38,883 nucleotides of DNA. Source: Deltaproteobacteria bacterium (GTDB lineage Bacteria > Desulfobacterota > Dissulfuribacteria > Dissulfuribacterales > Dissulfuribacteraceae). How positions within the stretch are numbered: the stretch's first letter is position 1; the number at the start of each line of letters is the position of its first letter. Both the position numbers and the translations under genes were made by a program. The stretch lies in assembly GCA_015494155.1 (NCBI GenBank), contig WGBU01000182.1, forward strand, positions 1-38,883, written 5' to 3'. The notes under the pieces were generated by a model. It ran no database searches, was not told the DNA's origin, and saw only the letters and a program-made list of their open reading frames with translations. Below, piece by piece: positions 1 through 38,883 of the stretch.

Positions 1-1323
1 GAAGTAAAAGAGGCCATGCAATATGCGTGTGAGGACGTCCATGTGACTGCACTTTTAAAGGATATCCTTTATGAAAGGCTAGAGAAGGCAGGGCTCTTTG
101 GGCTCTTCCGCGAGGTGGAGGTCCCTCTCATTCGTGTCTTGGCCAAGATGGAATCAACTGGAGTCCTAGTGGATAAAGAGGGCATAAAAGAATTGGGACG
201 CGAGTTTGACAGGAGGATCAGCGCCCTTGAAGAGGACATCTTCATCCTGGCAGGAGAAAGGTTCAATATCAACTCGCACCAGCAGCTTCAATCTATCCTA
301 TTTGAAAAACTGGGGCTCGACTCCAAGAAAAAGACCAAGAAAAAGACCGGTCTGTCTACTGACATGGAAGTACTGAATTCAATCAAGGATCAACACCCCA
401 TAGGCGGGCTCCTCATGGAATACAGGAATCTCACAAAGTTGAAGGGGACCTATATCGATGGTCTCCTGAAAGAGATCAACCCGAAGACCGGCAGGGTACA
501 CACTTCTTACAACCAGACAGTAACCGCCACTGGACGCCTCTCCTCTAGCAATCCCAATCTACAAAACATTCCTGTTAGAAGTGAGGATGGACTGAGAATC
601 AGGGCACTTTTTGTGGCTGGTCCTGGCAACGTATTCCTCAGTGCAGACTATTCCCAGATAGATCTCAGGGTCCTCGCCCACTACTCCAAGGACAAGGCCT
701 TGATCGAGGCCTTTAAGAAGGGCGAAGACATCCACTCCAAGACCGCCTCTGAGATCTTCGATGTGCACCCCGCCTTTGTCACCCCAGAGATGCGGCGGAT
801 AGCCAAGACTGTCAACTTCGGAATCATCTATGGTATGAGTCCCTATGGGCTTGCAAAAGAACTGGGTATTGAGCGGTCCAAGGCCAAAAACTTCATCGAA
901 AGATATTTTGCAAGGTACCCTGGAGTCAAGAGATATATGGAAGAGGCCATAGAACATGCCAGGTCCAAGGGCTTTGTCACGACCCTTCTGGGTAGGAGGA
1001 GATTTATTCCAGAGATAAAAGAGAGACTTAAACACATACGCCAGTTCGGAGAGCGTACTGCCATAAACACCCCCATCCAGGGTAGCGCGGCAGACATTAT
1101 AAAGCTTGCCATGCTCAAGGTCTTTGATCTTTTAGAGGCCAAGGCCCTTGGCACCAGGCTCATCCTGCAGGTCCATGATGAACTTGTATTTGAGGTACCT
1201 GAAGATGAGATCGATATAGTTACAAAGGAGGTCAAGTCCATCATGGAGGGGGTGATGGACCTAGAAGTACCCCTTGTAGTCAATATAGGGATTGGACACA
1301 ACTGGGCAGAGGCTAAGGCGTAG
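1..1323 (+). CDS. polA: DNA polymerase I, C-terminal part (5' end outside window)
   Basis: The reading frame is open from base 1 and ends at TAG 1321-1323, so about 440 C-terminal residues are seen and the N-terminus lies upstream. The first residues carry YACED, which fits the Exo III motif (Y-x3-D) of the proofreading domain. Family A polymerase motifs follow: motif A (DYSQIDLR), the O-helix motif B (RRIAKTVNFGIIYG) and motif C (QVHDE). These supply the catalytic Asp residues and the fingers Lys/Tyr. PolA fills gaps in excision repair and removes Okazaki primers in the cytoplasm. The visible part is intact and of normal length for this region. The next gene starts three bases after the stop, so co-transcription is likely. 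The identification is secure. Whether the 5'-nuclease domain is present cannot be judged here. Confidence 0.97.
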   Translation, partial: EVKEAMQYACEDVHVTALLKDILYERLEKAGLFGLFREVEVPLIRVLAKMESTGVLVDKEGIKELGREFDRRISALEEDIFILAGERFNINSHQQLQSILFEKLGLDSKKKTKKKTGLSTDMEVLNSIKDQHPIGGLLMEYRNLTKLKGTYIDGLLKEINPKTGRVHTSYNQTVTATGRLSSSNPNLQNIPVRSEDGLRIRALFVAGPGNVFLSADYSQIDLRVLAHYSKDKALIEAFKKGEDIHSKTASEIFDVHPAFVTPEMRRIAKTVNFGIIYGMSPYGLAKELGIERSKAKNFIERYFARYPGVKRYMEEAIEHARSKGFVTTLLGRRRFIPEIKERLKHIRQFGERTAINTPIQGSAADIIKLAMLKVFDLLEAKALGTRLILQVHDELVFEVPEDEIDIVTKEVKSIMEGVMDLEVPLVVNIGIGHNWAEAKA

Positions 1324-1326
1324 ATC

Positions 1327-2073
1327 ATGATCTATGGTGTAGCAGAGACAAAGACATCCAAACGTGGATGGGCATGGAATAAAGACGTACAGTACACCAA
1401 CTGCAAGGAACTCATCTATAATGAACTCAAACACCTTATAGAAGAGGCTACCTGGATAGAGATAAGGACCCCTGGGTATCGTTCTCCACCCACCATTCTA
1501 ATAGAAGTGGCCAAAGATCACGTAAAGGTTGATAGACCTGTTGATTGGAAGGGTGCAGAGGAGGTTGTACTCACATATAGGAGGAAAGGAGAGCCTTGGA
1601 ACTTCATCAAGGCACGTATACTTAAGGAGGAAGACAAGGTCCTTTTCCTTGAATTCCCTACCACATGGGCCATCCTTGAGAGGAGAGAATACTTCAGGAT
1701 TCAGTGCCCCTCTGGAAGTATTGCAAAATGCATCCCGGCAAAAGGCCCTATGGTGAAAGGGGCTGTGAAGGATGTAAGCCTTGAAGGGATCTGTCTAGAA
1801 ATCGCACCCCAAAAAGGGGATCGCATACCAAAGGCCCATGAGACATTCGAGATAATTGCCCTCTCCCTCAGGCTCAGGGAGTCAAAGGAGCCGTTTTGTC
1901 TTGATGTAGAACAGGGTGGAGAGATTAGACGGGTGCAACAACCTGGAAGGTATTCCAAGTATGTCTTCAGACTGGGGATCAGGCTTTTTACAGACGAAAG
2001 GGAACGAGATATTATATCTAAGTATATTAGAAAGAGGGAAATCGAACTCTTGGCCGTACAAAAGGACCATTAG
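1327..2073 (+). CDS. PilZ-domain protein (YcgR-like, c-di-GMP binding)
   Basis: This 248-residue cytoplasmic protein has no signal peptide. An N-terminal beta-rich region (about 1-110) resembles the YcgR-N/PilZN domain. A PilZ domain follows: the c-di-GMP binding RxxxR is at R120-R124 (within ERREYFR) and the D/NxSxxG motif is DVSLEG at 149-154. In this family c-di-GMP sits between these two motifs and changes how the protein contacts a partner, often the flagellar motor or a secretion system. The partner cannot be told from this sequence. The gene lies three bases after polA and 15 bases before the deacetylase-like gene, so it is probably one transcription unit. A second PilZ-like gene lies three genes downstream. 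The domain call is firm and the role is open. Confidence 0.85.
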   Translation: MIYGVAETKTSKRGWAWNKDVQYTNCKELIYNELKHLIEEATWIEIRTPGYRSPPTILIEVAKDHVKVDRPVDWKGAEEVVLTYRRKGEPWNFIKARILKEEDKVLFLEFPTTWAILERREYFRIQCPSGSIAKCIPAKGPMVKGAVKDVSLEGICLEIAPQKGDRIPKAHETFEIIALSLRLRESKEPFCLDVEQGGEIRRVQQPGRYSKYVFRLGIRLFTDERERDIISKYIRKREIELLAVQKDH

Positions 2074-2088
2074 TATAAGGAGCATCCC

Positions 2089-3165
2089 ATGAAGAATATA
2101 GGTCTTTTAAGAGACGATGTATATCTTAGGCATGTGCCAGGACCGTCCCACGTAGAGACACCCGAACGTCTAATTGCCATCCACAAGGCCATAGACGAGA
2201 CATTCAGTGGGACTACCTTTACAAAAATTACACCCAGGGCAGCTACCTTTGAAGAACTTTGCTGGAACCACCTGCCAGATTATGTGAAAAAGATTGAACA
2301 AACAGGTGAAGAGAAGAACTTCGTGGCCCTAGACCCAGATACCGTGACATGTCCAGATAGCTACTACGTGGCAACACTTGCAGTGGGGGGGGTATTTAAT
2401 GCCTTGGATGCCATTAAGGATGGGGCCATAACAGGTGGCATGTGCCTTGTAAGGCCCCCAGGTCATCATGCAGAGCCCGATAGGGCCATGGGATTTTGCC
2501 TATTCAACAACGTTGCCCTTGGGGCCCTTTATGCACAGAAGGTCCTGGGCTTAAGGCGCTGTCTCATAGTGGATTTTGACCTCCACCATGGAAATGGGAC
2601 CCAGAAGAGCTTTTATTACGATCCCAATGTACTCTACTTCTCTACTCACCAATATCCATACTATCCTGGCACAGGCGGTTGCCATGAAGTTGGGAGTGGA
2701 GATGGAAAGGGTTTTACTGTGAACTGCCCCTTGCGTGCTGGTTGTACAGATGAAGATTACGCTGTGATATTTCGCGACATCCTTGTACCCATTGCCACTG
2801 AATTCTCTCCAGACTTAGTTCTCGTCTCTGCCGGGTTTGACATCTGGTGGCAGGACCCATTGGGTGGTATGAGGGTCACTGAAAGGGGCATAGGGGCCAT
2901 CTCCAGGGCACTCATTGATATGGCAGAAGAGGTGTGCAGCAGGCGTATTCTCTTTGTACTTGAGGGGGGATACAGTAAGGAAGGGCTTGGAAAAGGGGTT
3001 GTAATGGTCCTAAAACAACTGCTCCAAGGGGAGGAGTTCAAAGACGAAATCGAGGTAGCCAAGTCGTTACTCGCCACTTCTTCACCTCAAAATGCGCGAC
3101 ATTCCATCCAAGATGTTATCCACTCTCAGGCCAAGTATTGGGGGTGCCTGAGGAGTTTCGAATGA
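2089..3165 (+). CDS. Histone deacetylase family (class II / AcuC-like) amidohydrolase
   Basis: The 358-residue protein has the full zinc-dependent deacetylase fold signature. The active-site His pair is in PPGHHA (H126, H127). The zinc ligands fit D164 and H166 in DFDLHHGNGT, plus D251 in SAGFD, followed by DPLGG. The transition-state Tyr is Y295 in LEGGY. Bacterial members remove acyl groups from acetylpolyamines, protein lysines or related amides; the sequence does not say which. With an acetyl-CoA synthetase at 23480 in the same window, a part in reversing Acs acetylation is possible but only a guess. A purine-rich AAGGAG precedes the ATG. Its stop overlaps the ATG of the next gene in an ATGA arrangement, suggesting translational coupling. 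Confidence 0.9.
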   Translation: MKNIGLLRDDVYLRHVPGPSHVETPERLIAIHKAIDETFSGTTFTKITPRAATFEELCWNHLPDYVKKIEQTGEEKNFVALDPDTVTCPDSYYVATLAVGGVFNALDAIKDGAITGGMCLVRPPGHHAEPDRAMGFCLFNNVALGALYAQKVLGLRRCLIVDFDLHHGNGTQKSFYYDPNVLYFSTHQYPYYPGTGGCHEVGSGDGKGFTVNCPLRAGCTDEDYAVIFRDILVPIATEFSPDLVLVSAGFDIWWQDPLGGMRVTERGIGAISRALIDMAEEVCSRRILFVLEGGYSKEGLGKGVVMVLKQLLQGEEFKDEIEVAKSLLATSSPQNARHSIQDVIHSQAKYWGCLRSFE

Positions 3166-3836
3166 AACAAGAGGTCAAACCAGTCCATTCAATGAGTTCG
3201 AGAAGAGAAAAAAACCTAGATTTGATTCGTCCCAAGAGGCTAAGATTCCCAGAAGACGAACGGGAAAACGAGTGGCTGGGTATCCTACTCGATGCCTACT
3301 ACCTGGGAGACAAGTGTGTCTTCGAGGGGATCTCCAAGAGGATAAAACGTGGAGAACAACTTGCATGTAAAAAGGGTTGTTCATCTTGTTGTAGCACTCA
3401 CTCTACTATTCCGGCCTATCCATTGGAGATCATAGGTATTTACTGGTACACAGACACTAAGATAAAGGGAGAGACAAGAGTAAGGCTTGCCCAAAATCTC
3501 ATATCTTACAACCAATTGAACCAATGTCCGTTTCTCATCGGCGGTGCATGCTCGATCCATCCTATGCGCCCCCTCGCCTGCAGGTTCTTCAATGTGTTCA
3601 ATTCACCATGTGCCCCTGGTGAAGACCCCTTCTATTCTAGACGAAAAGATGTCCTAACCCCAAATGAACAAGAAAAACAAAAGGCCCTGTCGAAATATCT
3701 ACATTTTCATGGCATAAGGGGAAAAAAGGCCGTTAAAGTAGCTCTTAAGACCGATATTTTGAATAATTACGTAAAAAATCTAAGAGAAATAGATTGGAAA
3801 AACCTTGGCATAAGATTGAATCTGAGATTGATATAG
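3162..3836 (+). CDS. YkgJ-family cysteine-cluster protein
   Basis: This is a 224-residue cytoplasmic protein of the YkgJ (zinc/iron-chelating, UPF0153) family. It shows an N-terminal cluster CKKGCSSCC and a second set, CPF-x5-CSIHPMRPLAC, with the RPxxCR-type ending usual for the family. The Cys residues are thought to bind Fe-S or Zn; no enzymatic role is established. I start it at ATG 3162, which overlaps the previous stop as ATGA and has GAGGAG seven bases upstream. A TTG at 3138 is in frame, but its extension lies inside the preceding gene and has no better ribosome site. The C-terminal 70 residues are Lys-rich and less conserved-looking. Confidence 0.8.
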   Translation: MKQEVKPVHSMSSRREKNLDLIRPKRLRFPEDERENEWLGILLDAYYLGDKCVFEGISKRIKRGEQLACKKGCSSCCSTHSTIPAYPLEIIGIYWYTDTKIKGETRVRLAQNLISYNQLNQCPFLIGGACSIHPMRPLACRFFNVFNSPCAPGEDPFYSRRKDVLTPNEQEKQKALSKYLHFHGIRGKKAVKVALKTDILNNYVKNLREIDWKNLGIRLNLRLI

Positions 3837-3854
3837 AATGATCATCTTGTCCCC

Positions 3855-4781
3855 ATGTTGTTACCTGTCCGTTTGAGGGAAAAGACAAAGGAGATATTGA
3901 GGCGGTCCAATGTACAAATCTATTCCCTAGACTGCATAGACCCCACTATTAAAGACCACTTTTTGTCTGGCAAAAAAAGGGTGCTCATTTTTTTCGAAAA
4001 GGATTTCCTCTGGGGAAGACTACATAAGAGCGGGCAACAAAGGCTCACTGTGGAGACCGAGGAGTCATTGCCACCCTATGTAAAAGAGGGTGATATCGGC
4101 CTTGTAGTCCTACCTGTTTCCAAAGAGAGAAGATATGTCCTACAAGGACAGGTACTAAAAAGATTTCTCCATACTGTGGAGATCTCAATCGTGGACCCGC
4201 GTAAGGATGTACGGTTTAAGGTTATAGACCGTGGATTCAAGATATTTGCCCATCAGCTTACAGACAATATGGTCCAGGCGTTGTTGTATGAAAAACTGCT
4301 TTTCGTAAGGGAGATCAATTTCGGCCTGGATGAATTTGAGGTGAAGGGAGAGGACACTGCGCAGTTTAAGGTCCACTATGGCGAAGCGGACGTGGATAGG
4401 ACACAAAGTTCATCCAGTTACACGCCATTTGAGTACAAGGCCAAAGACTATCTCGTACATCTGAAGGCAAGGGATATATATCCAGAATATAAGTCACTGA
4501 TTAAGGGTCCTCCAGATTTCGAAGCACAGATTGTGGACCTCTCTAGGGGAGGTGCAGCATTACTATCATTGGAAAATGGACCTTCTCTCACTGTTGGCGA
4601 TGTCTTGGCTATATCAGGGAATATTACGCTCTCCCCAAAAGATCTCTTCGATTTCCTACTCCTCGGAGTAGTACGAGGCATCTCTAAAGAAGAGGCTTCC
4701 TCATGTATACACCTCATGTATCTCAAGGCCTTGCCTCTTAGGGCCCAGGTACTCTTTGAAAGGTCCTTCGCTCCCCAGTAG
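3855..4781 (+). CDS. PilZ-like protein with a widely split motif pair
   Basis: This 308-residue soluble protein has no signal peptide. An N-terminal beta-rich region (about 35-110) looks like a PilZN/YcgR-N domain. A candidate RxxxR is R116-R120 (DPRKDVRF), and a clear DLSRGG (228-233) matches the PilZ D/NxSxxG motif. About 107 residues separate them instead of the usual 20-30, so either there is an insertion of about 80 residues or the first motif is not the real one. The gene is 18 bases after the YkgJ gene and ends just before the cytochrome promoter. There is no strong Shine-Dalgarno, so the start is less certain. A c-di-GMP effector is the best reading, at moderate confidence. Confidence 0.6.
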   Translation: MLLPVRLREKTKEILRRSNVQIYSLDCIDPTIKDHFLSGKKRVLIFFEKDFLWGRLHKSGQQRLTVETEESLPPYVKEGDIGLVVLPVSKERRYVLQGQVLKRFLHTVEISIVDPRKDVRFKVIDRGFKIFAHQLTDNMVQALLYEKLLFVREINFGLDEFEVKGEDTAQFKVHYGEADVDRTQSSSSYTPFEYKAKDYLVHLKARDIYPEYKSLIKGPPDFEAQIVDLSRGGAALLSLENGPSLTVGDVLAISGNITLSPKDLFDFLLLGVVRGISKEEASSCIHLMYLKALPLRAQVLFERSFAPQ

Positions 4782-4801
4782 GGGCTCCAAAATTTTCCTA
4801 T

Positions 4802-4831
4802 TTGACATCGGGTTCATTATTGCTCTAATAT
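4802..4831 (+). promoter_or_regulatory. Sigma-70-type promoter for the cytochrome cluster
   Basis: A perfect -35 hexamer TTGACA (4802-4807) is followed after 18 bases by TAATAT (4826-4831), four of six matches to the -10 consensus. Transcription would start near 4838, leaving a 5' leader of about 25 bases before ATG 4863. The site lies in the gap between the second PilZ gene and the first cytochrome. This is a prediction from sequence only. Confidence 0.55.
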
Positions 4832-4862
4832 TGATATAAGGGGATTAAAAGGGGACGGGGCC

Positions 4863-5654
4863 ATGAAATCCAATATTATTTCTGTTCTTTTTTTGGTCTT
4901 TGGGTTAATCATCTTTTTTCTTAGTTTTTCTACAGCAGAGACCCGTGGCAGGCTCAAACGTACACTTCCGCCATATGAATACGGGACCATAGTCATGAAT
5001 CAGTTCAGCGAGAAAAAGGGGCTAGAGCCTGTAATTTTCAGACATTGGTCCCATCGCAATAGATATACATGCAGGCTCTGCCACATAGATTTAGGATTTG
5101 CCATGGTACGAGGAGGCACTCCTGTCCAGGAAGAGGATAACCGCAACGGTCAATATTGTGGGGCCTGCCACAATGGAAAGGAGGCCTTTTCAGTCAAGGA
5201 CAGGGGCAACTGTAAGAGATGCCACTCACCATATCCAGTTGGACTGGATCAGGAGGCCAAAAGGCTATTTTATAAGGTGACCAAGACGTTGCCCAGAGGC
5301 AGATTTGGAAACGGTGTGGATTGGACTAAGGCAGAAGAAATGGGCAAGATAAAACTAATTGACACCCTCGACTGGTACTCTTTCAAACGTCCAAAGATGA
5401 AGAGAGACAAGGGAGAGATCGAGATGGTTCCCAAGGTAAAAGGCCTGCCCGACATCATCTTCTCGCATAAAAAACATGCTGCATGGAATGGGTGTGAAAT
5501 CTGTCATCCCGACATATTTGCCATGAAGAAAGGTGGCACAAGATTCAAGATGATAGACAACTTCAATGGACTATACTGTGGTGCATGTCATGGCAAGGTG
5601 GCATTTCCATTAAAGGACTGCGGTCTCTGCCATGCAAAGCCAGTGAGTCTATGA
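4863..5654 (+). CDS. Six-heme c-type cytochrome (two c7-type triheme units)
   Basis: The 263-residue exported protein has an N-terminal hydrophobic segment (about 5-25) ending in SFSTAE, which fits a Sec signal or membrane anchor. It carries six CXXCH heme motifs at C70, C99, C117, C211, C239 and C253. They fall into two triheme units with the same plan: F-x-H-x-x-H, CXXCH, a GGT segment, YCGACH and a final CXXCH. This matches the c7/triheme 'nanowire' repeat known from metal- and sulfur-reducing deltaproteobacteria. The extra His residues in FRHWSH and FSHKKH are likely axial ligands. The role would be periplasmic electron transfer. It shares the whole layout with the next gene, so the two look like a tandem duplication, and both lie upstream of the octaheme gene. 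Confidence 0.88.
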   Translation: MKSNIISVLFLVFGLIIFFLSFSTAETRGRLKRTLPPYEYGTIVMNQFSEKKGLEPVIFRHWSHRNRYTCRLCHIDLGFAMVRGGTPVQEEDNRNGQYCGACHNGKEAFSVKDRGNCKRCHSPYPVGLDQEAKRLFYKVTKTLPRGRFGNGVDWTKAEEMGKIKLIDTLDWYSFKRPKMKRDKGEIEMVPKVKGLPDIIFSHKKHAAWNGCEICHPDIFAMKKGGTRFKMIDNFNGLYCGACHGKVAFPLKDCGLCHAKPVSL

Positions 5655-5688
5655 TCAGGTTCATTACATCTCCCTCGTGAGAATGTGA

Positions 5689-6579
5689 ATGAGTATTTTA
5701 AAGACACTCATCATTCTCTCTTTACTCTTGATTAGTGGATGCTCCAACCTCACCTCAAGGTATAACCCGCAAGGTGAAAGAGACCAGCCACATCTCTCTG
5801 AAAATCGCTTTGTCGTAATACACAAAGAATACAAATCTCCTCCTATTTCAAGGTATAGGCTCAATCAACTTTTAAATATGGCCATGTACTATGGGCCATA
5901 TTATCTCTATGGCATCGAGCCCATAAGGAGCATAAATTTTACCTCTGAGCTCCCCCCTGCAACATTTCCCCACTGGGCCCATCGAATACGCTACAAATGT
6001 AATGTGTGTCACCTGGAGCTCGGTTTCAGTTTGTTCACTGGGGGCACCCTAATTACCAGGGGAGACAACCTGGCAGGGCGATACTGTGGAAGATGCCACA
6101 ATGGAGAGACATCCTTCACTGTAAAGACCACTGGAGAAAGGACATGCGAAAGATGCCATATCAGGGACCTTGGGCTATTGAAAGGAGATTTTGATACACT
6201 GATGGCAAAGATGCCCAGGCGAAAGTATGGGGACACCGTTGACTGGAATCTAGCCCTTACAAAGGGTCTCATAGCCCCTGTAGATACCATACAAGGCATT
6301 GAGTATCCCTCGTTACCCCTACCAGAAAGGCTCAAAAAGCCATTTGCATGGTATACGCGCAACAGAAGGGTAACGGTGGTATTTTCCCATGTGAAACATG
6401 TCCAATGGATGGATTGTGCCATCTGCCATCCAGAAATCTTCGAGATCAAACGCGCAGGCACTATGGAGTTTGACAAACAGAAGATGCTCTATGGCATGTT
6501 TTGTGGACGGTGCCACATGCATACTGCCTTCCCAATGAATAACTGTTCCAGGTGTCATCCTGGGGTCCTAGACAGATAG
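5689..6579 (+). CDS. Six-heme c-type cytochrome lipoprotein
   Basis: The 296-residue protein has a lipoprotein signal: a hydrophobic N-terminus then LISGC with the lipidation Cys at 18. Six CXXCH motifs occur at C104, C133, C153, C243, C272 and C286. They are arranged as two triheme c7-like units, paralogous to the preceding protein and with the same DW linker motif between units. A 60-residue Tyr-rich stretch before the first heme is longer than in its neighbour. The lipid anchor would fix it to a membrane facing the periplasm or outside. A Ser follows the lipidated Cys, which in gammaproteobacterial rules favours the outer membrane. It starts 34 bases after the first cytochrome, so the two are probably co-transcribed. 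The electron partner is not known. Confidence 0.88.
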   Translation: MSILKTLIILSLLLISGCSNLTSRYNPQGERDQPHLSENRFVVIHKEYKSPPISRYRLNQLLNMAMYYGPYYLYGIEPIRSINFTSELPPATFPHWAHRIRYKCNVCHLELGFSLFTGGTLITRGDNLAGRYCGRCHNGETSFTVKTTGERTCERCHIRDLGLLKGDFDTLMAKMPRRKYGDTVDWNLALTKGLIAPVDTIQGIEYPSLPLPERLKKPFAWYTRNRRVTVVFSHVKHVQWMDCAICHPEIFEIKRAGTMEFDKQKMLYGMFCGRCHMHTAFPMNNCSRCHPGVLDR

Positions 6580-6659
6580 TCTCAGGAGGTTACGCTGAAA
6601 CCTAAAATAGTTAAATTGGCAATTTTTTCTGGACAGTAATAAAAAAATAGGGTATGAAG

Positions 6660-6689
6660 TATAATCAATAAAAATAATTATAATTATTT
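6660..6689 (+). promoter_or_regulatory. -10 box and 18-bp perfect palindrome upstream of the octaheme gene
   Basis: A perfect TATAAT (6660-6665) stands about 38 bases before the octaheme cytochrome ATG, with no good -35 at the right distance. From 6672 to 6689 lies AAATAATTATAATTATTT, which equals its own reverse complement over all 18 bases. It would cover the transcription start or early leader, directly before the AAAGGAGG ribosome site. This placement fits a repressor operator. The regulator is not identifiable. AT-only composition makes chance palindromes more likely. Confidence 0.4.
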
Positions 6690-6702
6690 AAAGGAGGACG
6701 GG

Positions 6703-8013
6703 ATGAAGAGTTTAAATCTTTTACTATTGTTTTTCTTTACCATCTCTATCTGTCTGTTTGGTGGTCGGTCATGGGCCGAGGAGGAGTGCATCACCTGCCA
6801 CAAGAAGGTCACCCCAGGACAGGTCAAGGACTGGAGCGTGAGTAAACACGCTGAAAACGACATCACATGTTCGGTCTGCCATGGAGAGGGGCATACAAGT
6901 GCAAAAGACATAGATAAAGTGGTTTTACCAGATGAGCACAAGTGTGCCGAGTGTCATGAGGAACAGTTCAACCAATTTAAACGTGGGAAGCATCAATTTG
7001 GATGGACATCCATGAATGCCCTCCCCATAACCCACGTGGAACCAGATGAACTCATGGAGGGGGGCCGTGGATGTGGCGGTTGTCACAATATGGGCATAAA
7101 GACTGAGGCCCAGAAAAAAGAGCAGAGGGAAAAGGGCTACCGTTATCAAAACAATTCGTGCGACGAGTGCCATACGAGGCACAGCTTTTCCAAAAAAGAG
7201 GCCTTGGACCCAAGGGCGTGTCAGCAGTGCCACATGGGTTATGATCACCCCCAATGGGAGATGTGGAGCAGCTCAAAACATGGTTCTAGATGGTTTGCAA
7301 GACTGGCTGGTAACCTTCCAAAAGATGCCCAGGCCCCCAAATGCCAGGATTGTCACATGCCTGGTGGCGATCATGAGAACAGGACTGCATGGGGCTTTTT
7401 AGGGGTACGCCTTCCCCTTCCAGAAGACCCTCAATGGGCGAAGGACAGGGTCATGATCCTAAAGGCACTCGGTGTATTAAATCCTGAGACTGGGAAACCC
7501 ACTGCACGTCTCGAGGCAGTAAAGGCAGTGAGACTTGCCCGCCTCACCCAGGAAGAGTGGCAGAAAGAGCGTGACAGGATGCTAGATATCTGTTCTCGCT
7601 GCCATTCCCGCAAATATGCCAAGACCCAACTGGATATGGGTGATGAGATGATGCGGAAGGCAGATCGCCTCATGGCACAGGCCATTCAAATCGTAGCAGA
7701 TCTATACAAAGACGGCATACTAAAAAAGAGGCCCAATCAACCATTTGCATTCCCAGACTTCCTCTACTTTATGAGGACCGATTTCTCAGCCGCAGACCCA
7801 ACCAGTTACAAGACAATGGCCAATGGGCTAACCCACATAGAGCAGGTCCTCTTTGAGATGTACATGAAGCACAGGATGCGCACCTATCAGGGCTTCTTCC
7901 ATATGAATCCTGACTATGCATACTGGTATGGATGGGCCATGATGACCAAAGACCTTGGTGAGATCAAAGAATTGGCAGAGCAGATGAGGGCCGCTGCCAA
8001 GGTTGAAAAATAG
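6703..8013 (+). CDS. Octaheme c-type cytochrome, hydroxylamine oxidoreductase (HAO) family
   Basis: The 436-residue exported protein has a signal peptide ending near SWA (25). Eight CXXCH motifs occur at C29, C56, C81, C124, C153, C173, C214 and C297, followed by an alpha-helical C-terminal region. Heme count, spacing and the long helical tail match the HAO-like octaheme family. In that family the fourth heme (here GRGCGGCHN) is the active site, and oxidative members cross-link it to a Tyr of the neighbouring subunit. Members without the cross-link reduce nitrite or hydroxylamine. The tail has a Tyr-rich motif (NPDYAYWYGW, 402-411), so the cross-link state cannot be settled by eye. AAAGGAGG gives a strong ribosome site. 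Two six-heme cytochromes precede it, and no NapC/CycX-type quinol dehydrogenase is in the window. Confidence 0.85.
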   Translation: MKSLNLLLLFFFTISICLFGGRSWAEEECITCHKKVTPGQVKDWSVSKHAENDITCSVCHGEGHTSAKDIDKVVLPDEHKCAECHEEQFNQFKRGKHQFGWTSMNALPITHVEPDELMEGGRGCGGCHNMGIKTEAQKKEQREKGYRYQNNSCDECHTRHSFSKKEALDPRACQQCHMGYDHPQWEMWSSSKHGSRWFARLAGNLPKDAQAPKCQDCHMPGGDHENRTAWGFLGVRLPLPEDPQWAKDRVMILKALGVLNPETGKPTARLEAVKAVRLARLTQEEWQKERDRMLDICSRCHSRKYAKTQLDMGDEMMRKADRLMAQAIQIVADLYKDGILKKRPNQPFAFPDFLYFMRTDFSAADPTSYKTMANGLTHIEQVLFEMYMKHRMRTYQGFFHMNPDYAYWYGWAMMTKDLGEIKELAEQMRAAAKVEK

Positions 8014-8026
8014 AGCACACCTGTGA

Positions 8027-8054
8027 AGGGCGGGTACCTTTTAGTACCTGCCCT
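8027..8054 (+). terminator. Hairpin after the octaheme gene
   Basis: An 11-bp stem (8027-8037 with 8044-8054, one G-U pair) and a 6-base loop lie 14 bases after the stop. The following sequence is only pyrimidine-rich (ACCTCTTCT), not a T-run. It may be a weak terminator or an mRNA 3'-end stabiliser. Confidence 0.5.
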
Positions 8055-8198
8055 ACCTCTTCTATGGACAATCGATCTCCATCCTAATATTGCGATCATA
8101 TCATCTCAAGATTTAGACCAACCCTTCCTTTCTCAAATATTTTATCTTTTCTAAAATGATTTTATTTAAATTTTTTCTATAGATTTTTCAAAAAAATT

Positions 8199-8225
8199 TA
8201 AGTCAATCGCCCATTCCTCCGATCT
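8199..8225 (+). promoter_or_regulatory. Possible sigma-28 (flagellar) promoter
   Basis: TAAG (8199-8202), 15 bases, then TCCGATCT (8218-8225) resembles the FliA consensus TAAA-N15-GCCGATAA in its core TAA and CCGAT. The match outside the core is poor. It lies 27 bases before the start of a gene whose product resembles a flagellar rod C-terminus, which raises its credibility. Confidence 0.35.
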
Positions 8226-8251
8226 ATATAACAAAGAGGAGTAAGATAACG

Positions 8252-8524
8252 ATGCCTATTCTACCGGCGATCAACCAATCAATAAGGGCCATTCAAGAGA
8301 TAACAAATGGGGCACCTGATAGCCAGAGGCGGCCTCCTCGTGGTCAACCATTACAAGAGGCATCTACAGGGGGTAAAAGGCCATCAGATGTCAAGGATAC
8401 AAAACTACCCTCTGAACGAGAAATTGTAGAGCAGATAAGGGACAAGGAAATCGTAAAGGCGAATGCCAAGGTCATACAGACTGGAGACGAGATCATAGGA
8501 ACAATCTTGGATATAAAGGTTTAG
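8252..8524 (+). CDS. Small protein resembling a flagellar rod/hook C-terminal segment
   Basis: The 90-residue soluble protein has AGAGGAG ten bases before its ATG. Residues about 1-20 form a short amphipathic segment and 20-50 are Pro/Gly/charged and probably disordered. The last 35 residues form a predicted helix ending in ANAKVIQTGDEIIGTILDIKV-like sequence, with the final residue Val 90. That ending resembles the Flg_bbr_C helix of FlgG/FlgE/FlgC (consensus A-N-x-x-V-I-x-T-x-D-x-M-L). Stand-alone small proteins with this ending occur in deltaproteobacteria; their role is unclear. No flagellar gene neighbours it, but a sigma-28-like promoter precedes it. The homology is a pattern judgement. 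Confidence 0.6.
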   Translation: MPILPAINQSIRAIQEITNGAPDSQRRPPRGQPLQEASTGGKRPSDVKDTKLPSEREIVEQIRDKEIVKANAKVIQTGDEIIGTILDIKV

Positions 8525-8554
8525 CCCCACTCCCTCCTCCTTCCCTCCTCCACA

Positions 8555-8591
8555 AAAAGGCCGACTCACCAAGATGGAGAGTCGGCCTTTT
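8555..8591 (+). terminator. Strong intrinsic terminator, probably bidirectional
   Basis: A perfect 13-bp stem, AAAAGGCCGACTC (8555-8567) with its complement (8579-8591), has an 11-base loop and runs of A and T at its two feet. It sits between the convergent small rod-like gene and the symporter gene. It can stop transcription from both sides. Confidence 0.85.
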
Positions 8592-8617
8592 CCTACCTCA
8601 GTTAGCAGTATATGTGA

Positions 8618-10393
8618 CTAATGGTCCACTGCTGCCCCAGCACCTCTCGGGGTCCTTATGGAATCCACCAGGTCCTGTATCTCCTTGGGTGGGGCCTTGG
8701 TGATACTGGAGACCACTATGGTGACTATAAAGTTAATCAACATTCCAACGACACCTATACCTTCAGCACTAATGCCCAGGAACCACGGCTTCATGTGGAG
8801 GAACTTGATCTGGATGATGTAAATGGCGGTAAACACTATCCCTGCGATCATACCGCAGATGGCACCTTCCCTGTTTGCCCTCTTTGAAAATATACCCAAT
8901 ATGATGATTGGGAAGAAGGAGGAGGCCGCTAGACCAAAGGCAAAGGCCACCACCTGCGCCACGAAGCCTGGGGGATTGATTCCAAAATAACCTGCAATAC
9001 ACACCGCCACTGCTATCATTACACGCCCCACCAGGAGCCTCTGTTTCTCAGAGGCCTTTCTGTTGATCATACGATAGTAAAGATCGTGAGAGATGGATGA
9101 TGCAATGACTAGGAGCAGCCCAGATGCAGTAGAAAGTGCGGCTGCAAGGCCTCCTGCTGCCACCAAGGCAATGACCCATGCGGGTAGATTTGCGATTTCT
9201 GGGTTGGCGAGCACCATTATATCACGGTCGATATAGAGCTCATTGGGACTAGAGGTCAGTTCATTTTTAACCAGACGCTGTCCAAGAGGCCCTGTTTCTC
9301 CAGTAAATACTGGCTTACCCTTGAAGGGCTTGCCTGCCCTGTATTGAATGATCCCATCATTGTTTTTGTCTACCCATGCTATGAGACCTGTCTTCTCCCA
9401 GTTTTTGAACCAACTTGGCGCCTCTGTGTAGGGTTTGTCGTTCAGTGTATCTATCATGTTGTACCTGGCGAATGCAGCCACTGCAGGGGCAGTGGTGTAT
9501 AGGATTGCAATAAAGAGCAGGGCGTAGCCAGCACTAAGACGGGCTGCCTTCACACTAGGCACAGTGTAGAACCTGATGATCACGTGGGGAAGCCCTGCAG
9601 TACCCACCATGAGGGCCAGGGTGATACAAAAGACATCGAGCATAGACTTTTGCCCTGGTCCGAACGCCTGTGTGTATTCGGCAAAGCCCAGGTCTCTATT
9701 TAGCTGGTCAAGCACATCGAGAAGATATTTCCCTGCGTGTTGCCCAGTGACCACGTGGCTCCCAAGGCCGATTTGGGGGATTGGGGTGCCAGTGATCTTC
9801 ATGGCAATAGCAATGGCTGGGATAAGATATGCAATGATCAACACCGTGTACTGGGCCACCTGGGTCCAGGTGATGCCCTTCATTCCACCCAGTCCAGCAT
9901 AGAGAAACACGATTATCATACCAATGATAACACCTGTATTGACATCCACCTCTAGAAAACGACTAAACACAATTCCCACACCGCGCATCTGTCCTGCAAC
10001 ATATGTGAGTGAGACAAAGATGGCACAGACCAGTGCTACGAACCTGGCTGCGTCTGAATAGTAGCGGTCACCTACGAAGTCTGGCACCGTATATTTCCCA
10101 AATTTCCTGAGATATGGTGCGAGCAGCAAGGCCAAAAGGACATAACCACCGGTCCACCCCATGAGGTATATAGACCCGGTATAGCCCAAAAAGGAAATCA
10201 AACCTGCCATGGAAATGAACGATGCAGCGCTCATCCAGTCTGCAGCAGTGGCCATACCATTGGCAATGGGAGGTACACCTCCACCTGCAACGTAGAATCC
10301 CTTGGTATCTCTAACCCTAGATGCCCACGCGATAAATATATACAGACCAAAAGTGAGCCCAACCATAATATAAGTCCAGGCCAGAATCGACAT
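8618..10393 (-). CDS. Sodium:solute symporter large subunit (VC_2705 type, ActP-related)
   Basis: The 591-residue integral membrane protein has about 13 hydrophobic segments and the SSS fold. The N-terminal family signature GGGVPPIANGMATAADWMSAASF is visible at about 37-59, and the mid-region holds TAGLPHVIIRFYTV. Large subunits of this type work with a small DUF4212 subunit, here encoded just upstream. They are annotated as monocarboxylate (for example acetate) importers driven by Na+. An extracytoplasmic loop (about 310-405) contains VDKNNDGII (341-349), which looks like an EF-hand calcium loop (D342, N344, D346). Such a loop seems usual for this subfamily but its role is not known to me. 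GGAGGG precedes the ATG. Acetate is a reasonable substrate given acs in the window, but unproven. Confidence 0.88.
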   Translation of the reverse strand: MSILAWTYIMVGLTFGLYIFIAWASRVRDTKGFYVAGGGVPPIANGMATAADWMSAASFISMAGLISFLGYTGSIYLMGWTGGYVLLALLLAPYLRKFGKYTVPDFVGDRYYSDAARFVALVCAIFVSLTYVAGQMRGVGIVFSRFLEVDVNTGVIIGMIIVFLYAGLGGMKGITWTQVAQYTVLIIAYLIPAIAIAMKITGTPIPQIGLGSHVVTGQHAGKYLLDVLDQLNRDLGFAEYTQAFGPGQKSMLDVFCITLALMVGTAGLPHVIIRFYTVPSVKAARLSAGYALLFIAILYTTAPAVAAFARYNMIDTLNDKPYTEAPSWFKNWEKTGLIAWVDKNNDGIIQYRAGKPFKGKPVFTGETGPLGQRLVKNELTSSPNELYIDRDIMVLANPEIANLPAWVIALVAAGGLAAALSTASGLLLVIASSISHDLYYRMINRKASEKQRLLVGRVMIAVAVCIAGYFGINPPGFVAQVVAFAFGLAASSFFPIIILGIFSKRANREGAICGMIAGIVFTAIYIIQIKFLHMKPWFLGISAEGIGVVGMLINFIVTIVVSSITKAPPKEIQDLVDSIRTPRGAGAAVDH

Positions 10394-10443
10394 AGCTATC
10401 CCTCCTTATTGAAGATTTTTACTCACCAGTACGAACCCAGTCA

Positions 10444-10695
10444 TTACTCATGGACGTCATATTTTCTGTCCAGGTTGCTCATCAGCTTGTAATAGATGAA
10501 AATCAGGATCACAAAGATGATCTCTGAACCCTGCTGCGCAAACCAGAAGCCTAGTGGATACCCTCCTAAGTGAATTGCATTGAGTGGTTTTACAAAGAAG
10601 ATCCCACAGAAATAAGAGACCAGGGCCCAAACCACTAGAAGCGCACAGACAATACTGATGTTCTTCCTCCAGTATTCAGCCAGCCTGTTTTCCAT
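10444..10695 (-). CDS. Sodium:solute symporter small subunit (DUF4212)
   Basis: The 83-residue membrane protein has two hydrophobic helices (about 14-34 and 47-67). It shows the DUF4212 pattern: the YWRKNI start and the GYPLGFWFAQQGS segment before the second helix. The family is almost always encoded directly before the VC_2705-type symporter, as here (50-base gap). It is thought to be a stabilising partner of the large subunit. The ribosome site AGGAGGGG lies seven bases before ATG. Confidence 0.9.
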   Translation of the reverse strand: MENRLAEYWRKNISIVCALLVVWALVSYFCGIFFVKPLNAIHLGGYPLGFWFAQQGSEIIFVILIFIYYKLMSNLDRKYDVHE

Positions 10696-10725
10696 AGTTC
10701 ACCCCTCCTAAAAAAATTTTTTTTG

Positions 10726-10754
10726 AGAATAGTGGAACCCAATTTGAATGTCAA
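10726..10754 (-). promoter_or_regulatory. Sigma-70 promoter for the symporter pair, with an inverted repeat over the -35
   Basis: On the minus strand TTGACA (10754-10749) and TATTCT (10731-10726) are separated by exactly 17 bases. Transcription would start near 10719, leaving a leader of about 25 bases with the ribosome site. The -35 overlaps an inverted repeat, TGTCA-ATA-TGACA (10749-10761), a plausible operator. An A7T8 tract (10711-10724, approximate ends) lies in the early leader. Confidence 0.65.
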
Positions 10755-10782
10755 TATGACAATAAAAACTTGGTTTAAATTT

Positions 10783-10878
10783 GATCTCTATCGCCTTACA
10801 GGCGTTAGGTTTTATTAGGAAACATAAAGGACCTAAGCTGTAAATTTAAAGAGTTTCCATTAGGTAGAGATTTTTTTT
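10783..10878 (+). ncRNA. Candidate structured RNA with pseudoknot and T8 tail
   Basis: The gene-free stretch 10696-11090 holds a nested fold. A closing stem pairs 10783-10792 with 10863-10872 (8 Watson-Crick and 2 G-U pairs) and runs into a T8 tract. Inside are a CGCC/GGCG hairpin (10792-10804) and an 11-bp hairpin (10805-10815 with 10824-10836, two-base bulge). The hairpin loop GGAAAC (10818-10823) is complementary to GTTTCC (10853-10858). TTAGGT occurs twice (10805, 10860) and can compete for ACCTAA (10831-10836), giving two exclusive folds. The two G-U pairs would be A-C mismatches on the other strand, favouring plus-strand RNA. It matches no RNA family I can name. No plus-strand promoter is obvious. 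Confidence 0.3.
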
Positions 10879-10945
10879 ACCACCCTTGGCTAAGTTATCC
10901 ATTTTTTTAATAAATAGATGGCTAAAAGAATAGCTCTTATTACGA

Positions 10946-10992
10946 AAGACATAACCATGGGCATGGCTATCCCTATGTCTTGTATTTTTTTT
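10946..10992 (+). terminator. Orphan intrinsic terminator-like hairpin
   Basis: AAGACATA (10946-10953) pairs with TATGTCTT (10974-10981). An inner CCAT/ATGG stem sits between them, and GTATTTTTTTT (10982-10992) follows. It has terminator form on the plus strand, yet no plus-strand gene precedes it apart from the candidate RNA at 10783. The 3' end of uvrA lies on the opposite strand 100 bases further on. Confidence 0.4.
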
Positions 10993-11021
10993 CACAAAAA
11001 AATATGTTTCGAACCATTTTT

Positions 11022-11040
11022 AAAAAGATGAAAATCATCT
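11022..11040 (-). terminator. Weak hairpin after uvrA
   Basis: On the minus strand AGATGA-TTT-TCATCT (11040-11026) is followed by a short T-run, about 50 bases after the uvrA stop. The 6-bp AT-rich stem makes it a weak terminator at best. Confidence 0.3.
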
Positions 11041-11090
11041 ATCCCATTTGGCCCTTTCCTTTTCCACTTTGATCTATAGTGCCAAACAGA

Positions 11091-14000
11091 CTACAACCTC
11101 TCCTCATGGATGACCTTTTGGGTCGGAGTCACAGAGTTCCCTAAAAAGTCGCCTATCCATCCCTGAAAGATCATGTGTCCGCCATGTCTCCCTCCCCCTG
11201 GGCCAAGCTCGACAATGTAGTCGCTTGCCACTACTACGTCCAAGTTGTGTTCTACTATGACAATAGTATTTCCAAGGTCGCGAAGTCGCCTGAGGTAATC
11301 CATGAGCCGTTCCACATCCTTCATGTGGAGCCCTGTTGTTGGCTCGTCCAAGAGATAAACCACCTGCTCTGGGCGCCTTCCCATGAGCTCCCTTGCCAGC
11401 TTGAGGCGCTGTGCCTCTCCACCAGATAGGTCCGGACTCCTTTGACCGAGCTCGAGGTATCCCAGTCCAAGCTCTTTCAACAGACCAAGAGCGCGCTTTA
11501 ACCGTGGGTGGGCGCTAAAAAAAGAAAGGGCTTCCTCCACCGTCATGGACAGGCAGTCTGAGATATTTTTCCCCTGCCACTTCACCTGTAGCACCTCGTC
11601 TTTAAACCTCCTACCATTACACTCTGGACAACGGATATAGACTGGAGGGAGAAAACCCAATTTGACCTCCTCTATCCCCTGCCCTTTACAGGCAGGACAC
11701 CTCCCACCATCGGTATTAAAGGAAAAGGTAGACTTTGAGTATCCCCTGAATCTTGCAAGCTGCGTTTTGGAAAAAAGATCCCTAAGATGGTCAAATAACT
11801 TGAGATAAGTAAGCACACAGGAGCGTGGCGTCCTGCCAATGGGGCTTGAATCCACAAGCCGCACCCCTTTGAACGGACCTGATAGGAAAAACCCATCTAC
11901 TCCTACCCAACGTGGTGCATCCTGGCAATGCCTCTCAAAGAGGTTGAGATTTTCATAGATGAGGTCCAAGAGGGTGCTCTTACCTGCGCCAGAGACACCG
12001 ACAATAGAGGTAATGGCCCCAATGGGAAGGGCCACATCGTCTCCCTTAAGGTTGTGCATCCCTATGCCCTTAAGTCGCAGCCAGCCCCTGGCCTCCACTG
12101 AACTTGGGCGTTTAAGGCCCTTCTTGGCCACCTTCGCCTTTGACCTCTCTCTTAGGGCGATGCCCGTAAGAGAATGAGCCACTCCTTCTATCTCCTTGGG
12201 GGTCCCTTCAAAGACCACCTCACCTCCCCTGCTTCCTCCACCTGGGCCAAGGTCTATGAGCCAATCGGCAGAGCGAATGGTCTCTTCATCGTGCTCAACC
12301 ACAATAACCGAGTTACCCTCCTCTTTGAGCCTCCTGAGCACCTGGATGAGGCGCCTATTGTCCAGGGGATGTAGTCCAATGGTGGGTTCGTCCAACACAA
12401 TGGTAAGCCCTGTGAGTCCAGAGCCAATCTGTGCTGCAAGCCTTATCCGCTGTGCCTCACCACCAGAAAGCGTGTCGCCAGAGCGAGAGAGTGAGAGGTA
12501 GCCAAGCCCTACATCTGAGAGGAAAGAGAGGCGAGATATGGCCTCTTCCAAAAGGGGTCTTGCCACCCCCCTTAATCGCTCGTGCCACGGCTCTGTCTCC
12601 TGCCACGTCTTGAGTAACTCTATTGCCTCTGAAACCTCTAGGGACATAAGCTCTCCTATGTCCCTTCCATCTATTACCCAGGAAAGGGCATCCCTGGAGA
12701 GTCTCGTCCCTCCACACTCCTCGCACGCCCTCCCCCTTTGTCTCGGGTCCCTCCCTGTACCTCCACACCTGCTGCATCTCCCGGTCTCTGTATTAAAGGA
12801 AAAGAGGAGTGGATCTGGATCCTTTACGCCTATGCCACACCTCACGCAACTTCGCCTCTCGCTAAAGTATTCCTCTTTGTCACCATGGATGGGCCTTACA
12901 CCAACCACACCACCTCCCAGGAAGATGGCCCGATGAAAAGGCCCTTTTAGACCAGGACTTGAGACACTATATGGCCCAAAGACCCAGGAGATGGAATGGG
13001 GGCTGTAGCGGTCCAGTTCTGGAAGGTCTGTCACAGGATAGTAGCTACCGTCCACCATAACGAGACCCGCCCCTGCCGGCCTTGCCTGATCGAGTACATT
13101 CTTTAAAAATCCCTTTCTCATGACCACCCGAGGGGAGATGAGATAGACCTCCTGGCCTGAGAACCTGGCCAGGATCTCTTCCAATATGGCCTCCTTGGTG
13201 GACTCCTCTAATATTGTCCCACACTTAGGGCACCTGGCCCTGGCCACCTTTGAATAGAGGAGCCTCAGATAGTGGGCCACCTCAGTGAGAGTTGCCACGG
13301 TGGACATGGGTCCACTTGCGGCCTTTCTCTGTTTTATTGCGACAGATGGGCTGAGCCCCACGATCTCGTCCACGTCTGGGCGCTCGTACAACTTTATAAA
13401 CTGGCGCATATACGAGGGGAGGCACTCGATGTACCTCCGCTCTCCTTCTGCATGTATTATGTCAAAGGCAAGGGTGGACTTCCCAGAGCCAGACGGCCCT
13501 GTTATCACCACAAACCTCCCCCTTGGGATGGAGAGGTCTATGGACTTTAGGTTGTGATGGCGCGCACCCCTTATTTCTATCTCGTATCCTGTATCGACTT
13601 TTTGGTCCTTTGTAACAGGCGTGCCTCGGTCCACCTGCGCATTAACGAGATCACTATCTCTGCGCAGGAATTGAGAGGTCATGGAACTCGTACTCTCCAA
13701 AAGTTCATCTGGTGTGCCTTGAAAGATCAGTTTTCCGCCCCTATCTCCCCCAAAGGGTCCAAGCTCTATGATCCAATGGGCATTTACTATGAACCTTGGA
13801 TTGTGTTCCACCACCACGGCTGTGGCATTTCCCCGATTAACAAGCTCATGACATGCCCCCACAATGAGCTCCGCCTCTTGCGGGTGGAGGGATCGGGTGG
13901 GCTCGTCCAAGATGTAAAGGGTGTGTTGCCCTGGTGGTGATGAAAATGCCTTGACGAGTCTAAGGCGCTGCGCCTCTCCGCCTGAAAGCGTGTTGAGCCT

Positions 14001-16415
14001 CTGGTCCAAGGTGAGGTGTCCAAGGCCTAGCTTCCTTAAAAGGGCAAGCCGTTCCCTTACCCGCTCCTCTCCCTTAAAAAACCCATAGGCCTCGTCCACT
14101 GTCATGGCCAGGCACTGATCAAATCGAACACCCCTTAAAGAGATGGCACATATCTCAGGCCTTAGCCGCGCCCCCTTGCAAACAGGACAAGGGAGTTCAA
14201 CATCGGGCAAAAATTGCATCTCTAAGACCTCGACACCCAGCCCTTTACACCAGGGACAACGCCCCCTGGGCGAATTGAATGAAAAATTACCCTCCTTAAG
14301 CCCCAGGGCCTTTGCCTCTGGGAGCGAGGCAAAGATTGGCCTTATCGCCTCCAATATCCCACTATAGGTGGCCACAGTGGCCCGTGGGGTCCTAGTGAGC
14401 TTTGACTGGTCCACCAGCACCACACATTCTATTGCCTCATGGCCTTCAATAGAGTGGAAGGCACCTGGTGCCTCAACAGGTTCACCGAGCTGGCGCTTCA
14501 CTGCCCTATAAAGGACCTCTTCCACCAGGCTGGACTTCCCAGATCCAGAGACCCCTGTCACCACTGTAATCGCATGGAGCGGGAACCTCACTGTAATATC
14601 CTTTAGATTGTTACACCTGACACCCCTTAACTCCAGGACCTTGGAGAACGCTCCAAACCGCTTCTCCATGTGGCGTACACCCCTCGCCTTGCCCTGGAGT
14701 TCCTGATATTCCCTCAATATTTCAGGCTGCGGGGGGCCTGAATAGACCAACTCGCCCCCTGACTTGCCAGCACCTGGACCGAGCTTTAAGAGTTGATCAC
14801 TAGAGGCGATTATGTATGGGTCGTGGGTTACAGTGAGGATTGTATTTCCCTTCTTGAGCAGCCCCTCCATTACTGTTAAGACCCCTGCCACGTCTGAGGG
14901 GTGCAGCCCTCTGGTGGGCTCTTCCAGGCAGTACAATGTGTCTTTAAGGGCATTTCCCAGGGCACGGGCGAGAGCAACCCTCAACATCTCGCCACCAGAA
15001 AGCGATCTAGACTGCCTATCAAGCCCAAGGTAACCCACACCTGCCTTCACAAGCGTCTCCAACCGATCCTTCAATTCCCTATAGAGGGTCTCTGTGGCGC
15101 GGTCACGAGAAAAGAAGGGGCGATTCTCCCTTAAAAAGTCCAGGGCCTCCTCAATGGACATGGAGTAGAATTCGCCAATGTTCTTCCCCAACAGTTTGTA
15201 TGAGAGGGCCTCGCGACTAAAACGTAGCCCATTACAGGCAGGGCACCTCGTGTATGCCCTATATCGTGCAAGTAGTATCCTTATGTGGGCCTTATACCTA
15301 TACTGCTCCAGCTCTTCAAAGATGGCCTCGATGCCGGGCCATGGATGGTGGCCATGTTTTACTACTTCCTTTGCCTCTTCTGGGAGATCTAGCCAAGGTG
15401 TGTCAGGGTCTATACCCATCTCTTCCAGGACTCCAATCAATAGGTCCTTTTCATATTCCCACGACTCAAGAGGCAATACCGCCCCACCTTTTATACTTCT
15501 AGAAGGGTCTGGGACCACTAGGTCCCAGTCTATACCAGTGACCCTCCCAAACCCCTGACACTCCTTACATGCACCTACAGGGGTATTGAACGAAAAGAGC
15601 GCCAAGGTAGGCCTGGGAAACTCCTGGTCACACTGTGGACACCGCCTCCCCCTTATAAATGAAAATGGACCAACAAGATCGCTGTAGTCTGGGCCGGTGA
15701 GAAAATAGGCAGTTACACGACCACCACCCTCCAGGAAACCCAATTCAAGGGCATCATGAATACGCTCGCCTAGGGCGGTGAATTGAGTATTGGGGCCAAG
15801 TCTCACCCTGTCCATGAGGACCAGGGCCCTTTTCTCACCGCCAAGACTGGTCAACTGGTCTATCCTCACCACCTGGTTTTCCACAAATAGGCGGGTATAT
15901 CCCTTGGATTCAAGCTCCCTTATCCTCTTTTCATCTATAGACGTCTCTACCCCTACGAGAAATAGCCCTTCACCATAGGTGGTGAGCAGCCCCCTTATGA
16001 TCTCAAGTACATCTTCTGCCTTGTGTTCTTTAATCGGTATGTGGCACCTAGGGCAAAAGGGTTCCCCTAATCTCAGGTAAAGGTGTCTAACCGAATATGT
16101 GAGTTCACCAAGGGTCGCCACAGTGGACCTCGCATTCCTCACAGGATTTCCCCCTGTGACTGCGATGGACGCAGGGAGGCCAGAGATCAACCCTGCCTCT
16201 GGCCTTGGGCGTCTCTCTAGGAATTGTCTTACGTAGGGTGAAAAGGTCTCTATGAAGCGCCTTTCAGACTCTGAATGGATGGTGTCGAAGACCAGAGTGG
16301 ATTTTCCAGCCCCGGACCTGCCGATTACAGATATGGCCCTATAGAGAGGGATATCTAGATCGATCCCCTTTAAATTGTGTTCTCGTAGTCCTCGGAGAAT
16401 GATCTTTTTTGCCAT
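11091..16415 (-). CDS. uvrA: Double-length excinuclease ABC subunit A (tandem UvrA, four ABC modules)
   Basis: The product is about 1774 residues; normal UvrA is about 940. Copy 1 spans about 1-930 and copy 2 about 940-1774. Walker A motifs lie at 32, 621, 973 and 1473 (GRSGAGKS, GVSGSGKS, GPSGSGKS, GVSGAGKS). Signature LSGGE motifs lie at 472, 810, 1316 and 1663. Each copy has its C-terminal zinc finger (C720/723/743/746 and C1573/1576/1596/1599). UvrA finds DNA lesions and loads UvrB in nucleotide excision repair. Copy 1 has a full-size putative UvrB-binding insert (about 130-245); in copy 2 that region is shorter and diverged. Module 1 is altered: LSGGEML replaces LSGGExQ and Walker B reads LEE instead of LDE (E498). 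Chlamydiae also have double-length UvrA. A TTG two codons upstream is an alternative start; neither start has a clear ribosome site. Confidence 0.92.
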   Translation of the reverse strand: MAKKIILRGLREHNLKGIDLDIPLYRAISVIGRSGAGKSTLVFDTIHSESERRFIETFSPYVRQFLERRPRPEAGLISGLPASIAVTGGNPVRNARSTVATLGELTYSVRHLYLRLGEPFCPRCHIPIKEHKAEDVLEIIRGLLTTYGEGLFLVGVETSIDEKRIRELESKGYTRLFVENQVVRIDQLTSLGGEKRALVLMDRVRLGPNTQFTALGERIHDALELGFLEGGGRVTAYFLTGPDYSDLVGPFSFIRGRRCPQCDQEFPRPTLALFSFNTPVGACKECQGFGRVTGIDWDLVVPDPSRSIKGGAVLPLESWEYEKDLLIGVLEEMGIDPDTPWLDLPEEAKEVVKHGHHPWPGIEAIFEELEQYRYKAHIRILLARYRAYTRCPACNGLRFSREALSYKLLGKNIGEFYSMSIEEALDFLRENRPFFSRDRATETLYRELKDRLETLVKAGVGYLGLDRQSRSLSGGEMLRVALARALGNALKDTLYCLEEPTRGLHPSDVAGVLTVMEGLLKKGNTILTVTHDPYIIASSDQLLKLGPGAGKSGGELVYSGPPQPEILREYQELQGKARGVRHMEKRFGAFSKVLELRGVRCNNLKDITVRFPLHAITVVTGVSGSGKSSLVEEVLYRAVKRQLGEPVEAPGAFHSIEGHEAIECVVLVDQSKLTRTPRATVATYSGILEAIRPIFASLPEAKALGLKEGNFSFNSPRGRCPWCKGLGVEVLEMQFLPDVELPCPVCKGARLRPEICAISLRGVRFDQCLAMTVDEAYGFFKGEERVRERLALLRKLGLGHLTLDQRLNTLSGGEAQRLRLVKAFSSPPGQHTLYILDEPTRSLHPQEAELIVGACHELVNRGNATAVVVEHNPRFIVNAHWIIELGPFGGDRGGKLIFQGTPDELLESTSSMTSQFLRRDSDLVNAQVDRGTPVTKDQKVDTGYEIEIRGARHHNLKSIDLSIPRGRFVVITGPSGSGKSTLAFDIIHAEGERRYIECLPSYMRQFIKLYERPDVDEIVGLSPSVAIKQRKAASGPMSTVATLTEVAHYLRLLYSKVARARCPKCGTILEESTKEAILEEILARFSGQEVYLISPRVVMRKGFLKNVLDQARPAGAGLVMVDGSYYPVTDLPELDRYSPHSISWVFGPYSVSSPGLKGPFHRAIFLGGGVVGVRPIHGDKEEYFSERRSCVRCGIGVKDPDPLLFSFNTETGRCSRCGGTGRDPRQRGRACEECGGTRLSRDALSWVIDGRDIGELMSLEVSEAIELLKTWQETEPWHERLRGVARPLLEEAISRLSFLSDVGLGYLSLSRSGDTLSGGEAQRIRLAAQIGSGLTGLTIVLDEPTIGLHPLDNRRLIQVLRRLKEEGNSVIVVEHDEETIRSADWLIDLGPGGGSRGGEVVFEGTPKEIEGVAHSLTGIALRERSKAKVAKKGLKRPSSVEARGWLRLKGIGMHNLKGDDVALPIGAITSIVGVSGAGKSTLLDLIYENLNLFERHCQDAPRWVGVDGFFLSGPFKGVRLVDSSPIGRTPRSCVLTYLKLFDHLRDLFSKTQLARFRGYSKSTFSFNTDGGRCPACKGQGIEEVKLGFLPPVYIRCPECNGRRFKDEVLQVKWQGKNISDCLSMTVEEALSFFSAHPRLKRALGLLKELGLGYLELGQRSPDLSGGEAQRLKLARELMGRRPEQVVYLLDEPTTGLHMKDVERLMDYLRRLRDLGNTIVIVEHNLDVVVASDYIVELGPGGGRHGGHMIFQGWIGDFLGNSVTPTQKVIHEERL

Positions 16416-16443
16416 GTCCAATGGATATTAAAGGGCATGTTTT

Positions 16444-16449
16444 ATTATA
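16444..16449 (-). promoter_or_regulatory. Possible -10 element for uvrA
   Basis: A perfect TATAAT on the minus strand lies 28 bases before the uvrA ATG, with no convincing -35 hexamer at 16-18 bases. It sits after the terminator that ends the yfdX gene, so uvrA needs its own promoter. That context is the main support. Confidence 0.3.
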
Positions 16450-16493
16450 TATCGAGCCAAATCCAAAGGATTTTTTTCTCAATAGAAAATAAA

Positions 16494-16518
16494 GGCCCGC
16501 AGGAAATCACTGCGGGCC
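16494..16518 (-). terminator. Intrinsic terminator of the hdeD-yfdX unit
   Basis: A 9-bp GC-rich stem (GGCCCGCAG 16494-16502 with 16510-16518) has a 7-base loop. On the minus strand it is followed by TTTATTTTCTATT. It lies 28 bases after the yfdX stop and separates the unit from uvrA. Confidence 0.85.
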
Positions 16519-16546
16519 CATTCTATGAGGTCCTTCTTGGTCTCAG

Positions 16547-17470
16547 CTATTCGGATGACATAAGCCTTTTCTTGAACTCTTTAAGCCTTTTTATTAGCTC
16601 TTCAAACATCTTGGCTGCCTCATTTTTCCCTTCTATCTCCTTTTTTATGGAGTCGATTCTTGCCTGAAGATCACGATATATCTTCTGATCCTCGTTGCCA
16701 TACCCAAGCACTTTTGCGAGTTTTAGTTGTCTTTTTGCCTCATCCAGATACTTAAGGGCCTGCTCCTTATGGGTCTTAGAGATCTTTGAGGCCTCTTCGA
16801 TCAGGTCGGATGCCCTGACCAAAGGAATGGGAATAATAATCTTCTTTACTACCATGGAGTTAAGCGCAATCTGAAGAACGCTCTTAGCTTCCTCCACTTT
16901 ACCGTCTATGATATACTTTGACGCGAGCTTCATTGCATCGGGATAAGTGGCAAGTGGTAGGTTCTCTATGACAATGTCTATCTCGCTCTGTAAAGTATCC
17001 AGTAAAATTCGGGCACCTTGTACGTCACCTTGGGTAAGCTTTTTTGTTACTTCAGTAATGGTCTTTAAGACCTCTTCAGGGCCAAGGGCAGTATCCACCA
17101 CAACAGTGTAGCTATTTATGGGGATAAGTGAGACATTCTCATTGGCTGCAAGTATGACTTCCATCTCGCCGATCACCTTTTTAAGGAGCTCAAGGGCCTC
17201 TTTTGTCTTTTTTTGGTTTAATAGTTCTACTACTGTATAGGTATCTGCTACAGCTTTTATTGCCTTGTCATTCAATTCCTGTTTGATGTGCGAGGCCTTT
17301 TTCTCCTCCTTCTCAACTGCCCTCTTTGATATCTGAGCAGATGTCTTGACTTCAGTCTCATTCTTGGTGGCCTTTTCCTGGCATAGACCCTCAGAAAAGG
17401 AAACGACCAGGAAGATCAACATAAAAACTGCCAAAAACCCCTCTTTTTTCAAATTCTCTCTAATTACCAT
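16547..17470 (-). CDS. YfdX family protein
   Basis: The 307-residue exported protein has a signal peptide (about 1-30, ending near LCQE). A YfdX domain spans about 60-260, recognised by the PINSYTVVVDT strand, the NLPLATYPDA motif, the repeated helical EAK pattern and the QLKLAKVLGYG ending. The last 45 residues are a Lys/Glu-rich coiled-coil-like tail. YfdX proteins are small-molecule or chaperone-like periplasmic factors reported in acid and drug stress in enterobacteria; their exact role is unsettled. It lies 30 bases after an HdeD gene, and both end at the terminator at 16494. Pairing YfdX with HdeD is a known acid-resistance arrangement, which supports both calls. AGGAGG precedes the ATG. 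Confidence 0.85.
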   Translation of the reverse strand: MVIRENLKKEGFLAVFMLIFLVVSFSEGLCQEKATKNETEVKTSAQISKRAVEKEEKKASHIKQELNDKAIKAVADTYTVVELLNQKKTKEALELLKKVIGEMEVILAANENVSLIPINSYTVVVDTALGPEEVLKTITEVTKKLTQGDVQGARILLDTLQSEIDIVIENLPLATYPDAMKLASKYIIDGKVEEAKSVLQIALNSMVVKKIIIPIPLVRASDLIEEASKISKTHKEQALKYLDEAKRQLKLAKVLGYGNEDQKIYRDLQARIDSIKKEIEGKNEAAKMFEELIKRLKEFKKRLMSSE

Positions 17471-17500
17471 CTTTGTCCCTCCTTAATTATTAATTATGGC

Positions 17501-18112
17501 TTAAACAGAGGCTCTTATAGCGTCGCTGCTATTAAGCCCTGCTGCCTGCTTTTTTGCAGCTATAGCGACTATCACATGGCACCATCCATTAAAGATCAGA
17601 TCAATGGAGATGAATAATCCCACAGTCCATATGGCTGAATATGGCCATGCCACTCCTATCAGTATGGCTATTGCTATCGAGGCCAGCCCGCTTATGAAGA
17701 TTATTCCCCAATCGGAAAGCTCCTTTCTGTGTTGAAATGCGATAATGATTCTAAAAATGCCAACGGCAAATATAGAAGCTGCGAGAACAAGTGTGAGGGC
17801 CAGAGATGCCACCACTGGGTTCCATACAGATATAAATCCACCTGCTACATACAAGGCGCCTCCAATTATGTGAGGAAGCCTGCTTTTCCATCCCTTTGTT
17901 GCCTTAATGGCCTCTATGAGCTGTAATATGCCTCCCACCATCATAAAGGCTGCAAAAAGCAGGATAGAAGAGAGAGTGGCGAGCGGGGTCAAGACTAATC
18001 CAATAGTACCTGCAATAATAAAGAAAAAGCCCAAAAGTAGGTGAAACTTCCAGTTTTTCCCCATATCACCCCATTCAAAGTTGTTTTCCAATGCATTGTC
18101 TAATTCCTTCAC
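17501..18112 (-). CDS. hdeD: HdeD-family acid-resistance membrane protein (DUF308)
   Basis: The 203-residue inner-membrane protein has six hydrophobic helices in three pairs, the repeated DUF308 pattern. Visible motifs include GFFFIIAGTIGLVLTPLATL in the first pair and the repeated G-x-L/F-x-x-x-x-G spacing later. E. coli HdeD helps high-density cells survive acid; its mechanism is unknown. The start is GTG at 18112, with AAGGAGG eight bases upstream. The gene leads a two-gene unit with yfdX. A perfect 8-bp inverted repeat lies in the AT-rich region before it (18147-18166). This anaerobe-like genome keeping an acid-stress pair is worth noting but not unique. Confidence 0.85.
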   Translation of the reverse strand: MKELDNALENNFEWGDMGKNWKFHLLLGFFFIIAGTIGLVLTPLATLSSILLFAAFMMVGGILQLIEAIKATKGWKSRLPHIIGGALYVAGGFISVWNPVVASLALTLVLAASIFAVGIFRIIIAFQHRKELSDWGIIFISGLASIAIAILIGVAWPYSAIWTVGLFISIDLIFNGWCHVIVAIAAKKQAAGLNSSDAIRASV

Positions 18113-18146
18113 GACAAATTCCTCCTTACTTTTTTGTGATTTTTTT

Positions 18147-18166
18147 ATTTTTGTTATTACAAAAAT
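18147..18166. repeat. Perfect inverted repeat in the hdeD upstream region
   Basis: ATTTTTGT (18147-18154), four bases, then ACAAAAAT (18159-18166) form a perfect 8-bp dyad 35 bases upstream of the hdeD GTG. It could be an operator. The rest of 18113-18406 is AT-rich. It has a TTGACA on the minus strand (18217-18212) without a good -10, and small hairpins, but nothing I can assign with confidence. Confidence 0.35.
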
Positions 18167-18406
18167 GTAAAAAAATAGCAGTATCTGTTAAACTTGGTCT
18201 GTTTTCCAAAATGTCAAGGGAATTTTTGCCCATATAGTCGTCATGATGCTTGAGCAAGCTAACAAACGGACATCAACTACATGAGATAACAAAAAGAAAT
18301 CGGGGGGCTTAAAAGGCTAAAACTTCAATTATCAAATCGTCCTAGACATTCATCAGAGGATGATTAGCTTTGACAATCACCGAACTAACCAATCCAGGAG
18401 GATAAG

Positions 18407-19093
18407 ATGAAAATTGAGAAGTTAAGAGAGACTCAAACAAATCAAACCTTGGTATTTGAAACCCTAGGAAGACCGGAAAAGGAACGAGAATTTTCACTTT
18501 CTACCATAAAAAAATGGGGATTTGACCTTGTTTTCGGTAAAAAGGATGGCAAAGAGACCTATTTTGCTACTGAATCACAATCAGAAGGAAAAGTGCACTC
18601 AGCGGAAGGTGATGGAGTAGAAATACAAAAACTTTTTGAAACCCTACCTGAAAAAAAGAAGGTTTTTGCCAGGATTGAATTAGCCCAGGGTACAGCCTAT
18701 CTGGTAGTAGATCTAAGAGATGCTGACGAAAATCTAGAGATCCTTCGTTTGCCAGCAGGAAGCATCCTTCTGGCCTTTTTAAAGAAACACAAGTGCTGGA
18801 ATGTCATCGAGGCACTTAGGAGCCTAGGAACTGCTGCTGAGATGAGAAAACAGAAAGGGCAGGAGGGGAAACCAGTGTCATATGATGAATTGCCCTCCTT
18901 TTGTAAAAAATTCCTTAAAGAGGCAAAAAAGATAGAAAAAGAGACTGAATTCGGCAGACTTTCCCTAGCCTATTTTGGAGAAAACAAGGATGGGGTCCCG
19001 AGATTCCAGCTCATGTGGCTCATCCCCACCATTTCCCTCTTTGACTTAAGCCTCGCAGAAAAGATAGACAAGGCATTAGAGATACTCGATTAA
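18407..19093 (+). CDS. Uncharacterised soluble protein
   Basis: I do not recognise this 228-residue protein. It has a strong ribosome site (AGGAGG, five bases before ATG), no signal peptide and no transmembrane segment. The composition is Lys/Glu-rich and the codons look more AT-rich than in the flanking genes, judged by eye. The pattern suggests two parts. Residues about 1-125 are beta-rich, with strands such as VFARIELAQGTAYLVVDL. Residues about 130-228 are alpha-helical, ending in a Leu-rich amphipathic helix. Single Cys residues (134 and 165 approximately) form no metal motif. It stands alone, divergent from hdeD and upstream of a tRNA. Possible transfer or a lineage-specific gene; no function is proposed. 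Confidence 0.7.
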   Translation: MKIEKLRETQTNQTLVFETLGRPEKEREFSLSTIKKWGFDLVFGKKDGKETYFATESQSEGKVHSAEGDGVEIQKLFETLPEKKKVFARIELAQGTAYLVVDLRDADENLEILRLPAGSILLAFLKKHKCWNVIEALRSLGTAAEMRKQKGQEGKPVSYDELPSFCKKFLKEAKKIEKETEFGRLSLAYFGENKDGVPRFQLMWLIPTISLFDLSLAEKIDKALEILD

Positions 19094-19122
19094 ATTTTCC
19101 ACACGAACAGGAACTTGACAAC

Positions 19123-19160
19123 TAAAGGAGACAATCATTGGGGGTGGGTCTGTCTCTTTA
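19123..19160 (+). terminator. Imperfect hairpin after the uncharacterised gene
   Basis: TAAAGGAGACA (19123-19133) pairs with TGTCTCTTTA (19151-19160) with one bulged G and a 17-base loop. No T-run follows. It may end the upstream transcript weakly. It lies just before the tRNA promoter. Confidence 0.35.
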
Positions 19161-19164
19161 GGCC

Positions 19165-19192
19165 TTGACACGATGGGAAAAATAGTTAATAG
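19165..19192 (+). promoter_or_regulatory. Likely promoter of the tRNA gene
   Basis: A perfect TTGACA (19165-19170) is followed after 16 bases by TAATAG (19187-19192, half-matching the -10). The predicted start is a few bases upstream of the tRNA at 19207. The -10 is weak, so confidence is moderate. Confidence 0.45.
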
Positions 19193-19206
19193 GTACTGTG
19201 CCTTGT

Positions 19207-19283
19207 GGCGGTGTAGCTCAGCTGGTCAGAGCATGCGGCTCATATCCGCAGAGTCCGGGGTTCAAGTCCCTGCACCGCCACCA
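19207..19283 (+). tRNA. tRNA with anticodon CAT, probably elongator tRNA-Met
   Basis: The 77-base gene encodes its own CCA (19281-19283). The acceptor stem GGCGGTG/CACCGCC is perfect. The D-loop, anticodon stem TGCGG/CCGCA with loop CTCATAT (anticodon 19241-19243) and T-arm CGGGG-TTCAAGT-CCCTG are all normal. A G1-C72 pair and no GGG/CCC run in the anticodon stem rule out initiator tRNA. A CAT anticodon could also be tRNA-Ile2 (lysidine-modified); I favour Met without being able to exclude Ile2. It is followed after 45 bases by the DUF2065 gene. Confidence 0.93.
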
Positions 19284-19328
19284 ATTCCTCTAAAGAGAGA
19301 AATCCCCCGCGAAAGTGAACGACACACT

Positions 19329-19526
19329 ATGGACTATTTTTTAACGGCCCTCGGTCTCATGTTGATCATAGAAGGAGTGCCCTATTTTGCCTTTCCGGAG
19401 AAGATGCAATCCGTCTTACGGGAAGTCACTGAACTTCCGCCTGAAAAGGTGAGGTCTTTTGGGTTTGTCTCCATCCTTATAGGTCTTTTGATCTGCTACC
19501 TGGTAAGAAGGGTGATCTTTACATAG
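19329..19526 (+). CDS. DUF2065 (YjeT-type) small membrane protein
   Basis: This 65-residue protein has two hydrophobic helices (about 3-20 and 44-62) and a short charged loop. The ALGLMLIIEGVPYFAFPEKM N-terminus and the final GLLICYLVRR match the DUF2065 family (E. coli YjeT). Its function is unknown. I start it at ATG 19329; the frame stays open upstream but that part runs through the tRNA gene and is not coding. The ribosome site is weak. It is four bases before queA and probably co-transcribed with it. Confidence 0.8.
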   Translation: MDYFLTALGLMLIIEGVPYFAFPEKMQSVLREVTELPPEKVRSFGFVSILIGLLICYLVRRVIFT

Positions 19527-19529
19527 TCG

Positions 19530-20585
19530 ATGAGTGAGCCCTTGTTTGCTCTTGAGGCCTACGACTATTACTTACCAGAGGATCTCATTGCCAGATATCC
19601 TGCAAAGGAGCGCCACGAATCAAGGCTCATGCGCCTTGAAAGAAGGTCAAAAAAAATAGATCATCACCTTTTTAAGGCGCTCCCAACACTCCTTCAACCT
19701 GGAGACCTTTTGGTGTTTAACGACACCAAGGTATTTCCTGCCCGCTTTATAGGGAAAAAACCAACAGGTGGCAGGGTCGAGGTGGTCCTCCTCTCCTATC
19801 CTAGGGAAACGGGTAAGGGACAGGCAGAGACCACAGCCCTTGTCCGCTCATCAAAATATGTCCGAGAGGGTCAGGCAATTAGGGTAGGCCCAGGGCTTGA
19901 GATGGAATTTCTCGGACAATCTTCTAATGGCACAAGGGATGTAAGGCTTCACTACAGTGGGCACTTAAAAGAGATGATAGAGGCCTATGGCCATGTGCCC
20001 CTTCCGCCATACATAAAAAGAGGAGACGAGCCAGAAGATCGCACACGCTATCAGACCATCTATGCAAAGAAGACGGGATCTGTAGCTGCCCCAACGGCTG
20101 GGCTCCACTTCTCGCGAGAGGTCCTAAGGAGACTCACAGAAAAGGGCGTAAGGACCACAGAGATCACACTCCATGTGGGATATGGCACCTTTGCACCTGT
20201 GCGGACAAAGGACATACGAGAGCACAAGATACACACAGAATGGATAGAGGTTTCACGAGATACCATCCTTTCGATTGAGGGGGCCAAGAGAGAGGGTAAG
20301 AGGGTGATCTGTATAGGTACCACCAGTGTAAGGGCCATTGAGTACGTGTTTAAGTGCCATGGGAGTGATGTGTCTTATAGTGGCCCATGTGACCTCTATA
20401 TTTACCCAGGATTTAATTTCAAGGTCGCAGACGGCATGATAACTAATTTCCACCTACCCAAGTCCTCACTCCTCATCCTGGTGGCTGCCTTTGCTGGGAG
20501 AGACTTCATATTAAGCGCCTATAAAGAGGCCATTAAAGAGGGCTACAGATTTTATAGCTATGGAGACTCTATGCTGATACTTTAG
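19530..20585 (+). CDS. queA: S-adenosylmethionine:tRNA ribosyltransferase-isomerase
   Basis: The 351-residue cytoplasmic enzyme has normal length (E. coli about 356). It transfers and isomerises the ribosyl group of SAM onto 7-aminomethyl-7-deazaguanine in tRNA, giving epoxyqueuosine. Family motifs are all present in order: FNDTKVFPARF, TGGRVEVVLL, PLPPYIKR, the Y-Q-T-x-Y-A block then PTAGLHF, HVGYGTFAPVR and GTTSVRAIE. The ending reads FHLPKSSLL followed by FYSYGDSMLI. It follows the DUF2065 gene by three bases and is convergent with the exonuclease gene. No clear terminator lies in the 122-base gap (20586-20707), only AT-rich sequence with imperfect dyads around GATC. Confidence 0.97.
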   Translation: MSEPLFALEAYDYYLPEDLIARYPAKERHESRLMRLERRSKKIDHHLFKALPTLLQPGDLLVFNDTKVFPARFIGKKPTGGRVEVVLLSYPRETGKGQAETTALVRSSKYVREGQAIRVGPGLEMEFLGQSSNGTRDVRLHYSGHLKEMIEAYGHVPLPPYIKRGDEPEDRTRYQTIYAKKTGSVAAPTAGLHFSREVLRRLTEKGVRTTEITLHVGYGTFAPVRTKDIREHKIHTEWIEVSRDTILSIEGAKREGKRVICIGTTSVRAIEYVFKCHGSDVSYSGPCDLYIYPGFNFKVADGMITNFHLPKSSLLILVAAFAGRDFILSAYKEAIKEGYRFYSYGDSMLIL

Positions 20586-20707
20586 TAATTTCACTAGATT
20601 CTGATCAAATAAGAAGTCCCCTGTTGGTCACACCGCAACCGAACCGGCCCCTTTTAAAAAAGATCACTTATCTTTATTTTGATCGCTCTTTCAGGGGCGT
20701 AGGCGCC

Positions 20708-21427
20708 TTAGAAAATCCAGCGCCAGCTCCTTCCAGCCATATAAAGGTCTTTCATTGTGGTCAGACCACCTGAGCGTAGTTTTTTTACTAGATATAGGAA
20801 GAGATATGCAGTCTGGTATGCATCTTCTAAGGCATTGTGTGGCTCAAAGGCTGGCAGCCCATACTCTTGGGAAAGGTCCTCAAGGTTGTAGGATATCTGA
20901 TAGTTGAATTGATCGTAATAATTTCCCCACTGTTCCTCTCTATAGACCTGGGCGAGCTTCATGGTATCTATACACGGATTCTTTATCTTCCCCCCAAGGT
21001 GTTCCCTAAGGGCCTTGTTGAGAAACTTCATGTCAAGGCCGATATAGTGGCCCACCAAGAAGGTGCCATGACAGAATCTCAAAAAATCGGGCAGTACCTC
21101 TTCTATATATGGGGCATTCACTAATGTGTCCATGGTTATCCTGTGGACCAGTGTTGCCGCCTTTGAAGGGACAATATTCCTAGGTCTTATATAGGTGTGG
21201 AAATTTTCACCAGGTACTATCTTTAAGGCCCTGATCTTAACCGCACCTATGCTGACTATCTCATCTCTCCCGGCATCAAGCCCTGTGAGTTCCGTATCGA
21301 ATACTGTGAATTCATAGGCATCTATTGGCCCAGTCTGGTCAAACGACTGGAAAAAGCGCCAGTTTTCCTTCAAGGCTGGGTGAACAGGACGACCCTTCGA
21401 AAAAATACGCTGGACAAGTCCCAACAT
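20708..21427 (-). CDS. DnaQ-like 3'-5' exonuclease (DEDDh)
   Basis: The 239-residue protein has a DEDDh exonuclease domain at about 38-210. Exo I is FDTELTGL (D44, E46), Exo II is GLDMKFLNK, and Exo III is HNALEDAYQT with the catalytic His and Asp. It resembles the epsilon subunit of DNA polymerase III but lacks the alpha-binding tail. It is encoded 12 bases after a cNMP/CBS/DUF294 protein, a conserved gene pair in proteobacteria. There the exonuclease is sometimes linked to nucleotide or stress signalling; the pair's biochemical role is not established. The start ATG 21427 has AGAGG directly adjacent and a better GAGGTGATGG slightly upstream. Confidence 0.88.
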   Translation of the reverse strand: MLGLVQRIFSKGRPVHPALKENWRFFQSFDQTGPIDAYEFTVFDTELTGLDAGRDEIVSIGAVKIRALKIVPGENFHTYIRPRNIVPSKAATLVHRITMDTLVNAPYIEEVLPDFLRFCHGTFLVGHYIGLDMKFLNKALREHLGGKIKNPCIDTMKLAQVYREEQWGNYYDQFNYQISYNLEDLSQEYGLPAFEPHNALEDAYQTAYLFLYLVKKLRSGGLTTMKDLYMAGRSWRWIF

Positions 21428-21439
21428 CCTCTTTGTCCA

Positions 21440-23371
21440 TCACCTCGCCACAGGGTAGAGGTCTTTGATCAGCGCCTGGAGCCTACCAATCACAGAAAAG
21501 GCCTCTTTCAAGGTCTTCTTTTCAAGGTCAGTGAGGTCTCCAGGGTTGATGTAATTGTCTGGCTCCTTTCCCTCTTCAATGAGCCTCATCTGGTGAATGA
21601 GCCTCAATTGCATGAGAAATTCATAGGCCTCTTTGGCCTCCAGGTATAGCTCCCTTGAAATGTGATTCCCCTCTTCCAGGGCCTGTAATCTCATGAGCGT
21701 GTTGGTCTCTTTGATCCCATGCCTCAAGGACATGAGCCGAGCAAAATCCACGAATGGCACAATACCCCTGGTCTTGAGATCCAGCCTATTCTTGTGTTCA
21801 CCATCCTTTTCCACAATAAAATTCCTGAAAAAGGTCAGCGGGGGCCTGATCTCTAGACAGTCTTTGGCCAGATGATATTGAAAGATCGTATGTTTACTTG
21901 CGATCTTGGCGAGGTGGTCCCTGAGATTCCTTCCCAGTAAGAGTTCTCCAAAACCAGGCCTAAAGTCGAAGAATATTGTGGCATTCCGTATCTCATCGGG
22001 CTCTGGGCGCATCACCCAATCTTCAAAATATCTCTTCCACGTAGTGTATGGCTTGCACCACCTGGGGTTTGAGGCCATGATGTCACCGGGGCACCTTGGA
22101 AAACCGCACTTCACCAGGTGTTCGATGGCCTCTTTTCCAAAGGCAGAGAAATAGTCCTCTGCCTCCTTCCTGAGATTATCATCGTCTGTATCTTCATAGA
22201 TGAGGGCATTGTCCTGGTCTGTCCTAAAGGTCTGCTCCTTTCGGCCCTCACTCCCCATTAGCAACCAACAGTATCTTACAGGGGGCTGCCCCATCTTGTC
22301 TTGTAGGAGTGTCAGAAGCTTTTCCAATATGAGGTCATTCAAGATAGTGATGACCCTAGTGATGTTGTTGGACCTTGCCCCCTCCTCCAGCAAATTCCTG
22401 ATGATAGTTGGTACCTTTTGAGAGATTGGATAGAGGTCTTCGATGGTCTGCCTGGATACTATCTCCCTGAAGATATAGAGGGGTGAACTCCCCTGTAGCA
22501 CCATGATGTCGTGGGCAGTGACCACCCCTATAATCCTCCCCCCCTGTTCTACAGCCAGGTGATGTACCTGGGTCTGCATCATGGTGAGAAGCGCATCAAA
22601 GGCAAGGGTCATGGAGGAGACCTTCTTCACAGGGCTTGACATGATCTTTGAAACGGGCTCTTGATACCCAAGGCCCCTTGCCACCACCTTTGTTCGAAGG
22701 TCCTTGTCAGTCACTATACCTACAATCTCCCCACCACTATCCTTCACCAAAAGAGAGCCAATGTGCATCTCAGCCATCTTTTGGGCAGCAGACTGGATGG
22801 ACTCTGTATGTGCAATGGTCTGGGGCTCGCGGTGGATCAAATCCTTCACTTGGACACTAAAGAGATAGAGACTGCTTTCAGACTTGGGCGTCATCTTGTG
22901 CCGTCTCAGTTCCTGGTATGCAGTCCTTATGAGTTTTTGGGAGAAGCTCTTCAAGAAGAACTGGACAAATTTTGGGTATTGCTCCAGCAGTTCCAGGAAT
23001 TTCTCCTTTTTCAATAGGAAACAAAAGGTATCCTCCACTGTCTCCACGTTTAGATTTGCCCTCGAATTCTGGATTATGGGAAGCGCCCCGATATAGGACC
23101 CCTCCCCCCTGTAGTCCTTCAGGGTGACCACCCCTTCATCATCCTTGAGGTAGAGCTTCACTCCACCCTTTTGGATGAGGTAGAGGTGTTCTACTTCGGT
23201 CTCGTCTTGTTTGAAGATAAGGGTCCCCCTTGGGAAGAAGTCTATGGTGATCTCCTTGGCCAACTCATTCAAGGCATCATCTGATAGGCTATTAAAGGGG
23301 TGGATCTTTTTTAAGAAGTCCACTATTACCTGTGGGGGTACGGCGTGTGGATTAGACCTGTCGTATTCCAT
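21440..23371 (-). CDS. cNMP-binding / twin CBS / DUF294 nucleotidyltransferase-like protein
   Basis: The 643-residue cytoplasmic protein has ordered modules. A cyclic-nucleotide-binding domain covers about 10-140, and two CBS domains about 160-285. A DUF294 nucleotidyltransferase-like domain (about 310-450) contains GSEGRKEQTFRTDQDNALIY, where the G-S, E and D-x-D residues fit a GlnD-type metal site. A helical C-terminal DUF294_C substrate-binding domain covers about 480-640. Such proteins probably sense adenine nucleotides and modify or bind a partner, but the target is unknown. I start at ATG 23371 because GAGG lies nine bases upstream; a TTG at 23407 would add 12 residues with no comparable site. 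The DnaQ-like gene follows immediately. Confidence 0.88.
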   Translation of the reverse strand: MEYDRSNPHAVPPQVIVDFLKKIHPFNSLSDDALNELAKEITIDFFPRGTLIFKQDETEVEHLYLIQKGGVKLYLKDDEGVVTLKDYRGEGSYIGALPIIQNSRANLNVETVEDTFCFLLKKEKFLELLEQYPKFVQFFLKSFSQKLIRTAYQELRRHKMTPKSESSLYLFSVQVKDLIHREPQTIAHTESIQSAAQKMAEMHIGSLLVKDSGGEIVGIVTDKDLRTKVVARGLGYQEPVSKIMSSPVKKVSSMTLAFDALLTMMQTQVHHLAVEQGGRIIGVVTAHDIMVLQGSSPLYIFREIVSRQTIEDLYPISQKVPTIIRNLLEEGARSNNITRVITILNDLILEKLLTLLQDKMGQPPVRYCWLLMGSEGRKEQTFRTDQDNALIYEDTDDDNLRKEAEDYFSAFGKEAIEHLVKCGFPRCPGDIMASNPRWCKPYTTWKRYFEDWVMRPEPDEIRNATIFFDFRPGFGELLLGRNLRDHLAKIASKHTIFQYHLAKDCLEIRPPLTFFRNFIVEKDGEHKNRLDLKTRGIVPFVDFARLMSLRHGIKETNTLMRLQALEEGNHISRELYLEAKEAYEFLMQLRLIHQMRLIEEGKEPDNYINPGDLTDLEKKTLKEAFSVIGRLQALIKDLYPVAR

Positions 23372-23479
23372 GTGAAAAACCTCATTATTTAGTGTTTTAG
23401 TTGACAAAAAACTTACTTCATAGTAGCTGTTTCCACAACCAAATTAATTCCATAAAAACTTTTACAAGGAGGTCCCACC

Positions 23480-25477
23480 GTGTGCGCAAAAGAAACCAAA
23501 AAGATCGAGAGCTTGATGCAGGAGGAACGTGTATTCAGGCCGTCGAGAAAGGAACAGATGAAGGCCCATGTAAAGAGTATGAAGGAATACAAGGCCTACT
23601 ACAAGGAGTCCATGGAGGACCCCGAGGGCTTCTGGGCCAAGAGGGCGGAGGAGCTCATCACATGGAATAAGAAATGGAGAAAGGTACTTCGCTGGGACTT
23701 TCATGATCCAAAGATAGAATGGTTCATTGGTGGGAAGTTGAATGTCTCTTATAACTGCCTCGACAGACACCTCACTGATGGAAGGCGCAACAAGGCTGCT
23801 ATCATCTGGCAGGGCGAGCCAGAAGATGACGTCAAGGTGTACACCTATCAGATGCTACACACTGAGGTGTGCCGTTTTGCCAATGTGCTAAAGAAGATGG
23901 GTGTCAAAAAGGGCGACAGGGTGAGTATTTATCTCCCCATGATCCCAGAACTACCCATTGCCATGCTGGCGTGCGCCAGGATAGGTGCACCACATAGCAT
24001 AGTGTTCGCTGGCTTTAGTGCCTCTAGCCTCGAGAGCCGCATCCAGGACTGTCAGGCAAAGGTCTTGATCACTGCCGATGCAGTCTTGAGGGCAGGGAGG
24101 ACCATCCCCTTAAAGCCCAATGCAGACGAGGCCCTTAAAAACTGCCCAAGTGTTCAAAAGTGCATAGTGGTAAAGAGGGCTGGAAATGAGATAGACATGA
24201 AGGATGGACGCGATCTTTGGTGGCACGACCTCATGTCAGACGAAAAGATCTCAGACTCCTGTGAACCAGAGGTGATGGATGCAGAAGACATGCTTTTCAT
24301 CCTCTATACCAGTGGGAGTACTGGTAAGCCCAAGGGGGTCATGCACACCACAGGGGGATATATCACATATGCAGCTCATACCACTCAGTGGGTATTCGAC
24401 CTAAAAGACGACGATGTGTATTGGTGCACAGCAGACATTGGCTGGATTACTGGCCACACCTACATCGTTTACGGCCCACTGGCCCTGGGAGGCACTTCAC
24501 TCATGTTTGAGGGTGTGCCCACATGGCCCGCTCCAGACAGGTTCTGGAAGATAGTGGAAAAGTTCAAGGTCAACATCTTCTACACCGCCCCCACAGTGAT
24601 CCGCGCACTAATGAGAGAAGGGGTTGAGTGGACCCAGAAGCACGACCTCTCTACGCTGAGGATACTTGGTAGCGTGGGAGAACCCATCAACCCAGAGGCA
24701 TGGATGTGGTACCATGAAAACATTGGAAAGGGCAAGCTCCCCATCGTGGACACATGGTGGCAGACAGAGACAGGTGGTATCCTGATCTCTCCCCTACCCT
24801 ATGCCACACCACTAAAGCCTGGCTCTGCCACACTGCCCTTACCAGGCGTGGATGCTGCCATAGTGAGGAGCGACGGTACGCCTGCCAAGAAAAACGAGGG
24901 TGGCCATCTCGTCATCAGGCGCCCGTGGCCTGGGATGTTGAGGGGCGTATTTGGGGATCCAGAGCGCTTTAAAAAGCAATATTTTGAAAGATTCCCAGGA
25001 GTATATGAATCTGGTGATGGCGCAAGGCGAGATGACGACGGTTATTTCTGGATCATGGGACGCCTTGACGACGTCATAAACGTATCAGGCCACAGGCTTG
25101 GAACAGCTGAGATCGAGTCTGCCCTTGTATCCCACCCAGCAGTGGCAGAGGCAGCAGTGGTGGGTATGCCACACCCAGTAAAGGGACAGACCATATATGC
25201 CTATGTGACCCTCAAGTCTGGGGTCAAGGAGTCTGATGAGCTTCGAAAAGAGCTTAGGAATCACGTGAGAAAGGTCATAGGTCCCATTGCATCCCCTGAA
25301 TACATCCAGTTTGCAGCAGGGCTTCCCAAGACGAGGAGTGGTAAGATCATGAGACGCATCCTGAGAAAGATCGTGGCAGGGGAGAGAGAGGACTTCGGCG
25401 ACACATCCACCCTGGCAGATCCATCGGTGATAGAAGACCTCATAAAGGGGAACGAAGAGCTTACAGGAAAGAAATAA
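23480..25477 (+). CDS. acs: Acetyl-CoA synthetase (AMP-forming)
   Basis: The 665-residue cytoplasmic enzyme makes acetyl-CoA from acetate, ATP and CoA via acetyl-AMP. The P-loop-like [11 protein letters not shown] is at 276-286, the WWQTETGG motif precedes the hinge, and the C-terminal domain has [11 protein letters not shown]. The catalytic, acetylatable Lys is K622 in TRSGKIMRR. Length and motifs are those of a true Acs rather than a generic acyl-CoA ligase. GTG 23480 is chosen for the AAGGAGG seven bases upstream. It is divergent from the CBS/DUF294 gene. A deacetylase-family gene at 2089 and a symporter of the acetate-importer type at 8618 are possible functional relatives. The transcript ends at the strong hairpin at 25507. 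Confidence 0.95.
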
Positions 25478-25506
25478 TCATATAACCCTACACATAGATC
25501 CACCAA

Positions 25507-25543
25507 AAAAGAGGCGCCTTTCACTTCAAATGGCGCCTCTTTT
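25507..25543 (+). terminator. Intrinsic terminator of acs
   Basis: A perfect 12-bp stem (AAAAGAGGCGCC 25507-25518 with 25532-25543) has a 13-base loop and a T-run at its foot. It ends acs. The -35 of the next gene's predicted promoter lies in its loop. Confidence 0.88.
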
Positions 25544-25552
25544 ATTTATAAT
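25525..25552 (+). promoter_or_regulatory. Promoter of apgM inside the acs terminator (leaderless transcript predicted)
   Basis: TTCAAA (25525-25530, four of six matches) and a perfect TATAAT (25547-25552) are 16 bases apart. Initiation 7-9 bases after the -10 falls at 25559-25561, at or next to the ATG (25561). No Shine-Dalgarno precedes the ATG, which agrees with a leaderless mRNA. Confidence 0.5.
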
Positions 25553-25560
25553 ATTTTACC

Positions 25561-26877
25561 ATGAGTAAGATAAAGGCATGCCTCCTACTCATCCTCGATG
25601 GACTGGGAGATAGACCCTTTCGAGAGCTTGACGGGAAAACCCCCCTTGAGGCAGCCCATACACCCCATCTAGACAGGCTCTCAGAATTGGGGGCCACAGG
25701 CCTCTATCATGCAGAAAGACCAGGGATTGCCCTTCCAAGTGAGGAGGCCCACCTCCTCCTATTTGGCTTTGATAGGTCCCACTTTCCAGGTAGAGGCTAC
25801 CTAGAGGCACTCGGGGCAGATATTGAGCTCGACAGGGAAGATGTGGCAATTTTGGCACACTTTGTCTCAGTAGAACAAAGTGGAGATGGACTCATCCTAA
25901 AAAAGGACAGACCAAAGGCATCAATTGAGGAGGTCCAGGCACTTTGTAATTGCCTTACCGAAATGGAGGATAATGGGCTTACTGTGTCCTTTATACCCAC
26001 AAAGGGACTCGATGGAGTAATCCTCATAAGGGGTGAGGCCTCGCCCAATATTACAGACACAGACCCACTGTGTGAAGGGATGCCGATCATAGAGCCCGAG
26101 CCTTTAGGGTGTAGTGCACAAGATGAGAACGCCAAGGCCACTGCCAGGGCACTCAAGACATACCAACTCAGCGCTTACCATATTCTTAGGGGGCATGAGG
26201 TCAATACATCAAGGCTAGAAAGAGGTCTTCCTCCTCTCAACTTTCTCGCTACCAATAGGGCAGGTGCATGGAAGGCGGCACCCTCCTTCTTTGAAAAGTG
26301 GGGTCTAAAGGGGGCGACGATCTCCACTGGCATGGTGTACAAGGGAATTTCAAGACACCTTGGACTCACACACATAAGACCCAGTGACGCAAGTAGCCCT
26401 GCCCAGGAGATCTCCGAGAGGGTCTCTATGGCCATTGAGGCTACAGATACATACCAGTTCATCCATGTCCATACTAAGGTGCCTGATGAGGCAGCACACA
26501 CCAAGGTACCCCAAAAAAAGGTGGAGGCGATCGAAGAACTGGACAGGGGGCTTGGACTCGTAGTTGAAAGGCTCGTGAAGCGCAGAGATCTCATATTAAT
26601 CATCACGTCAGACCATTCTACACCTAGTGGCGGGCCACTCATCCACTCAGGGGAACCAGTGCCTCTAATGGCCATTGGCGCTACTGTGAGGAGGGATTTT
26701 GTGAGAAAATTTAGTGAAATTAGTTGTGCACAAGGGGCGCTTGGTCACCTCTATGGCGAGGACCTCATGTGGCTCATACTCAACTGGATGGACAGGGTAA
26801 AACTAAAGGGCCTAATGGATACACCCATTGACCAGCCCTACTGGCCAGGCAGGCGGAATAGGTTCAGGCTAGATTAG
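25561..26877 (+). CDS. apgM: Cofactor-independent phosphoglycerate mutase, archaeal type
   Basis: The 438-residue cytoplasmic enzyme belongs to the alkaline-phosphatase superfamily and interconverts 3- and 2-phosphoglycerate with metal ions. Seen in order: LILDGLGDRP with the first metal Asp, GKTPLEAAHTPHLDRL, PSEEAHLLLFGFD with the likely nucleophile Ser, GRGYLEALG, HTKVPDEAAH and TSDHSTP with late metal ligands, then HSGEPVPL. The nucleophile region reads PSEEAH where most members have PGSDxAH, so the residue after Ser is Glu rather than Asp. ApgM is the standard archaeal form and occurs in some deltaproteobacteria. It appears to be transcribed leaderless from a promoter overlapping the acs terminator. 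The NadM-like gene follows after 24 bases. Confidence 0.9.
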   Translation: MSKIKACLLLILDGLGDRPFRELDGKTPLEAAHTPHLDRLSELGATGLYHAERPGIALPSEEAHLLLFGFDRSHFPGRGYLEALGADIELDREDVAILAHFVSVEQSGDGLILKKDRPKASIEEVQALCNCLTEMEDNGLTVSFIPTKGLDGVILIRGEASPNITDTDPLCEGMPIIEPEPLGCSAQDENAKATARALKTYQLSAYHILRGHEVNTSRLERGLPPLNFLATNRAGAWKAAPSFFEKWGLKGATISTGMVYKGISRHLGLTHIRPSDASSPAQEISERVSMAIEATDTYQFIHVHTKVPDEAAHTKVPQKKVEAIEELDRGLGLVVERLVKRRDLILIITSDHSTPSGGPLIHSGEPVPLMAIGATVRRDFVRKFSEISCAQGALGHLYGEDLMWLILNWMDRVKLKGLMDTPIDQPYWPGRRNRFRLD

Positions 26878-26901
26878 AATAAAAAGAGGAGGAGGCCTAA
26901 C

Positions 26902-27465
26902 GTGTACATATACGAAAGAGGCGTCATACACGGGAGATTTCAACTACTCCACAACGACCACCTCAAATATATACTTGCTGGAAAGAGGCTCGCAAGACAC
27001 CTCTTCATAGGCATAACCAACCCAGACCCTAACTATACAAAGACGGATGAGGCCGATCCGCACCGAAGTGCCCCCGACTCAAACCCATTTACCTACTATG
27101 AACGATATGAAATGGTAAAGGAGGCGCTCCTATATGAGGGGCTTTCTCCTAAAGACTTTTCCATTGTGCCGCTGCCAATAAATTTCCCAGCCCTCTACTA
27201 CTACTATTGCCCCAGGGATGCCGTCTATTTTCTCACCATCTACGACGAGTGGGGTATGAAAAAATTCAGGACATTCAAGGAACTCGGGCTACAGACGTAT
27301 GTGCTCTGGAAGAGACCAAAGGAGAAAAAGGGATTATCAGCTACTATGGTGAGGCGGCTACTAAAAGAAGGCACCGGTTGGGAGCAACTGGTACCTCCTC
27401 CTGTACGAGATGTTGTAATGAGGTTCCATTTGAGAGAAAGGCTTCTACAAAAGTCCCGTGGGTGA
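26902..27465 (+). CDS. NadM-like nicotinamide-nucleotide adenylyltransferase (nucleotidyltransferase fold)
   Basis: The 187-residue cytoplasmic protein has the HxGH-type nucleotidyltransferase fold. The N-terminal motif is GRFQLLHNDH where the family has GRFQPxHxGH, and the C-terminal motif LSATMVRRLL corresponds to the usual S-x-T-x-I-R. The end, WEQLVPPPVRDVV, closely follows archaeal NMN adenylyltransferase (NadM), which makes NAD from NMN and ATP. The Pro-to-Leu and Gly-to-Asp changes in the first motif keep both His residues but leave specificity open. The GTG start has AGGAGG seven bases upstream. It follows apgM by 24 bases, so two archaeal-type enzymes are adjacent. It is convergent with, and abuts, the radical SAM fusion gene. 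Confidence 0.75.
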   Translation: MYIYERGVIHGRFQLLHNDHLKYILAGKRLARHLFIGITNPDPNYTKTDEADPHRSAPDSNPFTYYERYEMVKEALLYEGLSPKDFSIVPLPINFPALYYYYCPRDAVYFLTIYDEWGMKKFRTFKELGLQTYVLWKRPKEKKGLSATMVRRLLKEGTGWEQLVPPPVRDVVMRFHLRERLLQKSRG

Positions 27466-30400
27466 TCATTGCCTTGGATAAAGGGGACACGCCCCCTTGA
27501 TACACTCTTTGTTTAGCCCAGACTGTGCACAGAGGATGCTTTCTCGTGCCACAAGGGGCCTATCCAGGAGCCCCCTTGAGATCCTTTCTGCCTCCTTTAG
27601 GGCGATGTACGACTCGCGCTGGCAGCACCTTGGGGCATCACGCTCGGCTATCTTCTGAAGCACCTCAGCCACGATACGATTTACACGGGCACGGGTCCTT
27701 GATGCCAGTGGCGTTGAGCCCAACAGTGCTGAGAAACCAACACCTACGCCCACTGCTGCCCCACAGGCCCCCATATCTCCACACGACCCACCAGGCATAC
27801 GCGCCCCCCTTTCAATGGCAAATAGGAGTGTCTCCTCTCGGACATCTCCACCAAGGTTCCTGTAGGTGGAAAGCATGATGCCTGGCACCATGGCATGGTG
27901 TTCTGGGCCATGGAGTGGAAAGCGCCTGTTTGCCCTTATGCGCTTCATAAGGGCGATCATGTCGGTTTCAGTGGTATTTAAACAAATTTTTCGTATGACC
28001 TCTAGTGGGTCTTCTATGTGGCAAAGGTCACAGCAGAAGTGGCCATTCTTGCACTTAGAGGAGGAAAGCTTAATCGTACCGCAAATAGAACACCTGAGCC
28101 TTTGCGGCCGATCCATATACACTATTGGGGCACCGCAGATGAGACAACCACTGGTCTCTTTTGGGCCTTTCCGCTCTAGTCTGGAGGACCCAGTGCGGCA
28201 TCCACACCCACTCACTGCCCCATCCTGGCCTAAAGTCTCTCCAGTGGTGGGCGAGACCCTTAGAAAGAGATCGCTTGGCAAGGCATCTGCCTTCTCCTCT
28301 TCCAAGTAGAAGATCTCACCCTTTGAGAAGGTGCGACCATCCTCTAATACGACCCTCTCTAAAGGCCCCTTTAGAATGAGCCCGATCCTTTTCTCACTCT
28401 TTTCTAGGTCTGCCCCTACCCTTGGCCTAAAGGCCTCGAAGGTGAGGCTGTAAAACATGTGTCCAGAAACCTCTTGATAGGGAAAACGCCTGATGACCCT
28501 TGAGCCCTCAAACCCAATGTCCTTCAACATGGCGAATAGGTAGGACTCTACCAAGGCACCGCCTAGGCACCCTCCTATGAGTTCCCTATCTGACCTGACC
28601 CAGGGCGGTGGCTCCTTGGGCGTCACTACGTCTGATATCACGATGCGGCCCCCTGGTCTAAGGGTCCGGAACGCCTCCTTCAAGACCCTTCGCTTGTTTT
28701 TGGTGAGGTTTATCACACAGTTGGAGATGATGCAGTGAAAAGATTCATCTCTCAAAGGAAGCCCTTCAAGATGTGCCTTTAAAAAGGCGATATTGTCATA
28801 TCCCATCTCCTCCACTAAAAGCCTCTTTCCAGAGGCGGCAAGGGCCAACATCTCGTCTGTCATGTCTATACCCACCACCATACCGTGTCTACCGACCTTC
28901 TTTGCACCAATGAGGCACTCCACCCCTGAACCACTCCCAAGGTCCAGTACCCACTCCCCTTCTCTCAACCTGGCATCCTCCACAGGGCTTCCACACCCAT
29001 AAGAGCGACTCACATTCTCCTTGGGCAAGAGGTCTATTCCGGCCATGGCGGAGAGTGTTGGATTTTTTATCGAATCATCAGTTGACTGGGCACGCCTGCC
29101 ATAAAACTCCCTTACAAGCCCCCTGCCATCCCTTGATCCAAGGGAAAGGAGGCAGTTGGAGTGGATGAAGTTCACCTCTTTTACGTGCCCACATCCGTCC
29201 ATTACATCTCCCATCTTGAGCCTCACCCCAAGGGGCTCAGGCGGCACAGGGAGGTCTGATGCCTCCAACTCAAGGAGGTGCCTCAACATCTCGAGATAAA
29301 AAGGCCTTTGGGGGTCCTCTGAGAGAAAAAGGCCCGCGCCTTCCTCCTTCGGCTTCAGGCAGTGGTCTGTGTCGCCCCCGCCAATAATGAACCTCCATGG
29401 GTCCTTTTTCATGGCTGGAGAGTCTAGGAGGCTCATACTCCTAATGGCCTTCAGTACCTTGGAATTCCTCCAGATCTCCAAGATCCCGGCACCATCGCCA
29501 CCAAGCCTACCAGAGAGGAAACCGCGTCTGTCCACCCTGGCCGGTGTTGGCCATACAGCGCCATCTGGACCAATGGTAAGAGATTCCCACCCACCATTTC
29601 CAAGGTCAAACCTGGTGCCAGGGGGGCTGAACAATTGAGACCTCAGCGCTCTTAAGTTGTCTATCTCAACCCCCAATTCATCTGATCTTTTCAAAAAACG
29701 GCTAAAGAGACTTAGGACATGGTGATCATGGCCTGGGGACATGCCACGGCCGCTACCCTCATCAAAGTGCCACATGAGGTGCATGTTTTTTACGCCCATG
29801 TGAACTATGGACTCAAGGGCCTCTAAAAGGCCTTTTATGGTCACGCTGTTCACTGTCATGGAGGCGGTGACACTAAACCCGGCCTTTAAGAGTGCACTTA
29901 CCCCTTGGGCCATCCTTTTAAATGCGCCCTTGCCCCTTATGCCATCGTGGATCTCCTCAGGCCCATCTATACTCACTTGAAAGTGGAGCCTCTCCCTAAA
30001 ATGCCCTGGCAGTGCCCCCACGAGATCATCCAAGAGGATGCCATTGGTTAGGATTGCCACTTCTAATCCATAGTCGTCTATACAGGTCTTCAAGAGTTGG
30101 AGGAGATCTGGGTACAAGAGGGGTTCACCACCAGTCAGACAGACGAGTTCAAGCCCCTGGCCCAGCGCATCTCTTATGACGCCACTTACTGTCTCCAGCG
30201 GAAGTACCCGCTTTCGCTGTCTCTCCCTAGAAAAGAGGCAATGGCTACAGGCGAGGTTACAGGCATCTAGTAGATGAAACCATAGCTCCTTTATCATTTC
30301 AGGCTCAAGTTGGCCCCTCCCCCTATAAGGTGGTAGGTCTGGTACGGTAATTGAGGCTAAGAGGTGTTGTGCCTCTAAGAGGGCCTCTTCTGCCCCCATG

Positions 30401-30564
30401 CCACACTCCTCCATGAGGACCTTCACCAGCCCATCTTTTTCTAGCCTCGTTAGATGCCCCAACACCCTGTCCCCTTCAGGTCCCACCATGAACCAGAATG
30501 GGACTTCTGGAAGGAGATATACACAATCAAGGCCCCTTGCAATCTCATGGGAGAACTCGTCCAT
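27466..30564 (-). CDS. Radical SAM / ArsM-like methyltransferase / DUF5714 triple fusion
   Basis: The 1032-residue cytoplasmic protein joins three modules. Residues about 90-480 are radical SAM, with the [4Fe-4S] cluster Cys in CNLACSHC (C102, C106, C109), the GGEP motif and SPASM-like Cys later. Residues about 485-720 are a Rossmann methyltransferase of the arsenite-methyltransferase type: GLY-rich VLDLGSGSG (539) and family Cys in SYGCGSP (C524), SNCVINL (C616) and GGCLGG (C666). Residues about 800-1032 are DUF5714, with CxxC pairs (807/810, 825/828), GGSCGDMGACGAA (C928, C934) and a CC pair (980/981). Separate proteins of these kinds co-occur in sulfate reducers (TrsS/TrsM-like). The substrate is unknown. 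I start at ATG 30564, preceded by GGAGG; GTG 30627 is the alternative (1053 residues). Confidence 0.85.
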   Translation of the reverse strand: MDEFSHEIARGLDCVYLLPEVPFWFMVGPEGDRVLGHLTRLEKDGLVKVLMEECGMGAEEALLEAQHLLASITVPDLPPYRGRGQLEPEMIKELWFHLLDACNLACSHCLFSRERQRKRVLPLETVSGVIRDALGQGLELVCLTGGEPLLYPDLLQLLKTCIDDYGLEVAILTNGILLDDLVGALPGHFRERLHFQVSIDGPEEIHDGIRGKGAFKRMAQGVSALLKAGFSVTASMTVNSVTIKGLLEALESIVHMGVKNMHLMWHFDEGSGRGMSPGHDHHVLSLFSRFLKRSDELGVEIDNLRALRSQLFSPPGTRFDLGNGGWESLTIGPDGAVWPTPARVDRRGFLSGRLGGDGAGILEIWRNSKVLKAIRSMSLLDSPAMKKDPWRFIIGGGDTDHCLKPKEEGAGLFLSEDPQRPFYLEMLRHLLELEASDLPVPPEPLGVRLKMGDVMDGCGHVKEVNFIHSNCLLSLGSRDGRGLVREFYGRRAQSTDDSIKNPTLSAMAGIDLLPKENVSRSYGCGSPVEDARLREGEWVLDLGSGSGVECLIGAKKVGRHGMVVGIDMTDEMLALAASGKRLLVEEMGYDNIAFLKAHLEGLPLRDESFHCIISNCVINLTKNKRRVLKEAFRTLRPGGRIVISDVVTPKEPPPWVRSDRELIGGCLGGALVESYLFAMLKDIGFEGSRVIRRFPYQEVSGHMFYSLTFEAFRPRVGADLEKSEKRIGLILKGPLERVVLEDGRTFSKGEIFYLEEEKADALPSDLFLRVSPTTGETLGQDGAVSGCGCRTGSSRLERKGPKETSGCLICGAPIVYMDRPQRLRCSICGTIKLSSSKCKNGHFCCDLCHIEDPLEVIRKICLNTTETDMIALMKRIRANRRFPLHGPEHHAMVPGIMLSTYRNLGGDVREETLLFAIERGARMPGGSCGDMGACGAAVGVGVGFSALLGSTPLASRTRARVNRIVAEVLQKIAERDAPRCCQRESYIALKEAERISRGLLDRPLVARESILCAQSGLNKECIKGACPLYPRQ

Positions 30565-30702
30565 CTTTCCTCCGTTAAAACTTGTGACTGTGCCCAGGCT
30601 TGGGAAGGTTACTATAGATTTTGCCACACCATGTGTCCAGTCTTCATAGGGGTTAGCAAGTTCACAATTTGTATCATTAGGATTTTGTGGTAGCCTTGGT
30701 CC

Positions 30703-31764
30703 ATGGATAAGAGACGAACGTGCCTTGTTGCCCTTTCAGGGGGCGTCGACAGCACCATTACGGCCTATCTCCTAAAGAAAGAGGGCTATCACGTAGAGGG
30801 CCTCTACCTTGAACTTTTGGGTAGTGGTTTCGAAGAAAGTGTCCGCACACAAAAAGAGAGGGTCCTTGAGATTGGCGATTCCCTGGGAATAAGGGTCCAC
30901 TTTTTGGACCTCAGAAGGGAATTCCATGAGACGATCATCTCATACTTCATCGAGGCATACAAAAGGGGACTTACGCCAAACCCGTGTACCCTGTGCAACC
31001 CATTGATAAAATTTAGAGCAGGACTTTCCACGGCAAAGTCCCTTGGGCTTGAACACTTTGCAACAGGACACTATGTGAAGAAAGGTACTCATCCACGGCT
31101 AGGATGCGTCTTGATGAAGGGGGCAGATCCCAAGAAGGATCAGAGCTACTTCCTCTATAGGCTGAGGCCAGAGTGGCTTCAAAGCCTCATCTTTCCCCTG
31201 GGTGAAAAGACCAAGGAAGAGGTGAGGACCTTGGCCAAAAGGCTTGGGCTCTCACAGGTGGTCCTTGAGGAAAGCCAGGAGGTCTGTTTTGTAAAGGGAG
31301 ACTACCGCGAACTCGTCTATCCTGGTGAAATAGAAGAAAGACCAGGCCCAATAGTCTTCAAAAGGACTGGAGAGGTGCTGGGCCGTCATAAGGGGATCTT
31401 TAACTATACCATTGGTCAGAGGCGAGGGCTAGGCATTCCAGGTCCTGAGCCCTACTATGTCGTACAACTGGACGTAGATGGTAACCGTGTCTATATTGGT
31501 ACCAAAAAAGATACCCTAAGAAGGTCATTCTTTATTGAACAGGCCAACTGGCTCGTCCCTGAAGACTACGTCCTAGAGGCGGTGACATCTATAAAGATTC
31601 GATCCCGCCACATGCCCGCCCCTGGCAGGGTGATGAAAGAATCGAGAGGGCATGGAAGGTACAAGATAGTCTTTGACGAGCCGCAGTCTTCGGTGACCCC
31701 AGGACAGGCCGCAGTAGTTTATGAGGGTGACATACTCCTTGGTGGTGGAGTGATATGCTCGTAA
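30703..31764 (+). CDS. mnmA: tRNA-specific 2-thiouridylase
   Basis: The 353-residue cytoplasmic enzyme adds sulfur to U34 of Lys, Glu and Gln tRNAs. The PP-loop LSGGVDS (11-17) binds ATP. The catalytic Cys is C95 in TPNPCTLCN, and the second, persulfide-carrying Cys is C195 in QEVCFV. The C-terminal beta-barrel shows NYTIGQRRGLGIP and PGQAAV. Length matches the family. No strong ribosome site is seen before the ATG. It overlaps mtaB by ten bases, and the following genes are also tightly packed, so mnmA-mtaB-ppx-guaB look like one unit. It is divergent from the radical SAM fusion gene across 138 bases. Confidence 0.95.
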   Translation: MDKRRTCLVALSGGVDSTITAYLLKKEGYHVEGLYLELLGSGFEESVRTQKERVLEIGDSLGIRVHFLDLRREFHETIISYFIEAYKRGLTPNPCTLCNPLIKFRAGLSTAKSLGLEHFATGHYVKKGTHPRLGCVLMKGADPKKDQSYFLYRLRPEWLQSLIFPLGEKTKEEVRTLAKRLGLSQVVLEESQEVCFVKGDYRELVYPGEIEERPGPIVFKRTGEVLGRHKGIFNYTIGQRRGLGIPGPEPYYVVQLDVDGNRVYIGTKKDTLRRSFFIEQANWLVPEDYVLEAVTSIKIRSRHMPAPGRVMKESRGHGRYKIVFDEPQSSVTPGQAAVVYEGDILLGGGVICS

Positions 31765-33061
31765 AGGTCATAACATTTGGATGCAAGGTAAATCAGTTTG
31801 AATCCCAGGCCATTATCGAGGCCCTAAGGCGTGCAGGCCATCAGATAGCTGGTCCCAGGGATGGTGTGGACATATGCATAGTCAATACATGCGCTGTGAC
31901 CGCCAGGGCCGCATACGAGGCGAGACAGGCCATAAGAAGGGTCCTTAGACGCCATCCAGGTGCTAGAATCATAGTCACTGGCTGCTATGCCCAGACAGAC
32001 CCATGGGGGCTCATGGAGTCAATAGATACCAACATCTGTGTAATTGGCAATGACCAGAAGGAGCGGCTCCTAAACCCCAAATTTTCATCCATGGATTGCC
32101 TTGAAATATATGTAGGCGATATCTTAAAGAAAAAAAACATTACTCCATTTTCACTCCACTCCCCTCAGGGAAGGACCAGGGCATACCTGAAGATTCAGGA
32201 TGGGTGCAGTGCATTCTGTAGCTATTGCATAGTACCCTATGCCAGGGGCCCCTCGAGGAGCCTCCCGGTGGAAGAGGTGCTGGAGCAGGCCAAGCGCTAC
32301 GAGGAGGCAGGGGTAAGGGAGATCGTTGTCACTGGCATACATGTTGGATTCTATGGCCGCGACCTTGAAGACGCAGTATCTCTGGTGGATATACTCGACA
32401 CCCTCACATCCAGATTCAAGGGGTGCAGATTCCGCCTGAGTTCCCTAGAACCTGGAGAACTCACAGACGATATCATCGCCCTTGCAGCAGAACGAGAGAA
32501 CTTCTGCCCCCACTTCCACATCCCGCTCCAGAGCGGAAGCTCAAAGGTCCTCAAGTCCATGGGTCGGCGATACACGCCAGAGGAGTTCATGGAACGGGTC
32601 AATGTGTTGAGGGAAAGGCTACCAGATGCCGCCATTGGCACAGACTGTATGGTGGGCTATCCAGGTGAGGAAGAGGCGGACTTTGAGATGACGTGTGAGG
32701 TGATAAAGGGCTCTCCCATTACCTATCTCCACGTCTTTCCCTATTCGAGGCGTCCTGGAACAAGGGCTGCGGGCATGAAAGAGACCGTGACCAAGAGGGA
32801 AAAAGAGAGACGTGCCAGGGCGTTGAGGGCCATTGGTGAGGAGAAAAAGGTGGCCTTTTATAGGCAGTTTCTGGGCACCACCATAGAGATATTGGCGGAA
32901 AGGGTGGACAGAAAAAGGGGCACAGTCCAGGGCACGAGTGCCAACTATCTCCAGGCAGTGGCAAGGCTCAAGGTCAAGGCCCAGACGCCACAGCCCAACC
33001 AGATCGTCAAGCTGGTGGCAAAATCCATAGAGGATCAGAAGATCTTTGGGGAGATGATCAG

Positions 33062-33065
<4 letters not shown>
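31755..33065 (+). CDS. mtaB: tRNA (t6A37) methylthiotransferase
   Basis: The 436-residue enzyme converts t6A37 to ms2t6A in ANN-decoding tRNAs with two Fe-S clusters. The N-terminal MTTase domain has C10 (GCKVNQFES), C46 and C77. The radical SAM cluster is C151, C155 and C158 in DGCSAFCSYC. GCKVN and TGIHVGFYG mark the MtaB subgroup rather than MiaB or RimO. A TRAM-like segment forms the end. It overlaps mnmA by ten bases and its stop is shared with the TTG start of the next gene, so translational coupling is likely. Confidence 0.92.
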
Positions 33066-35384
<2,319 letters not shown>

Positions 35385-35390
35385 CTAAAA

Positions 35391-35412
35391 GGGCGGGCCT
35401 TTCCCCCCGCCC
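35391..35412 (+). terminator. GC-rich hairpin after guaB
   Basis: GGGCGGG (35391-35397) pairs with CCCGCCC (35406-35412) seven bases after the guaB stop. Only CTCAAG follows, not a T-run, so termination may be weak or factor-aided. The rest of the gap to 35640 is AT-rich and holds a TATTTTTT/AAAAAATA dyad (35529-35549). No promoter there is convincing. Confidence 0.45.
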
Positions 35413-35640
35413 CTCAAGAAAAACAAAGCACTTCACCACCTAGTCCAAGGCCCTCTCAAGAGATCACCTTCTATTGGCCACCATCTAAGAGTGCGTTTTT
35501 TCACAAAATTTTTTTTTAAACTCACAGATATTTTTTCCGATAAAAAATAGCAGGGAGATGGTTTATGCAGATCATGCTTTCCCATCCAAATATGTTTTTC
35601 TTTCTAAAAGGCCTATTTATTGTAGATGGAGGCGGAGAGG

Positions 35641-36042
35641 ATGCATTGGAAGGAAGATTACAAGATTGGTATTGAATCTATCGATGAGCAACACAAACGG
35701 CTCTTTGAACTCCTCCAGTTTGTACAAAAGAGCCTCAAAAAGGGGCTCGTCACGTGGGAGACGGGTGTTGCAATAAAAGAGCTAGTGGAATACACAAAAT
35801 ATCACTTTTCATGCGAAGAGGAGGTGATGGAACAATACAACTATTCACTCCTCGATGCACATAGAAAAGAGCACAGGCGTCTCATATGTGAGCTCAAGAG
35901 ACTACTCCTCGATCTTAAAAGGGGTAAGACGGTCACATCCATGGACCTCATAAAGATCCTAACTCATTGGATAGTAAACCATATCTTGGACGAAGACCTA
36001 AAACTAAGAGGCCTTGAATCGGCCTCGGTTACCTCCTCTTAA
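35641..36042 (+). CDS. Bacteriohemerythrin
   Basis: The 133-residue soluble protein is a single hemerythrin domain, a four-helix bundle with a non-heme di-iron site that binds O2. Candidate ligands from the family pattern are H18 (IDEQH), H55 and E59 (HFSCEE), H74 and H78 (HRKEH), and H114 and D119 (HILDED), a complete set of seven. In anaerobes it may sense, buffer or deliver oxygen. I start at ATG 35641: GGAGG lies eight bases upstream and the family's Trp then sits at residue 3. ATG 35626, five codons earlier, has no ribosome site. Its tail overlaps the mutL tail on the opposite strand by 14 bases. Confidence 0.9.
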   Translation: MHWKEDYKIGIESIDEQHKRLFELLQFVQKSLKKGLVTWETGVAIKELVEYTKYHFSCEEEVMEQYNYSLLDAHRKEHRRLICELKRLLLDLKRGKTVTSMDLIKILTHWIVNHILDEDLKLRGLESASVTSS

Positions 36043-37831
36043 AGAGTTTTTCAAGCTCCACTGCCCCGAGCAATACAAATACAGGCCTTCCATGGGGACA
36101 GTGGGTGACGCCCTCCCTGAGACACTCAGCGACCAGGGTCTCCATCTCAACTGTCTCGAGTCCGTGTCCTGCCTTTACAGCGCTCTTACACGCGGCCCTT
36201 GAGGCAATGTCGTAGAGTAACTCCTTGGAAGATGTGAACTCACCCCCTAGGGCCTTCTGTATGAGCCCTCTTATGACGCTTTCCTTCTGCGCTTGGAAAG
36301 AAAGGACCGTTGGAATACTTCTCACTGCCACCTCCCCTTCTCCAAAGAGGTCCAGTTCGAGTCCTAAGGAGAGGAGATCTCGTCTTACCTCCTTAAACCT
36401 CTCCATCTCCTCTGGCCCTATGGAAAAAACCATGGGAAAGGCCAGCCTCTGGCTAGATATGGTGCCCTTGGTGTCGAGTTCTCGGTTGATCCTCTTAAAG
36501 ACGAGTGCCTCGTGAGCACTGTGTTGGTCCATAAGAAAGAGACCTTCGTTCGTGCGACCCACTATGTAAGTGTCGAGCACCTGGCCCAATATCTCCACAG
36601 TTCCCGTAAGACATGAGTTGGACCATGTCTGGTCCATTTTTTTGGGCTCTTCTCTCAATTCTTGATGTGCCGAGTGATCGATCTTACGCAAATTAGAGGG
36701 GCTTTCCCCTCTGCTAGAAGATGGTATTGGGAAATCAAAGAGGGCCTCCTCTTTCACCCCTTCGTGACCTTTATCTCCACCATATTCTGGTCCCACAGGC
36801 TCTCTTGCCTCAAAATCCTCTGTCACTGATATGGTCGTCGCCACAGGACAGGCCAAGGCATTCTTCACTGCAGAGTAAACCAGCCGAAAGACCTTGTCTC
36901 CGTTCTTAAAACGGACCTCCTGTTTAGTGGGGTGGCAGTTGACGTCCACAAGCCCTGGGTCCAACTCGAAAAACAGGACTAGTGCCGGATATTCGTTCCT
37001 CAAGAATTCACCCCTAAGGGCCTCTCTTACTGCCTTTAAGACCAGTCTCGATTGAAATGGCCGCCTGTTTAAAAAGAAATGACACAATCTTGGCCCAGAT
37101 GTCCCTGTTCCAGGGCCTGAGACGGCACCCCTTATGGTTATCCCATAACCAGAGGCCTCTACTGGTCTGAGCCTTGGGATGATCTCGTCTCCCAATAGGG
37201 GTGCAAGGGTAGAGAGGTCATTTCCTCTGGAAGGTGATTCAAAGAGCACTCGCCGCTTGGTGGAGAGTTTAAAGTTCACCTCTGGAAACGCCACAGCATA
37301 TGTTCGGACCATACGATTTATATGGGCCAGTTCGGTCTGGTCGCCTTTTAGAAACCTCCTTCTAGCCGGTATCTCCAAAAACAGGTCCCTGACCTCTACA
37401 ATCGTGCCCTTTGGACAGGCGCATGGAGAACCCCTCTTATCCCTGCCAAAATGGACCTCCACCATCCAACCAGTTGTACTGTTGTCCACAGCACTTTTTA
37501 TGGTGAAATCACTCACTGAGGCAATGCTGGGCAAGGCCTCACCCCTAAAGCCAAGGCTTTTAATGGCATATAGGTCCTCTTCAGTGGCTATCTTGCTCGT
37601 GGCGTGTCTCTCCAATGCGAGCTCTAGGTCGTGGGAGGTCATACCTGTACCATTATCCACCACTCTAATGAGTTCCTTGCCGCCCCTCTCCACATAGACA
37701 TAGACCTTTGTTGCACTGGCGTCCAACGAGTTCTCCACAAGTTCTTTTACCACAGACGATGGACGCTCTACTACCTCGCCAGCAGCTATCTGATTGGCAA
37801 TATGTGGTGGAAGTACCCTGATGGAGGGCAT
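36029..37831 (-). CDS. mutL: DNA mismatch repair protein MutL
   Basis: The 600-residue protein couples mismatch recognition to strand removal. The N-terminal GHKL ATPase is intact: IAAGEVVERP, VENSLDA (Glu/Asn), DNGTGM and TSKI, then GFRGEAL. A linker (about 330-405) is charged and variable. In the C-terminal domain the endonuclease motif reads DQHSAHEALVFK (435-446), where active enzymes have DQHA-x2-E-x4-E. Ser replaces Ala and Lys446 replaces the final Glu. ACKSAVKAG and CPHGRP, which support the metal site, are present. Nicking activity is therefore uncertain. The gene is 16 bases after the UPF0149 gene and overlaps the hemerythrin tail. Confidence 0.94.
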   Translation of the reverse strand: MPSIRVLPPHIANQIAAGEVVERPSSVVKELVENSLDASATKVYVYVERGGKELIRVVDNGTGMTSHDLELALERHATSKIATEEDLYAIKSLGFRGEALPSIASVSDFTIKSAVDNSTTGWMVEVHFGRDKRGSPCACPKGTIVEVRDLFLEIPARRRFLKGDQTELAHINRMVRTYAVAFPEVNFKLSTKRRVLFESPSRGNDLSTLAPLLGDEIIPRLRPVEASGYGITIRGAVSGPGTGTSGPRLCHFFLNRRPFQSRLVLKAVREALRGEFLRNEYPALVLFFELDPGLVDVNCHPTKQEVRFKNGDKVFRLVYSAVKNALACPVATTISVTEDFEAREPVGPEYGGDKGHEGVKEEALFDFPIPSSSRGESPSNLRKIDHSAHQELREEPKKMDQTWSNSCLTGTVEILGQVLDTYIVGRTNEGLFLMDQHSAHEALVFKRINRELDTKGTISSQRLAFPMVFSIGPEEMERFKEVRRDLLSLGLELDLFGEGEVAVRSIPTVLSFQAQKESVIRGLIQKALGGEFTSSKELLYDIASRAACKSAVKAGHGLETVEMETLVAECLREGVTHCPHGRPVFVLLGAVELEKLFKRR

Positions 37832-37847
37832 GGTGGATTTTTAATGA

Positions 37848-38456
37848 TTAGTGTAATGTCTTATTGTGAGAGCTAAAGTATCTGTTCCAGAAGTCCATGA
37901 TCCCAAATACACACTGGGGCAGTGCCCATACTGCGGTCTCGTACACCTCTTGATCCACATGGTCGTCCAGGCTTTCTATCCCTTCCCAGGTGCCAAAGAG
38001 GAAGGGGATGGTCATCAATTTTTCCCCTTCTTCACTCTCTAAGAGGGGTTCCCAGGCATCCATGGAGATAGATACCCCCCGCATGAATCCAAAACACCAG
38101 TCCTCTATGATGTAGTTTTCCTTCCCATCCACATAGGTTCGATAGACGATCGGGGTAAACTTATCCTCAGACTTAAGTTCACCTAGGATCTGATTATAAA
38201 ACCTCATGGTGAGGTCTATGAACTCATCCAGTGTCCCCATGTCGCCAAACACCTCGGGGATCCCTTGATCTTCTTCGCCAAAGATCCAGGGTAGCCACTG
38301 ATTGGGTGCCATGGGTCGTGGTCCTATAATGACTGCAGTGAGGTAGCCGTGTAACCCAGAGATATCCAGGGTCTCTTCTGGCATTCTCTCATCTTCCAGT
38401 ATCTCTGAGAGCCTATCCATCTCGTCGCTAGAAAGGGGGCGATCAAATTGATCCAT
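37848..38456 (-). CDS. UPF0149 (YecA/YgfB-like) family protein
   Basis: The 202-residue acidic soluble protein has the UPF0149 N-terminal pattern: LDISGLHGYLTAVIIGPRPMAPNQWLPWIFG matches the family's 'L-x-G-x-L-T-A-x-x-x-G-P' block. The rest is helical, with many Trp and acidic residues (EDWCFGFMRGV). The SEC-C zinc tail of full YecA is absent. Function is unknown. I start at ATG 38456, with GGAG eight bases upstream. The frame stays open a further 59 codons, but that stretch overlaps the end of the preceding gene and its translation is not family-like. It is followed after 16 bases by mutL. Confidence 0.75.
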   Translation of the reverse strand: MDQFDRPLSSDEMDRLSEILEDERMPEETLDISGLHGYLTAVIIGPRPMAPNQWLPWIFGEEDQGIPEVFGDMGTLDEFIDLTMRFYNQILGELKSEDKFTPIVYRTYVDGKENYIIEDWCFGFMRGVSISMDAWEPLLESEEGEKLMTIPFLFGTWEGIESLDDHVDQEVYETAVWALPQCVFGIMDFWNRYFSSHNKTLH

Positions 38457-38487
38457 TTCTCTACTCCAAGGCGATATTTTCACTCCC

Positions 38488-38883
38488 TTATACCATGGAT
38501 TCCAATATGGCGCCAATCGCTGACTCTCTGTCTTGAGAGTCCCGGTCTTTTTTTGTTTGAAGACGCTCTTCGAAGGTAGGTCTCTCAGATGTATAGAATA
38601 TGCCAATGGGTATGCGCGTCTCTGACAGGTCATAGGACCATGCCCTCACAAGTCTGTACGCCTCTTCTATGGGCCTATAATTTTCGTTATTGGCATCATC
38701 TATTACCTCTACCCACTTATTGTAGAATTCATATGTGTTAAAAAAGGTGAAGCAGGGCTGGAGGACATCTATAAACGCAAAGCCCCTATGGCGTATGCCA
38801 GCCAGGATGAGCCCTTTTAGGTGCTGGACCTTGCCAGAATAGCCCCTGGCAACGAAGGTGGCACCTGAGGCAAGGAGTAATTC
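38488..38883 (-). CDS. 2-oxoacid:ferredoxin oxidoreductase beta subunit, 3' end (start outside window)
   Basis: Reading the minus strand from the right edge, 131 residues are open to TAA 38490-38488; the start lies outside. The sequence ASGATFVARGYSG, HLKGLILAGIRHRGFAFIDVLQPC and PIGIFYTSERPTFEER matches the C-terminal part of the beta (thiamine diphosphate) subunit of the KorB/OforB group. These enzymes split pyruvate, 2-oxoglutarate or other 2-oxoacids and reduce ferredoxin, and are typical of anaerobes. Which substrate cannot be told from this end. It lies 31 bases upstream of the UPF0149 gene on the same strand and probably heads that unit. Confidence 0.9.
   Translation of the reverse strand, partial: ELLLASGATFVARGYSGKVQHLKGLILAGIRHRGFAFIDVLQPCFTFFNTYEFYNKWVEVIDDANNENYRPIEEAYRLVRAWSYDLSETRIPIGIFYTSERPTFEERLQTKKDRDSQDRESAIGAILESMV

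Follow-up and report, generated by a model that had tools for sequence, protein, structure and literature searches.

What is the role of a protein in which a radical-SAM enzyme, an ArsM-like methyltransferase, and a DUF5714 domain are joined in one chain, and is the join genuine? A gene in the window (the whole 38,883-nucleotide stretch analyzed here, contig WGBU01000182.1 of a Deltaproteobacteria bacterium) raises this question. The first-pass annotation had read three modules with their key residues from the sequence, a reading borne out by the Pfam and NCBIfam matches and by the cysteine sets C102/C106/C109 and C524/C616/C666. We consider it somewhat probable that this one chain acts as an organoarsenical synthase, replacing the ArsM and ArsS pair in an arsenosugar-type pathway. 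An RRE-like N terminus, a SPASM remnant, a zinc-ribbon-type segment, the minus-strand orientation, and mutual exclusion with ArsS are features that go beyond the first-pass annotation. The features of the locus are as follows.

27466..30564, minus strand: complete fused gene, 1032 aa, ATG start; homologues with the same module order in about 80 genomes
30569..30573, minus strand: GGAGG ribosome-binding-type site, 4 bases upstream of the fusion ATG
30325..30549, minus strand: RRE-like small N-terminal domain, aa 6-80, from structural alignment to CteB and TigE
29725..30294, minus strand: radical-SAM core, aa 91-280, from the PF04055 match
30238..30261, minus strand: CxxxCxxC 4Fe-4S motif, C102/C106/C109, invariant in the 68-sequence alignment
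29440..29592, minus strand: degenerate SPASM-like segment lacking the cluster cysteines, aa 325-375; PF13186 below cutoff
28219..29214, minus strand: ArsM-type methyltransferase and its C-terminal domain, aa 451-782, from Pfam, NCBIfam, alignment, and model
28993..28995, minus strand: C524, equivalent by alignment to CmArsM C72, conserved in 80/80
28717..28719, minus strand: C616, equivalent by alignment to CmArsM C174, conserved in 80/80
28567..28569, minus strand: C666, equivalent by alignment to CmArsM C224, conserved in 80/80
28018..28146, minus strand: Cys4-type ribbon and CxnHxxCDxCH segment, aa 807-849, resembling a zinc or metal site, with invariant Cys
27478..27996, minus strand: DUF5714 domain, aa 857-1029, from the PF18978 match

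The open reading frame (ORF) runs from an ATG at 30564 to a stop at 27466 (21 residues longer if an alternative GTG start is used), and all modules lie in a single frame without stops. A join of separate genes by sequencing, which the first-pass annotation had named as a possible refutation, can be excluded because 79 of the 80 relatives that a scan of the genome collection matched across most of the chain carry the three modules in one stop-free ORF; an assembly artifact is ruled out by the same full-length relatives in about 80 other genomes. The fusion is confirmed. Its hosts are Desulfobulbaceae, Desulfocapsa, Desulfurivibrio, and other deltaproteobacterial metagenome-assembled genomes (MAGs), Sulfurospirillum, and single Myxococcales and Eisenbacteria MAGs. 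The 68 aligned sequences are 35 to 56% identical to the window protein, the closest being that of L116 (56%), from a genome of the same family in which the flanking genes also match those of the window (acetyl-CoA synthetase-, mnmA-, and mtaB-like). The chain has 33 cysteines; 23 cysteines are invariant across the 68 homologues, with C787 and C861 close to invariant. An AlphaFold model of the fusion is confident (pLDDT 88, pTM 0.75).

Departures from the single-ORF form are few. The 80th relative (L028, 8001-12049), which was not resolved as a single ORF, has a match that exceeds the usual length by about 1 kb and contains internal stops toward its 3' end, possibly a partial duplication or a disrupted copy. 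In L110 (genome G267; 6100-9142, minus strand), a radical SAM-ArsM part of 741 aa and DUF5714 occupy two overlapping frames and the ArsM C-terminal domain is missing; this may be a natural split, though draft-sequence error could explain the two frames. Where the two ORFs of L106 meet, the sequence is a run of N, so they give no evidence of a split, and a candidate selenocysteine variant in G057 was rejected, the reported TGA falling outside the ORF. No plasmid-borne full-length copy covering 80% of the query was found.

Pfam methyltransferase matches begin at residue 535 (Methyltransf_31, 92 bits). The arsenite methyltransferase model NF008823 matches residues 509 to 696 with 205.6 bits against a cutoff of 263, and the fused relatives scored against it also stay under the cutoff; because of this score we call the module ArsM-like and not a member of the family. 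Its second-best NCBIfam match is the arsinothricin ArsM model NF040538 (175.7 bits against a cutoff of 500). All three As(III)-binding cysteines of ArsM are present as C524, C616, and C666 in alignment with solved ArsM structures. The ArsM fold, including its C-terminal domain, is also found in the model, with Foldseek top matches to 5evj, 6cx6, and 8xt7 at about 1e-18; residues 503 to 774 superpose on CmArsM (4fr0) with a Z score of 27.5 and a root mean square deviation of 7.3. From its sequence, the module is predicted to methylate As(III) with SAM.

The radical-SAM core belongs to PF04055 (aa 100 to 246, 75.3 bits against a cutoff of 29.5). Model residues 6 to 438 superpose on the whole chain of CteB (5wgg_A; Z 29.8, 401 residues aligned, 3.6 Å), and residues 1 to 444 align with TigE (8vpo). 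The N-terminal domain, which has no Pfam match by sequence, is RRE-like by analogy with CteB. Sequence supports the SPASM assignment weakly (PF13186, 14.6 bits against a cutoff of 21.5), and no cysteine lies between residues 161 and 402, so the SPASM cluster cysteines are lost. As modeled, residues 1 to 444 resemble an RRE-like N terminus, with a radical-SAM core and then a SPASM-like tail behind it.

Assignment of this module to ArsS, TrsS, or another named NCBIfam family was rejected, every match being far under its cutoff. The best is to the Rv1681 family (94.5 bits against 380), and the same score is distant from the TrsS (NF045646) cutoff of 490. The ArsS model (TIGR04167) gives the window protein 45.4 bits over positions 2 to 158 only, against a cutoff of 300 over 303; it does not reach the top 25 NCBIfam matches of the window module, ranks 22nd (52 bits) for the Sulfurospirillum homologue, and gives no fusion more than about 62 bits. 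The radical-SAM module is therefore not ArsS-like, and its modeled architecture resembles that of SPASM maturases.

DUF5714 matches PF18978 over the full model (191.5 bits against a cutoff of 26.2). The Cys4-type ribbon ahead of it is common to stand-alone DUF5714 proteins, and its cysteines (C807/C810/C825/C828/C838/C845/C848) are invariant across homologues. A separate model of the ribbon and DUF5714 has a pLDDT of 90 and no match among solved structures (Foldseek E value of 1.1 at best, Z score of 3.6 at best); a new DUF5714 fold does not follow from this. The score to MbdU (NF045648) is 119.8 bits against a cutoff of 600; MbdU has two selenocysteines, and the fusion has cysteines at the conserved MbdU positions and no in-frame stop. 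Stand-alone DUF5714 genes adjoin ArsR-like regulators, named from sequence, in L151 and L160, and DUF5714 also occurs in a TrsS locus, which is consistent with metal or metalloid handling. We found no literature on DUF5714 or on a radical-SAM/ArsM/DUF5714 fusion among open-access papers.

Other DUF5714 genes were observed as well. The genome of the window encodes a second, stand-alone DUF5714 protein (L002, G000:C23, 1384-2064, minus strand; 262 bits to MbdU), with a cation-diffusion-facilitator-like gene as its neighbor; in L116, a similar gene is immediately adjacent to the fusion. In L155 (3567-8467), a DUF5714 gene sits between an AcsV-like corrinoid reactivator gene and a CobW-like gene, beside an MtaA-like methyltransferase gene.

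In the window, the fusion is a solitary gene, flanked by a nucleotidyltransferase-like gene that converges with it and an mnmA-like gene that diverges from it, and none of the genes linked to it in relatives is nearby. Elsewhere in the window, a 1776-aa ORF (11091-16421, minus strand) reads as two tandem-joined UvrA-like excinuclease subunits, and three adjacent multiheme cytochrome-like genes with many CxxCH motifs (4863-8013, plus strand) end with one that resembles an octaheme hydroxylamine-oxidoreductase-type protein. The locus in Sulfurospirillum is richer: a single ORF comprises TIGR04282 (169 bits, cutoff 134) and TIGR04283 (240 bits, cutoff 182), accompanied by rhodanese-like, TVP38/TMEM64, NF045663-like dicluster, and aquaporin genes and by an S-methyl-5-thioribose-kinase (MTR-kinase)-like gene (234.8 bits, under the cutoff of 275). 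The gene order in L111 is TIGR04283, TIGR04282, fusion, TVP38, and pyridine-nucleotide-disulfide oxidoreductase, and genes of the TIGR04282/83 type adjoin or lie near the fusion in L113, L114, and L119. Of 52 loci whose flanks are long enough, 20 have TVP38 within 1.5 kb of the fusion and 11 have TIGR04282 within 5 kb of it. The dicluster, rhodanese, and TVP38 neighbors are not arsenic specific; the MTR-kinase-like neighbor would be in keeping with a deoxy-ribosyl arsenical, a compound similar to methylthioribose. At L094 (6971-8777, minus strand) in the genome of the window, TIGR04283 is found near a HAD-like gene; in eight other genomes, relatives of this HAD-like gene (cluster c22) are some kilobases away from the fusion.

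TIGR04282 and TIGR04283 carry "arsenosugar biosynthesis" in their names by association, and we know of no direct assay of either. Co-occurrence with TIGR04283, as in an ArsS-type pathway, was found in both genome sets. In 50 fusion genomes, TIGR04283 exceeded its cutoff in 45 and ArsS in none. In 297 genomes of the phylum, the fusion is present in 23 (22 at E 1e-100, and G289 through its DUF5714); TIGR04283 accompanies it in 22/23, counted at E 1e-50 and so taking in G211, slightly under the curated cutoff, and ArsS in 0/23. TIGR04283 accompanies ArsS in 72/85 genomes of the same set. Because relatives share genes by descent, the count was repeated per family (95 in total, the highest family number seen). 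ArsS occurs in none of 14 fusion families versus 46 of the remaining 81 (p 4e-5). Among families lacking ArsS, TIGR04283 occurs in 13/14 with the fusion versus 6/35 without it (p 1e-6). A separate ArsM exceeds its cutoff in 1 of the 23 fusion genomes versus 82 of the 274 others. The genome of the window follows this pattern, with TIGR04283 on contig C129, TIGR04282 on contig C160, and no ArsS over the cutoff. The fusion and ArsS are thus mutually exclusive across the genomes tested. TIGR04283 is not exclusive to the arsenosugar-type pathway, since 29 genomes positive for it have neither ArsS nor the fusion. Together with the ArsM cysteine triad, the arsenosugar-type gene association supports the thiol-bound, metalloid-type substrate suggested by the first-pass annotation.

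Most simply, a SPASM-derived radical module, joined to ArsM, would have taken the place of ArsS by nonorthologous replacement. The ArsM module would bind trivalent arsenic through C524/C616/C666 and methylate it with SAM, and the radical-SAM module would use its C102/C106/C109 cluster to cleave a second SAM, attaching a SAM-derived carbon group to arsenic. ArsS adenosylates arsenic in oxo-arsenosugar biosynthesis (PMC12159101), and ArsL transfers an aminocarboxypropyl group (PMC8552651); for the fusion, the group would most likely be 5'-deoxyadenosyl, as with ArsS. The ribbon and DUF5714 may hold or pass on the metalloid via their conserved thiols, or keep it reduced, and the TIGR04282/TIGR04283 transferases would then process the arsenical product. 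Radical chemistry followed by methyl transfer, the order initially proposed, found no support: methylation comes first with ArsM/ArsS, whereas radical transfer does with ArsL/ArsM.

The main rival to the arsenic reading is Trs-like, non-arsenic chemistry. The fusion would then be a one-chain Trs-type system (TrsS, DVU_1556 methyltransferase, and a DUF5714/MbdU-like part) whose substrate is a non-arsenic thiol-bound metal, a selenium compound, or lipid-like. Related single proteins do occur side by side, as the first-pass annotation had stated: L153 and L154 place TrsS (545.6 bits, cutoff 490), DUF5714, a DVU_1553 coenzyme A ligase, and a DVU_1556-type methyltransferase together. L153 also encodes an NF045663 dicluster protein, like that beside the Sulfurospirillum fusion, and DUF5714 scores to MbdU, the "metal-binding double selenoprotein." However, the fused methyltransferase is closer to ArsM (205.6 bits) than to DVU_1556 (76.4 bits) and keeps the arsenic-site cysteines, TIGR04282/83 accompany the fusion, and the radical module reaches at most 94.5 bits with any NCBIfam model, far from the TrsS cutoff. 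We regard this explanation as unlikely.

A second alternative, retained because of the RRE-like domain, is that the fusion modifies peptides: this domain would bind a ribosomal precursor, the radical-SAM core would cross-link it, and the methyltransferase would finish it. The superposition of the N-terminal 438 residues on CteB and TigE, peptide-modifying enzymes with an N-terminal domain, speaks for it. The loss of the SPASM cluster cysteines and the immediate neighbors in L078 (from Sulfurospirillum diekertiae) and L111, TVP38 and transferase genes, argue against it, and inspection of the recurring families gave no convincing conserved small ORF near the fusion for a precursor peptide, those present looking like fragments or antisense of known genes. 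This makes a peptide maturase improbable. An ArsL/ArsM-like mode of action, with ArsL acting before ArsM as in Burkholderia (PMC8552651) and with NF040538 ranking second for the ArsM module, is equally improbable, given that the top 25 NCBIfam matches of the radical module include no ArsL model and that TIGR04282/83 indicate a sugar or nucleotide route.

Returning to the organoarsenical synthase, known bacterial C-As bond chemistry beyond methylation depends, to our knowledge, on radical-SAM enzymes that are separate proteins, ArsS and ArsL among them. A broader proposal, which we advance tentatively, is that sulfur-cycling anaerobes possess an ArsS-independent organoarsenical route, in which one three-part protein methylates arsenic and forms a C-As bond radically, with a radical module from the RRE/SPASM peptide-maturase lineage and with DUF5714 as a new arsenic (metalloid)-handling domain. 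If so, the fusion would mark organoarsenical producers among Desulfobulbales and Sulfurospirillum that are overlooked by ArsS searches, and DUF5714 would gain its first testable role. Cultivated hosts (Sulfurospirillum diekertiae, S. cavolei, S. arcachonense, and Desulfurivibrio) make this reading testable.

Compared with known systems, CteB, TigE, and SkfB share by fold the small N-terminal domain, the radical-SAM core, and the SPASM-type tail; the fusion differs in having lost the SPASM cysteines, in carrying ArsM, and in having no precursor peptide found. The TrsS/DVU_1556/DVU_1553 loci and MbdU likewise bring together a radical-SAM protein, a methyltransferase, a DUF5714-type protein, and a dicluster redox protein in one locus, but as separate genes, with a DVU_1556-type methyltransferase and with TrsS related to tetraether lipid synthase. 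ArsL and ArsM of arsinothricin biosynthesis (PMC8552651) are also a radical-SAM and ArsM pair forming C-As bonds, but they are encoded by separate genes, with an ArsQ permease and no DUF5714 described (PMC8552651). The ArsM and ArsS pathway (NF008823/TIGR04167) has the ArsM-type methyltransferase with its cysteine triad, a radical-SAM enzyme, a Cys-rich accessory segment, and TIGR04282/83 partners; unlike it, the fusion is a single chain, with a radical-SAM module of the SPASM/RRE type rather than the ArsS type and with DUF5714 in place of the Cys-rich ArsS C terminus.
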